Assembly (NCBI RefSeq): GCF_016899855.1
Contig: NZ_JACJJG010000004.1
Coordinates: 1-64,000, forward strand
Reading direction: 5' to 3'
Origin: Marseilla massiliensis
GTDB lineage: Bacteria; Bacteroidota; Bacteroidia; Bacteroidales; Bacteroidaceae
DNA: 64,000 bases
Both the position numbers and the translations under genes were made by a program. Of the stretch, positions 1 through 64,000 are shown piece after piece. Every line of letters starts with the position of its first letter. Within the stretch, counting starts at the first letter, position 1. The notes under the pieces are model-generated. The model worked only from the letters and a program-made list of their open reading frames with translations, had not been told where the DNA came from and ran no database searches.

Positions 1-694
1 GGAATACACTTGCCGCTAACACCGCGTCGGCCTTTCCAACCGTGAATGCATCCCTGAAATGCTCACGTTTACCAGCACCTCCACTCGCGATGACAGGTAT
101 GCACAATTCATCCGCCAATTTTGCCAAAGCTTCATTAGCGTATCCACATTTCACTCCGTCATGGTTCATGCTGGTAAACAGAATTTCACCTGCGCCGCGG
201 TCTTCAACTTCGTGAGCCCAATCGAACAAGTCTCGTTCTGTAGGTACACGTCCTCCATTAAGGAAGCATAACCAACGGCCGTCAACACACTTCGCATCAA
301 TAGCGCACACACACACCTGCGATCCGAAACGCCCCGTAATCTCATCTACAAGTGACGGCCGCCGCAACGCAGCGCTGTTCACGCTAATTTTGTCGGCGCC
401 AGCCGCGAGCAACCGTTCGACATCTGAAATGTCATTTATCCCGCCACCTACGGTAAAGGGGATGTTTATTTCCTGAGCCACACGTGTAACCATTTCCGTA
501 AAGGTCTTACGGCCCTCTACACTTGCCGTTATATCAAGAAACACAAGCTCGTCGGCTCCGGCAAGACTATAAGCCTTACCTAAGGCAACCGGGTCACCGG
601 CATTCCTGAGATTTACGAAATTCGTACCCTTAACCGTCTGCCCGTCCTTAACGTCAAGACACGGTATTATTCTTTTGGCCAATCCTCCCGACAT
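1..694 (-). CDS. hisF: HisF, imidazole glycerol phosphate synthase cyclase subunit (3' end cut off)
   Basis: Translating the minus strand from the ATG at 694 gives about 231 residues of a TIM barrel, starting [19 protein letters not shown] and reading LAASVF at the window edge. The CLDVKDG motif holds the first catalytic Asp and CAIDAK the second. Family members have about 250 residues, so roughly 20 are missing. HisF takes ammonia from HisH and converts PRFAR to imidazole glycerol phosphate and AICAR in histidine synthesis. The ATG lies one base after the hisA stop, which suggests translational coupling in a hisH-hisA-hisF operon. Confidence 0.96.
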
Positions 695-695
695 A

Positions 696-1412
696 TCACA
701 AGTTAATTAAAGAGCACAAATCTATCTTGCCTTCATATATTGCCTTACCAAAAACGACAGCAGGCACTCCGTCGCTCTCAAGACGGCGTATGTCGTCAAT
801 GCAAGAGACACCACCGCTTGCTATGAGATTTATTCCAGGAAAGGCGTTAAGTATTTCTTTGTATAAAGAGAACGCCGGCCCCTGCAAGGTTCCGTCCTTT
901 GAGATGTCCGTACAAAGTACGTTAGTTACGCCCTTGCCTACATAATACTCCAAGAACGTTATTACATCTTCCGAAGTATCCTCACGCCATCCGTTTATAC
1001 TTATTTTGCCATTACGTACATCAGCGCCAAGTATAAGCCTCTCAGGGCCAAATTTATCAAGCCAGCTAACGAACAGCTCTCTGTTCGTAACGGCTACAGA
1101 ACCAACTGTCACCATTGCCGCCCCACTTTCAAAAGCCTTAATGATATCCTCCTCGGTCTTCACGCCTCCACCGAAATCTACCGTCAGCCCGGTTGTTTCC
1201 GTTATATTTCTGAGGGTCTCCAGATTCACGACATGCCTGGACTTAGCTCCGTCAAGGTCGACAACATGCAGGCGTCTGAACCCACAACGCTCGAACATTT
1301 GCGCCATTTCCGCCGGAGAGTCTCCGTATACGGTTTTAGCCGCATAATCACCTTTGGTCAGTCTGACGCATTTTCCGTCGATTATGTCTATCGCTGGTAT
1401 AAGCTCTATCAT
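696..1412 (-). CDS. hisA: HisA, ProFAR isomerase
   Basis: This 238-residue TIM barrel is the normal length for the family. It starts [18 protein letters not shown], with the catalytic Asp in the AID motif; phosphate-binding loops are visible as DFGGGV and ASGGV. The enzyme isomerises ProFAR to PRFAR, the substrate of HisF/HisH. It lies between hisH (37 bp upstream) and hisF (1 bp downstream) on the same strand, so co-transcription is likely. Confidence 0.97.
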
Positions 1413-1449
1413 TGTATTCGGTTTATGAGTAACGTTGTGCCAAGGCTCG

Positions 1450-2043
1450 CTACATTTCGAGGAAATTTCTCAATATAATCTCCCCCACGCTCCCGCTTTT
1501 CTCGGGATGAAACTGGGTTGCGTAAAAATTATCCTTGCCCATCGCAGCACTATATGGATGGATATAATCCGCCTTTGCCACTGTATCACCGCAAACGGGC
1601 ACATAATAGCTATGCACGAAATAAACATACGCGCCTTCTGCAGGAAGCCCCTTAAACAAAGGCGAACGCAGGTCGTACAAAGAGTTCCATCCCATTGCCG
1701 GAACTTTATCCTCATGGCGCATGGGACAAAATCTCTTAACGTCTACATCGAATATTCCAAGACAATCGGTGTCGCCCTCTTCCGAATGACGGCAAAGTAG
1801 CTGTTGGCCGATGCAAATGCCGAGAACGGGCTGACTGAGGCTTTTTATCACAACGTCGAGTCCATGCGCACGCAAATACGCCATAGCGCTACCGGCCTCG
1901 CCCTGTCCGGGAAACACCACCTTGTCGGCTTTCCGGATAAGAGCAGGGTCATCGGTAAGCAAGGGGTCTACGCCCAAGCGGCGCAGCGCGTTGACAACAC
2001 TGTAAACATTGCCCGCATTATATTTTACTACGACTACATCCAT
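1450..2043 (-). CDS. hisH: HisH, glutamine amidotransferase subunit of IGP synthase
   Basis: This class I glutamine amidotransferase has 197 residues. The oxyanion loop reads PGQGE (commonly PGxGA/S), the nucleophilic Cys is in GICIGQQLL, and the His-Glu pair is in QFHPEKSG near the C-terminus. It supplies ammonia to HisF. It is the first his gene seen here, with purU 37 bp upstream on the same strand, so purU and the his genes may share a transcript. Confidence 0.96.
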   Translation of the reverse strand: MDVVVVKYNAGNVYSVVNALRRLGVDPLLTDDPALIRKADKVVFPGQGEAGSAMAYLRAHGLDVVIKSLSQPVLGICIGQQLLCRHSEEGDTDCLGIFDVDVKRFCPMRHEDKVPAMGWNSLYDLRSPLFKGLPAEGAYVYFVHSYYVPVCGDTVAKADYIHPYSAAMGKDNFYATQFHPEKSGSVGEIILRNFLEM

Positions 2044-2080
2044 CTTTCATCATAAGTTGGAACGCCAATACAGCCATAAA

Positions 2081-2944
2081 TCAGCTGAATATTATCGTCT
2101 TGTTATTGTAAGTCAGAATCTTCCGTTCTATATGTTTAGTAACAGCGCGGCTCAACACTATCTTCTCAAGGTCGCGCCCCTTAAGGACAAGGCTTTCGGG
2201 CGTATCCTTATGGGAAATGCGTACGACATCCTGCTCTATTATCGGACCGGCATCAAGCTCCATCGTCACGTAATGGCTGGTTGCCCCTACGATTTTCACT
2301 CCTCGCTCCCATGCCTGGTGATACGGCTTAGCGCCTATGAAGGCGGGCAGAAACGAGTGGTGTATGTTGATTATGTGGTGCGGATAAGCGCTGATCAGTT
2401 TCTCGCTTATAATCTGCATATAGCGCGCAAGCACAATAAACGTTACTTTCTCCTTTTTGAGCAACTCCATCTCCGCCTGCTCCACCTCGGCCTTGTTTGA
2501 GTGGTCTTTCTTTATCGACCACACATAATAAGGTATGCCAAACTGCTCTGCCACATAGCGTAAGTCTTCGTGGTTACTTACTATACACGGTATCTCAACA
2601 TTCCATTCTCCGGCCTTGTAGCGTGCCAAAAGGTCGTAAAGGCAATGGCTCATCTTGCTCACGAAAATGGCCATACGCGGCTTTACGTCATTGAAATATA
2701 GATTGAAAGTCATGTCATACCTCACGGCATAAAGCGTCTGGATATAATCTTTCAGCTTCTCGCGCGGGATGATGAAGCCGTCAAGTTCCCACTCTATACG
2801 CATGAAGAACATTCCGTCCTGCCTGTCGACATACTGGTCAAGATATACGATGTTGCCGTTATTATCGGTAATGAATCGCGTAACCTCAGTGATAATGCCC
2901 TGACTGTCAGGACAATGTAGCAGTAATATAGCGGTTGGTTTCAT
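2081..2944 (-). CDS. purU: Formyltetrahydrofolate deformylase
   Basis: This 287-residue protein has an N-terminal ACT domain (about 1-80, starting MKPTAILLLHCPDSQGII) and a C-terminal formyltransferase-fold domain. The Asn/His motif is in NIHHSFLPAF and the catalytic Asp in ELDAGPIIEQD. PurU hydrolyses 10-formyl-THF to formate and THF, balancing one-carbon units with glycine and supplying formate for purine synthesis. A TAATTTTG promoter-like box lies about 90 bp upstream on the same strand. Confidence 0.94.
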   Translation of the reverse strand: MKPTAILLLHCPDSQGIITEVTRFITDNNGNIVYLDQYVDRQDGMFFMRIEWELDGFIIPREKLKDYIQTLYAVRYDMTFNLYFNDVKPRMAIFVSKMSHCLYDLLARYKAGEWNVEIPCIVSNHEDLRYVAEQFGIPYYVWSIKKDHSNKAEVEQAEMELLKKEKVTFIVLARYMQIISEKLISAYPHHIINIHHSFLPAFIGAKPYHQAWERGVKIVGATSHYVTMELDAGPIIEQDVVRISHKDTPESLVLKGRDLEKIVLSRAVTKHIERKILTYNNKTIIFS

Positions 2945-3032
2945 TAGCTCAGTCTCTATATTTTACCTTAAAATGATACGTTTAAAGCGCAAATACGCAC
3001 ACACTTAGGCATGCAGAGCGCATAATCATTTG

Positions 3033-3040
3033 CAAAATTA
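3033..3040 (-). promoter_or_regulatory. Candidate -7 box for purU
   Basis: On the minus strand this reads TAATTTTG followed by CA, matching the Bacteroidota TAnnTTTG consensus. It leaves a leader of about 85 nt before purU. No clear -33 box was picked out. Confidence 0.45.
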
Positions 3041-3435
3041 GCTAAAAACTTCGGATTAGCAATCATCTTTTACCGATAAAATTAATAATCTTTGCAAAGT
3101 GGCACCAAAACGCTTTCAATTTGTATTCCAAAACGGCGATGAAGCAAAAAGTTGTGGCAAATATCCTCATTTGACTTACCAATATGTACTAACTGCGGCA
3201 CTACAACCGTCAAGATGGTATAAAATTTGCGTCTCATGCCCTTCTTATATCTGGCTGACCGTGCGATGCGAGCGGAATGCCAAGTTATACGCCATGCCCC
3301 ATCCTTTGACTATTTTTAACAAAACGGAGAACCTTTGTTTTTCCATTTACTTTACATTTATTTTTCATGAAATAGAAAGCGTCAAGGTATGTGCAGGCTA
3401 AACAAACACGGCTATACCCTATCATTAACACATTT

Positions 3436-3589
3436 GACGACCTTTAAACATGCCATTAACGGCCTTTGGACTGACAATCAACGGCATTTTACATTGCAAA
3501 TAACGGCTAAACGAACAGCATAAAACATGCTTATTATGCCACGAAAAAGGCTTGTTTTACATAAAAAGCAGCTTATTTCAGTTTGCCAT
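3436..3589. repeat. 22-bp periodic intergenic array A (about 7 units)
   Basis: Units start at 3436, 3458, 3480, 3502, 3524, 3546 and 3568, all 22 bp with no spacer. Units 1-4 begin GACGACC, AACGGCC, AACGGCA and AACGGCT; the first three continue with TTT, and several units end in an A-rich tract. Units 5-7 are weaker. The gap 2945-3847 also holds the purU promoter box and small AT-rich hairpins; its short open frames look non-coding. Confidence 0.6.
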
Positions 3590-3847
3590 ACTCGACAAGT
3601 CATTGACACACAGGCATTTATCTTAACGCCAAATAATTGGCGGATTTCTGTCAAAACTATTACATTTTTTCGGCAACGGCCATCCAGACACCTTAACCAT
3701 TACATACAGGCTGATGCGCATTAACATTATTTTAATGTTTTACAATTATCTTTATTTGAATAAATTCCTGAAGATTTAATTGGCTATGTCGAAATAAAAG
3801 TGTAATATTGCAAGCTGAAAAAACATCAAAAAGAAAGGACAAGCAGC

Positions 3848-5170
3848 ATGAACGGAGAATATTGGCAACCTGAAATAGAAACTATGCCACGCGAAAAGCT
3901 CAGGCAACTTCAAACGGAAAAACTCAGGCGAACCATCGAAACTGCGCTTAACTCTCCATTTTATGGACACAGGCTCGGCAAACTCGGTATAACCCCTCAA
4001 TCCATAAACAGCGTTGACGACATCAGGAAAATACCGTTCACGACAAAACAAGACCTCAGGGACAATTACCCTTTCGGTCTCGTAGCAGGAAACATGAAAG
4101 ACGCAATACGCATACATTCGTCAAGCGGAACAACCGGCCACCCCACTGTCGTTGTGTATTCACGTCACGACATTGACTCGTGGGCCAATATGATAGCACG
4201 CAACATGTACATGGTAGGCTGCCGAGATACCGACGTCTTCCAGAACAGTTCAGGCTACGGAATGTTTACCGGAGGACTTGGCTTCCAATACGGGGCCGAA
4301 AGGCTCGGGGCAACAACCGTACCGGCAGCCGCAGGAAACAGCAAAAGACAAATCATGTTCATATGCGACTTCGGCACAACATGCCTGCACGCCATCCCAA
4401 GCTATGCCGTAAGACTGGCTGAAGTGTTCAAGGATGAAGGCATCGACCCACGCTCGACCAGGCTCCACACCCTTTTTATTGGAGCCGAACCACACACGGA
4501 CGAACAGCGCAGGCGCATAGAAAAACTGCTTGGCGTGAAAGCATACAACAGTTTCGGCATGACAGAAATGAACGGTCCGGGCGTAGCGTTCGAGTGCAAG
4601 CAACAAGACGGGATGCATCTATGGGAAGACAACTATATCGTGGAAATAGTTGACCCTGATACGCTTGAGCCTGTCCCTGACGGCGAATACGGCGAGATGG
4701 TGCTGACAACTCTTGACCGCACAATGATGCCTATACTGAGATACCGCACACGTGACCTTACAAGAATCATCCCGGGAAAATGCGCATGCGGACGCACCCA
4801 CCGCCGCATAGACCGCATCAAAGGGCGTACGGACGATATGTTCATCATAAAAGGGGTAAACGTATTCCCCATGCAAGTAGAGAAAATATTGGCACAGTTC
4901 CCTGTGCTGGGAAGCAACTATCTCATCACGCTCGACACAGTGGACGACAATGACATTATGACCGTAGAAGTAGAGCTTGACGACATGCGCACGGACGTTT
5001 ATCCCGAACTACAGAAAATCACAAGAAACATACAACGGACCCTGAAAGATGAAATATTGCTTACGCCAAAAATCAAGCTCGTAAACAAAGGCTCCATCCC
5101 CACAAGCGAAGGAAAAGCCGTAAGAGTAAAAGACCTGCGCGAAGGCCGCGGCCAAAACCACGCAGAATAA
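3848..5170 (+). CDS. paaK: Phenylacetate-CoA ligase family protein
   Basis: This 440-residue AMP-forming acyl-CoA ligase has the usual PaaK length. The ATP-binding motif SSSGTTGHPTVVV lies at about 91-104, the adenine-binding segment is NSFGMTEMNGPG, and the hinge and C-terminal domain include YRTRDLTR and KGVNVFPMQ. A CACGRTH segment is usual in this family. It activates phenylacetate or another aryl acid to the CoA thioester through an acyl-AMP. In anaerobic Bacteroidota such genes often sit beside indolepyruvate oxidoreductase genes; none is present here, so the true substrate is open. The ATG follows AAGGACAAGCAGC. Confidence 0.9.
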   Translation: MNGEYWQPEIETMPREKLRQLQTEKLRRTIETALNSPFYGHRLGKLGITPQSINSVDDIRKIPFTTKQDLRDNYPFGLVAGNMKDAIRIHSSSGTTGHPTVVVYSRHDIDSWANMIARNMYMVGCRDTDVFQNSSGYGMFTGGLGFQYGAERLGATTVPAAAGNSKRQIMFICDFGTTCLHAIPSYAVRLAEVFKDEGIDPRSTRLHTLFIGAEPHTDEQRRRIEKLLGVKAYNSFGMTEMNGPGVAFECKQQDGMHLWEDNYIVEIVDPDTLEPVPDGEYGEMVLTTLDRTMMPILRYRTRDLTRIIPGKCACGRTHRRIDRIKGRTDDMFIIKGVNVFPMQVEKILAQFPVLGSNYLITLDTVDDNDIMTVEVELDDMRTDVYPELQKITRNIQRTLKDEILLTPKIKLVNKGSIPTSEGKAVRVKDLREGRGQNHAE

Positions 5171-5198
5171 ACACAAACCATAAACAGTATAAATCAAC

Positions 5199-5846
5199 AT
5201 GAGAAAAATATTTTTTATTACTACGCTACTATTAAGCCTGTCCTCGTCAATGGCGCAAACATCAATAAAGGATATACTTAAAACGATTCCGCAAGAAATC
5301 CTGCCATACGTAAACGATGACCAACGCAAGGAAATCAACGAGTTCGTAGGCCAAAAAGACACCATTGAAATAAAAAACGCACTCAATGGAACAACAAGAA
5401 TCCACACTTCAGGCGACAACTTCGCACAGTTCGACCTAAACGAAACCACAAAACTGCAAATAAAATTACTGCCTGTAAACGACAGTACCAAGATAATATG
5501 CATTGCAAAAACAGTAATGCGGCCGATTTCAGACAGCAGCATAAGTTTCTTCTCAACAGACTGGGCTCCGATACACTCTAACTTCAATCTGCCGATTGAC
5601 AATAGCGCAGAAACATTGCTCTCCATGTTTACGCAACGCCCTGACACGATGACAACAGCAAGATATAATGAACTGATAAAATGCATAGAGCCTGTGATCA
5701 TAAGCGCAAACATCTCAAATAATGATTACACCATAACATTCAGGCTTGACGTACCTTTCGTACAAAAATCAGAAATTGATACATATAAGGCCATAACAAG
5801 GCAAAAAACATTTAAATGGGACGGACGTAGTTTTAAAATATGTTAG
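5199..5846 (+). CDS. DUF3256-type exported protein
   Basis: This 215-residue protein begins with a Sec signal peptide (MRKIFFITTLLLSLSSSMAQ) with cleavage likely after MAQ. The rest is mixed beta/alpha with no catalytic motif I recognise. It resembles the Bacteroidales DUF3256 family of unknown function. It starts 28 bp after paaK on the same strand and may be co-transcribed, but a shared role is not evident. Confidence 0.75.
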   Translation: MRKIFFITTLLLSLSSSMAQTSIKDILKTIPQEILPYVNDDQRKEINEFVGQKDTIEIKNALNGTTRIHTSGDNFAQFDLNETTKLQIKLLPVNDSTKIICIAKTVMRPISDSSISFFSTDWAPIHSNFNLPIDNSAETLLSMFTQRPDTMTTARYNELIKCIEPVIISANISNNDYTITFRLDVPFVQKSEIDTYKAITRQKTFKWDGRSFKIC

Positions 5847-5871
5847 AAAATAAATATTTATCATCTGATAT

Positions 5872-5902
5872 TTTGCAGAACAGAAAATAATCAATACCTT
5901 TG
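5872..5902 (+). promoter_or_regulatory. Promoter of the Bacteroidales-1-like RNA
   Basis: A -33 TTTG at 5872-5875 and a -7 TACCTTTG at 5895-5902 are separated by 19 bp, close to the Bacteroidota sigma-ABfr arrangement. Transcription would start near 5909. Confidence 0.7.
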
Positions 5903-5907
5903 CACTG

Positions 5908-5979
5908 TGTTTTTCATGGTATTAGATTATTAAGGTTAATAAAAGATTGGTTGTCGTGAGACAATCAATTTTTGTTTTA
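5908..5979 (+). ncRNA. Small RNA resembling the Bacteroidales-1 motif
   Basis: A consensus promoter is followed by about 70 nt without an open frame, containing TTTTTCATGGTATTAGAT and AAGGTTAATAAAAG. It ends in an intrinsic terminator: ATTGGTTGTC (5946-5955), loop GTGA, GACAATCAAT (5960-5969), then a T-rich run. The layout and wording match the Bacteroidales-1 RNA motif as I remember it, whose function is unknown. It sits between the convergent DUF3256 and receptor genes, so its terminator may serve both sides. Confidence 0.65.
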
Positions 5980-6009
5980 TATAAATCTTACAATTTATTT
6001 CACAAATAA

Positions 6010-8583
6010 TCATAGCGTTACTGCAAGCGTGAATAATAATTCACGCCCACGTAATTTGTAATTATATGTGTAGGTATTGATTGAACTGTAAAGCGAATAA
6101 CTATATGAATCTTGGTTTAACGCGTTTTGCAAACTTAGATTAAACCTGAAAGCATTTAGCAGCCAGGTTATGTCAAAATCCAATAAAGCCATCGTTTTAC
6201 TCATGTTTTGGGTTAAGTCCTTTTTCACGATGTCTGATGAAGCGGAGAAAATAAGTGACTGTACCGGTGTGATTTTTAATGAGATTTTATGTACATGCGA
6301 CCAATAATTCCTTTTAATGTTCTCATAACTCAAAAAAGTCTTGCTTATTTCGCCGGAATAGTTCAATTCAAAATACTTGCAGGGCTGTGAGGTCAATGTA
6401 GGTGAGATGCCGACGTTTTGCCAAATATATGTGGTAAGCAAACCGTTCTGCTCCGCCTGTTGCTGTCTCCATATATACAGTCCCTTCAATGAAATTTTTG
6501 TCTTAATTGATTCAATTTGTTTGGTAATACCCAGCTGCGCCGTTATGTTATTGGTATTGTTTGGCATGTATATAAAAGTCGATTGAATCAAGTCTGATGC
6601 CACATCTTGGGACGCCAACAGATTGTTATGCTCCCTTTGGTATATTATGTCTGCATTTACAAACCACATGTCCAATGGAATTTTATAGTCATAGTGCAGG
6701 TTTACCATCAACGATTTGTTGTCCTGCAAAATACCGGAGCTTATTTTCCGAGTCGTGTTATCAGTCTGCACAGGAAACGTCAAGAAATCCAATATGTCAC
6801 CAGAGTCACGTGTATAAGCAACCCGCGCCCTAAGTACGGAACGGCTACTGGCTTTATAGTTGAAATAGATTTCAGGGCATACGGAAAAGAAACCGAAATT
6901 ATCTTTAGCATTAAGAATGTGGTTATTGTTGTATATGTAATCTATCCGCATAGGCACATCGGCCCGAAAAACATATATGCGTCTCGGATGGGTGTATTCA
7001 TACTTGGGAGCAAAAGCAATGCTAAGCTTGCCGCCCTTCATATCATTCTTGTTTCCAGTATTGCCCAAATCGGACTGCAATTCTGTTTGGATTTTATCTG
7101 CCGAGTAGTTCAGCGACAGTGGAAAATAAAAACGAGAATTATTGAAATCATAAACAGCAGACAAGACATTCTTGGTCAGGAGCCCCAAACTGTTTGCGCT
7201 TTGATGAATGTCATTTTCTCCGTTTGCCACAATAAGACTAACCTTGGGCGTATTGAATAACAGAACGGATGAAAACAGGCTCCAGCGCAGTTTCCCTTTG
7301 CGCCAGCTATATGAGAAATCATTTTCCACATAGTAGTCACGCATGGACTGTTGTTGCATAAGCTCTTGGCTGTTTTCCATTGTCGGCAATTCGTTTCTTA
7401 GGAACGTAGCCTTGCCAAATAAAGTGTTGTTAAGGTAGCTTGTCGCCGCATTGTTTTTATAAACGATTGAGAAACTTGGGGAATGACTTGTTGACAGTGA
7501 ATTTATGCCTTGGTCGATGATTATATTCTCATAACCGTCATAAAAGTTGCGTTGGATGTCATAATCATAGCGGCTTTTGGAATAGCTGTAATCGACGTTT
7601 CCACGCAATGTGGCCGTTTCAGTTATTTTTTTGATGAAATTGACTGAAAAGAGGTGTTCATCAGGCGAGGCATACCGGTCTTTGTCTATCGGCGGAGCTG
7701 AAGCCGATATATTCCCTATAAGCTTTTCTGCCTTTGACTCTTCCTCAACGCCTCCAAAAAGAGAAGTTACTTCATTTGAAGCAAAGGATTGTATGTTTCC
7801 TATTTTCAATGTGGCAATGGTTTGGAACTTGGGCTTGAAAAGCATACCGGCTCCGCTAACTTTATACTGCCAGTCGTCACCATATCCGACAGAGCCTTCA
7901 TAGGTTCCAATAGGTTTGAAACGTGCATTGTTACTCATGTTGATGTTTATAGCCACGTCATCGGAAAATATATCCTTATTCATGTTTACAGCCTGATGAT
8001 TGTTCAAAACCTGAACAGAATTTACATATGAGGCAGGTATGTTTGTCGTCGCAATATTATATTTTCCGCCAAGCAAATCCAAACCGTCGATGTAAAAATT
8101 TGAGATTTCCTTTCCTAAATATTTGATATTGCCGGATTCTTCTACGTCTATGCCCGGGAGTTTTTTCAGGGCGTCTTTCAATGTATAGTCACTTTGGGTG
8201 ATATATGAAGAAAGATTATATGACAGGGTGTCACCGTGCTGGTAGATAGCCGGGGCCTTCACTACGACTTCTTTTAATTCTGTCGCTTCTTCTTTCATTG
8301 TAATATTATAAGTCTGGGACACATTCATGATCTCATTTTCCACAGACTCGTATCCTATCGACTCAGCGATTAGCTTGACTTTTCTTGCATTTGTATTAAA
8401 GGCAACATTAAATTGACCCTTGTCGGAAATTGCATAGGCAATGACGGTGCTGTCAGCAGAGATTTTGACTATAGCACCGTCAATGCCTGCACCGGAAATA
8501 TCTTTAAGCATTCCTTCTACACGGCTTTGAGAATAAGCAATGCTTACAATACAGAGAAACAAGATACTGAACAACAAACGCAT
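6010..8583 (-). CDS. Outer-membrane beta-barrel receptor with carboxypeptidase-like and plug domains
   Basis: I set the start at the ATG at 8583, which gives a signal peptide (MRLLFSILFLCIVSIAYSQ) and a product of about 857 residues; a longer open frame to 8745 would bury it. After the signal come a CarboxypepD_reg-like beta domain (about 20-105), a plug-like domain (VVVKAPAIYQHGDTLSY, LPGIDVEESG, about 110-230), then a long barrel rich in alternating aromatics, ending FTLAVTL. It belongs to the TonB-receptor-like barrels usually paired with GLPGLI proteins. Its ligand is unknown. The GLPGLI partner 13 bp upstream is truncated. Confidence 0.85.
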   Translation of the reverse strand: MRLLFSILFLCIVSIAYSQSRVEGMLKDISGAGIDGAIVKISADSTVIAYAISDKGQFNVAFNTNARKVKLIAESIGYESVENEIMNVSQTYNITMKEEATELKEVVVKAPAIYQHGDTLSYNLSSYITQSDYTLKDALKKLPGIDVEESGNIKYLGKEISNFYIDGLDLLGGKYNIATTNIPASYVNSVQVLNNHQAVNMNKDIFSDDVAININMSNNARFKPIGTYEGSVGYGDDWQYKVSGAGMLFKPKFQTIATLKIGNIQSFASNEVTSLFGGVEEESKAEKLIGNISASAPPIDKDRYASPDEHLFSVNFIKKITETATLRGNVDYSYSKSRYDYDIQRNFYDGYENIIIDQGINSLSTSHSPSFSIVYKNNAATSYLNNTLFGKATFLRNELPTMENSQELMQQQSMRDYYVENDFSYSWRKGKLRWSLFSSVLLFNTPKVSLIVANGENDIHQSANSLGLLTKNVLSAVYDFNNSRFYFPLSLNYSADKIQTELQSDLGNTGNKNDMKGGKLSIAFAPKYEYTHPRRIYVFRADVPMRIDYIYNNNHILNAKDNFGFFSVCPEIYFNYKASSRSVLRARVAYTRDSGDILDFLTFPVQTDNTTRKISSGILQDNKSLMVNLHYDYKIPLDMWFVNADIIYQREHNNLLASQDVASDLIQSTFIYMPNNTNNITAQLGITKQIESIKTKISLKGLYIWRQQQAEQNGLLTTYIWQNVGISPTLTSQPCKYFELNYSGEISKTFLSYENIKRNYWSHVHKISLKITPVQSLIFSASSDIVKKDLTQNMSKTMALLDFDITWLLNAFRFNLSLQNALNQDSYSYSLYSSINTYTYNYKLRGRELLFTLAVTL

Positions 8584-8596
8584 AGTCAAAATTTTT

Positions 8597-8995
8597 TCAT
8601 TCCAACTCCAGAGGAGTGTAACCGTTTGGACGAAGCCGCAACTGTACTCCGTTGATAAGGATAGAACCTTTCCCATTCTCATCCTTTTGCACAACCATTT
8701 CACTGATTGATTCAGGCGGAATGTTACCCATAGGGTTCTCTTCAAATTTGTTCTTGCTCTTTATAAACTTGCCCCTTTCCACTGTCACGATATTTGGTAT
8801 ATCAGGCAAAGCTATCGGCAATGTGCCTTTTCGGAAAGTAATGGCTTCAAAACGGTGTATGTTCTCTGTATCATAAGCCAGCATTACGAGACCGGGAAGA
8901 CCGCAAAATTTCCAAGGCCCGAATGTTGTCGGTATTTCATGTGCGTACCATACGATCCATTTTCTTTCTCCGTATTCGCCCGAATTTTGAATTTG
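8597..8995 (-). pseudogene. Truncated GLPGLI-family gene (C-terminal half only)
   Basis: Reading the minus strand from 8995 gives GERKWIVWYAHEIPTTFGPW, then KFCGLPGLVMLAYDTENIHR, and so on to the stop beside the receptor gene. This covers the hallmark GPWKFxGLPGL segment and the C-terminus. An in-frame TGA at 8996-8998 precedes it, and no signal peptide or N-terminal half follows upstream. Intact members have about 250 residues; about 130 remain. The only ATG (8884) falls after the GLPGL motif, so a functional product is unlikely. A transposase remnant lies immediately upstream and may have caused the truncation. Confidence 0.75.
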
Positions 8996-9047
8996 TCACC
9001 TTCGCTTAGAATAATATGAATTAGCCGTCAAAATATATTATAAACTT

Positions 9048-9239
9048 TTACAAGATTTTCATGAAACTGTAATATGCCACTAACGTTCCGAATGCAATGA
9101 CAAAGAAATTCTCAAACGATATATATCAAGAAAGTTCAACCTACGCGATATTTTTCAATTTATTGTTTACCCCCTCTATGATTGCCATTCTTTTCAATAT
9201 AAGCTTGTCAGATATACTCATAAACGCAGCCAACTGAAA
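9048..9239 (-). mobile_element. Decayed IS982-like transposase C-terminus
   Basis: One minus-strand frame reads QLAAFMSISDKLILKRM, AIIEGVNNKLKNIA, stop, VELS, stop, then YISFENFFVIAFGTLVAYY. It aligns by eye with the IS982 transposase end, where a R..IIE.vn..LKN segment is followed by the IEHSRHRSf.NF motif and an AY..PKK tail. Two in-frame stops show that it is dead. No terminal inverted repeat was identified. It lies between the GLPGLI remnant and the tRNA terminator. Confidence 0.6.
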
Positions 9240-9253
9240 ATATATAAAAACAA

Positions 9254-9289
9254 AAGAGCTGCCTATAAGATAACTTATAGACAGCTCTT
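9254..9289. terminator. Terminator after the tRNA-Ser/tRNA-Glu genes
   Basis: The arms AAGAGCTGCCTATAAG (9254-9269) and CTTATAGACAGCTCTT (9274-9289) pair over 16 positions with one mismatch around a 4-nt loop. It begins 2 bp after the tRNA-Glu 3' end. On the minus strand the sequence beyond it is TTGTTTTTATAT. Confidence 0.85.
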
Positions 9290-9291
9290 CG

Positions 9292-9363
9292 TAGTGGATA
9301 GGGGAATCGAACCCCTATGCCAAGATTGAGAATCTTGTATCCTAACCATTAGATGAATCCACC
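9292..9363 (-). tRNA. tRNA-Glu (anticodon CTC)
   Basis: The cloverleaf folds by hand: acceptor GGTGGAT/ATCCACT (position 1-72 is G.U), D stem ATCT/GGAT, anticodon stem CAAGA/TCTTG around loop TTCTCAA, T stem AGGGG/CCCCT with TTCGATT, discriminator A. Length 72 nt with CCA not encoded. The CTC isoacceptor reads GAG. Confidence 0.93.
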
Positions 9364-9395
9364 ATATCTATCATCTTAATATTCAAGCACCTATG

Positions 9396-9483
9396 CGGAA
9401 GCTGGGGGATTCGAACCCCCGGTACGATAAACTCGCACGGCAGTTTAGCAAACTGCTGGTTTCAGCCACTCACCCAAACTTCC
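9396..9483 (-). tRNA. tRNA-Ser (anticodon GCT)
   Basis: An 88-nt class II tRNA. Acceptor GGAAGTT/AGCTTCC, anticodon stem GCAGT/ACTGC with loop TTGCTAA, a long variable arm typical of Ser, T arm GGGGG TTCGAAT CCCCC, discriminator G. It is transcribed ahead of tRNA-Glu (32 bp between them) from the promoter at 9528-9535. Confidence 0.94.
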
Positions 9484-9527
9484 TTTCCGGTTTATTGTAC
9501 CGAAGCATTATCGCTCAAATGCGGTTG

Positions 9528-9535
9528 CAAAGGTA
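9528..9535 (-). promoter_or_regulatory. -7 box of the tRNA-Ser/Glu operon
   Basis: On the minus strand it reads TACCTTTG followed by CAACCGCATTTGAGC. The start region contains a GCATT/AATGC mini-hairpin (9505-9522) also seen in the other tRNA operon of this window. Confidence 0.7.
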
Positions 9536-9635
9536 AGCATATTTTTCTATACCTGCAAATTTTTCATGAGATATTTTCAAAAAAACATCTTTTTTGTTCA
9601 TGTTTGCCTGTTTTCCTGCATTATATATTCCAATT

Positions 9636-9723
9636 AACGGCCATTTGGATTATAAAAGACGGCAAAACACATGATAAAATGCCGCATATTGCATGACAAA
9701 TGGCGGCATTTCATAAACGATGA
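9636..9723. repeat. 22-bp periodic intergenic array B (4 units)
   Basis: Units start at 9636, 9658, 9680 and 9702 and begin AACGGCC, GACGGCA, TGCCGCA and GGCGGCA. The first two end in AAAA, the third in AAAT. Units 3 and 4 also form an inverted pair, AAATGCCGC (9677-9685) with GCGGCATTT (9703-9711). The gap 9484-9927 otherwise holds the tRNA promoter and the glgP terminator. Confidence 0.65.
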
Positions 9724-9830
9724 GATAAGGCTGTCAAATATAACATCCACCTATTATATATTACATTCTACTTGAATAAAGATAAAAACACATGAAATGC
9801 AAAGGAAAAAGATGTACAAAAACATAAAGA

Positions 9831-9865
9831 AACGGCGTACAGACGCAGATGGTCTGTACGCCGTT
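9831..9865. terminator. Terminator of the glycogen phosphorylase gene
   Basis: The 14-bp arms AACGGCGTACAGAC (9831-9844) and GTCTGTACGCCGTT (9852-9865) are perfectly complementary around a 7-nt loop. On the minus strand, where glgP ends about 60 bp upstream, the hairpin runs into TTTCTTTATGTTTTTG. A second stem, AACGGATA with TATCCGTT, lies between it and the glgP stop. Confidence 0.85.
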
Positions 9866-9927
9866 ATAGAGAAGCGTGTTATCAACGGATACGTGATTAC
9901 ATTACATATATCCGTTAACCCAAAGCA

Positions 9928-12483
9928 TTAAATCCACTTAACATAGCAGAAGTCTTGACGATGAGGCAGATTTTCGTTCTTAGGATACATCCTTATGCCT
10001 GTCTTGTATGTTCCGGCCTCTGAAGCCTCGACAACAGCCTCAAAAGTATAAAGGTTACCTTCGTTACCCAAAAGCTTGAACGGGAACACGTTTGAGATTC
10101 TCTCCTCACCGTTCTTGTCGGTTGTAACTGATACAAACTCTAATCCGATCGCATCATTGAGTCCCTGCTCGTCAACCACGATTCTGATCTTATACTCTAC
10201 TCCAGTCTCCATACCCGTTGACGGCATCGTAGTCTCCTTTGATACTACTGTTATCGAATCCCAACGCTCTGCGACAGCCTCTTTCCACTGTGCAATGTCC
10301 TTAGCCAATCTGTTGTCATTAGCGGCAAGCTTCTTGAAGCGAAGCGCCTCCTTCGTGTAGAACTTGCTGTAATAATCATCAAGCTGGCGTTTCATCGTAT
10401 AATGCGGGGCTATCTTTGCTATTGAATTCTTGATCACATTTATCCAGCCTTCGCTGTATCCCTTGTCATTCTTGTTATAATACAGAGGTATAATCTCGTT
10501 CTCAAGAAGTCCGTAGATTGTAGCTGCATCCAACTGGTCCTGATATCCCTGGTTCTTGTATGTACGTTTCTCGGTCAAAGCCCATCCGGCACCCTCACGG
10601 TATCCTTCAAGCCACCAGCCGTCAAGTACAGACAAATTGACCACGCCGTTCATTTCAGCCTTCTCACCAGACGTACCAGATGCCTCAAGAGGACGTGTCG
10701 GAGTATTCATCCAGATATCAACACCTGACACAAGTCGGCGTGCCAACTGCATGTCATAATCTTCAAGGAATATTATTTTGCCGAGGAACTCAGGACGTTG
10801 GCTTATCTCAAAGATCTTCTTGATAAGTCCCTGGCCTGCACCATCTGCGGGGTGTGCCTTACCGGCAAACAGGAATTGCACCGGATGTTCAGGATCGTTG
10901 ACTATCTTAGAAAGACGGTCAAGATCCGTAAAGAGCAGGTGAGCTCTCTTATAAGTCGCGAAACGACGGCAGAAACCAATCATCAGCGCATTAGGATTGA
11001 TTTTCTCAAGCAAGGAGACAACGCGTGCCGGGTCACCCTGATTCTTGAGCCATGTCTCACGGAACTTAACACGAATGTAGTCGGTAAGTTTCTTTTTCAA
11101 TCCCATACGAGTATCCCAGATTACGTCATCCGGTACGTTATAGATGGCGTGCCAGATCTTCTCGTTGCTCTGGTCAGACATGAACGACTCGTCAAAATAC
11201 TGGGCATAAAGCTTACGCCACTCGGTAGCAGCCCATGTTGGGAAGTGTACACCGTTGGTAACATATCCTACATGGTTCTCCTCCGGGTAATATCCCTTCC
11301 AAATACCGGAGAACATCTTTTGGCTAACCCATCCGTGCAGTTTGCTCACGCCGTTAACCTCCTGACAAGTGTTACATGCGAATGTCGACATGCAGAACTT
11401 CTCGTTATGGTCATCGGGGTTTGTACGACCCATACCGATGAATTCGTCCCAGCTGATTCCGAGTATGGAAGGATAACCGCCCATATACTTGCCGAACAAG
11501 CCTTCGTCAAAATAGTCATGGCCGGCAGGCACCGGAGTATGCACCGTGTAAAGAGAAGATGCACGCACAAGTTCGAGAGCCTGATTGAATGTAAGGCCTC
11601 CCTGAACATAGTCGCAAAGGCGCTGAAGGTTGCAAAGCGCAGCATGTCCCTCGTTGCAATGATATACATCTTTCTTTATTCCGAGCTTCTTCAGGGTAAG
11701 GATACCACCGATACCCAGCAGGATTTCCTGCTTCAGGCGGTTCTCCCAATCGCCTCCGTAAAGAGAGTGCGTAATAGGCTTGTCGAAGTCAGAGTTCATT
11801 TCATTGTCGGTATCGAGCAGATACAGTGAAATACGTCCAACGTTAACACGCCATACATATGCGTGAACAAGGTAATTTACGTAAGGAACATCAACGACAA
11901 GAGGATTACCATCGGCATCAAGCTGGCGCTCTATGGGCAGCGAGTTGAAATTCTGCGCCTCATAATTGGCAATCTGCTGGCCGTCCATACTGAGTGACTG
12001 CTTGAAATATCCATACCTGTAAAGGAAACCAACGGCGCACATATCCACATTGCTGTCCGAAGCCTCCTTAAGATAGTCACCGGCCAACATGCCAAGACCG
12101 CCTGAATATATTTTCAAGACCTGGTTGATACCATACTCCATGCTGAAATAAGCTACGGACGGGCGCTTGCTGTCAGGCTTTACGTCCATATATTTACGGA
12201 ACATGCCGTAAACGTCCTTGACTCTCTTCATTATGGCCTTGTCGTGAACAATCTCTTCCTTGCGGTCATAACTGAGACGCTCAAGCAACAATACGGGATT
12301 GTGTCCTACTTCCTCGTACAGTTGTTCGTCAAGGCTTCTCCACAAATCTCTTGCCTCATAGTTCCAAGCCCACCACATATTATGCGCAAGCTCGTCCAGA
12401 CATTTCAACTGTTCCGGCAATCTTGATTTCACGGTCAGCTCCTTCCATTGAGGGGCGTTGACATAATCAGCTTTAATCTTCAT
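9928..12483 (-). CDS. glgP: Alpha-glucan (glycogen) phosphorylase, GT35
   Basis: This 851-residue protein belongs to the short alpha-glucan phosphorylase class. The N-terminal segment [20 protein letters not shown] is typical of that class; the substrate region includes NEGHAAL and [11 protein letters not shown]; the PLP-binding Lys lies in [14 protein letters not shown]. The last 100 residues form an extra beta-rich domain. It releases glucose-1-phosphate from glycogen in the cytoplasm. It lies downstream of glycogen synthase, separated by an inverted repeat, so synthesis and breakdown genes may share a transcript. Confidence 0.93.
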
Positions 12484-12528
12484 AATTTATTTTATGTTCA
12501 AGAATTATAGTTTTTGTAATTAAGAATT

Positions 12529-12597
12529 AAAAGTTAAGAATTAAGAGAACTGCCGCCTGGTCGTTTGCCATGCATATTTCCTTAATTCTTAACTTTT
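12529..12597. repeat. Inverted repeat of the TTAAGAATTAAG type, copy 1
   Basis: AAAAGTTAAGAATTAAG (12529-12545) and CTTAATTCTTAACTTTT (12581-12597) form a perfect 17-bp inverted repeat around 35 nt. It abuts the glycogen synthase stop codon. A related element lies at 17704-17793. It could act as a terminator or processing hairpin between the two glycogen genes. Confidence 0.8.
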
Positions 12598-12598
12598 A

Positions 12599-14266
12599 TC
12601 ACTTAATTGTCTTTTTCCTCTCTTCCGCCTTTTTCAAGGCAAAATCGTAAGCCTGATAATAATATTTTATGAAATTACTCCAAAGGGCCTTATGCGATAG
12701 TTTATCAGCATTGTCACGCGACTTTTTCACATCCGCAGGCGTAAAGTTTGAATATTCAGCGACTGTATCCTTTATTTTATCAGCCACTTCGGAATAATTA
12801 TAATCAGTGCGGTGTATTACCTTTACGCCATCGGTGATTTCACCGTATCTGCCGAGTTCTGAATTAACCCACAAGCCGAAACCGGCAAGGTCGGACGTTA
12901 TACATGGCACCTTGAACGCTATCGCCTCAAGAGGCGTATATCCCCACGGTTCATAATATGACGGATATATACAAAGGTCGTTACCGAGCACAAGGTCATA
13001 ATACTTCATGTTGAACACTCCGTCCTCTCCGTTCAGGTAGCATGGAAGGAAGATAAGTTTCACCTTGTCGTCCTTGCGATTCTGCATATCGAGGTACTTC
13101 ATCATGTCAAGCACATTGTCGTGGCTCATATTATGGAGCCAATGTGTAAGCATTGGGACGTGCAATGGAGTGTCGTATTTACGTCCCGAGACAAGTCGGT
13201 CTATCAGGTCTTGCCGCGGTTCGCCAACCCATCCCGGCACCTCGATGAACGCAATAACATTCTTCTTTAGGCGATTGTCCCTCAACAGACGGTTCATCGC
13301 CTCGATATACACGTCCACGCCCTTGTTGCGGAATTCATACCTGCCGCTTGTTGATACTACAAGCGTATTCTCGTCGTCAATCTCCATTCCGAGCAAAGCG
13401 TTGGCAACATCGAAAATACGCTTGCGGGCAGCCTTGCGTTTACGTGTAAACTGCGCACCCTTTGGCACAAAATCATTCTCGAAACCATTGGGAAGTACAA
13501 AGTCCACAGGTTTGTCAAGCAGTTCTTTACACTCGTTTGCAGTAATCTCGCTTACCGTAGTGAAACAGTCAACATACTTCGCCGTCTGTTTCTCTATGGA
13601 GTGCTTGCTCTGCATGTTAAGTTCGCCGGCCATCTGGTCGCCGTTATAAGCGAACAGATAGTCATATAAAGGCTTATTGTTTCCGGCAATGCTACGGCCT
13701 ATGCTCGTTGCATGCGTGGTAAACAACGTTGCCACTTGCGGTAACTTATGGTTGATATAGAGCAGTCCGAGCCCAGTCATCCATTCATTGCCGTGATATA
13801 TAACTTTCTTTGTGTCGTCAAGATAATAGCCATAAAAGCTCTCCACCACCTTAGCCGCGGCATACGAGAACATCGATGCCTCGTCATAATCGCCATAGGC
13901 ATGGAGGCTGTCTACGCCGTATAGTTCCCACAAGCGGGTATATATCTCGTTCTTGTCATTATAGTATTTGCTGAAATCCACGAGGACCGCCACCGGCTCT
14001 CCCGGCACCATCCACCGCCCTATCCTGACGGAGAGTCCGTCATGCTGCGCCTGCGCCTTCCAGTCATTGAAAAGCGCTTCATCTTCTTTGAAATATGGAT
14101 TATCACCTTTAAAAACGTCCGGACCTATAAAAATAATTCTGTCTTTCAATACGGTTTGCAATGTCTTGGCCCTTGTCGAAAGGACCGTATATATACCTCC
14201 TACCTTATTGCAAACCTCCCAACTTGACTCAAATATATAGTCGGGCAATAAAACTCCTGTCGCCAT
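12599..14266 (-). CDS. Glycogen synthase, GT3 (eukaryotic-like) type
   Basis: I chose the ATG at 14266 (MATGVLLPDYIFESSWEVCN), just after a promoter box; the open frame extends upstream but the extra 52 codons cover the promoter. The product has 555 residues. Features of GT3 synthases are the EVCNKVGGIYTVLSTRA N-terminus, YHGNEWMTGLGLLY, THATSIGR, and YPSYYEPWGYTPLEA with the two conserved Glu residues. It extends glycogen from a nucleotide sugar. This is the animal/yeast-like family rather than the GT5 GlgA, a known trait of Bacteroidota. Confidence 0.93.
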   Translation of the reverse strand: MATGVLLPDYIFESSWEVCNKVGGIYTVLSTRAKTLQTVLKDRIIFIGPDVFKGDNPYFKEDEALFNDWKAQAQHDGLSVRIGRWMVPGEPVAVLVDFSKYYNDKNEIYTRLWELYGVDSLHAYGDYDEASMFSYAAAKVVESFYGYYLDDTKKVIYHGNEWMTGLGLLYINHKLPQVATLFTTHATSIGRSIAGNNKPLYDYLFAYNGDQMAGELNMQSKHSIEKQTAKYVDCFTTVSEITANECKELLDKPVDFVLPNGFENDFVPKGAQFTRKRKAARKRIFDVANALLGMEIDDENTLVVSTSGRYEFRNKGVDVYIEAMNRLLRDNRLKKNVIAFIEVPGWVGEPRQDLIDRLVSGRKYDTPLHVPMLTHWLHNMSHDNVLDMMKYLDMQNRKDDKVKLIFLPCYLNGEDGVFNMKYYDLVLGNDLCIYPSYYEPWGYTPLEAIAFKVPCITSDLAGFGLWVNSELGRYGEITDGVKVIHRTDYNYSEVADKIKDTVAEYSNFTPADVKKSRDNADKLSHKALWSNFIKYYYQAYDFALKKAEERKKTIK

Positions 14267-14291
14267 CGTATATTTCTTAAAATAATGCGTG

Positions 14292-14299
14292 CAAAGATA
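14292..14299 (-). promoter_or_regulatory. -7 box of the glycogen synthase gene
   Basis: The minus strand reads TATCTTTG followed by CACGC. The implied start of transcription lies about 20 nt before the ATG at 14266, which supports that start codon. Confidence 0.7.
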
Positions 14300-14630
14300 A
14301 TAATTTTTATTACAAAACAAAAAGTGCCTTATAAAAATTTTTATAAAACCCATGTTTTCTTGACATACATAAATTGCCATATCACAACTGTATAAAAGGG
14401 CGGTACATATGCCGCCACACACTCATCATGCCACAATGTCCGCATTGGGGCGGAAATGCTTTCTTTTTGATTTTCAACAAAGTCTCAGAATCGAGTTATT
14501 TTAAAAATAAAAACGACAGGACGCAAATAAGCGAAAATAGAGCGTGCACATGCTAATAGACTGCAATACAGTCCATTACATTACACAGCACAACATCTGT
14601 GCAATAAAAATCACCGTAAAAAGGGTGAAA

Positions 14631-14718
14631 CATGACCGTTGCAAACACAAAAAGCCGTCCATTATCCCGGCAAAGACCGTAAACGACACGACAATAAACG
14701 GCCTTTTATTACTAAAAA
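14631..14718. repeat. 22-bp periodic intergenic array C (3-4 units)
   Basis: Clear units start at 14653, 14675 and 14697, beginning AGCCGTC, GACCGTA and AACGGCC; they end in AAA, ATA and AAAAA. A weaker unit precedes them from about 14631. Between 14545 and 14640 lie small hairpins: GACTG-CAATA-CAGTC, CACAG..CTGTG and TCACC..GGGTGA. The rest of the gap 14300-15029 is AT-rich with no convincing gene. Confidence 0.5.
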
Positions 14719-15029
14719 ACAACTCAATAAAGACAAAATTGACGGAAATACAGAACAAATACGGCAGCATCCAAACGTTAAAAAGAACAATCCACGGACT
14801 TTGTTTTTCCTGGTTCAGCCATTAAGGCAGACAAAGCCGATATGACAAAATGACAACAACAAGTGGCATAATGGATACAAAGTGACTACACAAAACATGC
14901 CCAAATAACGGTATCCAGCAAAACCGGCATATCCCAAAACGGCCCGTTAACCAGCAAGTAGCGCCATTCAAAAAAGCTAAATATTGACACAGCATAATAA
15001 AAATAGTCAATAATAATATTGGCACAATA

Positions 15030-15122
15030 TTTGTATAGAATAAAATGTGTATCTTTGCACACGGGAAACGAATTACAAGCAGAAGGCGTACAAAAGCCGC
15101 CAAAAGGCGAGACAACTCCCGT
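15030..15122 (+). promoter_or_regulatory. clpC promoter and structured leader
   Basis: A -7 TATCTTTG lies at 15050-15057, with a possible -33 TTTG at 15030-15033 at a short 16-bp spacing. The leader is about 105 nt. It can fold with ACGGGA (15061-15066) paired to TCCCGT (15117-15122), enclosing short GGCG/CGCC stems. It ends in AGGAG 8 nt before the clpC ATG. Confidence 0.5.
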
Positions 15123-15166
15123 AAAGGCAGGCACTATACGTAAAAAGATAAAAACAGGAGAAATAC

Positions 15167-17707
15167 ATGACCAGTCAATTTTCACCAAAAGTATCTCAAA
15201 TACTGGCGTTCAGCCGCGAGGAAGCCGCACGGCTTGCCAGCAGGTCGGTAGGACCCGAGCACTTATTGCTTGGCATCCTGCGTGACAAGACAGGCCCTGT
15301 GCATGAATTATTCGTAAAATCAGACATCAATTTCCAATCAATAAAAGACGAGCTTGAGCAGAAGGTGCGTGAAGAGGACATTGCGCAACCTTTGCGCACG
15401 CATGAACTCGTACTGAACGAAAAAGCCAGCAACATCCTGAAACTGGCTGTGCTCGAAGCACGCATACAATCCAGGCAGATGGTAGACGAGCAGCATTTAC
15501 TGCTCGCCATACTTCATGACCAAGTGAACAACGGCGCAAAAGAAGTACTTGAATTTAACAACATGAACTACGAGGACGCACTGACATATTTCCAGCAGGC
15601 GGCTAACATACCCAATGACGGAATCAGCATGCCCGACAAGGATGAAGATGACGAAGACGGTATGCTCAGCATAAACGGCGACAATTCACAAAAAGCAAGA
15701 CAGCAAGGCACGACAACAAGCGTTCACCGCCCTACGGGCAAAACCCCCGTACTTGACAACTTCGGTACAGACCTGACAAAGGCTGCCTCGGAAGGGAAAC
15801 TCGACCCCGTTGTAGGACGTGAACGCGAAATACAGCGAGTAACCGAAATCCTTTGCCGGCGCAAGAAAAACAATCCGGTATTAATTGGCGAGCCCGGCGT
15901 AGGAAAAAGCGCCATCGTAGAAGGATTGGCACAGCTGATATGCGCCCACCGCACGTCTCCGGTCCTGTTTAACAAAAGAATAATAAACCTCGACATGGCA
16001 GCCATCGTGGCAGGCACGAAATACCGAGGCCAATTCGAGGAGCGCATAAGGGCACTCGTCAAGGAAATAGAACAAAATCCGGATGTAATCATCTTCATAG
16101 ACGAAATCCACACACTCGTAGGCGCAGGATCCACACCTGGCTCAATGGACGCAGCCAACATGCTGAAACCGGCACTCGCACGCGGCACCATACAGTGCAT
16201 CGGCGCAACAACACTTGACGAATACAGGAATTCGATAGAGAAAGACGGAGCGCTGGAGAGACGCTTCCAGAAAGTAATGGTTGAACCGACCACCGCCGAC
16301 GAGACTGTAGCCATACTCAGGAACATCAAAGACCGCTACGAACACCACCATCATGTGGAATACTCTGATGACGCCATTCTGGCGTGTGTCAAACTGACAG
16401 ACAGATACGTGACAGACCGCGCCTTCCCTGACAAGGCCATCGATGCTCTCGACGAAGTCGGCGCACGCGTTCATCTTCAGCACGCCCAAATGCCTCCGGA
16501 AATAAGTGAAAAAGAGAAAGAAATCAGCTATGTCAAGGAAAAGAAGCAGGCGGCTGTGCGTAACCAGAACTTTGAATTGGCCGCAAGTTACCGCGACAAG
16601 CAGGTAGAACTTGAAAACGAGCTGAAAGAGCTGCAGGACAAATGGACTAATAACGAAATCGGCAGCCGCGACATCATTACTGACAAAGATGTAGCAGACG
16701 TCGTTTCGACGATAACAGGAGTCCCCGTACAACGCATTGCCGAGGCAGAGGGCACCCGACTGAAAAACATGGGTGAAGAACTGAAAAGCGCCGTCATAGC
16801 CCAAGACAAGGCCATTGAAAAAATGGTAAAAGCCATACAACGCAACCGCGTGGGGCTGAAAGAAGCAAACCACCCCATTGGGGCGTTCATGTTCCTTGGC
16901 CCTACAGGCGTAGGCAAAACGTATCTCGCAAAAAAGCTTGCTGAATGTATGTTTGGCAGCAGCGACGCTCTCATACGTATTGACATGAGCGAATACAGCG
17001 AGAGCTTCAACACGTCAAGGCTTGTCGGAGCGCCTCCGGGATATGTAGGATACGAGGAAGGCGGCCAACTTACGGAAAAGGTACGCCGTCACCCCTACTC
17101 TATCGTATTGCTTGACGAAATCGAGAAAGCTCACGGCAACGTGTTCAACATGCTGTTGCAAGTGCTTGACGAGGGTCGCCTTACCGACGGCAACGGACGT
17201 CTGATAGACTTCCGCAATACGGTAATCATAATGACCAGCAACGCCGGTACACGCCAACTAAAGGAATTCGGGCGTGGCGTTGGTTTCACGGCTGGCGGAA
17301 GCATGGGGCTGAGCCTGAACGAGAACGACAAGGAGTATGCACGCAGCATAATACAGAAGAGCCTGAGCAAACAATTCAGTCCAGAGTTCCTTAACCGCCT
17401 TGACGAAATAATCACGTTCGACCAGCTTGACCTCAACGCGATAAAGAAAATCATTGACCTTGAGCTTAATGGTTTGAATAAACGTGTAGAAGAGCTTGGA
17501 TACAAACTCGATATAACTGACAAGGCAAAAGAGTTCGTGGCAATGAAAGGCTACGACGTGCAATTCGGCGCACGACCGTTGAAACGTGCCATCCAGAACT
17601 ACATCGAGGACGGCGTATGCGAACTCCTGCTCGACGGCAAACTCACAGCCGGCGACATAATCAAAATTGACAAGAATCCGGAAAAAGAGGAACTTGTATT
17701 CAATTAA
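15167..17707 (+). CDS. clpC: ClpC-type AAA+ protease ATPase
   Basis: This 846-residue Hsp100 has N-terminal Clp repeats (about 1-150), an acidic linker (PDKDEDDEDG), a first AAA domain with Walker A GEPGVGKSAIVEG at about 241, a UVR-like middle segment (NFELAASYRDKQVELENEL, about 465-485), and a second AAA domain with Walker A GPTGVGKTYLAKK at about 578. The UVR segment and short middle domain mark ClpC rather than ClpB. It unfolds proteins for ClpP in the cytoplasm. The start follows AGGAG. No ctsR-like gene is nearby. Confidence 0.94.
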   Translation: MTSQFSPKVSQILAFSREEAARLASRSVGPEHLLLGILRDKTGPVHELFVKSDINFQSIKDELEQKVREEDIAQPLRTHELVLNEKASNILKLAVLEARIQSRQMVDEQHLLLAILHDQVNNGAKEVLEFNNMNYEDALTYFQQAANIPNDGISMPDKDEDDEDGMLSINGDNSQKARQQGTTTSVHRPTGKTPVLDNFGTDLTKAASEGKLDPVVGREREIQRVTEILCRRKKNNPVLIGEPGVGKSAIVEGLAQLICAHRTSPVLFNKRIINLDMAAIVAGTKYRGQFEERIRALVKEIEQNPDVIIFIDEIHTLVGAGSTPGSMDAANMLKPALARGTIQCIGATTLDEYRNSIEKDGALERRFQKVMVEPTTADETVAILRNIKDRYEHHHHVEYSDDAILACVKLTDRYVTDRAFPDKAIDALDEVGARVHLQHAQMPPEISEKEKEISYVKEKKQAAVRNQNFELAASYRDKQVELENELKELQDKWTNNEIGSRDIITDKDVADVVSTITGVPVQRIAEAEGTRLKNMGEELKSAVIAQDKAIEKMVKAIQRNRVGLKEANHPIGAFMFLGPTGVGKTYLAKKLAECMFGSSDALIRIDMSEYSESFNTSRLVGAPPGYVGYEEGGQLTEKVRRHPYSIVLLDEIEKAHGNVFNMLLQVLDEGRLTDGNGRLIDFRNTVIIMTSNAGTRQLKEFGRGVGFTAGGSMGLSLNENDKEYARSIIQKSLSKQFSPEFLNRLDEIITFDQLDLNAIKKIIDLELNGLNKRVEELGYKLDITDKAKEFVAMKGYDVQFGARPLKRAIQNYIEDGVCELLLDGKLTAGDIIKIDKNPEKEELVFN

Positions 17708-17793
17708 GGGTTAAGAATTAAGAGTTAAGAAAATATGACTTGGAGTTTTAATTGTAAGTGTATTTTTCTTAACTCTTAATTCTTGACTCTTAA
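17704..17793. repeat. Inverted repeat of the TTAAGAATTAAG type, copy 2
   Basis: Arms 17704-17735 and 17761-17793 share TTAAGAATTAAGAGTTAAGA with few mismatches and enclose about 25 nt. One end overlaps the clpC stop and the other ends next to the stop of the convergent gene at 17795, as expected of a bidirectional terminator. The arms share their core with the element at 12529-12597. Confidence 0.75.
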
Positions 17794-17794
17794 A

Positions 17795-18676
17795 TTATCT
17801 TACGGTTATGTGGAAGCACCCTTGCTTTACCTCGTATTTTATATAGCAACGCTTGTTCTCGCGCATATCACGCAACACTTCACTAAGCACCCATTTCAAG
17901 GTGTCATTACGTACGGCCCTACGTGGCTGGTCTGCGGAAGGGCTCACGGTTTTATAACGGTTATAACAAATATCAAAAGTCGTACCGTACATATGGCATG
18001 AGTTTTCCGTTGCGTTGCCATTATACTGTCTCAGATTTTTCACGTCTGCACGCGAGCGTAGCACGCTTGTTACTATTATCTGATGCAGAGGTATGCCCTT
18101 GATTTGCAGACTGTCATAATAAGCCCGGCCTATGTCGTTCAGCAAGACGGCCGCACGAGGTACAAGATAAGGAATACTGCTACGCAACGGATCTATATGA
18201 AAATACGGACTTGCCCCGACAAAAACCAGCTCCTTCTTACGGTGTTCGGCATCTTTTCTGTCCTCAACAGGCTTTACTCCGTAATAGTTCGCGGCCATAA
18301 GCTGTACGTCATTATTATCAGGAAAGGTACGACTAAAACCGGGCACGCTGTTTATACGGTGCTTAACAATATTGCCTTTGCCATCAAAAAACGACGGTAG
18401 AGGAAAACCAGTAGCTGCATTTACAGGCTTAATAGACACCGGAACGTGAAGAGCAGCAGTATCATCAGTTTTATCGTCAACAGACTTCCGCACTTCATTT
18501 GCCAACATCGCATTTTTAGTTCTGTCTTCTGCGACTGACGGAAAAATCAACCTGACAAACGCCAGGACAACTACAATTACGACGAAAGATGCCAAAAACT
18601 TATTCTTGGCTCCTTTTATACGAAAAGATGAAAAGCGAGCCTTCCACCGTAAAAAATCATTATAATTAAATATCAT
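17795..18676 (-). CDS. DUF5715-like membrane-anchored protein with an M15-peptidase-like motif
   Basis: The protein has 293 residues. A basic N-terminus precedes one membrane helix (about 28-47, FLASFVVIVVVLAFVRLIF), so the bulk is probably periplasmic. The C-terminal third contains SVLRSRADVKNLRQYNGNA, then SCHMYGTTFDICY and, at the end, CFHITV. This spacing resembles the SxHxxGxAxD..H zinc motif of VanY/DD-carboxypeptidase-like M15 enzymes. I recall such Bacteroidales proteins as DUF5715. Peptidoglycan hydrolysis is inference only. Confidence 0.7.
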   Translation of the reverse strand: MIFNYNDFLRWKARFSSFRIKGAKNKFLASFVVIVVVLAFVRLIFPSVAEDRTKNAMLANEVRKSVDDKTDDTAALHVPVSIKPVNAATGFPLPSFFDGKGNIVKHRINSVPGFSRTFPDNNDVQLMAANYYGVKPVEDRKDAEHRKKELVFVGASPYFHIDPLRSSIPYLVPRAAVLLNDIGRAYYDSLQIKGIPLHQIIVTSVLRSRADVKNLRQYNGNATENSCHMYGTTFDICYNRYKTVSPSADQPRRAVRNDTLKWVLSEVLRDMRENKRCYIKYEVKQGCFHITVR

Positions 18677-18856
18677 TTATTGAGTCCGCTTGAACAAATA
18701 TATTGCAAAAGTAATGTAAACAAGCGGAATTTCAAAACAAATAAGGTGTTTTGTCACATTGACGAGATGATTTAATGAAATCAATATACTTATGAACAAG
18801 AACCATTCAACATTAAAAAAGAAAAGGAAAAACAGCGTAATATTAAAAATATTCAG

Positions 18857-18864
18857 TAATTTTG
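18857..18864 (+). promoter_or_regulatory. -7 box of the phoH-like gene
   Basis: TAATTTTG followed by CACAAT. Transcription would start near 18871, only about 8 nt before the TTG start at 18879. Confidence 0.6.
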
Positions 18865-18878
18865 CACAATAATTTTAA

Positions 18879-19907
18879 TTGTCGGTAAAATTGATAGAGA
18901 AGCATATCGTACTTGAAGATATTGACCCTGTTGTGTTATACGGGGCCAACAATTCACATCTGCAAATAATCAAGGCATTATATCCCAAACTTAGAATTGT
19001 TGCACGCGACAACGTGATGCGTGTACTTGGTGATGAAGAACAGATGGCTGTATTCGAGGAGAATATAGAAAAAATACGTTTGCATGTTCTGAAATACAAC
19101 TCTATTAATGACGAGGATATACTGGATATCATAAAAGGGAAAAAGACCAAGGATGACACCGCAAAGGATGTTGTGGTATACAATATATCAGGAAAACCGA
19201 TAAAAAGCCGTAGCGAAAATCAGCAAAAGCTTATCGATGCTTATGATAAAAACGACATGATATTCGCAATCGGGCCGGCCGGAACTGGTAAAACTTACCT
19301 TAGCATTGCTCTCGCAGTGAAAGCCCTGAAGGAAAAAACGGCGAAGAAAATCATATTGAGCCGTCCTGCTGTTGAAGCGGGGGAAAAACTGGGATTCCTG
19401 CCAGGAGACATGAAGGAAAAAATCGACCCATACCTCCAACCATTGTACGACTCTTTGGAAGACATGATTCCAGCCGTTAAGCTACAAGACATGATGGAAA
19501 AGCATGTCATACAAATAGCGCCGCTCGCATTCATGCGAGGACGGACGCTAAGTGATGCCGTAGTAATATTGGACGAAGCGCAAAACACTACCTCCGCACA
19601 GATACGCATGTTCCTTACAAGAATGGGATGGAACACCAAGATGATAATAACCGGAGACTTAACCCAGATAGACTTACCACACGGAACATTAAGCGGACTT
19701 CGTGAAGCCGTCGGCATTCTAAAAGGAGTGGAGGGAATATCATTCATAAACATGAACGAAAAAGACATTGTAAGACACAAGCTCGTAACACGAATAGTTC
19801 ATGCGTATGAAAACGCGGACAAGTTGCATAACGGGAAAAGCCCCAACCATAATAAAGCCGAAAATTCAGAAGAAATACAAGTACCAGAGAAAGTGAGCGA
19901 TAAATAG
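18879..19907 (+). CDS. PhoH-like ATPase
   Basis: This 342-residue protein has an N-terminal KH-like region and a PhoH P-loop domain with GPAGTGKTYLSIALAVKAL (about 130-150), SRPAVEAGEKLGFLPGD, and the Walker B motif VVILDEAQNTT. Family members (YbeZ-like) act in RNA processing or ribosome maturation. An in-frame TAA at 18876-18878 directly precedes the frame and the first internal Met is residue 48, inside the conserved part. Translation must therefore start at a non-ATG codon, best TTG at 18879 (alternative TTG at 18891). The C-terminal tail is a short charged extension. Confidence 0.92.
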   Translation: MSVKLIEKHIVLEDIDPVVLYGANNSHLQIIKALYPKLRIVARDNVMRVLGDEEQMAVFEENIEKIRLHVLKYNSINDEDILDIIKGKKTKDDTAKDVVVYNISGKPIKSRSENQQKLIDAYDKNDMIFAIGPAGTGKTYLSIALAVKALKEKTAKKIILSRPAVEAGEKLGFLPGDMKEKIDPYLQPLYDSLEDMIPAVKLQDMMEKHVIQIAPLAFMRGRTLSDAVVILDEAQNTTSAQIRMFLTRMGWNTKMIITGDLTQIDLPHGTLSGLREAVGILKGVEGISFINMNEKDIVRHKLVTRIVHAYENADKLHNGKSPNHNKAENSEEIQVPEKVSDK

Positions 19908-19958
19908 CCATCCATGACAATCTGTCGCCCCGCTGCTCACAAACAAAAATAAAAGACA

Positions 19959-20921
19959 ATGAAAGCGTTAACAAGAACAGACTTCCATTTTGATGGACAA
20001 AAGAGCGTGTATCATGGTAAGGTACGCGATGTTTACAACATCAACGATGACATTATCGTTATGGTTGCAACCGACAGGATTTCGGCTTTTGACGTAATCC
20101 TGCCCAAAGGAATACCGTTCAAGGGACAAGTTCTGAACCAAATCGCATCTAAGTTCCTTGACCAGACAAAAGACATCTGTCCTAACTGGAAACTGGCAAC
20201 TCCGGATCCGATGGTTACCGTTGGCTTGAAGTGCGAAGGTTTCCGTGTGGAAATGATTATCCGTTCAATCCTGACCGGCTCAGCATGGCGCGAGTATCAA
20301 AAAGGTTGCCGTGAAATTTGCGGTGTGAAATTACCTGATGGCATGAGGGAAAACCAACGCTTCCCGGAACCGATCATTACACCCACGACAAAGGCTGATG
20401 AAGGACATGACATGAATATCTCGAAAGAAGAAATCATTGCCCAGGGTATAGTCAGCAAGGAAGACTACGAAATAATGGAGGATTACACGCGCAAGATATT
20501 CGCACGAGGCCAGGAAATTGCAGCCCAGCATGGTCTAATTCTTGTTGATACAAAGTATGAATTCGGAAAGCGTGACGGTAAAGTTTACTTGATTGACGAG
20601 GTTCACACACCTGACAGTAGCCGTTATTTCTATGCTGACGGATACGAAGAAAAATTTGAGAAGGGCGAACCGCAGCGCCAGTTGTCTAAAGAGTTTGTAC
20701 GTCAATGGCTTATTGAGCATAACTTCATGAATGAGCCTGGACAGGTAATGCCGGAAATAACCGACGAATACGCAGAGAGCGTAAGCGAACGTTACATTGA
20801 ACTGTTCGAACACATTACTGGTGACAAATTCGACAAAGCAGCCGAAGAAGGCGATATTGCCGCACGCATAGAAAAGAATGTAAAAGAGTATCTCGAGAGT
20901 TACAAGAATACAGGCAAATAA
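19959..20921 (+). CDS. purC: SAICAR synthetase
   Basis: A 320-residue enzyme of the longer bacterial/fungal type. Diagnostic segments are [40 protein letters not shown] and [14 protein letters not shown]. It joins aspartate to CAIR with ATP in purine synthesis. It lies 51 bp after the phoH-like gene and is closed by an inverted repeat at 20932-20986. Confidence 0.96.
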
Positions 20922-20931
20922 CCAACTAACC

Positions 20932-20986
20932 GACAAACATGGAGGGAGTATACATTTATAATACTGAGTTGGCCTCCATGTTTGTC
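20932..20986. terminator. Inverted repeat between purC and menG/ubiE
   Basis: GACAAACATGGAGG (20932-20945) and CCTCCATGTTTGTC (20973-20986) form a perfect 14-bp inverted repeat around 27 nt. No strong T-run follows, so termination is uncertain. A promoter-like TATTTTG lies at 20998-21004 and TTTG at 20981-20984 falls within the right arm, so the element may overlap the next promoter. Confidence 0.55.
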
Positions 20987-21017
20987 ACTTAATTATGTAT
21001 TTTGCCAGCAAGCCACG

Positions 21018-21755
21018 ATGTCATACAAGCAGGAACGCATAACCCCATACAGCAACGGGCAGGAAAAGAGCAAACAGGTAGAGGAAATGTTCGACAACAT
21101 AGCCCATTCGTATGATGCCCTCAACCATCGCCTCTCATTCGGCATTGACTACTTTTGGAGAAATACGGCAATAAAACAACTAAGACGTTATAAACCGTCT
21201 TCTATATTAGACATTGCAACCGGAACGGGAGACTTTGCAATCATGTCGGCAAAAAAATTATGTCCAGAAAACATTGTCGGAATAGATATTTCTGAGGGCA
21301 TGATGCGTATCGGAATGTTGAAAGTTAAAAAGGCAGGACTCGAAAATGTGATATCATTTGAAAAGGAAGATTGTGAACACCTTTCATTCAACGATAACAG
21401 TTTCGATGCCATAACAACGGCTTTCGGAATAAGAAATTTCCAAAACCTCGATGCATGCCTAAAGGAAATGTGCCGAGTATTGAAAAAGGGAGGCCATGTA
21501 AGTATTCTGGAATTAAGCAGTCCGCTACATTTCCCCATGAAACAACTCTTTTGGATATATTCACACACCCTGCTTCCTCTATATGGTAAACTTATATCAA
21601 AAGACAAAAATGCGTATAAGTACCTTATCAACACCATTGAATCATTCCCGCAAGGAGAAGAGATGGTAGGGATATTCAAGAAAGCCGGATTCTCGGAAGC
21701 CAGATTCAGGCGCCTTACATTCGGTATATGCACTTGTTATTTAGCTATCAAATAA
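21018..21755 (+). CDS. ubiE: Demethylmenaquinone (UbiE/MenG) methyltransferase
   Basis: I chose the ATG at 21018 ([13 protein letters not shown], 245 residues); a TTG-initiated frame at 20982 would overlap the promoter-like region. SAM-binding motifs are [24 protein letters not shown] and [11 protein letters not shown], the last typical of UbiE. It methylates demethylmenaquinone in the final step of menaquinone synthesis, the quinone used by Bacteroidales. aroE follows 10 bp later; both belong to chorismate/quinone metabolism. Confidence 0.93.
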
Positions 21756-21765
21756 TTCAATAATT

Positions 21766-22512
21766 ATGGATAAATACGGACTGATCGGTTACCCGCTGGG
21801 GCACTCATTCTCAATAAACTACTTCAACGAGAAATTCAAAAACGAGAATATCGATGCAGAATATATCAATTTCGAGATTCCTACCATCGATTCGCTACCA
21901 GAAGTATTAGCTTTAAACCCTGAATTAAGAGGCCTCAATGTCACAATTCCGTACAAGGAAAAAGTAATTAGCTTCCTCGACGCAGTAAGTCCCGAGGCGC
22001 GAGCCATCGGTGCCGTAAACGTAATCCGTGTAGAACACAAAGGCAACGCGACAAGACTGAAGGGATATAACAGTGACGTCATAGGTTTCACCAAGAGCAT
22101 TGAACCTTTACTTGAGCGTTTTCACAAGAAAGCCCTGATACTCGGTACCGGAGGCGCATCAAAAGCAATTAATTACGGCCTTAAGTCGCTGGGGCTGGAA
22201 ACGATTTTCGTCAGCAGGTATGAACGTCCTGGCACAATACAATACGACAAGATAACTCCTGATGTTGTAAAAGAATACAATGTCATCGTAAACTGCACTC
22301 CGTGCGGAATGTATCCGCACACTGACGAATGTCCTGAACTACCTTATGAGGCAATGGACAGCAAGAATCTTCTATACGACTTGTTATACAACCCTGACCA
22401 AACATTATTCATGAAAAGAGGGGCCGCCAGGGGTGCTACCGTAAAGAACGGTCTGGAAATGCTTTTATTACAAGCATTCGCAAGTTGGGAATTCTGGAAT
22501 GAGGACAAATAA
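21766..22512 (+). CDS. aroE: Shikimate dehydrogenase
   Basis: A 248-residue enzyme. YPLGHSFSINYFN binds shikimate, NVTIPYKEKV carries the catalytic Lys, GAVNVIR follows, LGTGGASKAINYGLKSLG is the NADP-binding loop, and NGLEMLLLQA is near the C-terminus. It reduces 3-dehydroshikimate to shikimate. It probably shares a transcript with ubiE. Confidence 0.95.
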   Translation: MDKYGLIGYPLGHSFSINYFNEKFKNENIDAEYINFEIPTIDSLPEVLALNPELRGLNVTIPYKEKVISFLDAVSPEARAIGAVNVIRVEHKGNATRLKGYNSDVIGFTKSIEPLLERFHKKALILGTGGASKAINYGLKSLGLETIFVSRYERPGTIQYDKITPDVVKEYNVIVNCTPCGMYPHTDECPELPYEAMDSKNLLYDLLYNPDQTLFMKRGAARGATVKNGLEMLLLQAFASWEFWNEDK

Positions 22513-22595
22513 TACAAAAAATAAGCCGTAAGCGACCGATTTAGCGCCCGGTATATACACCTGAACCGTAAACAACATAACCATAATTAAAGACA

Positions 22596-23765
22596 ATGGA
22601 CTCACATAACCGTTACATGATGCGTGGCGTCTCTGCAGCCAAGGAGGACGTCCACAACGCCATAAAGAATATAGATAAAGGAATATTCCCGCAAGCCTTC
22701 TGCAAAATAATACCTGACATACTTGGCGGCGACCCTGAATATTGCAATATCATGCATGCAGACGGCGCCGGTACAAAATCGTCATTGGCGTACACATACT
22801 GGAAAGAGACTGGTGACCTTAGTGTATGGAAAGGCATTGCGCAAGACGCGCTGATTATGAACACTGACGACTTACTGTGCGTCGGGGCTGTGGACAACAT
22901 CCTGGTGTCAAGTACAATAGGGCGCAATAAAATGCTTGTTCCGGGAGAAGTAATATCAGCCATAATCAACGGAACAGACGAGCTTCTGGCCTCCATGCGG
23001 GATATGGGTATCGGTATATACGCAACTGGAGGAGAAACGGCGGACGTTGGCGACTTAGTCAGAACCATCATCGTTGACTCGACAGTAACATGTAGAATGA
23101 AACGCGCTGATGTCGTCAACAATGCCAACATACGTCCCGGGGATGTTATCGTCGGACTTGCTTCATTCGGCCAAGCTACCTATGAGCATTCTTACAATGG
23201 AGGAATGGGCAGTAATGGACTTACAAGCGCACGCCATGACGTATTTGCAAAATACATAGCTGAAAAATATCCCGAGAGCTATGACCACGCCGTTCCGGAA
23301 GAACTCGTGTACAGCGGTCATTACAAACTTACCGACCAATTGCCCGACGTACCGGTAAACGTAGGCCGGCTGGTGTTATCCCCCACCCGCACTTACGCCC
23401 CTGTTATCAAGAGAATGCTCGACAAGCTTAGGCCTGAGATACACGGCATGGTACATTGCACCGGCGGGGCTCAGACAAAAGTGCTCCACTTTGTCAACGA
23501 CAATTGCCGCGTAGTCAAGGATAACATGTTCCCCGTACCTCCACTCTTCAGGATTATAAAGGAGCAGAGCGGTACTGACTGGCAGGAAATGTACAAGGTT
23601 TTCAACATGGGACACAGGATGGAAATATACGTCAGCCCAGAAACCGCGGATAAAGTGATAGAGATAAGCAACAGCTTCAACATAGCCGCCCAAGTGATAG
23701 GCCACATTGAAGAAGGCAACAAGAGCCTGACCATAAAATCAGAATTCGGAGAATTCAATTATTAA
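22596..23765 (+). CDS. purM: AIR synthase (PurM family)
   Basis: A 389-residue PurM-fold protein, longer than the roughly 345 of E. coli PurM, as usual in Bacteroidota. Motifs: HADGAGTKSSLAY, DALIMNTDDLLCVGA, GIGIYATGGETADVGD and MVHCTGGAQTKVLHF. It cyclises FGAM to AIR with ATP. The N-terminus begins MDSHNRYMMRGVSAAKEDV. prfA follows 21 bp downstream. Confidence 0.9.
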   Translation: MDSHNRYMMRGVSAAKEDVHNAIKNIDKGIFPQAFCKIIPDILGGDPEYCNIMHADGAGTKSSLAYTYWKETGDLSVWKGIAQDALIMNTDDLLCVGAVDNILVSSTIGRNKMLVPGEVISAIINGTDELLASMRDMGIGIYATGGETADVGDLVRTIIVDSTVTCRMKRADVVNNANIRPGDVIVGLASFGQATYEHSYNGGMGSNGLTSARHDVFAKYIAEKYPESYDHAVPEELVYSGHYKLTDQLPDVPVNVGRLVLSPTRTYAPVIKRMLDKLRPEIHGMVHCTGGAQTKVLHFVNDNCRVVKDNMFPVPPLFRIIKEQSGTDWQEMYKVFNMGHRMEIYVSPETADKVIEISNSFNIAAQVIGHIEEGNKSLTIKSEFGEFNY

Positions 23766-23786
23766 AAGTAAAGAGCAAAAGATAAT

Positions 23787-24899
23787 ATGCCCGACAACAA
23801 CAGCATTCTTGAGAAACTCGAAGGGCTTGAAAGCCGATACGAGGAAATATCGACCCTGATAACCGACCCTTCAGTAATTGCCGACCAGGAAAGGTATGTC
23901 CGCCTTACACGTGAGTACAAGGACTTGGACGACATAATGAAGGCCCGTAAAAAATATATTGCTTGTCTTGAAGCAATCAAGGAAGCGAAGGATATACTTG
24001 CCAACGAGAGCGACCCCGACCTTAAGGACATGGCACGCGAGGAACTGCAGGCTAACGAGGCCTTGCAACCTAAGATAGAGGAGGAAATAAAAATCGCCCT
24101 TGTGCCGAAAGACCCAGAGGACGCAAAAAATGTGCAGATGGAGATTCGCGCCGGTACAGGAGGCGACGAGGCGGCCCTCTTCGCGGGAGACTTGTTCCAG
24201 ATGTACAAAAAATTCTGCGACTCGATGGGATGGGTACTCTCCGTAACAAGCGTCAGTGAAGGGGCTGTAGGCGGATATAAGGAAATAGATTTTGCCGTAA
24301 GCGGCGACAACGTGTACGGCACGTTAAAATACGAATCGGGCGTGCACCGTGTACAACGCGTGCCAGCTACCGAGACACAGGGGCGAATGCACACAAGCGC
24401 CGCCACCGTGGCAGTACTGCCAGAAGCCGACAAGTTTGAAGTTAACATCAACGAAGGTGACATCAAATGGGACACGTTCCGCAGTTCCGGAGCTGGTGGC
24501 CAGAACGTCAACAAGGTAGAGTCTGGAGTACGCCTGCGCTATCCATGGAAAAATCCCAATACAGGCGAGGTAGAGGAAATACTAATCGAGTGTACCGAAA
24601 CCCGCGACCAACCGAAGAATAAAGAGCGCGCTCTCTCACGCCTGCGCACTTTCATATATGACCGTGAACACCAAAAGTACGTCGACGACATAGCAAACAG
24701 GCGCAAGACTCTCGTCTCGACGGGCGACCGCAGCGCTAAAATCAGGACCTACAACTTTCAACAAGGTCGCGTGACCGACCACCGTATCGGATTCACCACA
24801 CACGACCTGCAAGGCTTCCTCAACGGCGACATCAAGGACATGATCGACGCACTGACCGTAGCCGAGAACGCCGAAAGAATGAAGGAGGCCGAACTATAA
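23787..24899 (+). CDS. prfA: Peptide chain release factor 1
   Basis: A 370-residue class I release factor. GAGGQNVNK contains the GGQ motif that triggers peptide release; HRVQRVPATETQGRMHTSAA marks the RF1 branch, as does the PAT tripeptide. It decodes UAA and UAG. No prmC gene is adjacent. Confidence 0.96.
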   Translation: MPDNNSILEKLEGLESRYEEISTLITDPSVIADQERYVRLTREYKDLDDIMKARKKYIACLEAIKEAKDILANESDPDLKDMAREELQANEALQPKIEEEIKIALVPKDPEDAKNVQMEIRAGTGGDEAALFAGDLFQMYKKFCDSMGWVLSVTSVSEGAVGGYKEIDFAVSGDNVYGTLKYESGVHRVQRVPATETQGRMHTSAATVAVLPEADKFEVNINEGDIKWDTFRSSGAGGQNVNKVESGVRLRYPWKNPNTGEVEEILIECTETRDQPKNKERALSRLRTFIYDREHQKYVDDIANRRKTLVSTGDRSAKIRTYNFQQGRVTDHRIGFTTHDLQGFLNGDIKDMIDALTVAENAERMKEAEL

Positions 24900-24979
24900 G
24901 TACCTGACAACACAGACACAGTTACCACCTACGGTAACCGCCACTGTATAATCATTAACCACTATATCACCCACAAATC

Positions 24980-25807
24980 ATGACAAGACAACAGCTCATC
25001 GAACACATCTTCACGAAAAAGACATTCCTCTGCGTCGGCCTCGACACAGACATCAAGAAGATACCCCAGCATTTGCTGGGTAACGACGACCCCATCTTCG
25101 ACTTCAACAAAGCCATCATTGACGCTACCGCCAAATACTGCATAGCTTACAAGCCAAACCTCGCCTTTTACGAGTGCATGGGCACCAAAGGGCTGTCGGC
25201 GTTCGAGCGCACCGTAGAATATCTTAAAGAGACATATCCTGACCATCTAATCATAGCCGACGCCAAACGCGGCGACATTGGCAACACGTCGGCCATGTAC
25301 GCAAGGACTTTCTTCGACGGATACGACATCGACGCGCTAACCGTAGCCCCCTACATGGGAGAGGACAGCGTAACGCCGTTCCTTGAGTACGAAAACAAAT
25401 GGGTCATCCTGCTGGCACTGACGAGTAACAAGGGCTCGCACGATTTCCAGCTGACGACTGACCAGGACGGCGAGCGCTTGTTCGAGAAAGTAATACGCAA
25501 GTCGCAAGCATGGGGCACGCCCGACAACATGATGTACGTAGTCGGTGCCACCCAAGGCAAGATGTTCCAAGACATACGCATGCTCGCCCCAGACCACTTC
25601 CTCCTAGTGCCAGGCGTCGGGGCGCAAGGCGGCAGCCTGCAGGAAGTGTGCAAGTACGGCATGACCGACGACTGCGGACTTATAGTGAACAGCAGCCGCG
25701 GCATAATATACGCCTCGGGCGATACCGACTTCGCGCAAGTCGCAGCCATCAAGGCCATGGAACTGCAGCGGGAAATGGCAACCGAATTGGATAAGGTCAA
25801 CAAATAG
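24980..25807 (+). CDS. pyrF: Orotidine 5'-phosphate decarboxylase
   Basis: A 275-residue enzyme of the longer bacterial group. [12 protein letters not shown] binds substrate, and [18 protein letters not shown] carries the DxKxxDI catalytic tetrad. It makes UMP from OMP. The HD gene starts 5 bp after the stop, indicating coupling. Confidence 0.95.
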
Positions 25808-25812
25808 GCGGA

Positions 25813-27039
25813 ATGGATGGAAGCAACACCGGCAAGATAATCAACGACCCCATCTTCGGGTTCATCAATATCCCTCATGGGCTGCTACTCGACATCGTCG
25901 AGCACCCGCTGATGCAGCGTCTCACGAGAATACGCCAACTCGGGCTGACGTCAATGGTCTACCCATCGGCCCAGCACACCCGCTTCCAGCATTCGCTCGG
26001 CGCCTACCACCTCATGAGCGAGGCCATCGCTACGCTGACGCAGAAAGGAGTGTTCATCTTCGACAGCGAGGCCGAGGCCGCAGGGGCAGCCATACTCATG
26101 CACGACATCGGCCATGGCCCATTCTCCCACGTGCTCGAGCGCACGCTCATAAGCGGAATAAGCCACGAGGAGATATCGCTGCTCTTGATGGAACAGGTCA
26201 ACCGCGAAATGAACGGCCGACTGAACCTCGCCCTCAAGATATTCAAGGACGAATACCCCAAGAAGTACCTCCACCAGCTCATAAGTAGCCAGCTCGACAT
26301 GGACCGCCTCGACTACCTGCGCCGCGACAGCTTCTTCACCGGCGTGACCGAAGGCAATATCGGCTGCGACCGCATAATAAAAATGCTCAACGTCAGCGGC
26401 GACAGGCTCGTGATAGACTCCAAGGGGCTTTACACCATCGAGAACTACCTCATGTCGCGCCGCCTTATGTACTGGCAGGTCTACCTCCACAAGACCACAG
26501 TGGCGAGCGAGAAAGTGCTCGTCAACGCCTTGCTGAGGGCCAAAAGCCTGGCCCGCCGCGGCGTAGACCTCTTTGCTACGCCCGCGCTGCGCCACTTCCT
26601 CTACAACAATGTCGACGCCGCCACTTTCCGCCATGACCCCGAGGCGCAACGCCATTACGCCCTGCTTGACGACAACGACGTATGGAGCTCGCTGAAAGCA
26701 TGGACCAGCTGCAGCGACAAAGTACTGGCAACCCTCTCGGCGGACATTGTCAACCGCACACTCTTCAAGACGGAACTGACTGACACACCCGCCACACCCG
26801 CACGCATAGCCGACATTATAGCCGCCATAGCTGCCAGATACTGCATAAGTCGCGACGACGCAGCCTGCCTGACAAGCCACGGCGAAATACGCAAGGACAT
26901 GTACGACGCCACACACGACCGCATAACCATGCTATATCCCAACGGGATGGAAAAAGACATATCCGAAGCCTCCGAGATATTCAACATAGCCATGCTGTCA
27001 AGAAAAATCAGGAAATACTACCTCTGCTACCAGCGGTAG
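25813..27039 (+). CDS. HD-domain phosphohydrolase (SAMHD1/dGTPase-like)
   Basis: This 408-residue protein opens with DPIFGFINIPHGLLLDIVEH and LTRIRQLGLTSMVYPSAQHT. Metal ligands are in HTRFQHSLGAYH, MHDIGHGPFSHVLE and SSQLDMDRLDYLRRDSFFTG. The order H..HD..D is that of SAMHD1- and dGTPase-like enzymes, which hydrolyse nucleotides; the actual substrate is unknown. It is tightly linked to pyrF. This stretch is clearly more GC-rich than the his or phoH region. Confidence 0.88.
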   Translation: MDGSNTGKIINDPIFGFINIPHGLLLDIVEHPLMQRLTRIRQLGLTSMVYPSAQHTRFQHSLGAYHLMSEAIATLTQKGVFIFDSEAEAAGAAILMHDIGHGPFSHVLERTLISGISHEEISLLLMEQVNREMNGRLNLALKIFKDEYPKKYLHQLISSQLDMDRLDYLRRDSFFTGVTEGNIGCDRIIKMLNVSGDRLVIDSKGLYTIENYLMSRRLMYWQVYLHKTTVASEKVLVNALLRAKSLARRGVDLFATPALRHFLYNNVDAATFRHDPEAQRHYALLDDNDVWSSLKAWTSCSDKVLATLSADIVNRTLFKTELTDTPATPARIADIIAAIAARYCISRDDAACLTSHGEIRKDMYDATHDRITMLYPNGMEKDISEASEIFNIAMLSRKIRKYYLCYQR

Positions 27040-27092
27040 CCACAGCCGGGAGAAAGGCTATGTACGGTGTATATATGGAGGAAGACGTTGGC

Positions 27093-27893
27093 CTAACGCA
27101 CCCTTAGCTCCCAAAACGCCACGGCGGCGGCAGCCGCCGCGTTCAGCGAGTCAACACCGTGCGCCATCGGAATCCTGACCACATAGTCGGCCGCCGCGAC
27201 AGTAGCGGGCGGTAGCCCGTCGCCCTCGTTGCCAATGATGATAGCCAGCCGCTCCTCGTTACGCAACAGCGGCGAGTCAAGAGGTACAGAGCTATCAGCC
27301 AAAGCCATCGCCACAGTCCTGAAACCCATCGCCCGCAAGGCATCGGGTCCCCCGTCGAACCGGGCCCATGGCACGAGAAACACCGCTCCCATCGACACCC
27401 TGACACTCCTGCGGCACAGAGGGTCACAAGCTCCTCCGGCCAGCAACACCGCATCGACTCCCAATGCCACAGCCGAACGGAATACGGCGCCGACATTCGT
27501 CGAGTCGACCACGCTATCCAGAACGGCCACACGGCGAGCCCCTCGGCACACTTCACACGCACTTCTCGCCTCAGGGCGGCGCATGGCGCAGAGCACGCCG
27601 CGCGTCAGGACATACCCCGTAAGAGCTGCCAGCACCTCCCTGTCGCCCGTATAGACCGGCACGCCGTCCAAACGGGCTATAATGCCCGCCGCCTGGCCAG
27701 CTATATGACGCCGCTCGCACAGCAGAGACACCGGCACGAGGCCGCTGTCGAGAGCCACACTAATCACCTTCGGGCTCTCTACTATAAAAATCTCGCCATC
27801 GCCGCGTAGGCCAGCCTCGGTCAGGCGGCTGTACACCTCAAGGCCAGGATGGTCCAACGACTCTATCTCTATACAGTTTACATTACCAATCAT
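27093..27893 (-). CDS. SpoU/TrmH-family RNA methyltransferase
   Basis: A 266-residue SPOUT enzyme with an N-terminal substrate-binding domain (about 1-100) and a catalytic knot domain with DSVVDSTNVGAVFRSAVALG, IIIGNEGDGLP and IPMAHGVDSLNAAAAAAVAFW. It 2'-O-methylates a ribose in rRNA or tRNA; the target nucleotide cannot be assigned. Its sequence is notably GC-rich and Ala/Val-rich compared with neighbours. Confidence 0.9.
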   Translation of the reverse strand: MIGNVNCIEIESLDHPGLEVYSRLTEAGLRGDGEIFIVESPKVISVALDSGLVPVSLLCERRHIAGQAAGIIARLDGVPVYTGDREVLAALTGYVLTRGVLCAMRRPEARSACEVCRGARRVAVLDSVVDSTNVGAVFRSAVALGVDAVLLAGGACDPLCRRSVRVSMGAVFLVPWARFDGGPDALRAMGFRTVAMALADSSVPLDSPLLRNEERLAIIIGNEGDGLPPATVAAADYVVRIPMAHGVDSLNAAAAAAVAFWELRVR

Positions 27894-28193
27894 AACCTAT
27901 ACATTGGACGATCGAGGCCGGAATTTAACCCACCCCGCATACAAAAAATCAATACAGAACATACAAATATACTCAAAAGTGGGCGTAAATGAAAATGAAG
28001 AACGAAGTTTTTTATTGTTTTACCGAGCCACATCCTATATTCGTGAAACAATATACGGAAAATTCGGTAAAAAAGCCCATGAAATGGATATATAATTCAT
28101 CTTTTCATAAACTACACCGGAAAATAAGTATTACAAAAATATAAGACTATACCTCTGCATGTTAAAAAGGACCTGTCAACCATTAATTCTACA
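27894..28193. other. Intergenic stretch without recognisable content
   Basis: A 300-bp gap between two minus-strand genes. A 63-codon plus-strand open frame (27904-28095) has no protein character. I see no 22-bp array here, unlike the longer gaps. Confidence 0.5.
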
Positions 28194-29216
28194 TTAGTCT
28201 AAACTCTTATCGCGTAGCCAGTCATACATCAATCTCGCCACATCGGCATTATTTAAATCAGACATAGGGAAATGGGTATTGCCCCGCAAACCTACGTCTG
28301 GCAAGTGAATAACTGTCACATCACCACCAAGACGGTTCAGCATTTCCGCCCAACGACGCATCAAATGCAGACGACGTGTCCATTCGTATATTTCAGGACG
28401 CTCGTCTGTATCAGGCAGATTGTCACCATAGAACACCACGATAGACACTTTCGTGTATTCCATAAAAACATTTGTCGGAACTTCAATTCCCTCCGTTTTA
28501 TTTGAAAGGGTCAAAACACGGCCTTCTTCCGGCACTTGCCCTTCGGGAAAAGGAATACCTCCACCTGGCTCGTACGCAACTATACCTTTGATATTCTTTG
28601 TTTTTAATAATGTCTGCCAACCGACAGGGCCTCCTTGTGAATGTGTAACGAATACGGCTGGACCTATTTTGTCGAACAATGCGGCGTACGCATCGGAATA
28701 TACATCAAAATCTACAGAGCCAAGCGTTGGCGTCATCTGTCTAAAGAATTGGTCCAATGCCTCCGGCGCCCGGCTAAACTGAACGCCATCAAAAAACTCA
28801 GGCCAAATCCCCAAACGAAAACGGTTAAACCACTGTTCTTCATCAAATGTTGGCGTTATGGTAACTTTTTCTGTGCCACGACCGGCATTACCGCGCCGTG
28901 GTTGGTCAACAAGATATACACTAAATCCTTTGCGTAAAAAAATGTTCTGAAATCCATCACGACCGTCAGGTGTAGTTTCCCATGTTTTTGAAAACTGGCC
29001 TACTCCATGAGCGAATACCAACGGATATTTACGTGTGCCAACAGGTTTTTGGTAGAAAACATAGGCATGGTCGCCATGATAAGTATGTCCTAATGAATCT
29101 TTCAATATTATTCCACCAACGGTAAAACTGCCTTGTTCGGCAATCTTTAATACGTTCTTGCCTGAACATCCCATGAGCAATAATGCAATGATTACAAATG
29201 CCGCCGTCCTTTCCAT
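28194..29216 (-). CDS. Lipoprotein alpha/beta hydrolase
   Basis: I chose the ATG at 29216 (MERTAAFVIIALLLMGCSGK), which gives a lipoprotein signal with lipobox LMGC and starts just after the reductase stop; a start at 29252 would overlap that gene. About 340 residues. FAHGVGQFSKTWE is the oxyanion region, VTHSQGGPVGW contains the nucleophile Ser, and NTHFPMSD near the C-terminus likely holds the catalytic His. Substrate unknown. It follows the aldo/keto reductase directly, so the two probably form an operon controlled by the divergent AraC gene. Confidence 0.82.
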   Translation of the reverse strand: MERTAAFVIIALLLMGCSGKNVLKIAEQGSFTVGGIILKDSLGHTYHGDHAYVFYQKPVGTRKYPLVFAHGVGQFSKTWETTPDGRDGFQNIFLRKGFSVYLVDQPRRGNAGRGTEKVTITPTFDEEQWFNRFRLGIWPEFFDGVQFSRAPEALDQFFRQMTPTLGSVDFDVYSDAYAALFDKIGPAVFVTHSQGGPVGWQTLLKTKNIKGIVAYEPGGGIPFPEGQVPEEGRVLTLSNKTEGIEVPTNVFMEYTKVSIVVFYGDNLPDTDERPEIYEWTRRLHLMRRWAEMLNRLGGDVTVIHLPDVGLRGNTHFPMSDLNNADVARLMYDWLRDKSLD

Positions 29217-29217
29217 T

Positions 29218-30405
29218 CTATTTTTGTACTTTTGATTCCTGCAATGCGTCATAACGATTACCCATAACAGGAATTGATGAAATAATCTTTTCCAACTCTT
29301 TTACCTCATCATCTGTAAAAACTACATCCGTTGCACGCAAGTTTTCTTCAAGATGTGACAGTTTTGTTGTACCAGGTATGGGTACTATAAACGGTTTCTT
29401 GTTCATCAGCCAAGCCAATGCAATTTGGGCTGGGGTCAATCCTCTCGTACGTCCGAAAGCGTTAAGGACCTCCACTATACATGTATTAGCCCGGATAGCG
29501 TCTGGCTGAAAACGTGGCAGCGTCTGTCTGTTATCATTATCAGGGTCGAATTTTGTATACTCATTTATCATTCCACCGAGAAATCCACGGTTTAAAGGAC
29601 TGTAAGGAACAAAACCTATACCCAATTCTTCACATACAGCCAGTACCCCATTTTCCTCAAAGGCGCGGTGCATAAAATGGTATTCGCTTTGGATAGCAGT
29701 CACCGGGCATACTCCATGAGCACGACGTATTGTTTCAGCATTCACCTCACACATTCCCCAATGAAGGATTTTACCCTCTTTAATAAGTTCGCCAACAGTC
29801 TCGGCAACAACCTCGATAGGCGTATTCGGATCTATACGATGCTGATAAAAGACACCCAATGTCTCCACTCCGAGATTACGCAATGAATTCTCGCACACAC
29901 GACGAATGTTAGCAGGCGTACTGTCCTCCTCCGTTTTCATCTGTACTCCATTAACAAACTTATGTCCGAATTTGGATGAGACAAATACACGGTCGGTATA
30001 ACCTCTCAATGCTTCGCCTACTAATTTTTCATTGACATGGTAGCCATAGCTTTCTGCCGTATCAAAAAGTGTTATGCCTCGTTCAACGGCTTCACGCACA
30101 AGGGCTATTTCCGCTTTACGATCCGGATGCCAACTGCGGTTGTGATTCAGCCCCATACAGCCATACCCTATTGCTGATACGGTAAAAGCCGCTTTTCCAC
30201 TGCCTAACGTACGTTGACAACGTACCGCAGCCATACTGGGCGGAACGCTTCGGTTCGCCCAGTATGGCTGTATTCCAACAGCACTTCCGGCAGCTTTGAC
30301 TTTCTCCAAAGATGGAGACATGCAAAATGCCATGCTGCTAATGGCTGCCGCCTTTAAAAATCCTCGACGGTCCATTTCAATACGATTTTCTTTCTCTTTC
30401 TTCAT
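29218..30405 (-). CDS. Aldo/keto reductase with a Tat-type signal
   Basis: A 395-residue protein. The N-terminus contains MDRRGFLKAAAISSMAF, a twin-arginine-like signal (alternative start at 30375). The AKR domain starts near RTLGSGKAAFTVSAIGYGCM and has the tetrad regions TLFDTAESYG (Asp, Tyr), SSKFGHK (Lys) and YQHRIDP (His), with the NADPH-binding end GTTKLSHLEENLRA. It probably reduces a carbonyl or sugar compound. The signal-domain linker is encoded by two strong palindromes (30209-30225 and 30228-30270). Confidence 0.88.
   Translation of the reverse strand: MKKEKENRIEMDRRGFLKAAAISSMAFCMSPSLEKVKAAGSAVGIQPYWANRSVPPSMAAVRCQRTLGSGKAAFTVSAIGYGCMGLNHNRSWHPDRKAEIALVREAVERGITLFDTAESYGYHVNEKLVGEALRGYTDRVFVSSKFGHKFVNGVQMKTEEDSTPANIRRVCENSLRNLGVETLGVFYQHRIDPNTPIEVVAETVGELIKEGKILHWGMCEVNAETIRRAHGVCPVTAIQSEYHFMHRAFEENGVLAVCEELGIGFVPYSPLNRGFLGGMINEYTKFDPDNDNRQTLPRFQPDAIRANTCIVEVLNAFGRTRGLTPAQIALAWLMNKKPFIVPIPGTTKLSHLEENLRATDVVFTDDEVKELEKIISSIPVMGNRYDALQESKVQK
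30209..30270. repeat. Two adjacent palindromes inside the aldo/keto reductase gene
   Basis: CAGCCATACTGGGCG (30228-30242) and CGCCCAGTATGGCTG (30256-30270) are perfectly complementary over 15 bp, extendable by 3 bp with one bulge to leave a 6-nt loop. Next to it GTACGTTG (30209-30216) and CAACGTAC (30218-30225) form an 8-bp perfect palindrome. Both are in frame and encode about residues 45-65, between signal and catalytic domain. Confidence 0.85.
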
Positions 30406-30464
30406 GATGTAATTGCCTTAATATTCCGTTATGTATAAATCCATAAATAAAGTATATTGCGAAA

Positions 30465-30552
30465 TGCCATCTTTTGAATTGCCAGAGGCAGCATATTACG
30501 CATTAAAAGACGGCCTCTTGCCTGACAATAGGCCACCTTTTGAAAAACATAT
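30465..30552. repeat. 22-bp periodic intergenic array D (4 units)
   Basis: Units start at 30465, 30487, 30509 and 30531, beginning TGCCATC, GGCAGCA, GACGGCC and GGCCACC. TTT, ATT, CTT or TTT occupies about positions 9-11, and the second unit ends in AAAA. The array lies in the divergent gap between the reductase and AraC genes. The rest of the gap (30553-30768) shows nothing but the AraC promoter. Confidence 0.65.
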
Positions 30553-30768
30553 TGTTACCGACAACGGGTCTATTTCCACATATATGGTTCACTGACGCAA
30601 AATTACGGGATAATAATAATCAATCCTGTACCCGAACCACGGATATAACAACCAATTTCGCAGGTGACATAACCTATCGAAATCGCAACTCGCGGATTAT
30701 GTCGAAGTTACGGGAGCACGGTATATCTTTTCTTATGGCATAACATCAACCATTACAAGAAAAAACTG

Positions 30769-30776
30769 TATATTTG
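30769..30776 (+). promoter_or_regulatory. -7 box of the first AraC gene
   Basis: TATATTTG followed by CAAAC, about 22 bp before the ATG at 30799; the leader would be short. Confidence 0.6.
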
Positions 30777-30798
30777 CAAACATTAAGCAAACCTGTTT

Positions 30799-31692
30799 AT
30801 GAATGAAATTACAAAGCTCAAAACAGTACAGGACTACTGTGACCTTTTCGGCATAGAAGCATTGCATCCGTTGATAAGCATTGTGAATTGCGACAAGATG
30901 AAACCGATTCGCCACGGCCGCAGGCTTTACAATATTTATGGAATTTTGCTGAAAGACAGCGATTGCGGAATAATGAATTACGGAAAAAGCGTTTACGATT
31001 ATGAAAAGGGAACAGTTCTTTTTGCCGCACCCGGACAAGTCATGGGAATCAACGATGACGGACAGCTGCACCAACCGGCGGGATGGGCGTTAGTATTCCA
31101 TCCGGAACTACTGCGCGGCACCCCATTGGCACACTCAATAAAAGACTATACATATTTTTCTTATAATACCAACGAAGCATTGCATCTTTCTGAGAACGAG
31201 AGACATACCATAACCGAGTGCAAGGAAAAAATAGAGGCGGAATTACAATATCCATCAGACAAACACAGTAAACCACTAATACTTGACAATGTAAAATTGC
31301 TTCTTGACTACTGCATCCGTTTCTATGACAGGCAGTTCACTACACGTGAAAACATGAACCGCGATATCCTCTCACGCCTTGAATCGTTGCTGGACGACTA
31401 TTTCCGTTACGGCAAACCTGCCACAGAAGGCCTGCCCACCGTACAGTATTGTGCAGACAGACTCTGCCTATCACCCAACTACCTTAGCGACTTATTAAGA
31501 AATACGACTGAACTGTCTGCCCTGAAACACATCCAGCTAAAAGCTCTTGACGTGGCTAAAGCACGCATGTACGATACTGATACGTCAGTCAGCGAGATTG
31601 CCTACAGCCTTGGCTTTCAGTATCCTCAGCATTTCATCAGGTGGTTTAAGAGAATGACAGGATTCACTCCTGGCGAATACAGGGAGCAGTAA
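30799..31692 (+). CDS. AraC-family transcriptional regulator (1)
   Basis: A 297-residue protein with an N-terminal cupin-like sensor domain (YGKSVYDYEKGTVLFAAPGQV, about 55-80) and a C-terminal double helix-turn-helix (about 205-297): TVQYCADRLCLSPNYLSDLLR, and DTSVSEIAYSLGFQYPQHFIR followed by TGFTPGEYR. It is divergent from the aldo/keto reductase-hydrolase pair and is the obvious candidate to control it. Confidence 0.92.
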   Translation: MNEITKLKTVQDYCDLFGIEALHPLISIVNCDKMKPIRHGRRLYNIYGILLKDSDCGIMNYGKSVYDYEKGTVLFAAPGQVMGINDDGQLHQPAGWALVFHPELLRGTPLAHSIKDYTYFSYNTNEALHLSENERHTITECKEKIEAELQYPSDKHSKPLILDNVKLLLDYCIRFYDRQFTTRENMNRDILSRLESLLDDYFRYGKPATEGLPTVQYCADRLCLSPNYLSDLLRNTTELSALKHIQLKALDVAKARMYDTDTSVSEIAYSLGFQYPQHFIRWFKRMTGFTPGEYREQ

Positions 31693-31722
31693 TAACCGCA
31701 ACCATTTTTCCATAAAAATCCG

Positions 31723-31730
31723 TATCTTTG
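31723..31730 (+). promoter_or_regulatory. -7 box of trmN6
   Basis: TATCTTTG followed by CAGAC. It implies a leader of about 127 nt before the trmN6 ATG, with no obvious structure. Confidence 0.6.
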
Positions 31731-31864
31731 CAGACATGCATACCGAAAGAGACCTGTAACGGTACAATCGCCAACAGGCACGCACGGATACGTCATCACA
31801 GGCGGGCTCTCCCGCATGGAGCGCGCCGCAAGTTTCGGACAGTAACAACAAAAAAATACATACT

Positions 31865-32572
31865 ATGCCTAACGACTATTTTACGTTCAAGGGTTTTACG
31901 GTGCGCCAGGACAGGTGCGCCATGAAAGTGGGCACGGACGGCGTTCTGCTTGGTGCATGGGCCCGCTCGCCCGGCAGGCGCATTCTCGATATCGGCACGG
32001 GCACGGGCCTGATAGCCCTGATGATGGCCCAGCGATACACCGGTGCCCACATAACGGCCATCGACATTGAACCTGGCGCCTGCGCCCAGGCCCGCGAGAA
32101 CGCCGTGGCAGCGGGGATGGCCGACAGGATAAGCGTTTCCAACTGCCGCCTGCAGGACTTCGACGGCGGCGGTGCCTGCTTCGACACAATAGTATGCAAT
32201 CCGCCGTTTTACTCCGGCACGCCGAGGAGCAAGAGCCCCGAGCGCACGCTGGCGCGCAGCGCCTCGTCACTACCCGCTGGCGAGCTGTTCGACCATGCAG
32301 CACACCTGTTGACCGACGACGGCCAGATGTCGTTGATCGTCCCGGCTGCATGCTTCGGCACATTCGACGCCGAGGCCGCCATGGCGGGCCTGTGGCCGCA
32401 CCGCGTATGCGCCCTGCGGACAGTGGCGCGCAAGCCCGTCAGCAGGTATTTACTTGCCTACGGCAAACAGAGGACCGATGGCGTTGAACGGTCCGAAGAG
32501 TGCATCATGGGTACCGACGGCGGTCGGTCGGCATGGTATGCGGCGCTAACGGAGGATTTCTATCTCGGCTGA
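31865..32572 (+). CDS. trmN6: tRNA1(Val) (adenine37-N6)-methyltransferase
   Basis: A 235-residue class I methyltransferase. MKVGTDGVLLGAWA is typical of this family, the SAM loop is ILDIGTGTGLIAL, AIDIEPGACAQA follows, and the catalytic motif is CNPPFYSGT. It N6-methylates A37 of a tRNA. Codon use is GC-rich compared with both AraC neighbours. Confidence 0.9.
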   Translation: MPNDYFTFKGFTVRQDRCAMKVGTDGVLLGAWARSPGRRILDIGTGTGLIALMMAQRYTGAHITAIDIEPGACAQARENAVAAGMADRISVSNCRLQDFDGGGACFDTIVCNPPFYSGTPRSKSPERTLARSASSLPAGELFDHAAHLLTDDGQMSLIVPAACFGTFDAEAAMAGLWPHRVCALRTVARKPVSRYLLAYGKQRTDGVERSEECIMGTDGGRSAWYAALTEDFYLG

Positions 32573-32637
32573 ACCGCCTCCACCCAACACGTGGGCGGGC
32601 ACACATAATTTACCGGTACGGAAGGCAGTTACGGAAG

Positions 32638-32747
32638 ACAGTCTCTTATCTTGAAAAAAGCGGCCATCCACAAGCTTATATACGGCATATCGCAAACCGG
32701 TTGGCGGCATATCACAACCAGGCAGAGCAGCCATACAGACTTCATGC
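32638..32747. repeat. 22-bp periodic intergenic array H (about 5 units)
   Basis: Units start near 32638 and at 32660, 32682, 32704 and 32726. The clear ones begin GCGGCCA, ACGGCAT, GCGGCAT and AGCAGCC; the first ends in A/T-rich sequence and the unit before it in AAAAAA. The units at 32682 and 32704 are nearly the same over 12 bp (CGGCATATCRCAA). The gap 32573-32972 otherwise holds only the next promoter. Confidence 0.55.
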
Positions 32748-32946
32748 TATCACGCTTGACGGACATCCGTCAGCTGGCGGACTAGCTTATCCCTAACGTT
32801 ATGCATGACGGACATACGAAAGACAAAGAATCTCCATATTTACGCAAAGGCACAACAAAGCGTATCAAAAAGCGAAATCGGAGTGGCGAAAATAAAAAAC
32901 GCCCTACTTCTTTTGATGTCCAATACCGTTTTTTATATAAAAGCAC

Positions 32947-32954
32947 TATCTTTG
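32947..32954 (+). promoter_or_regulatory. -7 box of the second AraC gene
   Basis: TATCTTTG at 32947-32954 places the transcript start about 10-13 nt before the ATG at 32973. Confidence 0.6.
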
Positions 32955-32972
32955 TCTTGAAATTAGGAAAAT

Positions 32973-33830
32973 ATGCAAGAGCAACTTCCACAACACAAGG
33001 CTTACATGCTCTCTGACTTCGGCATACGTCTCAGAAAGATGATTTCCTCACAAGACGGGAATGCGCCTATGACGTATGCCCATCAAGACGATTACTATGT
33101 AATGGGATTGGTAGAAGGGGGAAGCGGACGCGGCTTAATAGACTTCAAGGAGGTTTGCGTATCCCGTGGAGACATGTTCGTCATCCAGCCGGGTCAGGTA
33201 CACCGCTTCATAAGTTCAAATGATATAGAAGGTTGGCTGCTTTTTGTCGACAGTGGCTTTATCGGCCATGCTGAAAAGCGTATCTTTAACGGATTTCTGT
33301 TGTCAACCACATCTCCTTTATTCAAAATCGACAATAAACGGCATAATGAGCTTAGGCAAGTCATTGCCATGATTGCAAGCCGGATTGATACTGGCGATGA
33401 CGATTTGACAAGAACGACAATAATACGGCTTACAGAAACATTCACGGGAATTGTTGTCGAAGCCATAAGGGAAACCGGAGCGTTGCAAGAGAAGCACGGC
33501 GGCAGACAGATGGAAATAGCATTGTCTTTTCTCCATCTTCTGGCCGAACATATTACCATAAACCGTTCGCCATCCTATTATGCATCATTGTTAAACATTT
33601 CGCCTGGTTACCTGAATGAGATTGTCAAGGAAGTAACCGGGATGAGCGTGACATTGTATATAAGGAATGAACTGATATTGCAAGCCAAGCGTTTGCTTGT
33701 TCATACGGGTCTCTCCATAAAGGAAATTTCCAACATGCTCGGCATAGACGACTATGCTTATTTCTCACGTATTTTCATGCAAACCACAGGTATCAGCCCA
33801 AGTGCATTCAGGCTGAAAAACCATGGATAA
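32973..33830 (+). CDS. AraC-family transcriptional regulator (2)
   Basis: A 285-residue protein. The N-terminal cupin domain includes QDDYYVMGLVEGGSGRGLID and VIQPGQVHRF. The C-terminal DNA-binding part (about 185-285) has SPSYYASLLNISPGYLNEIVK, TGLSIKEISNMLGIDDYAYFS and TTGISPSAFR. It is followed 70 bp later by the ferredoxin/DUF4405 gene, a possible target. Confidence 0.92.
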   Translation: MQEQLPQHKAYMLSDFGIRLRKMISSQDGNAPMTYAHQDDYYVMGLVEGGSGRGLIDFKEVCVSRGDMFVIQPGQVHRFISSNDIEGWLLFVDSGFIGHAEKRIFNGFLLSTTSPLFKIDNKRHNELRQVIAMIASRIDTGDDDLTRTTIIRLTETFTGIVVEAIRETGALQEKHGGRQMEIALSFLHLLAEHITINRSPSYYASLLNISPGYLNEIVKEVTGMSVTLYIRNELILQAKRLLVHTGLSIKEISNMLGIDDYAYFSRIFMQTTGISPSAFRLKNHG

Positions 33831-33878
33831 TCCAAGTGTTGCCTTATTCTGTCCATACGCTTTTTTAACTGGAATACT

Positions 33879-33886
33879 TAATTTTG
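33879..33886 (+). promoter_or_regulatory. -7 box of the ferredoxin/DUF4405 gene
   Basis: TAATTTTG followed by CAGC, 14 bp before the ATG at 33901. This argues against an upstream start at 33823, which would place the box inside the gene. Confidence 0.6.
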
Positions 33887-33900
33887 CAGCAAAAAAAGTA

Positions 33901-34541
33901 ATGAAAACGAAAAAAACGACAACCGGATATGTCACAATGGATCTACGTCACTGCACGGCATGTTGGGAATGTATAAAGAAGTGTCCGAAAAAAGTGATAG
34001 GCAAGGCCGGTTTCCTTTGTCACAGGCATGCCGCATTCAAGAATGCCGCAGCCTGTATCGCCTGTGGCAAGTGTATAAAAACCTGTCCCAATGGCGTGTT
34101 CCTCAAGCCGGATGGAACTGTTTCCATCCACAAAGTAAACACAGGAATGTCATTCGGCATAGAACGGCTATTACCGATAGCATTCGCCGCATCGGCCGTT
34201 ACCGGTATAGGTTTACATATTGCCGGGCATGGCGGTAACCATGAAACGTGGCACAATTGGGCAATTGCCCATATAGCGGCAACCTTCGTATGGGGCTGTT
34301 ATCGGTTGCCGGTCACGTTAAACGCCACATATTATGGTATAGAACATTCATATCCAAAGGACTTGCCAAGAAAGATTGGATTACCTTTTCCGTATCAACG
34401 CTCTTTCTATCGGTGACGATCACCGGCTTATTATTGATTGCGTATATAGGGGGAGCAAACTCGGACATTGGATTATTGCATTATAAACTCGGCATATTAT
34501 TATCGGCGGTTTCCTTAATTCATGCTATCTGCCGTAAATGA
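33901..34541 (+). pseudogene. Ferredoxin/DUF4405-like membrane protein, split by a frameshift
   Basis: From ATG 33901 the frame encodes two [4Fe-4S] motifs (CTACWECIKKCP and CIACGKCIKTCP, each CxxCxxCxxxCP) and two membrane segments, then loses character after TFVWG and stops at 34416. The next frame continues the expected sequence: LLSVAGHVKRHILWYRTF, then WITFSVSTLFLSVTITGLLL and LLHYKLGILLSAVSLIHAI, ending at 34541. Adding one G to the G4 run at 34292-34295 restores one 214-residue protein with four helices and conserved His residues, as in DUF4405, a cytochrome-like family. It may be a real mutation or a sequencing error. Confidence 0.75.
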
Positions 34542-34558
34542 TGTAATATGCAAGCATA

Positions 34559-34607
34559 AGGTATCATGTTTTTACTTCGGACGTACTGAAACACGAACTT
34601 GATACCT
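34559..34607. terminator. Bidirectional terminator hairpin
   Basis: AGGTATCA (34559-34566) pairs with TGATACCT (34600-34607), with further pairing of GTTT and GAAAC inside. It lies between convergent genes and is followed by AAAAAAC. A second stem, GAGGCT with AGCCTC (34616-34660), followed by TTTTTT on the minus strand, probably ends the helicase transcript. Confidence 0.6.
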
Positions 34608-34675
34608 AAAAAACAGAGGCTCAACTTTAAAGCAATCCAATAGCCTCCAGGGTAATCCAAACAAGGGTGGCCGCC

Positions 34676-36427
34676 TTACCCGCCTTCGCCGCCATGCAGG
34701 CTGACGGCGGCAAGACGCCTGCGGGCCTCGTGAGCCTCGGGATACAGCTCAAGGGCCTTGCGGTAATTAGCGGCGGCAGCCTCGGGCATGCGCTCACGCT
34801 CGCACTCCTTGCCAAGCAGCGTGTATTCGGCGGCAAGCTTCTTCATGAATTCGCGTTGGCGGCGCAGCGTGTCCTCAAGTCGCTCGTTCTCCCGCCTCAA
34901 CGTGTTCATCCTGTTAAGCTTCATGCGAATAAGGCGCCGTGCGGCTGGCTTCTCTATGTCGTAACGGTGGTGAATGGCCTTGAAGAAGCTGTCGAGAAAA
35001 GCGTCGAAATCGCCGCCGTCGAATGCCGCTGCGGCGTCGTGATACTCCCTGTCGGCCTTTGACTCGTTGAGGGCTGAGGCTATCAGCCGGCCGTCGTTGT
35101 AGCCTTGGGCAAAGCGGAGTATCTCGGGTCTTACGAACACGTCCTCACGCCTGACGGGAGTCTCTAGGCTTATCCCCTCAAGCGACGTACAGCGCGACAG
35201 GGCTACGTAGGCCTGACCTCCGGCAAACACGCCTCCGGTAAAGTCGATGTTGACCTGTCTGAAAGTAAGTCCCTGGCTCTTGTGCACCGTTATAGCCCAC
35301 GCAAGGCGGATGGGGAACTGTACGTAACTGCCAATTTCCTCCTCATCTATTTTCTTCTCCTTGTCGTTGTACCTGTACTTCATGTTGCTCCAGCGCTCGC
35401 GATAGACGTCGTACCCGTTACCATCCTCGGTCACGACATAGAGAACGCCCTCGGCAGCGTCGAGTCCCTCGACGACGCCAAGAGTACCGTTGACCCATCG
35501 TCGGTCAATGTCGTTCTTGATGAAGATGACCTGGGCCCCGGGCTTTACTTCAAGCTCTACGGGAGTGGGAAGGCTGCTTTCGGGAAACTCACCTTTCACC
35601 TCGCCGCGGAACGTCACCGCTCTGCCTGGCAGCCGCTCGAGCTGACGAGCGTTGATATAGTCTACCGTGTCACGGCGGGTGGACAGGGTGATGGCAAGCC
35701 GGCCGCCTGTGGTGTCAAGCCGCCTGCCCACCCTGGCGTTAAGCGCCTGCAAATCAGACTGCTGCACGTCACCCGTGCGGATATGGTCGAGAATGGAGAT
35801 GAATGCGGGGTCGCTCTGCCTGTACACCTTGCGCAGTTCAATGCAGACAAGGCGCATCTCGCGGAACACTCGGGCCCCGAAGAAGAAGCTCGTGGAATAA
35901 AAGGGGCGTAGCATTTTGCGCTCATCCTCTCTGACCACCGGCTCAAGTTGGTATATGTCACCCACGAGCAGCAGCTGCTTGCCGCCGAACGGCTCGCGCA
36001 TGTTGCGCGAATAGACGCGCAGCACACGGTCGATGAAGTCGATTATGTCGGCCCTTACCATGCTTATCTCGTCGATAACCACCAGCTCAACCTCACGCAG
36101 TATCTTGCGCTTCTCCGAACTGTACTTCAGTGTGTTGCGAATGTTGCGCGGCGTATAACGCGAGTCATTGGGCAGCAGCGGATGGAATGGCAGCTTGAAG
36201 AAGCTGTGCAGGGTGGAGCCACCTGCGTTAATGGCCGAAATGCCTGTAGGCGCCAGCACGACATGCTTCTTCCTGACATTGGCGCAGATGTAGCGCAGGA
36301 ATGTCGACTTGCCCGTACCGGCTTTGCCTGTCAGGAACAGCGAGCGCCTGGTATATTGTATTATCTGCAAAGCCTGCTGCAGCTCATTGTTCTCAATATC
36401 GATATCTGGCATATTATCCAAGTGCAT
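34676..36427 (-). CDS. Pif1-like SF1 helicase with C-terminal extension
   Basis: A 583-residue protein; the start may be 36427 or the Met at 36412 (MPDIDIENNEL). Walker A LTGKAGTGKSTFLRY (about 31), APTGISAINAGGSTLHSFF, Walker B LVVIDEISMVRAD, LLVGDIYQLEPV, and the C-terminal motif AWAITVHKSQGLTF are Pif1/RecD2-type. The last 130 residues are charged and helical, with a TPR-like end (AAANYRKALELYPEAHEARR). It probably unwinds DNA 5'-3'. This gene is GC-rich. Confidence 0.9.
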   Translation of the reverse strand: MHLDNMPDIDIENNELQQALQIIQYTRRSLFLTGKAGTGKSTFLRYICANVRKKHVVLAPTGISAINAGGSTLHSFFKLPFHPLLPNDSRYTPRNIRNTLKYSSEKRKILREVELVVIDEISMVRADIIDFIDRVLRVYSRNMREPFGGKQLLLVGDIYQLEPVVREDERKMLRPFYSTSFFFGARVFREMRLVCIELRKVYRQSDPAFISILDHIRTGDVQQSDLQALNARVGRRLDTTGGRLAITLSTRRDTVDYINARQLERLPGRAVTFRGEVKGEFPESSLPTPVELEVKPGAQVIFIKNDIDRRWVNGTLGVVEGLDAAEGVLYVVTEDGNGYDVYRERWSNMKYRYNDKEKKIDEEEIGSYVQFPIRLAWAITVHKSQGLTFRQVNIDFTGGVFAGGQAYVALSRCTSLEGISLETPVRREDVFVRPEILRFAQGYNDGRLIASALNESKADREYHDAAAAFDGGDFDAFLDSFFKAIHHRYDIEKPAARRLIRMKLNRMNTLRRENERLEDTLRRQREFMKKLAAEYTLLGKECERERMPEAAAANYRKALELYPEAHEARRRLAAVSLHGGEGG

Positions 36428-36530
36428 AAAAAGGGAAAGAGGAGAAACCGTACTTCAACGATGGCCGCAGAACTGAACTGTCCGCTATCCGCACGGTATC
36501 TCCCCATTCCATTAATCACGTTACGGTGTA

Positions 36531-39080
36531 CTATAAGTCATCGAACCTTATAACCTCTTCGCGTGGCTTGCCGTTGTCCTTCCTTTGCCCGCTCTTTCCG
36601 CCATGGGCGGCGTTGGCGTTCCCAACCTGACCGGCAGCAGGCTGCTTGGCGCCGCCTTGCCCCTGGACCTCCAGCGCGGGCACGGCGTTGCCTTCACCGT
36701 CAAGAAGTATTGAGTCTGCATTAACAGCCAGGCTATCAACAAGAGCGGTGTCTTTCTTCGCCGGATAATAGCTGTCACACATATACATGTCACGCGTGAT
36801 GTCATCGTCCTGCGGCTTGTTAAAACGTCCGTGGTATCTGCCGAACTGCGGGTCGCCCATCAACGACTGGATGAAATATCCGCATATCGGCAAGGCAGTA
36901 CGGCTGCCTTGTCCCAAAGCCCCCGTCCTGAAATGTATGCTGCGGTACTCACCGCCTACCCATGCCCCTACAACGATATTGGGACTGACGCACATGAACC
37001 ACGCATCTGAATGGTTGTTGGACGTTCCTGTCTTGCCGCCGAAATCAGTGTCCTGGGCCTTGTTTATGTATCCCCACAGGCTTTGCGACGTCCCTCCAGG
37101 TTCACGAAGTCCGCCCATCAAGAGTTGCTGCATGAAAAAGGCGCTCTTATACGGTATCACCTGCTTCTCTTCCTCGGGTGCTGTATAAACCTCGTTGCCG
37201 TCACGGTCGACGATTCTCGTCACCAGCATTGGCGGTACATGCTTACCGTCGTTGGCTATAGTACAGTAAGCGTTAACCATCTCAAGAAGATTAACGTCAG
37301 AAGAACCTAAAGCCAACGAAGGCTGCTCGTCCAGCGGGCTTTCTATACCCATGTCGTGCGCCGTCTTGGCTATATTCTTAATTCCCATCTCCTGGCCGAG
37401 CCTGACGGCTATCGAATTGATACTCCGCGCAAATGCGCCTTTCAATGGTATAGAATCACCCGAGAAATGGCCGTTGGCATTAGTCGGCGTCCATGTCGTC
37501 ATGCCGTGTTTGGCCTTGTCGTACACTTCCATACGGATATACTCGTCACGCCTCTTGTCACAAGGAGTCAGTCCTTGGTTCATGGCCTCGGTATATACGA
37601 ACAGCTTAAATGTAGAGCCTGGCTGGCGCATCGCCGTGACCTTGTCATACTTCCACGAGTTGAAGTCAATATCGCCGACCCAAGCCTTGACGGCACCCGT
37701 CTGCGGCTCCATAGCAACGAATGAGCAATGCATGAACTTAACCATGTAGCGGATTGAGTCCATTGTGCTCATCTCCTTCTCCACCATGCCCTTATCATAG
37801 TCAAAGAGCTTCACCTTATGCGGCTTGTTCAGGTAAAACGTTATAGAGTCAGGACTGTCAGGATACTTTTGTTGCAAGAACTTGTAGTAGGGCTGACGCT
37901 TGGCTATATTTTCGATAAACCCGGGTATCACCTGGCGGTTCTCATCCCGCCATGGATCCTGTCCGCTCCAATGGCGGTCAAAATTACGCTGCACCTGTCG
38001 CATCTGCTTCCTCGCCGCCTCCTCGGCATATTTCTGCATCCTTGTGTCTATCGTCGTATAGATTTTCAAGCCGCTGCTGTACAGGTCGTACCCGTTCTCC
38101 TTGCACCAATCCTTCAAGTAATCGGCTATCGCCTCCCTGAAATACATCGCCTGGCCGTCATAGTTGCTCTCCACACTGTAATTGAGCTTTATCGGTATGG
38201 CGCTAATTGAGTCATACTCGGCAGCCGTAATGTCATTGTGTTCCAACATGTTGTGCAGGACGACATTACGCCTTTGCAGGCTGTTCTCCGGATTCGTTAT
38301 CGGATTATAATATGTAGTGGCTTTCAGCATGCCGACCAACACTGCTGCCTGCTCGGCCGTTATCTTAGCCGGCGTAGTACCGAAATACGTCTTGCAAGCT
38401 GTCTTGATTCCGTAGGCGTTCGAGCCAAAGTCTACGGTGTTGGCGTACATCGTTAGAATATCCTTCTTGTCATAAAGCATTTCAAGCTTCGTGGCAATAA
38501 TCCACTCCTTGCTTTTCATTATAAGAATGCGGATTCCCGGAATATATCCAAGCAATCCTGTAGAATACTGCGTCCTTACACGGAACATGTTTTTGGCCAA
38601 CTGCTGCGTAATGGTAGAGGCGCCACGGGCTTCATGGCTGACAATGACGTCCTTGAGAACGGCAAACATACCATAAAAGTCAATTCCACGATGTTTGTAG
38701 AAGCGTTCGTCCTCAGTATCAATCAGAGCCTTCCAGAACACAGGATTCACATCCTCATACTTTACGGGCGTACGGTTCTCGCTAAAGAATTTACCTATCA
38801 ACACACTGTCGGCGCTATATATCTCGGAAGCCTCGCTTGTCGATGGATTCTTTATTTGCGAGAATCCCGGAGACTTACCGAACAGCCAGAGGAAGTTGAT
38901 GTCAACCATACCCAAATAAAGGATAAACGCAATGATTAAAGACACTATCACCGATAGCGTCTTAACATACCATCTGCGCCCCTTATACAGGCCGACATAC
39001 CAATGGCCAAACGCCTTAGCCTTACGCAGGCATGTGCCTAACATCCTGCCTATAAACGAGTTTTTGAATCCTTCGAACAT
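36531..39080 (-). CDS. mrcA: Class A penicillin-binding protein (PBP1a type)
   Basis: An 849-residue bifunctional enzyme. One N-terminal membrane helix (about 42-62) is followed by the GT51 glycosyltransferase domain (EDERFYKHRGIDFYGM, ARGASTITQQLAKN) and the transpeptidase domain with the nucleophile in RQPGSTFKLF (about 490), SINSIAV, and KTGTSNN (about 680). The tail is Gly/Gln/Ala-rich and probably disordered. It polymerises and cross-links peptidoglycan in the periplasm. A promoter box lies 38 bp upstream. Confidence 0.95.
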   Translation of the reverse strand: MFEGFKNSFIGRMLGTCLRKAKAFGHWYVGLYKGRRWYVKTLSVIVSLIIAFILYLGMVDINFLWLFGKSPGFSQIKNPSTSEASEIYSADSVLIGKFFSENRTPVKYEDVNPVFWKALIDTEDERFYKHRGIDFYGMFAVLKDVIVSHEARGASTITQQLAKNMFRVRTQYSTGLLGYIPGIRILIMKSKEWIIATKLEMLYDKKDILTMYANTVDFGSNAYGIKTACKTYFGTTPAKITAEQAAVLVGMLKATTYYNPITNPENSLQRRNVVLHNMLEHNDITAAEYDSISAIPIKLNYSVESNYDGQAMYFREAIADYLKDWCKENGYDLYSSGLKIYTTIDTRMQKYAEEAARKQMRQVQRNFDRHWSGQDPWRDENRQVIPGFIENIAKRQPYYKFLQQKYPDSPDSITFYLNKPHKVKLFDYDKGMVEKEMSTMDSIRYMVKFMHCSFVAMEPQTGAVKAWVGDIDFNSWKYDKVTAMRQPGSTFKLFVYTEAMNQGLTPCDKRRDEYIRMEVYDKAKHGMTTWTPTNANGHFSGDSIPLKGAFARSINSIAVRLGQEMGIKNIAKTAHDMGIESPLDEQPSLALGSSDVNLLEMVNAYCTIANDGKHVPPMLVTRIVDRDGNEVYTAPEEEKQVIPYKSAFFMQQLLMGGLREPGGTSQSLWGYINKAQDTDFGGKTGTSNNHSDAWFMCVSPNIVVGAWVGGEYRSIHFRTGALGQGSRTALPICGYFIQSLMGDPQFGRYHGRFNKPQDDDITRDMYMCDSYYPAKKDTALVDSLAVNADSILLDGEGNAVPALEVQGQGGAKQPAAGQVGNANAAHGGKSGQRKDNGKPREEVIRFDDL

Positions 39081-39117
39081 ATTGAGTAAAATTATTTATT
39101 ATCTCTGCTTATTTGTG

Positions 39118-39125
39118 CAAAAGTA
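39118..39125 (-). promoter_or_regulatory. -7 box of mrcA
   Basis: The minus strand reads TACTTTTG followed by CACAAAT, leaving a leader of about 30 nt. Confidence 0.6.
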
Positions 39126-39141
39126 GTGAAAAAGACACATA

Positions 39142-40038
39142 TCACTTGCAAGAACGTATGTAATTTATGATTTCTTCAACATTATTCGGCGAAAACCAAT
39201 GTATGTCCTTATCACGTTTAAACCAAGTAAGCTGTTTCCTACAATACTTATGCGTGTCACACTTTATCCTGAAAACGGCCTCCTCAAGCGTACACTTACC
39301 ATCAAAATAATCAAAAAGCTCCTTATAGCCAACAGTGTTCAATGAATTAAGGTTACGATAAGGGTACATTTTTTCAGCCTCTTGAATCAATCCATCAGCC
39401 ACCATACGGTCAACCCGTCCGTCTATGCGCTCATAGAGCTGTTCCCTATCAAGCGTAAGCCCCACCTTTATTATATTAAACGGCCTGTCCTTTTTAGCGT
39501 TAACCCGGAACGACGTATATGTCCTGCCGGTGGAAAGACATATTTCAACAGCATGGATTACACGTTTGGGATTGCGTTTGTCAACGATACTATAATACTC
39601 TGGATCTAGCTCCTCAAGCCTGCCACATATATAATCAAGGCCTTTCTCCTCGTATTCACGCATCACCTTACTGCGGGTTGCGGTATCAACGGTCGGAATA
39701 TCATCAATGCCGTTACACACGGCATCAACATACATCATGCTGCCTCCCGACATTATGACATAATCTTTCTCCTTAAAAAGAGTATCCAACAACGCAATAA
39801 CGTCATTCTCGAACATTGACGCATTATAATATTGGTCAATGTGCAAATTGCCGACAAAAAAATGCCTGATCCTTCGGCGCTCTGCTATAGTAGGCGCTGC
39901 CGTTCCTACAGGAATCTCCTTGAATATCTGCCTTGAGTCCGCATTGACAATCACTGTGCCGAACGCTTCAGCAACCTTCAGGCATAACTCGGTTTTCCCC
40001 ACCCCGGTAGGGCCTACTATCACAATCAGAGTCTTCAT
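39142..40038 (-). CDS. miaA: tRNA dimethylallyltransferase
   Basis: A 298-residue enzyme with P-loop VGPTGVGKTELCLK, NADSRQIFKEIPVGTAAPT, and SGGSMMYVDAVCNGIDDIP. It adds a dimethylallyl group to A37 of tRNAs reading UNN codons. It lies 12 bp after lpxA on the same strand, so it is probably the last gene of the lpx operon. Confidence 0.95.
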   Translation of the reverse strand: MKTLIVIVGPTGVGKTELCLKVAEAFGTVIVNADSRQIFKEIPVGTAAPTIAERRRIRHFFVGNLHIDQYYNASMFENDVIALLDTLFKEKDYVIMSGGSMMYVDAVCNGIDDIPTVDTATRSKVMREYEEKGLDYICGRLEELDPEYYSIVDKRNPKRVIHAVEICLSTGRTYTSFRVNAKKDRPFNIIKVGLTLDREQLYERIDGRVDRMVADGLIQEAEKMYPYRNLNSLNTVGYKELFDYFDGKCTLEEAVFRIKCDTHKYCRKQLTWFKRDKDIHWFSPNNVEEIINYIRSCK

Positions 40039-40050
40039 AAGTAAAACAAC

Positions 40051-40821
40051 TTACCTTATGATGCCTCGCTTCGAGTTCTCGACAAACCTTATTATATAGT
40101 TGATTTCCTCACAGTCAGGCAAATTCCTGCGTATCTCGTCTATACCTTCCTTAAGTACACCTTTAGAATAAAGAAGACGATAAGCCTCATGGATATTGTT
40201 AATCAACTCGTTGTTGAATCCCCTACGGCGAAGTCCTACAAGATTTATTCCGCAATACCTTGTAGGCTCCTTGCCTGCAATAATATACGGAGGAATGTCC
40301 TGGCTGAAGCGGCAGCCACCTTGAATCATTACGTACCCTCCGATGTGACAGAACTGATGTACAAGTACACTGCCGCTTATTATTGCACGGTCGTCAACAA
40401 TAACCTCACCCGCGAATTTGGTAGAGTTACCTATGATACACTCGCTCCCGATTACACAGTCATGTGCGATGTGCAGACCTTCCATAAGCAGATTGTTCGA
40501 CCCGACAGTGGTGGTTCCTTTTGAGGCTGTACCTCTTGATATCGTTACGTTTTCACGAATACTGTTATTATCGCCGACCACACATGTTGTTTCTTCGCCC
40601 TTAAACTTAAGGTCTTGCGGTTTTGTGCTTATACTTGCACCTGGAAAAATCTCGTTACCGTTGCCTATACGCGCCCCGAAGTTAATGGTTACACCATTTT
40701 GGAACACATTGTTGTCACCAATTACAGTATTTCGGTCAATATAGCAAAACGGCCCTATTATATTGTTGTCACCCAGCTTTGCTTCCGGATGTACATACGC
40801 TAGCGGACTTATTTGGTTCAT
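40051..40821 (-). CDS. lpxA: UDP-GlcNAc acyltransferase
   Basis: A 256-residue left-handed beta helix of hexapeptide repeats. MEGLHIAHDCVIGSECIIGN carries the catalytic His, and STKPQDLKFKGE is the LpxA-specific loop. The C-terminal helical part includes INLVGLRRRGF. It transfers the first acyl chain of lipid A. A terminator-like hairpin separates it from lpxC-fabZ. Confidence 0.96.
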   Translation of the reverse strand: MNQISPLAYVHPEAKLGDNNIIGPFCYIDRNTVIGDNNVFQNGVTINFGARIGNGNEIFPGASISTKPQDLKFKGEETTCVVGDNNSIRENVTISRGTASKGTTTVGSNNLLMEGLHIAHDCVIGSECIIGNSTKFAGEVIVDDRAIISGSVLVHQFCHIGGYVMIQGGCRFSQDIPPYIIAGKEPTRYCGINLVGLRRRGFNNELINNIHEAYRLLYSKGVLKEGIDEIRRNLPDCEEINYIIRFVENSKRGIIR

Positions 40822-40837
40822 ATATTTTTATTTGAAA

Positions 40838-40862
40838 AAGGGCAGACCTATACTCTGCCCTT
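40838..40862 (-). terminator. Intrinsic terminator inside the lpx cluster
   Basis: AAGGGCAGA (40838-40846) and TCTGCCCTT (40854-40862) form a perfect 9-bp stem with a 7-nt loop. In the direction of transcription (minus) it is followed by TTTC and AT-rich sequence. It lies between lpxC-fabZ and lpxA, so some transcripts from lpxD may stop here. Confidence 0.75.
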
Positions 40863-40877
40863 CCGGTTATTCCGATA

Positions 40878-42263
40878 TTACTTATTCTTTACGATTTGTG
40901 CCGTAAACGTTGCCTCAGACACAATCTTGTCCCCGACAAATACGTATCCTTTCATTGATGATACTCCATGGCGTACCGGCGCAAGAAGATCCACCTTAAA
41001 CAGTAAAGTGTCACCTGGCACTACCTTCTGCCTGAACTTAACGTCATCTATCTTCATGAAATAAGTTGACCATCTCTCTGGCTCCTCTACGGTGTTAAGC
41101 ACAAGCAGTCCGCCGCATTGTGCCATTGCCTCAACCTGCAATACTCCCGGCATTACAGGCTCCTGCGGAAAATGTCCTTGGAAGAAAGGTTCGTTGCTTG
41201 TAACATTCTTCACTCCTACGATACTGCTCGGTCCCAAGGCTATAACCTTGTCGACAAGCTGCATGGGATAACGGTGCGGAAGAAGCTCGCGAATGCGGTT
41301 AACATCCATTATCGGGGCTTCGTTGCAATTATATATCGGAGCCTGAACCTCATGCTTGCGTATCTCACGGCGTATCAAACGGGCAAACTTGTTGTTTATC
41401 GTATGGCCCGGACGGGTCGCTATGATACGGCCTTTGAGAGGCTTTCCGATAAGCGCCATATCACCTACGATGTCAAGTAGCTTGTGGCGTGTACATTCAT
41501 TTTCCCACACCAATGGCTTATTCTGAATGTAGCCGAGTTTAGTCGCGTCAAGATGAGGTACGTTCAGGAAATCGGCAAGCTTATCGAGCTGTTCCTGTGA
41601 TGTCTGCCTCTCGTAGATTACGATGGCATTATCCATATCGCCACCCTTTATCAGGTTAGCCTTAAGCAGCGGCTCAATGTCCCTCACGAAAACGAAAGTA
41701 CGCGCAGGAGATATCTCCTTGGCAAAATCCTCCATGTGGTCAAGTGTAGCGAACTGGCTGTTTATGAACTTCGAGTCGAACGAGCACATAGCCGTAATAC
41801 TGAACTCCTCGTCAGGAAGAATGGTTATGCACGAGCCGGTCTCCTCATCCTTGGCCTCAATCTTATGGCGAATTACGTAATAATCTTTCGGCGCGTTCTG
41901 CTCCTCAATGCCTATCTCCTGAATTTTCTTTATATACTGGGCAGCAGAGCCGTCAAGTATCGGAAATTCCGGTCCGTTTACCTGTATAAGGCAGTTGTCG
42001 ATACCGAGAGCATAGAGAGCTGCCAGTCCGTGCTCTACCGTAGAGACTTTTACGTCGCCACGTCCAAGTACCGTCCCGCGCTGTGTATCCACAACATTTT
42101 CGGCTACCGCGTCGATTACCGGCTGTCCGTCAAGGTCAATCCTCTGTATCTTATATCCTGTGTTTTCAGCTGCCGGATTAAAAGTCACGGTAAGACTCAA
42201 CCCGGTGTGTAGTCCTTTTCCACATAAGGCAAAGCTACCCTTTAAGGTGTTCTGTTTAGACAT
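40878..42263 (-). CDS. lpxC/fabZ: LpxC-FabZ fusion: UDP-3-O-acyl-GlcNAc deacetylase / 3-hydroxyacyl-ACP dehydratase
   Basis: A 461-residue bifunctional protein. Residues 1 to about 310 are LpxC, with zinc ligands in STVEHGLAALYALG and RHKLLDIVGD. Residues about 315-461 are FabZ, with HRYPMQLVDKV, the catalytic GHFPQEPVMPGVLQVEAMAQ, and DDVKFRQKVVPGD. It commits UDP-GlcNAc to lipid A and also dehydrates acyl-ACPs, linking the two pathways that compete for hydroxyacyl-ACP. The fusion is known in Bacteroidota. Confidence 0.97.
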   Translation of the reverse strand: MSKQNTLKGSFALCGKGLHTGLSLTVTFNPAAENTGYKIQRIDLDGQPVIDAVAENVVDTQRGTVLGRGDVKVSTVEHGLAALYALGIDNCLIQVNGPEFPILDGSAAQYIKKIQEIGIEEQNAPKDYYVIRHKIEAKDEETGSCITILPDEEFSITAMCSFDSKFINSQFATLDHMEDFAKEISPARTFVFVRDIEPLLKANLIKGGDMDNAIVIYERQTSQEQLDKLADFLNVPHLDATKLGYIQNKPLVWENECTRHKLLDIVGDMALIGKPLKGRIIATRPGHTINNKFARLIRREIRKHEVQAPIYNCNEAPIMDVNRIRELLPHRYPMQLVDKVIALGPSSIVGVKNVTSNEPFFQGHFPQEPVMPGVLQVEAMAQCGGLLVLNTVEEPERWSTYFMKIDDVKFRQKVVPGDTLLFKVDLLAPVRHGVSSMKGYVFVGDKIVSEATFTAQIVKNK

Positions 42264-42268
42264 GTCCT

Positions 42269-43309
42269 TTATTTATTATTTGTGTTTTTTAATTCTTCAA
42301 CTTGTTTCTGCAATTCTCCGAGCTGCTTGTATATCTCCGGCAGCTTGCGTGTTATGGCTATCGACTTAAAGTAAGCCTTAGGTTCCATTGGCGGTGTGCC
42401 GATAAGCGTTGTGTTACCCTTGATATTGCCAGGCACTCCCGACTGCGCTCCAAGGAACGTCTTGTCGCCGATGTTGATGTGTCCGGATATGCCCACTTGC
42501 CCTCCAAACATACACCACTTGCCAATCTTGGTGCTGCCGGCTACTCCTACCTGGGCCGACATTACCGTGTTCTCGCCCACTTCAACATTGTGCGCTATCT
42601 GTACAAGATTGTCAAGCTTAACACCCTTGCGTATTATCGTAGTGCCCATGGTCGAACGGTCAACACAAGTATTGGCGCCTATTTCGACATTATCCTCAAT
42701 CGTGACTATGCCGATTTGCGGTATCTTGTCGTACCCCTCGGTGTTGGGCGCAAAACCAAAGCCGTCGGCACCTATCACAGAGCCGGCATGTATGGTCACG
42801 TTGTTGCCCAGCTTACATCCGTCATAAATCGTGACATTCGGATAAATGATACATCCCGAGCCTATTGTCACCCCATCCTCAACCACGGCATGAGGGTGAA
42901 TCTGCGTATTATCGCCTATCACCGTACCATCGCCAACGTAAGCGAACGCCCCTATATAACAGTCCTTGCCTATCTTGGCCCTTTCAGAAACGAAAGCCTG
43001 CGGACTTATGCCCGTTTTCTTCGGCAGTGAAGCCTGGTATAGCTGTAACAGTTTAGCCACGCATTCATAAGCGTTTTTAACCCTTATCAACGTAGCCTCA
43101 ACAGGCTGGGCCAACTCTACGTCGTCGTTTATGAGGACTATGCTCGATTTCGTATTATAAATATAATGTGTATATTTCGGGTTCGACAGAAACGATATTG
43201 CCCCGGGCGTACCCTCCTCGATCTTGGCAAAAGTATGTACCGTGGCATTTTCGTCACCCTCAACCTTGCCTCCGATGAAACTTGCTATCTGTTTTGCGGT
43301 AAATTCCAT
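42269..43309 (-). CDS. lpxD: UDP-3-O-acylglucosamine N-acyltransferase
   Basis: A 346-residue protein: an N-terminal LpxD domain ([17 protein letters not shown]), a hexapeptide-repeat beta helix with the catalytic His in [16 protein letters not shown], and a C-terminal coiled segment. It adds the second, N-linked acyl chain of lipid A. It is first in the operon, with a promoter box 24 bp upstream and lpxC-fabZ 5 bp downstream. Confidence 0.96.
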
Positions 43310-43332
43310 TGCAATATAATTACATTTAAATG

Positions 43333-43340
43333 CAAAGATA
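43333..43340 (-). promoter_or_regulatory. -7 box of the lpxD operon
   Basis: The minus strand reads TATCTTTG followed by CATTTAAATG, placing the transcript start about 15 nt before the ATG. Confidence 0.65.
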
Positions 43341-43761
43341 GTGTAAAATTTCGATTAAGCGAAATAAAAGGGAAAAAGTTTTTATTTTTGCAAGTGCGTA
43401 AAACGTATTTTGGCCGTAATCGCAACGAATACAATACTATACAGCCTCAACGGCACATCATTTAGCAAACCGCGAAACATAACATGACAACTAGCTGTAC
43501 ATCATTGCATAATCGCGAAGGCATATATAATTCCGGGCAATGAATATGGCAGCTCCACACTCAATTACGCCAAAGCGGCAAAAAACGCTAAAAAACAGAC
43601 ATTTACCTGTTTACGCCAACATACTCGCCGTCACACTTTTCAAATAACAAAATGTAAGGCTTAAAAAGTTTTCTGCAACATAACGGCACAGCAAAAACAT
43701 CAACAAAAAGTAGCGAAATAGAATTTCCAGAGCACGAATACAGACTGGTTAACAACCGAAA

Positions 43762-43849
43762 GACGGCCCTTTCGACTGCAAAAGACCGCTCTTAGCAAGA
43801 CAATAAGCGGTCTTTTGCACAAGAAAAAACCGACTTTTCATGGACATAA
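43762..43849. repeat. 22-bp periodic intergenic array E (4 units)
   Basis: Units start at 43762, 43784, 43806 and 43828, beginning GACGGCC, GACCGCT, AGCGGTC and AACCGAC. T-tracts lie at about positions 8-11 and A-rich tracts at 19-22. Units 2 and 3 also form a perfect 14-bp inverted repeat, TGCAAAAGACCGCT (43777-43790) with AGCGGTCTTTTGCA (43806-43819). The rest of the gap 43341-44258 is AT-rich, with a GCGGCAAAAAACGC stretch near 43575 and no convincing gene. Confidence 0.7.
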
Positions 43850-44258
43850 ACATGCGATATTAAGAGATTTCAGCCGCAATATGCCCATCATTCAGTCACT
43901 TTTTATTGCACATATGCATAGTTTTACATATATCTTACTGATACACAACCGATTATATTTGCACACATTTTCATGCGATATTTCAGCAAAATGGTTTCAC
44001 TGTGAAAAATAACACAAAACCAGAACGCCTACAAAATCCAGAAAGAAAGTAAAAACAAAGAAACGCTTACTTTATGTAAAATGTCATTACCGACGCACCC
44101 GCATACCACGTAATCAGACTTCCTATCCTCGGGAAACATGCCGGTTATCATGCACAGCCACGGCAACACCCGTACATGCCTTGTCCGCCTTCATTTAAAT
44201 AGTACTTAATTAAATGAAAATAATTAAGCACCGCCGACATTATGTCGATTAAAATAAG

Positions 44259-44266
44259 TAACTTTG
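44259..44266 (+). promoter_or_regulatory. -7 box of lon
   Basis: TAACTTTG followed by CACCCC. It overlaps the TTG of the longest open frame at 44264, showing that this frame start is not the start of translation. Confidence 0.65.
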
Positions 44267-44374
44267 CACCCCAATAGTGTATTTTTGAAACGATATTACG
44301 GGCTAAAGGTTGTTTACGACGGATATGCTGCCGGTTACAGCCTCATGCGCAAGTCCGCAACAATTAAAGACAAT

Positions 44375-46822
44375 ATGAAAAAAGATTCTAACGGTGCCTT
44401 TTCGATGATAGCCGATTACGAAGGAGACATAACTAAACTGTTCGAGGGTAACAAAGACGGCGACATGCCCGTACTTGCGACACGCAACCTCATACTTTTC
44501 CCCGGCGTTGTGTCGCCGGTACTTATAGGACGCACTGCGAGCCTCAGTCTGGTAAACCGTCTTAAGGAACTACCCGACGAGCCCTTTGCCGTATTCTGCC
44601 AGAAAAACGCAGACGAAGACAATCCCACGAAGAAAGAGGATTTGTACGAATACGGCGTATACGCGAAAATAATAAGAGTGCTCGAAATGCCCGGCGGCAA
44701 CAACAACCTGACCGTCATACTGCAAGGTCTGGGCCGATGCCGGCTTACGGCGATTAAAAGTACAGAGCCATACCTTATGGGCTCGGTAGAGGTCGCACCG
44801 GAGAAGATACCCGATACAAAAGACAAAGAATTCATGACGGCCGTAGAGGATCTGCGGAACGTCACAATCGATTACGTAAAGAAGAACGACGAAATACCTG
44901 ACGAGGCACAATTTGCCCTGCAAAACATTAACAACGCAGTAATTCTGCTTAACTTCGTGTGCACAAGCCTACCGTTCGAGACGGCGGAAAAAATCAAGCT
45001 GCTTAAGGCCAACTCGCTTAAGGACCGCCTGTTCAAACTGCTCAAGATTCTGCACCGTGAGATGCAACTGCTCGAGATAAAACACGATATCAGGACAAAA
45101 ACACGCGAGGATATTGACGAACAGCAGCGCGAATACTTCCTGCAACAGCAAATTAAGAACATCAAGGAAGAGCTGTCAGGCGGCGAAAGCTGTCCGGAAA
45201 AGAAGGAACTTCTTGACGAGGCCAAAAAGAAGAAATGGCCTGAAGACATAGCAAGGACATTCAACAAGGAACTCGACAAACTTGACATCCTTAACCCGCA
45301 GAGCCCAGAGTTCAGCGTTCAGCTGACTTACTTGCAGACTATGGTCAACCTTCCATGGGAAAGCTATACCCAAGACGACTTAAACCTGGCACGCGCCGAG
45401 AAAATACTCGACAAGGACCATTATGGCATGAAGAAGGTCAAGGAGCGTATTTTGGAATACATGGCTGTGTTGAGTTTAAGGAAAGACCTGAAATCACCTA
45501 TCATCTGTCTGTATGGCCCTCCGGGAGTTGGTAAGACAAGCCTCGGCAAGAGTATCGCGGCGGCAATGAAACGCAAATACGCACGCATATCCCTCGGAGG
45601 ACTGCATGACGAAGCCGAAATACGCGGTCACCGCAGGACATACATCGGCGCAATGCCAGGACGAATAATAAAGAGCATACAAAAGGCCGGCTCGTCCAAC
45701 CCCGTATTCATACTTGACGAGATAGACAAAGTAACACAGAATACGGTTAACGGCGACCCTGCATCTGCTTTGCTTGAAGTTCTTGACCCGGAACAGAACC
45801 ATGCATTCCACGATAACTATCTTGACGTGGACTACGACTTGTCAAAAGTTCTATTCATCGCAACAGCCAACGACCTGAACACCATTCCGCGGCCATTGCT
45901 CGACCGTATGGAACTGATTGAGGTAAGTGGTTATATTACCGAAGAAAAAGTAGAAATAGCCAAACGCCACTTAATACCGAAAGAAAAAGGCAACACAGGA
46001 CTTAGCGATGAAAAGCGACTGATGTTCAACAAGCAGGCCATCGAGAAAATTATTGAGCAATATACACGGGAAAGCGGAGTACGCCAACTGGAAAAACAAA
46101 TAAACAAGGCTTTGCGAAAACTGGCATACATGAAAGCCAAGGAAGGCGCACTGCCATACACGCGGATTACTCCCAACGAAATACTCGAATTGCTTGGCAA
46201 TCCACCATTCTACCGCGACATATACCAAGGTAATGAGTACGCCGGAGTGGTAACTGGACTTGCATGGACAAGTGTTGGAGGCGAGATTCTCTTCATAGAG
46301 ACGAGCTTAAGCAAGGGTAAAGGCTCGAAACTCACCCTTACCGGTAATCTCGGCGACGTAATGAAAGAGTCTGCCATACTTGCGCTTGAATACGTAAAGG
46401 CACATGCCGGTATATTGAAAATAGATTATCGAATCTTTGACCACTGGAATATCCACATACACGTTCCCGAAGGCGCTACACCAAAAGACGGTCCATCGGC
46501 AGGTATAACCATCGCCACGTCAATAGCATCCGCACTGACACAACGCAAGGTACGCGCAAAAACGGCCATGACGGGAGAAATCACACTACGTGGGAAAGTG
46601 CTCCCTGTTGGTGGAATAAAGGAAAAGATACTTGCAGCCAAACGTGCCGGAATAACCGAGATCGTGATGTGCAAGGACAACAAGAAAGACATTGACGAAA
46701 TATCACAGGAATATATTGACGGCGTTAATTTCCACTACGTTGAAAACATCCAAGAGGTATGGGATTTCGCGTTGACGGACGAAATGGTCAAAAATCCGGT
46801 AACATTCGACATTGAAGACTGA
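44375..46822 (+). CDS. lon: ATP-dependent protease Lon
   Basis: I chose the ATG at 44375 (MKKDSNGAFSMIADYEGD), about 100 nt after the promoter; an ATG at 44345 is the alternative. The product has about 815 residues. It has an N-terminal LON substrate domain, an AAA domain with Walker A YGPPGVGKTSLGKS (about 380), and a protease domain with the Ser in PKDGPSAGITIATS (about 707) and the Lys in GGIKEKILAAKRAG. It degrades damaged and regulatory proteins. tgt follows within 5 bp. Confidence 0.96.
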   Translation: MKKDSNGAFSMIADYEGDITKLFEGNKDGDMPVLATRNLILFPGVVSPVLIGRTASLSLVNRLKELPDEPFAVFCQKNADEDNPTKKEDLYEYGVYAKIIRVLEMPGGNNNLTVILQGLGRCRLTAIKSTEPYLMGSVEVAPEKIPDTKDKEFMTAVEDLRNVTIDYVKKNDEIPDEAQFALQNINNAVILLNFVCTSLPFETAEKIKLLKANSLKDRLFKLLKILHREMQLLEIKHDIRTKTREDIDEQQREYFLQQQIKNIKEELSGGESCPEKKELLDEAKKKKWPEDIARTFNKELDKLDILNPQSPEFSVQLTYLQTMVNLPWESYTQDDLNLARAEKILDKDHYGMKKVKERILEYMAVLSLRKDLKSPIICLYGPPGVGKTSLGKSIAAAMKRKYARISLGGLHDEAEIRGHRRTYIGAMPGRIIKSIQKAGSSNPVFILDEIDKVTQNTVNGDPASALLEVLDPEQNHAFHDNYLDVDYDLSKVLFIATANDLNTIPRPLLDRMELIEVSGYITEEKVEIAKRHLIPKEKGNTGLSDEKRLMFNKQAIEKIIEQYTRESGVRQLEKQINKALRKLAYMKAKEGALPYTRITPNEILELLGNPPFYRDIYQGNEYAGVVTGLAWTSVGGEILFIETSLSKGKGSKLTLTGNLGDVMKESAILALEYVKAHAGILKIDYRIFDHWNIHIHVPEGATPKDGPSAGITIATSIASALTQRKVRAKTAMTGEITLRGKVLPVGGIKEKILAAKRAGITEIVMCKDNKKDIDEISQEYIDGVNFHYVENIQEVWDFALTDEMVKNPVTFDIED

Positions 46823-46826
46823 AAAC

Positions 46827-47954
46827 ATGTTTTTTGAACTCTTACATACAGACAACGCAAGCGACGCACGCACTGGTATAATCACAACCGGGCACGGGAA
46901 AATACGCACGCCGATATTCATGCCCGTTGGAACATGCGGAAGTGTAAAAGGCGTACATTTCAGCGAACTGCGTGAACAGGTTAAGGCCCAGATCATATTG
47001 GGAAATACATACCACCTGTATCTTCGTCCTGGCCTTGAGGTCCTTAATGCCGCAGGCGGACTGCATAAGTTCAACACTTGGGACAGACCGATACTGACCG
47101 ACAGCGGAGGTTTCCAAGTTTTTTCACTCACAGGCATAAGGAAACTTAGGGAGGAGGGATGTGAATTCCGGTCACATATAGATGGTTCAAAACACTTCTT
47201 TACCCCAGAAAACGTTATTGATACGGAACGGACAATCGGGGCTGACATCATAATGGCATTCGACGAATGCCCTCCAGGACAAAGCGACTACCAATACGCG
47301 AAGAAAAGTCTTACGCTAACACAGCATTGGCTTGACCGGTGTATTAAAAGATTCAACGAGACAGAACCACTTTACGGTTATGACCAGACACTTTTCCCAA
47401 TCGTACAAGGATGTACATATAAGGATTTAAGACGTGAAGCGGCAAAGTTTGTAGCAGATAAAGGCGCTGACGGTAACGCCATAGGAGGTTTGGCTGTAGG
47501 CGAGCCTACAGAAATCATGTATGAAATGATTGAAGTAGTCAACGAAATATTGCCAAAGGATAAACCACGCTACTTGATGGGGGTTGGCACACCTCAAAAC
47601 ATACTTGAAGCAATCGAGCGTGGTGTAGACATGTTTGACTGTGTTATGCCGACACGTAACGGACGCAACGCCATGCTGTTCACATACAATGGAACGATGA
47701 ACATGCGCAACAAAAAATGGGAAAAAGACTTCTCGCCCATTGACCCTGATGGCTGTGACGTAGATAAAATATATTCAAAGGCATACCTCCATCATCTATT
47801 CAAAGCCCAGGAGCTGCTCGCCATGCAGATTGCCAGCATACACAATCTGGCGTTCTACCTTAGGCTCGTCGACGACGCACGCACGCATATCGAAGCCGGT
47901 GATTTTGTTAAATGGAAATCTTCAGTTATCGACCAACTTGGTAAAAGAATATAA
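46827..47954 (+). CDS. tgt: tRNA-guanine (queuine) transglycosylase
   Basis: The start is the ATG at 46827, 4 bp after the lon stop; a TTG at 46812 inside lon is less likely. About 375 residues. RPILTDSGGFQVFSL and GVDMFDCVMPTRNGRNAM contain the two catalytic Asp residues. It swaps G34 for preQ1 in queuosine tRNAs. The usual CxCxxC zinc cluster near the C-terminus is replaced by DPDGCDVDKIYSKAYLHHL, with one Cys only; I believe other Bacteroidales Tgt proteins also lack it. Confidence 0.95.
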   Translation: MFFELLHTDNASDARTGIITTGHGKIRTPIFMPVGTCGSVKGVHFSELREQVKAQIILGNTYHLYLRPGLEVLNAAGGLHKFNTWDRPILTDSGGFQVFSLTGIRKLREEGCEFRSHIDGSKHFFTPENVIDTERTIGADIIMAFDECPPGQSDYQYAKKSLTLTQHWLDRCIKRFNETEPLYGYDQTLFPIVQGCTYKDLRREAAKFVADKGADGNAIGGLAVGEPTEIMYEMIEVVNEILPKDKPRYLMGVGTPQNILEAIERGVDMFDCVMPTRNGRNAMLFTYNGTMNMRNKKWEKDFSPIDPDGCDVDKIYSKAYLHHLFKAQELLAMQIASIHNLAFYLRLVDDARTHIEAGDFVKWKSSVIDQLGKRI

Positions 47955-47963
47955 CGTAATAGC

Positions 47964-49193
47964 ATGAAAGCTAAAAATATAAGACGATTCAGGAGGATTC
48001 TAAAATTTAACAGGCGGATGAGAAACCGTCTTAACTGGCTTTTCGTGTCATTTTCATGGCTCGGGAAAAAAATGAAATGGATGAAATTCATTAATCCATT
48101 CAGATACTTGAAAATTCTCGACTGGTATATAATAAAGAAATTCATAGGCACCTATTTTTATTCGATTGCCTTGATTATCTCAATCTCGATCGTATTCGAC
48201 ATCAATGAGAACCTCGCAAAATTCACGCAATATCATGCGCCGTTAAGGGCTATCGTAGTAGACTATTACATGAATTTCGTGCCATATTTTGCCAACCTGT
48301 TCAGTCCGCTATTCGTATTCATTGCCGTAATATTCTTCACTTCGAAACTTGCAGGCAACTCTGAAATAATATCCATGCTGGCTGCTGGAGTAAGTTTTAA
48401 ACGGCTCATGAGGCCGTATATGATTTCGGCGGCAATAATCTCAGTTATGACTTTCCTGCTCGGAGCTTATGTTATACCTAAAGGTACAATAATAAGGCAG
48501 AATTTCGAAACGATGTATAAGAACAAGAAAAAAAATACATCGGCTGAAAACGTGCAATTGCAAGTAGGTCAAGGCGTCATCGCTTACATACAACACTACG
48601 ACAACAACACGAAAAAAGGCTACGGCTTTTGTCTTGACAAGTTTGAAGACAAAAAGCTCGTAAGCCACATGACAGCCTCCGAAGTGCAATACGATACAAT
48701 TTCAGATTCAAAATACCATTGGAAAGCAAGGAACTGGAGAATAAGACAACTGCGTGGAATGAAGGAAACAATAACCAGCGGTTCAATCAAAGACACGGTA
48801 GTAATGATGGAACCAACGGATCTTGTCTATTCAAAGGGTCAGCAGGAAACATTCACAAGTCCACAGCTCAAAGACTACATAAACAAACAAATTGACCGTG
48901 GTTCCGGTAATGTTGTGCAATATGAAGTTGAATACCACAAACGTATCGCAACATCATTTGCATCATTCATCCTTACGACCATTGGCCTGTCACTCTCATC
49001 CAGAAAAAGAAAAGGCGGTATGGGGCTATACCTCGGTATTGGCCTTGCGCTAAGTTTCACGTACATAATGCTGCAAACAGTATCATCAACATTTGCAATA
49101 AACGCTGATACTCCGCCTATATTGGCCGCATGGATACCGAACATTATTTTTACAATCGTAGCATACTTCTGCTACCGCAAAGCACCAAATTAA
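47964..49193 (+). CDS. LptF/LptG-family LPS export permease
   Basis: A 409-residue membrane protein with a basic N-terminus, about six helices in two groups (FIGTYFYSIALIISISIVF, LFSPLFVFIAVIFFTS; later SFASFILTTIGLSLSS, IIFTIVAYFC) and a periplasmic beta-jellyroll segment between them. LptF/G with LptB move LPS from the inner membrane to the LptC/A bridge. It lies 9 bp after tgt. Whether it is the F or G paralogue cannot be told from one sequence. Confidence 0.88.
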   Translation: MKAKNIRRFRRILKFNRRMRNRLNWLFVSFSWLGKKMKWMKFINPFRYLKILDWYIIKKFIGTYFYSIALIISISIVFDINENLAKFTQYHAPLRAIVVDYYMNFVPYFANLFSPLFVFIAVIFFTSKLAGNSEIISMLAAGVSFKRLMRPYMISAAIISVMTFLLGAYVIPKGTIIRQNFETMYKNKKKNTSAENVQLQVGQGVIAYIQHYDNNTKKGYGFCLDKFEDKKLVSHMTASEVQYDTISDSKYHWKARNWRIRQLRGMKETITSGSIKDTVVMMEPTDLVYSKGQQETFTSPQLKDYINKQIDRGSGNVVQYEVEYHKRIATSFASFILTTIGLSLSSRKRKGGMGLYLGIGLALSFTYIMLQTVSSTFAINADTPPILAAWIPNIIFTIVAYFCYRKAPN

Positions 49194-49196
49194 CAT

Positions 49197-50453
49197 ATGG
49201 ATTTTTACGATTTAGACTTAAGCGACAATACTCTTGACGCAATTGACGATATGGGATGGACTTCATGTACTCCTGTACAGGAAAAATGTATCCCCGAAAT
49301 ACTTGACGGTAAGGATGTTCTTGGAATAGCGCAGACTGGAACCGGTAAAACAGCGGCCTATCTTCTGCCTATTTTAAGCATGCTCGATGACGGAGGGTTT
49401 CCAGAAGAGTCAATAAATTGCGTAATAATGAGCCCAACCCGTGAGCTGGCACAGCAGATAGACCAAGCCATGCAAGGTTTTTCTTATTACATGAGAAACG
49501 TCAGTAGTGTTGCAGTTTATGGAGGAAACGACGGCAACCGTTACGACCAAGAATACAAGAGCATGAAACTTGGTGCAGATATCATAATAGCCACTCCTGG
49601 ACGATTGATAAGCCATATAACAATGGGCAACGTCGACTTAAGTTCCGTTTCCTTCTTTGTTCTTGATGAAGCCGACCGCATGCTTGACATGGGTTTTAAT
49701 GAAGACATATTGTCCATAGCCAAACTGCTGCCAGAGAATTGTCAGACAATTATGTTCTCGGCAACAATGCCAGATAAAATAGAGGAACTTGCAAGAACAA
49801 TCCTTAAGTCGCCGTCTGTCGTAAAACTTGCAGTAAGCAAACCTGCGGAAAAAATAAAGCAGTTGGCATGTGTTTGTCACGACAACCAGAAAAACGGAGT
49901 ACTAAAAGATATCTTCAAGAAATACGGACAAAAAAGAGTTATCATCTTCTCAAGCTCCAAACTCAAGGTAAAGGAAATAAACAAATATCTGATAGGCTCC
50001 AAAGTAAATAGTGGAGAGATGCATTCGGATCTATTGCAAAGTCAAAGAGATGATGTAATGTACCGTTTCAAAAGCGGGCAGATCGATGTACTTGTGGCAA
50101 CCGACATCGTAGCGCGTGGCATTGACATAGACGACATATCGATGGTTATCAACTATGATGTTCCACATGATTCAGAAGACTACGTTCACCGTATAGGAAG
50201 AACCGCGCGCGCAGACCATGACGGAATAGCTATTACGCTTGTACGCGGCAAGGAAATAGGCAAGTTTATGCAGATTGAGAAATTTCTCGGTTACGAAGTT
50301 GAGAAAATACCGTTGCCAAAAGGTTTAGGTAAGGCACCGGAATATAAACTAACAAAATCTGCAAAAGAAAAGAGCGGCAAAAAAGACCGCCGTTACCATG
50401 GCAAAAAGAAGAATAACAGAAAAAACAACAAGACTAAAGAGCCACGTAAGTAA
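49197..50453 (+). CDS. DEAD-box RNA helicase (RhlE-like)
   Basis: A 418-residue protein with the DEAD-box motifs: Q motif TSCTPVQEKCIPE, AQTGTGKTAAY, SPTRELAQQ, VLDEADRMLD, FSATMP, VATDIVARGIDIDDI and HRIGRTAR. The C-terminus is a Lys/Arg/Asn-rich tail. It remodels RNA duplexes, probably in ribosome assembly or decay. It starts 3 bp after the permease. Its last 20 bp overlap the convergent PPTase gene. Confidence 0.95.
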   Translation: MDFYDLDLSDNTLDAIDDMGWTSCTPVQEKCIPEILDGKDVLGIAQTGTGKTAAYLLPILSMLDDGGFPEESINCVIMSPTRELAQQIDQAMQGFSYYMRNVSSVAVYGGNDGNRYDQEYKSMKLGADIIIATPGRLISHITMGNVDLSSVSFFVLDEADRMLDMGFNEDILSIAKLLPENCQTIMFSATMPDKIEELARTILKSPSVVKLAVSKPAEKIKQLACVCHDNQKNGVLKDIFKKYGQKRVIIFSSSKLKVKEINKYLIGSKVNSGEMHSDLLQSQRDDVMYRFKSGQIDVLVATDIVARGIDIDDISMVINYDVPHDSEDYVHRIGRTARADHDGIAITLVRGKEIGKFMQIEKFLGYEVEKIPLPKGLGKAPEYKLTKSAKEKSGKKDRRYHGKKKNNRKNNKTKEPRK

Positions 50454-51042
50454 GCGCAAAACCGTCAAACAAACGGTAATGTACGTTTGCCGTTGCATTG
50501 CGCCTTATATTCCTTGCAGTTATTATTCCATTATGTTCATTACCATCAATGGATAATAACTGCATTTCAGATAAAGACAAACTATCTTCTGAATACAACT
50601 TATACAAAGTTTCCTTCGTGCACCAATGAAGTAATTTTTCAACTAAAGAAACGGCATTTTCGTCTGTTCTTAACAACCGTTGCGCTACCCGCCCTACTCT
50701 TTCACTGATATATTCCACGTCTACCGACACCCTATTACTGGGTGACATTATGACTGCGGCGCATCCATGCGTATGGCTGATACCAATATTCACGCCATTG
50801 GAAAGAAACGGTTTCCCGGATTTATCATGATACAACTCGACACTGCTTGCAGTCATACAATACAACAGCTCACGCACCGCGAGCACTTCAAGACGACGTT
50901 GAACAGAGCCGTAGCCGTCAATTTCGCCCTTTAGGACCTCTAAATCCGGATATAATGAAAAAAAAGTATTGACGCTTTCTTCTATTCTCCATAATCCCAA
51001 ACGCACGTTTGGCAAAACTTCTTCAACAGAAATCAGCGGCAT
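50434..51042 (-). CDS. 4'-phosphopantetheinyl transferase superfamily protein
   Basis: A 202-residue Sfp-type PPTase. NIGISHTHGCAAVIMSP and VSVDVEYISERVGRVAQRLL carry the first metal-binding motifs, and LLHWCTKETLYKLYSEDSLS holds the W..KE.lyK signature. It activates carrier proteins by attaching phosphopantetheine. No acyl carrier or polyketide gene is adjacent. Its 3' end overlaps the helicase gene. Confidence 0.87.
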   Translation of the reverse strand: MPLISVEEVLPNVRLGLWRIEESVNTFFSLYPDLEVLKGEIDGYGSVQRRLEVLAVRELLYCMTASSVELYHDKSGKPFLSNGVNIGISHTHGCAAVIMSPSNRVSVDVEYISERVGRVAQRLLRTDENAVSLVEKLLHWCTKETLYKLYSEDSLSLSEMQLLSIDGNEHNGIITARNIRRNATANVHYRLFDGFALTYVAL

Positions 51043-51085
51043 ATATCAATTATACAAAAACAAACTGTACGTTTACCGACAATGT

Positions 51086-51490
51086 TTAAAATGGTGCCTC
51101 ATTGTCTGTCTGGACATTATCTTCAGCCACCGTTCCCTGCTCTTGCGTGGAAGTACGAACTGGTTTTGGAGACAACAACTCCATATTTTCAGCATAAACT
51201 TCGGTAACATAATGGCGTATTCCCTTCTGGTCGTCATACGACCGATAATGGATACGCCCCTCTATGTACAACTTATCCCCTTTATGAACGTATCTTTCCA
51301 CGATCTTAGCCAATCCCCTATAAAGCACGATATTATGCCAATCAGTCCTGTCGGGCACCTGAGTTCCGTTCTGCAATGTATATCCACGCTCAGTCGTTGC
51401 CAGCGATAGAGTCGCTACAGCTTGGTCGTGGTCATAATAGCGAACCACCGGCTCCTTGCCTACATTGCCGATTAACATTATCTTATTCAT
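51086..51490 (-). CDS. ssb: Single-stranded DNA-binding protein
   Basis: A 134-residue OB-fold protein starting MNKIMLIGNVGKEPVVRYYD, with the usual SSB segments LYRGLAKIVERYVHKGDKLY and IEGRIHYRSYDD. The C-terminal tip DNEAPF is the acidic partner-binding motif. It protects ssDNA and recruits repair proteins. It is on the same strand as, and just upstream of, the PPTase gene. Confidence 0.93.
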   Translation of the reverse strand: MNKIMLIGNVGKEPVVRYYDHDQAVATLSLATTERGYTLQNGTQVPDRTDWHNIVLYRGLAKIVERYVHKGDKLYIEGRIHYRSYDDQKGIRHYVTEVYAENMELLSPKPVRTSTQEQGTVAEDNVQTDNEAPF

Positions 51491-51556
51491 GAAGATAGCA
51501 GTTTTATGTGTTCATAAGTTCACGCCGGCTATGCAAATATATAGCCAAGTTAAAAT

Positions 51557-52102
51557 CTACTTCCAGAGTCCAAGATACTTGAACTTGAAATTCTTGCCTT
51601 TCGCAGAGGGGAACTGGCTTCTACTATCTACACGGCCTCGCAAATGCTCTACCATACGGTTATAACAGTCAAGACCTGACATAGCCTTACAGTTTACCAC
51701 AAAATGGGTATCGCGGTACTCATGTTTACCTGTGATAGGAACGAGCACTACCCGCTTGAAATCAAGAGTTCCTTCATACCACCCTGGCCGTTCCTCTGTC
51801 AGCCGGGCCAATGCAGGAGAAACTTCGTCACGCTGTTCTCCTGCATGCAGGTTGGAACGCAGGGCCTTCTTCTGCTTAAAGTCAAGCATAGTGGCAGCCT
51901 CGGTCTTTATTATGATAAAATAAACACGAGGACGTATCTTGTAACGCTTAGGATAATATACGCTGCTTGCAACATATTCCCTGATGTCACGCTCCAAGTC
52001 AGGGTTCATTCCTATCTCATCAATCGAATATAAAAAAGCAATAGCGTCTTCGACATTGGTTACCAATGTCTCTTTATCAAAGTATCTTAAATATAAGTTC
52101 AT
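51557..52102 (-). CDS. Conserved-looking hypothetical protein, 181 residues
   Basis: I chose the ATG at 52102 (MNLYLRYFDKETLVTNVEDA); a longer frame runs back through the tRNA-Gly gene and cannot be right. The protein is soluble, without a signal peptide or recognisable catalytic motif. Noticeable segments are YPKRYKIRPRVYFIIIKTEA, DFKRVVLVPITGKHEYRDTH and a basic C-terminus. I have the impression of a Bacteroidales-specific family but cannot name it. It lies directly downstream of four tRNA genes on the same strand and may be co-transcribed with them. Confidence 0.7.
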   Translation of the reverse strand: MNLYLRYFDKETLVTNVEDAIAFLYSIDEIGMNPDLERDIREYVASSVYYPKRYKIRPRVYFIIIKTEAATMLDFKQKKALRSNLHAGEQRDEVSPALARLTEERPGWYEGTLDFKRVVLVPITGKHEYRDTHFVVNCKAMSGLDCYNRMVEHLRGRVDSRSQFPSAKGKNFKFKYLGLWK

Positions 52103-52127
52103 GATTGTATTTTTCGATTTGAAGAAG

Positions 52128-52200
52128 AGCGGCAAACGGGACTCGGACCCGCGACCTCGACCTTGGCAAGGTCGCGCTCTACCAACTGAGCTATTGCCGC
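52128..52200 (-). tRNA. tRNA-Gly (anticodon GCC), copy 1
   Basis: A 73-nt cloverleaf: acceptor GCGGCAA/TTGCCGC, anticodon stem CGACC/GGTCG with loop TTGCCAA, T arm CGGG TCCGAGT CCCG, discriminator T. Identical in sequence to the copy at 52460-52532. Confidence 0.95.
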
Positions 52201-52223
52201 CTAAAACAATAAAATATAATGTG

Positions 52224-52307
52224 TGAAGAGGAGGAGACTCGAACTCCCACGAAACAATTTTCACTACCCCCTCAAAGTAGCGCGTCTACCAATTCCGCCA
52301 CCTCTCC
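52224..52307 (-). tRNA. tRNA-Leu (anticodon GAG)
   Basis: An 84-nt class II tRNA: acceptor GGAGAGG/CCTCTTC, anticodon stem CTACT/GGTAG with loop TTGAGGG, long variable arm, T loop TTCGAGT, discriminator A. Confidence 0.93.
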
Positions 52308-52334
52308 AACATAAAATTCATTCTGAATAAATAG

Positions 52335-52416
52335 TGCCCAGAACAGGACTCGAACCTGCACGTCGTGAAACACACGCACCTGAAACGTGCGCGTCTACCA
52401 ATTCCGCCACCTGGGC
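52335..52416 (-). tRNA. tRNA-Leu (anticodon CAG)
   Basis: An 82-nt class II tRNA: acceptor GCCCAGG/TCTGGGC, anticodon stem CACGT/GCGTG with loop TTCAGGT, long variable arm, T loop TTCGAGT, discriminator A. D arm and following positions match tRNA-Leu(GAG), suggesting a shared origin. Confidence 0.93.
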
Positions 52417-52459
52417 ATAGAAGCAATAGCTCCACCACGCTGTTTATTCAGAATGTCTG

Positions 52460-52532
52460 AGCGGCAAACGGGACTCGGACCCGCGACCTCGACCTTGGCA
52501 AGGTCGCGCTCTACCAACTGAGCTATTGCCGC
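52460..52532 (-). tRNA. tRNA-Gly (anticodon GCC), copy 2
   Basis: Identical to the copy at 52128-52200 across all 73 positions I compared. It is the first gene of the operon Gly-Leu(CAG)-Leu(GAG)-Gly. Confidence 0.95.
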
Positions 52533-52571
52533 TTATTTCCTGTTCAAAGGAGCATTTCTCTAAATGCGGTG

Positions 52572-52579
52572 CAAAGATA
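52572..52579 (-). promoter_or_regulatory. -7 box of the four-tRNA operon
   Basis: The minus strand reads TATCTTTG followed by CACCGCATTTAGAG. A GCATTT/AAATGC hairpin at 52552-52567 lies just after the start site, as in the tRNA-Ser/Glu operon. Confidence 0.7.
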
Positions 52580-52642
52580 CGGCTTTTTTCTAAACCTGCA
52601 AAACTTTTGCGATATTTTTTTCATTTTTGATGAAAAAATCTT

Positions 52643-53824
52643 TCAATCCATACGATTTTTATAATCTTCATAAGCATATACTTTCAACATTTCGAGCGTT
52701 CCGTCATCATGCGCCAAAGCAATAGAAGGGTGTGTTATGCCATTAAACATATTCGTTTTTACCGTCGTATAATGTAACATATCCTCAAATATCACATTGT
52801 CTCCAATTTTTAATTCTGCCGGAAAACGCCACAAGCCCATGAAGTCGCCAGAAAGACAACTATTGCCGCCAAGCCTGTACACACATGGCTCCGCAGCCTC
52901 AGCGCCACAGCCTCCTTCGATAGCTTCGGCACCCCTCACAGCCGGCATGTACGGCATTTCCAGACAGTCAGGCATGTGGCACGTAAAACTTACGTTCAGG
53001 ATTGCCGTCTTTATGCCACGGTCTTCCACCACGTCCACCACCTGCGACACCAACGAACCTGTCTGCCATGCAAATGCGCTGCCGGGTTCCAGTATTATAT
53101 TAAGGTGAGGATAATCCCGGTGCAGGTCGTTCAGTGTTTTTACCAACAAAGGTATGTCATAATCCTTACGGGTCATAAGGTGTCCGCCGCCAAAGTTTAT
53201 CCACTTCAACTGTCCGAACCACTTTGAGAACTTTTCCTTTATATGGGCCAATGTCCTTACGAATACGTCGGCCCCACTTTCACAATGGCAATGGCAATGA
53301 AAACCGTCTATATCGTCAGGCAGCCGGTCGGGCAGCTTGTCGGCAGTAACCCCGAAACGCGTACCGGGAGCGCACGGATTGTAAAGAGCGGTGCCCACCT
53401 CCGAATACTCAGGATTCACCCTAAGGCCAAAGCTCACCGAGTCATTCGCCAGTCTCGCCCTGTCGTGCAACCTGGCGTACTGCGACAATGAATTGAACGT
53501 AAGATGGCTTGAGCAACGGGCTATATCGTCAATCTCATAATCGGTATATGCCGGCGAGAAGGTATGCGCCTTGCTGCCGAACTCTTCGCTGGCGAGCCTC
53601 GCCTCATACAGCGAACTTGCCGTTGTCGAACAGATATATTCCCTGAATATCGGAAATGTTTTCCATAAAGCATAAGCCTTGAATGCCAATATTATTTCAA
53701 CGTCAGCCGCTTTTGCCACGCTTTTTATCAATTCAAGATTGCGCCGTAGGCGTCTTTCCTCAAGAACGTAACACGGAGTGGCAAGTCCATCAAATGTATT
53801 CAAGTTTACTTTCATTGTCTGCAA
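52643..53824 (-). CDS. nspC: Carboxynorspermidine decarboxylase
   Basis: A 393-residue PLP enzyme of the alanine racemase/ornithine decarboxylase fold; the start may be 53824 or the Met at 53815. ILAFKAYALWKTFPIF contains the PLP Lys, DGFHCHCHCESGAD, WINFGGGHLMTRKDYD and ILEPGSAFAWQTG are typical, and YRLGGNSCLSGDFMG carries the conserved Cys. It makes norspermidine or spermidine through the carboxyspermidine route common in gut Bacteroidales. The partner dehydrogenase gene is not in this window. Confidence 0.93.
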   Translation of the reverse strand: MQTMKVNLNTFDGLATPCYVLEERRLRRNLELIKSVAKAADVEIILAFKAYALWKTFPIFREYICSTTASSLYEARLASEEFGSKAHTFSPAYTDYEIDDIARCSSHLTFNSLSQYARLHDRARLANDSVSFGLRVNPEYSEVGTALYNPCAPGTRFGVTADKLPDRLPDDIDGFHCHCHCESGADVFVRTLAHIKEKFSKWFGQLKWINFGGGHLMTRKDYDIPLLVKTLNDLHRDYPHLNIILEPGSAFAWQTGSLVSQVVDVVEDRGIKTAILNVSFTCHMPDCLEMPYMPAVRGAEAIEGGCGAEAAEPCVYRLGGNSCLSGDFMGLWRFPAELKIGDNVIFEDMLHYTTVKTNMFNGITHPSIALAHDDGTLEMLKVYAYEDYKNRMD

Positions 53825-53966
53825 TTGTATTTTCTCAGTGCAAACTTACACATTTTTTTATTATTACGGCATAAAACGGAAATAAGATTTCCATAACACT
53901 TGGTAAAAGACATAACATAACACACCGCACGGCTTCATACTTTTACAAACGCCTGGCGTGCCGAAA

Positions 53967-54054
53967 GATGGCAAAATGTAAACCGAAAGGCCGTCAATCA
54001 TCCTATAAAACGCCATGTTTTGCAGTGTAAAAGACGGAATTTCACAACACGCTA
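53967..54054. repeat. 22-bp periodic intergenic array F (4 units)
   Basis: Units start at 53967, 53989, 54011 and 54033, beginning GATGGCA, GGCCGTC, CGCCATG and GACGGAA. The first ends in AAA and the next two in AAAA; the unit at 54011 has TTTT at positions 8-11. The rest of the gap 53825-54284 shows no gene. Confidence 0.65.
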
Positions 54055-54284
54055 AGTATCAATATGTTACAAAGAACGGCATTAAGCCTCTTTACGTACA
54101 GGCCTACCGACGCACCGGCAAGTCATACTACAGTGCCAAAATAAAAAGCGTAAACACACCGCCAAACAACAAAAAACGTTACACTACACTGTAAAACAAA
54201 GATGAAACAACATCTTTTCCCCATTTTAAGGCATACGAAACAACTTTTATTAGCTAATAGATTGTACGTTTATCATTTTTTTTA

Positions 54285-54292
54285 TACATTTG
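54285..54292 (+). promoter_or_regulatory. -7 box before the thiE-like gene
   Basis: TACATTTG followed by CATTTGG, with a TTG at 54262-54264 about 20 bp upstream as a possible -33 element. The leader would be about 15 nt. Confidence 0.6.
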
Positions 54293-54314
54293 CATTTGGA
54301 AAAAGAAAAAAGCG

Positions 54315-54902
54315 ATGAAGCTCGTTATAATTACCCAACCTACATTCTTTGTAGAAGAAGACAAGATTTTGACGGCTCTTTTCGAGGAGGGCATGGACAA
54401 CCTGCACCTTTACAAGCCCGGAGCTTCACCAATGTATTCAGAACGCCTGCTGTCACTTATTCCTGAAATATCATACGGCAAGATAACAGTACACGACCAT
54501 TATTATTTAAAGAACGAATACGGACTGGCAGGAATACACATCGACGACAGCGGTAAAGAATTACCCAAAGACTATAAAGGAAAGTTCAGCCGCACATGCC
54601 ATAACATAAACGAGCTGGGCGCAATGAAGAAAAAGGCGGAATATGTATTCCTTGACAATGTGTTCGGGCAGAACGCCCGCGGCCGTGAAGAACTGGAATA
54701 CGCTGCCAGTCAAGGACTGATAGACAAACACGTCTATGCCTTTGGCGGCGTAAGCATGGACAATATCAGGGAGGCGCGCGAGCTCGGATTCGGTGGAGTG
54801 GTCGTAGGGAAAGACCTGTGGAGCAGATTCGACATACATAACGAGCAGGACTACAAAAACCTGATAAGCCACTTCGAGAAACTTAGGAAAGCAGTATCAT
54901 AA
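54315..54902 (+). CDS. Thiamine phosphate synthase-like TIM-barrel protein
   Basis: A 195-residue ThiE/TenI-like protein. ITQPTFFVEEDKILTALFEE, VHDHYYLKNEYGLAGIHIDD, RTCHNINEL and AFGGVSMDNIREARELGFGG follow the ThiE order. ThiE joins the pyrimidine and thiazole halves of thiamine, while TenI-like relatives do not. The gene stands alone without other thi genes, so the exact role is unsure. Confidence 0.75.
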   Translation: MKLVIITQPTFFVEEDKILTALFEEGMDNLHLYKPGASPMYSERLLSLIPEISYGKITVHDHYYLKNEYGLAGIHIDDSGKELPKDYKGKFSRTCHNINELGAMKKKAEYVFLDNVFGQNARGREELEYAASQGLIDKHVYAFGGVSMDNIREARELGFGGVVVGKDLWSRFDIHNEQDYKNLISHFEKLRKAVS

Positions 54903-54934
54903 AAAAACAAATAACAAAACAACAATAAGCCAAA

Positions 54935-55873
54935 ATGAGTGAAAAAAACTCTTTCATGGTATTCTCGGGCACAAACACGAGATACCTTGCGGAAAAGATC
55001 TGCAACAGTCTGGGTTGCCAGTTGGGCAATCTGCTAATAACGAAGTTCTCTGACGGCGAGTTCGCCGTGTCCTACGAGGAGTCAATCCGCGGACGCGACG
55101 TGTTCCTCGTACAGAGTACTTTCCCTAATTCTGACAACCTTATGGAACTCCTGTTGATGATTGACGCCGCCAAACGTGCGTCCGCCAAGAGTATCAACGC
55201 TGTGATTCCTTATTTTGGTTGGGCACGTCAGGACCGCAAGGACAAGCCACGCGTAAGCATAGGTGCCAAGCTCGTTGCCGATCTGCTTAGGGTAGCAGGT
55301 ATCGACCGCCTTATCACCATGGACCTGCATGCTGACCAAATCCAGGGATTCTTTGACGTTCCCGTAGACCATCTCTACGCTTCAGGCGTAATACTGCCGT
55401 ATCTCCTCAGCCTGAAACTCGACGACATTGTCATTGCCTCTCCCGACGTTGGCGGCAGTAAACGTGCAAATACATACGCTAAGTACCTGGGTTGTCCGCT
55501 TGTACTTTGCAACAAGACACGCGCCCGCGCAAATGTAGTCGAAAGCATGCAGATAATCGGCGACGTTAAGGGAAAGAATGTTGTCATCATAGACGACATG
55601 GTAGATACGGCCGGAACGATAACCAAAGCTGCAGACATCATGAAACAGGCTGGCGCCCAGAGCGTAAGGGCATGCGCCTCACATTGCGTAATGAGTGGCC
55701 CGGCAAGCGAGAGAATACAGAACTCGGCCCTTGAAGAGATGGTATTCACGGACTCCATCCCCTACTCCAACCGCTGCGCAAAGGTTAAGCAACTGTCCGT
55801 AGCCGACATGTTTGCCGAGACAATACGCCGCGTTGTAAACAACGAGAGCATAAGCTCGCAATACCTCGTATAA
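54935..55873 (+). CDS. prs: Ribose-phosphate pyrophosphokinase
   Basis: A 312-residue PRPP synthetase. YFGWARQDRKDKPRVSIGAK is the flexible-loop region, MDLHADQIQGFFDVPVDHL the metal and ribose-5-phosphate site, and VVIIDDMVDTAGTITKAAD the PRPP-binding loop. It makes PRPP, the substrate shared by the purine, pyrimidine and histidine genes of this window. It is 32 bp after the thiE-like gene. Confidence 0.97.
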   Translation: MSEKNSFMVFSGTNTRYLAEKICNSLGCQLGNLLITKFSDGEFAVSYEESIRGRDVFLVQSTFPNSDNLMELLLMIDAAKRASAKSINAVIPYFGWARQDRKDKPRVSIGAKLVADLLRVAGIDRLITMDLHADQIQGFFDVPVDHLYASGVILPYLLSLKLDDIVIASPDVGGSKRANTYAKYLGCPLVLCNKTRARANVVESMQIIGDVKGKNVVIIDDMVDTAGTITKAADIMKQAGAQSVRACASHCVMSGPASERIQNSALEEMVFTDSIPYSNRCAKVKQLSVADMFAETIRRVVNNESISSQYLV

Positions 55874-55884
55874 AATCATCAGAC

Positions 55885-56466
55885 ATGAAGATACGCCACG
55901 CATTAGCCTTGGCGGCCGTAACGTTAGCTTTGACATCGGCATGCCAACAGGGCAAGACAAAAAGCCAGAACACTACCGGTACGACACAAGCCGACACGGC
56001 GCAACGCTCCGCAAACAACGAACAGGAGTTAAGGATAAGCTTCACCATGCCCGACATCAACGGCAATGACGTATCCGTAACTGACGAGTTCGCAAAACAC
56101 AAGATTACCGTTGTAGACTTTTGGGCCAGTTGGTGCGGCCCGTGTCGACAGGAGATGCCCAACCTTGTAAAGACATACAACGATTACAAAGATAAAGGGC
56201 TGGGCATTATCGGCGTATCCCTTGACGAGCATAAGGAACAATGGGCTGACGCAGTAAGCACGATGAACATGACGTGGACACAACTGTCCGACCTGCAAGG
56301 ATGGAACAACAGCGCCGCGAAAATGTACGGCATACAGGCCATTCCGTTCACAATTATCGTTGACAATACGGGCAAAGTTATCGCTGCCGGACTCAGGGGA
56401 GACGACCTAACGACATTCATCGCAAGCCGTCTCGGCCATTCAGGCACAACAGATACGCAACGTTAA
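55885..56466 (+). CDS. TlpA-like thioredoxin-fold lipoprotein
   Basis: A 193-residue protein with a lipoprotein signal (ALALAAVTLALTSACQQGK, lipobox TSAC), a Thr/Gln-rich linker, and a thioredoxin-fold domain with the redox motif WASWCGPCRQEMPN and cis-Pro segment QAIPFTIIVD. It is probably anchored in the cell envelope, reducing disulfides or assisting cytochrome maturation. It starts 11 bp after prs. Confidence 0.88.
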   Translation: MKIRHALALAAVTLALTSACQQGKTKSQNTTGTTQADTAQRSANNEQELRISFTMPDINGNDVSVTDEFAKHKITVVDFWASWCGPCRQEMPNLVKTYNDYKDKGLGIIGVSLDEHKEQWADAVSTMNMTWTQLSDLQGWNNSAAKMYGIQAIPFTIIVDNTGKVIAAGLRGDDLTTFIASRLGHSGTTDTQR

Positions 56467-56555
56467 AACTTTTGGACACGCCATGACGGCATCAAGAAAA
56501 CGCCGTGTTACGCATTATTCGACATCCAGCCGAAATACGTGACACGGCGTTTCAT

Positions 56556-57971
56556 TTATCCGAACAAAGCCCTTAGCGCTTCCTCCACCTTGCGTACGGG
56601 CACGAGATTTATGTTGAACTTACTGCGGGAGAGCCCTTGCAGGTTGTATTTAGGTATTATTATATTCGAGAAACCGAGTTTCTCGGCTTCGGCTATGCGT
56701 TGTTCAATACGGCTGACAGGGCGTACTTCACCACTCAGTCCAACTTCTCCAGCCATGCACCATCCGGCCTCTATCGCCGTGTCAACGTTACTCGAAAGCA
56801 CCGCTGCAATGACACTCAGGTCCATGGCCATGTCCGTAACACGCAACCCTCCCGCTATATTGAGGAATACGTCCTTCTGCATTAACTTAAATCCAACGCG
56901 TTTTTCAAGTACTGCGAGCAACATATTGAGCCGTCGCTGGTCAAAGCCCGTGGCACTGCGCTGCGGCGTTCCGTAAGCGGCCGAAGAGACAAGCGCCTGC
57001 GTCTCGACAAGAAACGGGCGTACGCCCTCAATCGCCGAGGATATAGCCACGCCACTAAGCCCTTCATGATCCTGTGTCAACAGCAGCTCCGAAGGGTTGG
57101 ACACTTCACGCAGTCCGTCCTGTTCCATTTCGTAAATGCCCAGCTCCGAGGTACTGCCGAAACGGTTTTTGGTTGAGCGAAGAATGCGGTACATATAGTG
57201 CTGGTCGCCCTCAAACTGAATTACAGTATCCACGATATGCTCAAGAATCTTAGGCCCTGCCAATGTTCCTTCCTTATTTATATGCCCTATAAGGATTACA
57301 GGTATGCCGCTCGACTTGGCAAAACGCAGCAGTGCCGACGCACATTCGCGCACTTGTGTCACGCTGCCCGGCGAGCTGTCAACGGTCTCCGTGCTGATTG
57401 TCTGTATCGAATCTATGACCACGATGTCAGGAGTTGCCTCCTGTATCGTGGCAAAAATATTTTCAAGCGACGTATCGCAAAGAATCAGGCAGCGCCCGTC
57501 AGTGCTGCCGACATCATTGTTAACCCTCTTGCCTATACGTTCCGCGCGCATTTTCAGCTGGTGGGCACTCTCCTCTCCGCTGACATACAACACACGGCGG
57601 TCGGTCATGCGCAACACCGTCTGTAGCGTTAGCGTGCTCTTTCCTATACCAGGCTCACCGCCAAGCAGAACAATCGACCCCGGCACAAGTCCTCCGCCGA
57701 GTACCCGGTTAAGCTCGGCGTCGTGCATATCAATGCGCGGTTCGTCATTGGCCGATATTTCATGAAGCGCCATCGGACGTGCTTTACCTTCACGCCTGCC
57801 GCCCCTTAACGTGGCCGCAACGTTGGCGGCGGCCTTCTGCCCTACGCTTTCAGGAGCGACACGTATTTCCTTAAACGTATTCCATTGCCCGCAACTGGGA
57901 CACTTGCCTACCCATTTTGATGATTCCTGACCGCAATTAGAGCATACGTACGCTATCTTGTCTTTTGCCAT
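56556..57971 (-). CDS. radA: DNA repair protein RadA
   Basis: I chose the ATG at 57971 (MAKDKIAYVCSNCGQESSKW), which gives the standard start of the family, about 471 residues; the frame extends 12 codons further up. It has an N-terminal zinc finger CxxC..CPSC, Walker A GGEPGIGKSTLTLQ (about 104), the RadA motif KNRFGSTSE (about 264), and a Lon-protease-like C-terminal domain. It drives branch migration in recombination. Confidence 0.95.
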   Translation of the reverse strand: MAKDKIAYVCSNCGQESSKWVGKCPSCGQWNTFKEIRVAPESVGQKAAANVAATLRGGRREGKARPMALHEISANDEPRIDMHDAELNRVLGGGLVPGSIVLLGGEPGIGKSTLTLQTVLRMTDRRVLYVSGEESAHQLKMRAERIGKRVNNDVGSTDGRCLILCDTSLENIFATIQEATPDIVVIDSIQTISTETVDSSPGSVTQVRECASALLRFAKSSGIPVILIGHINKEGTLAGPKILEHIVDTVIQFEGDQHYMYRILRSTKNRFGSTSELGIYEMEQDGLREVSNPSELLLTQDHEGLSGVAISSAIEGVRPFLVETQALVSSAAYGTPQRSATGFDQRRLNMLLAVLEKRVGFKLMQKDVFLNIAGGLRVTDMAMDLSVIAAVLSSNVDTAIEAGWCMAGEVGLSGEVRPVSRIEQRIAEAEKLGFSNIIIPKYNLQGLSRSKFNINLVPVRKVEEALRALFG

Positions 57972-58083
57972 AAATACATTGAATAAACGATGGTAAACAA
58001 AGAACAATCTTCATCATACAGCCGTCCTTACGGAGCATCAACACCCGCGGCGCTACGCCCTGACCGCCAGGCCCTTTACAAAA

Positions 58084-58171
58084 GGCCGTCTTTAGCAAGG
58101 CTAAAGGCCGTGTTTCGCATTACAAAAGACGGCCTTTTACAACGCGAATGACGGTCTTTTACAAAACGTAC
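58084..58171. repeat. 22-bp periodic intergenic array G (4 units, best preserved)
   Basis: Units start at 58084, 58106, 58128 and 58150, beginning GGCCGTC, GGCCGTG, GACGGCC and GACGGTC, each followed by TTT(T) at positions 8-11 and mostly CA at 13-14. The A-tract at 19-22 is clear in units 1 and 2 (TAAA, AAAA). A partial unit (GGCCCTTTACAAAA) precedes. Units 1 and 3 have opposite cores, so AAAAGGCCGTCTTT and AAAGACGGCCTTTT can pair. The gap 58008-58367 also holds a promoter and candidate RNA. Confidence 0.75.
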
Positions 58172-58233
58172 GGTATTATGTATGACAATAATTACTCCTC
58201 ACCCATTTTGTTTTACAAAAGTAACAATATTTT

Positions 58234-58263
58234 TTTGAGTTACAAAATAAATCATTAACTTTG
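58234..58263 (+). promoter_or_regulatory. Promoter of the candidate small RNA/leader before 58368
   Basis: A -33 TTTG at 58234-58237 and a -7 TAACTTTG at 58256-58263 are 18 bp apart, followed by CACCACC. The predicted start is near 58270, about 98 nt before the lipoprotein ATG. Confidence 0.65.
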
Positions 58264-58269
58264 CACCAC

Positions 58270-58353
58270 CGTTGAATGATGCAGACTAATATCGCACATT
58301 AATAATAAACTCTGAAGGGCGACTCGGTTGTAAAACGCTGGGCTGCCCTTTTT
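58270..58353 (+). ncRNA. Candidate small RNA or attenuating leader
   Basis: About 85 nt follow a good promoter and end in a hairpin: AAGGGC (58315-58320) with GCCCTT (58345-58350), an inner CTCGG/CTGGG stem, then TTTTTAAT. There is no obvious open frame. The layout (promoter, 50-nt body, terminator) matches the RNA at 5908-5979, but I do not recognise the family. It either ends as a small RNA or controls read-through into the lipoprotein gene 15 bp downstream. Confidence 0.5.
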
Positions 58354-58367
58354 AATAAGGTAAAAAC

Positions 58368-59285
58368 ATGAAAACCAAATACATTGTCTTTTTCTTGTTG
58401 GCAGCCGTCATCATGACTGGATGCGGACAATCGTACGAGGAAAAACAACGGTTGTCAAGGGCCGAGCAGGCCAGGCTGCACCGTGAAGATTCACTCGCAT
58501 TGAAAATCGGCGTAATGCCGACACTCGACTGCCTGCCAATATACGTCGCCAAGGATTACGGGCTGTTCGACTCGACCAAGGCCGACATCAGGCTCAAACC
58601 GTTCAAGGCGCAGATTGACTGTGACGCGGCATTGATGAAAGGCGCAATAGAAGGATGCATAACCGACATAGTACGCGGGCAATGGATGAAAGGTAAAGGA
58701 ACAGCCCTTGACTATGTCGCAGCCACGAACACGTATTGGCAACTCGTAAGCAACAGGCTGGCCAGAATCAGGCGTATCAACCAGATGAACGACAAGATGA
58801 TAGCCATGGCCCGCTTCTCGGCTACGGCCTTGCTCGCCGACTATGCGGTAGACAGTGCAAAACTAAAATCAGAAGACGTATTCAAAGTACAGATTAACGA
58901 CGTAAACCTTAGACTGCAAATGCTCATGAACAACGAAATGGACGCTGTGCTGCTGCCCGAGCCACAGGCCACAACGGCGCGCCTTTACAAGAATCCGGTG
59001 CTCATGGACAGCAGGGACAAGGACATGTGGCTTGGCGTAATCGCCTTCAGAAAGAAGGACATGAAGGATGAAAGGAGGAAACAGCAGCTTGACGTATTCA
59101 TGAAAGGATACAATGCAGCTTGCGACTCAATCAACAAAAACGGGCTGAAACACTACGCACGGACTATAGAAAAATACTGCGGCACGGACGAAAAGACCGT
59201 CAACGCACTACCTAAAATTAAATTCCGCCGCGCAGAGGCTCCACGCCAAAAAGACATCGAAACCGCCGATAAATGGCTAAAATGA
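58368..59285 (+). CDS. Solute-binding lipoprotein (NMT1/SsuA-like fold)
   Basis: A 305-residue protein with a lipoprotein signal (MKTKYIVFFLLAAVIMTGCG, lipobox MTGC) and a two-lobed type II binding-protein pattern: KIGVMPTLDCLPIYVAKDYG, GAIEGCITDIVRGQWMKGKG, and MLMNNEMDAVLLPEPQ. Such proteins bind sulfonates, nitrate or thiamine precursors for ABC importers. No permease or ATPase gene is adjacent; instead a TPR protein overlaps its stop codon. The ligand is unknown. Confidence 0.8.
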   Translation: MKTKYIVFFLLAAVIMTGCGQSYEEKQRLSRAEQARLHREDSLALKIGVMPTLDCLPIYVAKDYGLFDSTKADIRLKPFKAQIDCDAALMKGAIEGCITDIVRGQWMKGKGTALDYVAATNTYWQLVSNRLARIRRINQMNDKMIAMARFSATALLADYAVDSAKLKSEDVFKVQINDVNLRLQMLMNNEMDAVLLPEPQATTARLYKNPVLMDSRDKDMWLGVIAFRKKDMKDERRKQQLDVFMKGYNAACDSINKNGLKHYARTIEKYCGTDEKTVNALPKIKFRRAEAPRQKDIETADKWLK

Positions 59286-61486
59286 CAGCAGACATGGACA
59301 ACAAGGGCATAAAACAAATAAACGACATATTCAGGAAACTCGACAACCGCGAACTGGGACCAGCGCTACGAAGCGTACGTTCGCTTATCGACACCTATCC
59401 TCACATGATGTATGACGAGGAACTTGAGAATATCGAGGGTGACTACAATCTAATGCTTGACTACATGCGGCGTGGGTTCAACGACCCGCACCGCGCCGAC
59501 ATATATAATAATCTGACAGACAGGCTATACAGCTTTGCCTGCGACATGTTCATTACATACCGTACACAGCACGTTGAGTTCTTCATTGAGGCGTTAAGGA
59601 AATCCATGAACAACAAGTTCTCCAACGAAACCGTCAAAGCCGAACTGGAAGGATTCGTAGCCGATACCGCTATGCTGAGCCTTGAAGCCGAAGCGACACG
59701 CACGGAAAAGAGCAAGGAGCTGTACCGTAAGCATAACGATTTCATGCAGTCACTGTTCTGCAATATCATAGTGTCACACCAATGGTCCGTGCATGACTCT
59801 GAATTTTTCAAGACACTGTTGATGTCACCCACCGTCGACACCATAGACGCCCAACTGCTGGTAAGCGCGCTGACGCTGGCGACGATGAACAACATGGACG
59901 TAAATAAATTCGAAATATTAGTACATCTATACCTTAATTCAACAGATGAAAAAGTGCGCCAACGGGCACTTGTAGGATGGGTATTCGCACTCTCCTCACG
60001 CACAAGGCTATTGCCGAAAATGAAAAATATCGTGGCAAAAGCACTCGAAGACGAAAGCGTGGTAAACGAGCTGGCAGACTTGCAGAAACAAATTATATAC
60101 TGCATGAACGCCGAACAGGACACCGACACCATCAGGCGTGACATAATGCCGGAACTGATGAAGAACAACAACCTCAAAATAACACGCTTCGGAATTACGG
60201 AAAAGGATGAAGACCCGATGGCCGACGTTTTCGACCCCGGAGCCTCGGAACGCGCAATGGAGAAAATGGAAGAAAGTTTCCAGAAGATGATGAACATGCA
60301 GAAAGCCGGCTCTGACATATACTTTGGAGGCTTCTCGCAAATGAAACGCTTTCCGTTTTTCTATAACGTAGCCAACTGGTTCTGCCCGTTCTACATAGAA
60401 CACCCTGAAATTAGCCAAACAGCAGGCAACCTTAAAGATACACCGCTGTTAATAAACATACTTAAAAACGGCCCTTTCTGCGACAGTGACAAATACTCAT
60501 TTACGCTTGCCGTCGCGTCTGTAATAAGCAGACTGCCGGACAATATGAAGGAAATGCTAAACACGCCCGAAGCATTAGGACCTGCCGTAAGCCATGAAGA
60601 CCAACAAAAACCGGCATATATACGCCGCATGATTCTGCAGGACATGTACAGGTTCTTCAGGCTGTTCCCGCAACGTGGACAACTCGTCAACCCATTTGAC
60701 GGCGAAAACTTCACTTTCATTACCGACAACCTGTTTGACGGCACCGGTTTACATGAGTTGGTTCCGGACCTATGCTATTTCATGATAAAGCACAGGAACG
60801 AAAAAGCCTTGAAAAATATTATGGCAAAATTTGCCGATGGCGGCAATTCAAAAATGCGCCTCATAAACGGTCTATACGAACTGAACTTTGCAAAGCGGCC
60901 ACAAAAGGCTGTTCAAATATTCAAGGAACTGAATGCGGAAAAGCCAGACAACAAGCGCGTGCTATTGCTCCTCGCACGATCATACTTCGAGAGCGAACAA
61001 TATGAGAACGCCGCAAAATGCTACGAAACGCTACATGACAACGAGCCACAAAACACAACCGTAGCATTGAACATGTGCGTCGCACTGTCAAAAGCAAAAA
61101 AATATGACGAGGCCATAAACATGCTTTACCGTCTCGACATCGAATGCCCTGACTCAATGCCGGTAAAGCGTGTGCTTGCGTGGGCTCTTATGGGGCTGGG
61201 CAAATATGAACAGGCGGAAAAAGAATACAATAGATTAACGGCTGACAACGACGTAGAAAACGGAGACTGGCTAAACGCCGGATACTGCCAATGGCTGAAA
61301 GGAAACACGCCTGAAGCAATAAACCGATTCAAGAATTTCATGGCAAACCGTAATATCCATTCACCAAAAAGGGAACATGAAATATCCTACGAATTCGCCA
61401 ATGACAAAGATTTCTTGTACGAACATGGAATTAACGATACCGATATCCACCTTATGGCGGATATCATTGACGGCGCCACAGAATAA
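59282..61486 (+). CDS. TPR-repeat protein, cytoplasmic
   Basis: The ATG at 59282 overlaps the upstream stop as ATGA; an ATG at 59273 is possible. About 734 residues, with no signal peptide. The first 500 residues are helical and Met/Asn-rich without a motif I recognise. Residues about 555-700 form TPRs, for example LLLLARSYFESEQYENAAKC, VALSKAKKYDEAINMLYRL and ALMGLGKYEQAEKEYNRL. The overlap argues for coupled translation with the lipoprotein, but any joint function is unknown. Confidence 0.8.
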   Translation: MTADMDNKGIKQINDIFRKLDNRELGPALRSVRSLIDTYPHMMYDEELENIEGDYNLMLDYMRRGFNDPHRADIYNNLTDRLYSFACDMFITYRTQHVEFFIEALRKSMNNKFSNETVKAELEGFVADTAMLSLEAEATRTEKSKELYRKHNDFMQSLFCNIIVSHQWSVHDSEFFKTLLMSPTVDTIDAQLLVSALTLATMNNMDVNKFEILVHLYLNSTDEKVRQRALVGWVFALSSRTRLLPKMKNIVAKALEDESVVNELADLQKQIIYCMNAEQDTDTIRRDIMPELMKNNNLKITRFGITEKDEDPMADVFDPGASERAMEKMEESFQKMMNMQKAGSDIYFGGFSQMKRFPFFYNVANWFCPFYIEHPEISQTAGNLKDTPLLINILKNGPFCDSDKYSFTLAVASVISRLPDNMKEMLNTPEALGPAVSHEDQQKPAYIRRMILQDMYRFFRLFPQRGQLVNPFDGENFTFITDNLFDGTGLHELVPDLCYFMIKHRNEKALKNIMAKFADGGNSKMRLINGLYELNFAKRPQKAVQIFKELNAEKPDNKRVLLLLARSYFESEQYENAAKCYETLHDNEPQNTTVALNMCVALSKAKKYDEAINMLYRLDIECPDSMPVKRVLAWALMGLGKYEQAEKEYNRLTADNDVENGDWLNAGYCQWLKGNTPEAINRFKNFMANRNIHSPKREHEISYEFANDKDFLYEHGINDTDIHLMADIIDGATE

Positions 61487-61495
61487 TGGCGGCCG

Positions 61496-62758
61496 TCAAA
61501 GGAATGGCGTAAGCAAATGGGCGAACCATCCAACGAATTTCTGCCACGGAGTACGCCACTCGTCCCATATCTCTTCTGTAAGCTTAAATGAGTGTTTTTT
61601 GTCTCGCTCAAACATTTCGTCAAGTTCCTTTGTTGTACAAGGATCAACAATCACGGCATTCTCCTCATAATCAAAATTAAGACTTCGTGCATTAAGATTG
61701 GCACTGCCAACAGTACAAAACCGCCCATCCACCATTATGATTTTTGTATGGTGGAAACCATTTTTATATATCCATACGTCCACCCCATGTTTCATTAGTT
61801 TATGTACATTATAAAAAACGCAATCGGGCGTCAATGGTATATCGCTTTTCTCTGATACCATGATTTCAACTTTAACACCTCGCTTTACGGCTTTGCGCAA
61901 TGCACGCTTAAGCGTCGGATTAAGAGTAAGATACGGATTGACAAGCTTTATGCTGTCCCTTGCACTATTGATAGCTTCCGTATAAAAAGTGCGGATAATG
62001 CCGTTGGTCGTGCGTGGTTCACGGTTGATTATACCAACCATTTTGCGTCCTGCGCTACCGCAAGTATCAGGTTTCAGTCCAGTAATGTAGTCGGCACCGT
62101 GAAATCCACGGAAATACTTTGCGCCGTGCACATTTTGTCCACTCACCTTATTCCATATTTTGAGAAATATCGCCTGCAATGTATTCACTTCATCGCCCTC
62201 AATACGACAATGCATGTCGCGCCACTCACCGACCTGTTCCGTTCCGGTTATGTAATAATCAGCTACGTTCATGCCTCCTGTATAAGCAATCTTACCATCA
62301 ATAACCACGATTTTACGGTGGTCACGATGGAACACATGATTTACCCATGGGAAACGAATCGGGTCGAACTCATATATTTCTATTCCATTAGCCCTTATTT
62401 TCTCAAGATGGTTTTTCTTCAAAGGCTTGTTGTTTGAATCATTGCCAAAACCGTCAAATAAGGCTCTAACCTCCACGCCTTCCTTGGCTTTGTCTGCCAG
62501 TATATTAAATAGCAACGACGCAATAGAATCATTACGAAAGTTGAAATACTCAAGATGCACACTGCTCCGCGCCTGACATATTGCCTCAAACATGTCGTCA
62601 AACTTCTCCTGACCATTCATCAACAACGTTACAGAATTATTATCGGAAAACTTGACTCCTTCATCCCGAAGACAATCTACAATTATTGAATCGGATGTCT
62701 GCGAACTTACGCACAAGCAGACAGCAGCAAACAATATCGCTAAAACAAATCTTTTCAT
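61496..62758 (-). CDS. Phospholipase D-like (cardiolipin synthase family) exported protein
   Basis: A 420-residue protein with a signal peptide (MKRFVLAILFAAVCLCVSSQ) and two HKD motifs: HRDHRKIVVIDGKIAYTGG (about 150) and HHTKIIMVDGRFCTVGSANL (about 338), each HxKxxxxD. It acts as a phosphatidyltransferase or phospholipase, most likely cardiolipin synthase-like. Having a cleavable signal instead of the two N-terminal membrane helices of classic ClsA is notable. It is convergent with the TPR gene, 9 bp apart. Confidence 0.85.
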   Translation of the reverse strand: MKRFVLAILFAAVCLCVSSQTSDSIIVDCLRDEGVKFSDNNSVTLLMNGQEKFDDMFEAICQARSSVHLEYFNFRNDSIASLLFNILADKAKEGVEVRALFDGFGNDSNNKPLKKNHLEKIRANGIEIYEFDPIRFPWVNHVFHRDHRKIVVIDGKIAYTGGMNVADYYITGTEQVGEWRDMHCRIEGDEVNTLQAIFLKIWNKVSGQNVHGAKYFRGFHGADYITGLKPDTCGSAGRKMVGIINREPRTTNGIIRTFYTEAINSARDSIKLVNPYLTLNPTLKRALRKAVKRGVKVEIMVSEKSDIPLTPDCVFYNVHKLMKHGVDVWIYKNGFHHTKIIMVDGRFCTVGSANLNARSLNFDYEENAVIVDPCTTKELDEMFERDKKHSFKLTEEIWDEWRTPWQKFVGWFAHLLTPFL

Positions 62759-62834
62759 ATCATACTAATTACCTATCGTAAGGCGGAAAAGGAAGTAAAA
62801 ACTTCACCTCCTGCCCGCCATAAATTCTGCCTGT

Positions 62835-63809
62835 TTACAACATGCAGCTGTAATGGTCGACGACTCCAAGAAGATGGTTGTCATCATCCACCACCAAAAC
62901 GGAATGAACCTTGTACTTGTTCATTATACTCTGTATATCACTGATTTTCATTGAGGGAGGAACAACTTTAGGCTTACGCGTCATTATATCGGCAACGGTA
63001 CGGTCAAAAAATTGCGCTTGCCATTTCTCCATAGCTCTACGAATATCTCCGTCAGTTATAAGTCCTACGATTTTGTCATCAACTTCAGCCACACCAAGTC
63101 CAAGTTTACCTTTGCTCACATGTATTATAGCCTCGCCAAGATGCATTGTTGGAGGAATGACCGGCATATCTTCGGTTCGCATTACGTCACGTGCCGTCGT
63201 CAACAAGCGTTTGCCAAGCTCACCTCCAGGATGGAACTGGGCAAAATCCCTCGGTTTGAAATCCCTCACTTCCATCAGGGCTATAGCTAAAGCATCACCC
63301 ATGACAAGAGCCGCCGTTGTACTGCTCGTCGGGGCAAGGTTCAGCGGACATGCCTCCTTTGCCACCTGTACATTAATATGAACGGTACTATATTTTGCCA
63401 AAAGCGACGAAGGATTACCGCTCATACCTATTATTGGTATCTCCATATGCAAAACCATTGGAACAAACCGCAGCAGTTCATCCGTTTGCCCGGAATAGCT
63501 AATAGCCAATACCACGTCATCCTTTGTCATCACGCCTAAATCTCCGTGAAAGACATCAAGGGGATTGATAAAAAATGAAGGCGTACCAGTACTCGATAAA
63601 GTAGCAGCAATCTTAGCTCCTATATGCCCGCTTTTGCCTACACCGGTAACAATTACTTTACCACGACACTTGTACATTAAGCCTACTGCCTTGTCAAAGT
63701 TCTCGTCTAACTGTGGCAATAAGTCCAATACGGCCTGTGCCTCCTCTTTTATACAACGTCCGGCGTACTCGCGTACATGCTTCAACCTTTCTTCTGCTTC
63801 CATTCTCAA
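62835..63809 (-). CDS. kdsD: Arabinose-5-phosphate isomerase (KpsF/GutQ family)
   Basis: A 324-residue enzyme: SIS domain (about 35-190) with VTGVGKSGHIGAKIAATLSS and AISYSGQTDELLRF, then two CBS domains (about 205-324) with ITDGDIRRAMEKW and SVLVVDDDNHLLGVVD. It makes arabinose-5-phosphate, the precursor for KdsA. It follows kdsA on the same strand, so they form a Kdo operon. Confidence 0.95.
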   Translation of the reverse strand: MRMEAEERLKHVREYAGRCIKEEAQAVLDLLPQLDENFDKAVGLMYKCRGKVIVTGVGKSGHIGAKIAATLSSTGTPSFFINPLDVFHGDLGVMTKDDVVLAISYSGQTDELLRFVPMVLHMEIPIIGMSGNPSSLLAKYSTVHINVQVAKEACPLNLAPTSSTTAALVMGDALAIALMEVRDFKPRDFAQFHPGGELGKRLLTTARDVMRTEDMPVIPPTMHLGEAIIHVSKGKLGLGVAEVDDKIVGLITDGDIRRAMEKWQAQFFDRTVADIMTRKPKVVPPSMKISDIQSIMNKYKVHSVLVVDDDNHLLGVVDHYSCML

Positions 63810-63901
63810 ATACCAAGTTTTTTATTGTTATTCCTGCACATCTATGTTCGGCATAAGTCTGCAACCTTACGACCTTGTTAATTCATACATCCGTTATTTC
63901 A

Positions 63902-64000
63902 CTACAACACGATTTTCTTGACTAACGACTCAAGATCATCCAAGCACAACATGTTTGGACCGTCACTCAAAGCATTATCAGGATCTGGATGCACCTCGAA
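63902..64000 (-). CDS. kdsA: KdsA, Kdo-8-phosphate synthase (C-terminal end only)
   Basis: The last 32 codons run off the window edge: [20 protein letters not shown], then [12 protein letters not shown] and stop. The [15 protein letters not shown] segment is diagnostic of the KdsA C-terminus. The enzyme condenses arabinose-5-phosphate with PEP, using the product of the downstream kdsD. Confidence 0.88.

Follow-up and report, generated by a model that had tools for sequence, protein, structure and literature searches.

A common gut genus appears to carry hundreds of intergenic arrays per genome, and the element is found across much of that genus. The arrays have a rigid 22-bp frame, usually count four units, are placed between genes and keep their place while their letters turn over. 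We propose that an array is the landing platform of a putative DNA-wrapping oligomer at the borders of transcription units, a reading to which we give a probability of about 0.45. But how would such a platform work? Its sites are palindromes, usually four, exactly two helix turns apart, and would hence lie on one face of the duplex. An oligomer of four dimers, like the octamers of Lrp/AsnC proteins, could land on the four-site array and hold about 88 bp in a fixed nucleoprotein block. The block would keep read-through, or the supercoiling of one transcription unit, from reaching the next, and the phased A/T steps would lower the cost of wrapping, bending being a contributing property. We infer binding by a protein and wrapping of the DNA; insulation is what the position of the arrays suggests. 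In the available parts of the sources, octamers of the Lrp type seem to set one dimer on each 15-bp semipalindrome and to wrap the DNA (PMC10201364, PMC2995911), and the centres of Lrp-type sites stand two or three helical turns apart (PMC2995911).

The window, the whole 64,000-nucleotide stretch analysed here, belongs to the source genome (G000, 3.49 Mb); a sibling species (G004) serves for comparison. A period-22 profile, seeded with A and T tracts only and then refitted, finds eight arrays in the window, array G included (Table 1). The units of array G, each a 15-bp semipalindrome with a 7-bp linker joining it to the next, are aaaaGGCCGTCttta, taaaGGCCGTGtttc, aaaaGACGGCCtttt and gaatGACGGTCtttt, with the cores GGCCGTC, GGCCGTG, GACGGCC and GACGGTC. 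The strongest lag-22 signal of the window starts here, at 58081 (0.70 identity over 66 positions). Among eight lags (11, 20-24, 33 and 44) only 22 and 44 reach 0.6, and Tandem Repeats Finder returns 58076-58128 with a period of 22, 2.4 copies and 67% matches. The sequence-only reading had put an array at 58084-58171, an observation that is partly confirmed: the 22-bp array is present, but the extent in Table 1, from a re-reading of the letters and the profile, is better, as a start at 58084 omits the first A-tract (58080-58083) and the counted 58168-58171 is GTAC, no tract. It was correct in placing the T-tract and the A-tract 11 bp apart. Its claim of at least eight tracts on one face holds for the eight A/T positions at 11-bp steps, but only four of these are unbroken 4-base runs (AAAA, AAAA, TTTT and TTTT), the others being TTTA, TAAA, TTTC and GAAT. 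The core, which it had taken to be free, is not entirely so, being a degenerate G-R-C-S-G-Y-C in the profile of the source genome. Ordinary annotation misses the arrays: a comparison of the window with Rfam 15 gives seven matches at gathering scores, none over any array. One match, at 5907-5978 (+), is to FopS, small RNAs that occur as paralogues in Bacteroidetes (74 bits against a gathering score of 56). The window also holds heptamer repeats of the AATTAAG type at 12518-12546, 17702-17731 and 17766-17793.

Table 1. Arrays in the window and the genes beside array G, with candidate arrays at matching places elsewhere
Feature	Position	Strand	Units	Profile score (bits)	Remarks
Array G	58080..58160	none	4	86.2	Matching-place arrays: G004, L165 18564 (both flanks); MAG CALUGP01, L143 205 (one flank)
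Array	53963..54043	none	4	55.5	Matching-place array: G004, L163 5594 (one flank only)
Array	43758..43838	none	4	53.1	
Array, degenerate	32633..32713	none	4	40.1	Matching place: G004, L162 11239 (28/81 positions alike, one flank only)
Array	30461..30541	none	4	61.7	
Array, weakest of the eight	14627..14707	none	4	29.9	Matching place: G004, L161 7102 (both flanks, 36/81 alike)
Array	9632..9712	none	4	60.6	Candidate partner G004, L161 2237, also candidate partner of G000, L018 9517, so orthology ambiguous
Array, degenerate	3432..3512	none	4	38.5	Also a lag-22 match
radA-like gene	56556..58007	-			Left of array G, transcribed away; AAA_25, zinc ribbon, ChlI and Lon_C domains, from which it is named; open frame with predicted start
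NMT1-like solute-binding protein gene	58368..59285	+			Right of array G, transcribed away; PF09084, E 2.9e-4, just over the cut-off

How general is the 22-bp period? In the window and 20 further stretches of the source genome (441 kb), lag 22 gives 22 islands and lag 44 gives seven, and each other lag from 8 to 60 gives 0-3. The profile finds 87 arrays in 819 kb of G000 (106 per Mb), which extrapolates to about 370 in the whole genome, and 47 in 400 kb of G004, with none in the reversed sequence of either; totals vary with the threshold and the stretches taken (87, 92 and 97 in G000; 47, 51, 89 and 96 in G004). Among unit pairs 15-40 bp apart, the spacing is exactly 22 in 246 of 254 (G000) and 122 of 126 (G004), with none at 21 and none at 23; the reversed sequences hold seven and one pairs in all, of which one and zero are at 22. 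A spacing of 22, never 21 or 23, in two species supports the helical phasing that the sequence-only reading had put behind the period, and the frame stays rigid in decayed copies. Arrays have exactly four consecutive units in 74 of 92 cases in G000 and 71 of 89 in G004, and the first unit outside scores on average -14.0 and -15.1 bits, respectively; the finder sums four units, so that shorter arrays are under-counted and longer ones are not. Read from the profile weights, the unit consensus is R-A-W-W-G-R-C-S-G-Y-C-W-W-T-Y and the linker is near R-C-A-N-T-R-Y.

With genes called by a simple, purpose-made codon-usage caller, no called gene overlaps an array in the larger run, and one of 38 arrays overlapped a called frame in the smaller one. 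Coding repeats are ruled out, as 22 is not a multiple of 3 and no array of the larger run lies over a called gene. Of the gaps that measure at least 150 bp, an array is present in 29 of 53 (divergent), 10 of 29 (convergent) and 49 of 162 (tandem) in G000; the corresponding numbers for G004 are 31 of 65, 20 of 37 and 38 of 163. Not one of these 244 (G000) and 265 (G004) gaps holds two arrays of this profile, with 17.2 and 17.9 expected and nine the lowest value in 5000 simulations. In tandem gaps the median array lies 74 bp after the stop and 222 bp before the next start in G000, and 72 and 231.5 bp in G004, and the array is nearer the stop than the next start in 40 of 49 and 31 of 38 cases. 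This layout, one array per gap, near the upstream stop and far from the next start, fits a border element and not a promoter operator. Inspection of the flanks led to a TGATNATCA-type box, a choice made post hoc, which occurs in 14 of 174 array flanks of G000 (0.61 expected) and five of 94 of G004 (0.24 expected). Its usual distances, 5/6, 17 or 28 nt, differ by about 11 bp, and we take it to resemble an IHF site.

What is inherited is the place. A blast of array flanks against G004 and MAG loci yielded 37 candidate rows, in which 28 to 70 of the 81 positions agree; 12 rows are backed by both flanks, several have a partner in common, and the place can be off by as much as 390 bp. In a control, the flanks of 25 G000 arrays set 37 places in G004; a G004 array lies within 150 bp of 23 of these places (17 of the 25 arrays), and at places shifted by 1.5-4 kb the number falls to 0-3 of 37. 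The letters themselves are a different matter: the 26 candidate rows in G004 share on average 46.0 of 81 positions, random array pairs share 43.0 (sd 5.8) and only six of the 26 exceed the 95th percentile of random pairs. Thus, position and frame are inherited and the letters are nearly randomised within the code of the family. The array beside radA has 56 of 81 positions alike in G004 (both flanks) and 60 of 81 in CALUGP01 (one flank).

The A/T steps bear on what is being read. The 11-bp A/T harmonic leads in 77 of 97 G000 arrays and in 76 of 96 G004 arrays, a count partly built in because the profile was seeded with tracts at an 11-bp distance. Six other genomes gave 28 arrays independently of the profile, and in 23 of them the 11-bp A/T power exceeds that of dinucleotide shuffles (p<=0.05), which, however, also destroy the 22-bp repeat. 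Set against permuted unit columns, the 11-bp power has a mean ratio between 1.7 and 4.1 in five groups and of 0.9 in the one array of G006. The 11-bp harmonic leads in only 11 of 27 other-genome arrays, so the 11-bp phasing is less general than the 22-bp period. At the inner two tract positions A is replaced by T (237 in G000, 264 in G004) far above G (33 and 52) and C (20 and 42). Because T, and not G, replaces A there, we think that the inner positions are selected for A/T content of the duplex in steps of 11 bp, which fits a reading of the duplex. Against the wrapping oligomer, G and not T is the main substitute for A at the outer positions (in G000, G 230 and T 31 at position 0, G 44 and T 21 at position 1; G004 is alike).

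Duplex binding does not predict one puzzling feature of the arrays, which is that neighbouring cores tend to be reverse complements. In four subsets from the two species, the cores of U1:U2 and U3:U4 are so beyond shuffles (z 2.7, 7.8, 3.6, 3.2 and 2.3, 4.5, 3.0, 3.6); only the G004 subset L158-177 is new, the other three largely repeating earlier arrays, and the shuffles ignore the relatedness of arrays. This covariation first emerged in 37 and 28 arrays and then in larger sets that overlap with these, and in the second G000 subset it is weak beyond orientation. An array might then be a folded single strand, in which U1 with U2 and U3 with U4 pair into two hairpins (15-bp stem, 7-nt loop), as RNA or as cruciforms, serving for example as a double two-way terminator or an RNA border. 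Of the 47 arrays of G004, 32 pair best as 12+34 (15.3 expected). Tracts of partner units are complementary beyond the null in six of eight tests (z 1.7 to 3.7; 0.6 and 1.1 in the other two), and U3/U4 of one matched pair (L135 16789 and L116 6852, one flank) differ by two changes that compensate each other, GGCGGCC/GGCCGCC against GGTGGCC/GGCCACC. In 23 arrays the partner units have exactly two wobble-type mismatches, and in 18 of these the two belong to the same class, G-T or A-C (about 11.5 by coin toss), as expected of a one-stranded RNA.

We nevertheless consider the hairpins unlikely. In G000 the 13+24 pairing, which would be a pseudoknot, is about as common as 12+34 (35 and 38 wins of 87), and G-T and A-C mismatches in total (31 and 43; 17 and 17) show no wobble preference. 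Were pairing the constraint, G should outdo T at the inner tract positions as well, since it keeps a pair with T or U; it is T that substitutes. The linker between the two hairpins is as rigid as their loops, the CALUGP01 array beside radA (one flank) has all four units in the same direction, and arrays are frequent in the divergent gaps, which have no called gene end. A scan for intrinsic terminators around array G only (57900-58420) found none, with a mean of 0.5 in shuffles. Covariation within units is absent as well, and unit-sized hairpins (7-bp stem, 7-nt loop and 1-nt spacer, making 22) were rejected on that ground. Part of the core pattern may come from quasipalindrome correction between neighbouring units. 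Neighbours are similar in general, units 2 and 3 being alike in the direct sense (z 2.8, 2.2, 3.5, 1.3), but these two do not covary in the reverse-complement sense. Orientation also leans to one order, unit 1 opposite 2, 2 like 3 and 3 opposite 4, in 28 of 87 arrays of G000 (10.3 expected) and 10 of 47 of G004 (6.0 expected); in the most frequent orders of G000 the two outer units point in one direction and the two inner units in the other. The core pattern could owe something to hairpins, to template switching from one unit to its neighbour and to a direction-sensitive protein.

Could the arrays simply be selfish? A REP/BIME-like or MITE-like repeat, spread by a transposase and then decaying, would account for the many dispersed extragenic palindromes and for families that are species-specific; families of G003 and G017 share flanks beyond the array, and a repeated non-coding G000 element of about 400-450 bp carries other 22-bp arrays. 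REP/BIMEs are recognised by more than 100 extragenic palindromic copies per genome, a number that the arrays exceed when the 87 in 819 kb are extrapolated to the genome, and by regular alternating units; here the spacing is regular and one order of orientations is favoured (28/87 vs 10.3 in G000, 10/47 vs 6.0 in G004). We still find this origin improbable. Among seven genomes the RAYT family (PF01797) is found in G004, G010 and G016 but not in G000, G003, G012 or G017, and a REP/RAYT system was set aside for want of the transposase in G000. Selfish copies would also not explain arrays kept at matching G004 places (23/37, shifted 0-3), a frame that stays rigid in decayed copies and never two arrays per gap. 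The G000 element itself lies at L024 4207-4610, L025 16251-16653, L018 15209-15583 and L128 18555-18935, with 68-88% likeness to the L024 copy; three copies carry 22-bp arrays with the core GCTATGC, and Rfam has no match over it in L024, L025 and L018. In G017 five near-copies of one array family (L044 9474, L044 14995, L046 14833, L047 445 and L047 7569) have conserved flanks, with single units inverted or exchanged between copies.

The sequence-only reading had explained the fixed period by bending, and expected more predicted curvature than in neighbouring AT-rich spacers. Two models were used, a roll model with Olson-type values and the Bolshoy wedge model. The roll model gives mean bends of 27.7 (G000) and 25.2 (G004) degrees for arrays and 13.7 and 12.9 for shuffles, and separates arrays from AT-matched neighbours with an AUC of 0.92 and 0.95. 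The wedge model gives 49.9 and 51.0 for arrays and 42.2 and 38.4 for shuffles, with an AUC of 0.61 and 0.67. For array G the roll bend is 26 against 14 in shuffles (0.06 of which reach it); the wedge bend is 46 against 43 (0.43 reach it), with 16, 23 and 53 in three windows beside it. At most 0.05 of shuffles reach the array for two of the eight window arrays in the wedge model and for five in the roll model. For array G the expectation of curvature thus partly fails: in the wedge model its bend is close to that of shuffles, and one neighbour bends more. As a reason for the 22-bp period, bending gains a little from the phased A/T positions and the raised roll bend and loses by its dependence on the model. 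The interpretation is partly supported by these predictions, with array DNA that appears bendable and phased rather than strongly curved. That intrinsic curvature alone is the function of the arrays, as phased A/T positions and a raised roll-model bend might suggest, is highly improbable and would explain little, because the predicted bend is small and model-dependent and array G is not above shuffles in the wedge model, tracts broken by TpA (AATA, GATA) are common, and four units, palindromic units and one array per gap are left unexplained.

Beyond the two species, geometry travels further than sequence. Counts of the motif GACGGYCTTTTACAA in 24 genomes of the genus show enrichment in G000 (405 vs 26 in the control) and G004 (113 vs 12) and stay near the control level in the other 22; the records sharing it number 19, all Prevotella or Prevotellaceae. 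Five genomes carry 22-bp arrays on other palindromes: G017 with the cores AAAACCTACGCTTTTGC and TGACGTCA, G010 with GGTCATC and TGACGTCA, G012 with GGGCTGC, G016 with arrays of the TGCATCAAATTG type and G003 with TTATACA-N4-TGTATAA and GTTTCACCATGGTGAAAC. At no more than two mismatches, the TTATACA places of G003 form 12 clusters, of four units in five, five units in one and one to three units in six; a full reading of three GTTTCACC loci and one TTATACA locus shows four units in every one. Some families of G003 and G010 have five-unit arrays. Among TGACGTCA arrays, one of G010 has five units and one of G017 about ten (L203, C55 from about 7297), the latter fading toward one end. Lag-22 islands, after a filter that dropped those with N, with more than 80% A+T, with more than 60% of one base or inside open frames longer than 450 nt, number 80 in G000, 55 in G004, six in G010, 11 in G016, three in G012, seven in G017, nine in G003 and one in G006 (20 kb). 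The same filter leaves none in G009 (100 kb), in G008 (40 kb) or in two other families of the order (G025 and G030, 100 kb each), and one in 177 kb of mixed other genomes. Lag-21 signals in G009 are mostly heptamer simple repeats, which are frequent in its stretches, and coding stretches. G008, with no 22-bp array in its 40 kb, has candidate four-unit arrays of 21-bp period at L190 3757 and L191 1717, and in G034, of another family of the order, L089 11597 is a four-unit 22-bp repeat (0.65 self-identity) without the 11-bp A/T harmonic.

What would the wrapping protein be? It counts against the model that several unrelated palindromes in one genome (G003, G017) would call for several proteins, or one with little sequence preference. 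A search that covered the genomes other than G016 and G017 finds two AsnC-type proteins in G000, two in G004 and three in G009. For three of these genes (both of G000 and one of the two in G004) the nearest array is about 3 kb away or more; autoregulation by an array next to the gene of an Lrp/AsnC regulator is common but not obligatory. Against the wrapping oligomer, G009 has three AsnC-type genes and no array in 100 kb, and the unit number is not always four (five in G003 and G010, about ten in G017 C55).

A broader proposal, which we hold to be possible but doubtful, is that Prevotella marks the borders of its transcription units with a sequence-flexible duplex signal, usually four palindromes two turns apart, at most one set per gap, of which geometry and place are kept. 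If true, this signal would be a bacterial counterpart of a positioned nucleosome or an insulator, and it would be read by one wrapping protein devoted to it, or by several paralogues that differ in their letters and agree in their geometry. Insulation of genes by arrays would bear on how gut bacteria partition their chromosome, and the arrays make it testable whether helical spacing, rather than sequence, can be the selected trait. The best-ranked open PMC listings for 22-bp or palindromic intergenic repeats of Bacteroidales, Bacteroidetes and Prevotella, for curved DNA, for REP/BIME and for five cores, with subscription papers outside this scope, hold no prior description of the arrays.

Among known systems, plasmid iteron arrays are tandem sites of about 20 bp, whereas the arrays occupy hundreds of chromosomal loci and have palindromic units of varying direction. 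The 11-bp A-tract periodicity of bacterial intergenic DNA also consists of A/T steps of about 11 bp in non-coding DNA, but it is, in the available parts of PMC516772 and PMC3940949, a diffuse statistical signal, and an array is a discrete element of defined length. REP/BIMEs with RAYT share with the arrays abundant extragenic palindromes, species-specific sequence and perhaps ordered orientations, as far as the accessible text of PMC2817692 goes; the arrays differ in being rigid at 22 bp, usually of four units, often in divergent gaps and present in a source genome without RAYT. The closest layout is that of the operators of the Lrp/AsnC-type octamers BarR and FL11. As the available portions of PMC10201364 and PMC2995911 describe them, they too comprise multiple sites, each a 15-bp semipalindrome and often degenerate, which face the same side of the helix at a spacing of two or three turns. 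The DNA of these operators is wrapped round the octamer, according to the same portions. This resemblance is a likeness of layout and not proof: none of the three AsnC-type genes examined has an array next to it. In the BarR and FL11 cases the accessible text places the operators near the regulated genes, whereas the arrays described here stand at gene borders, hundreds per genome.
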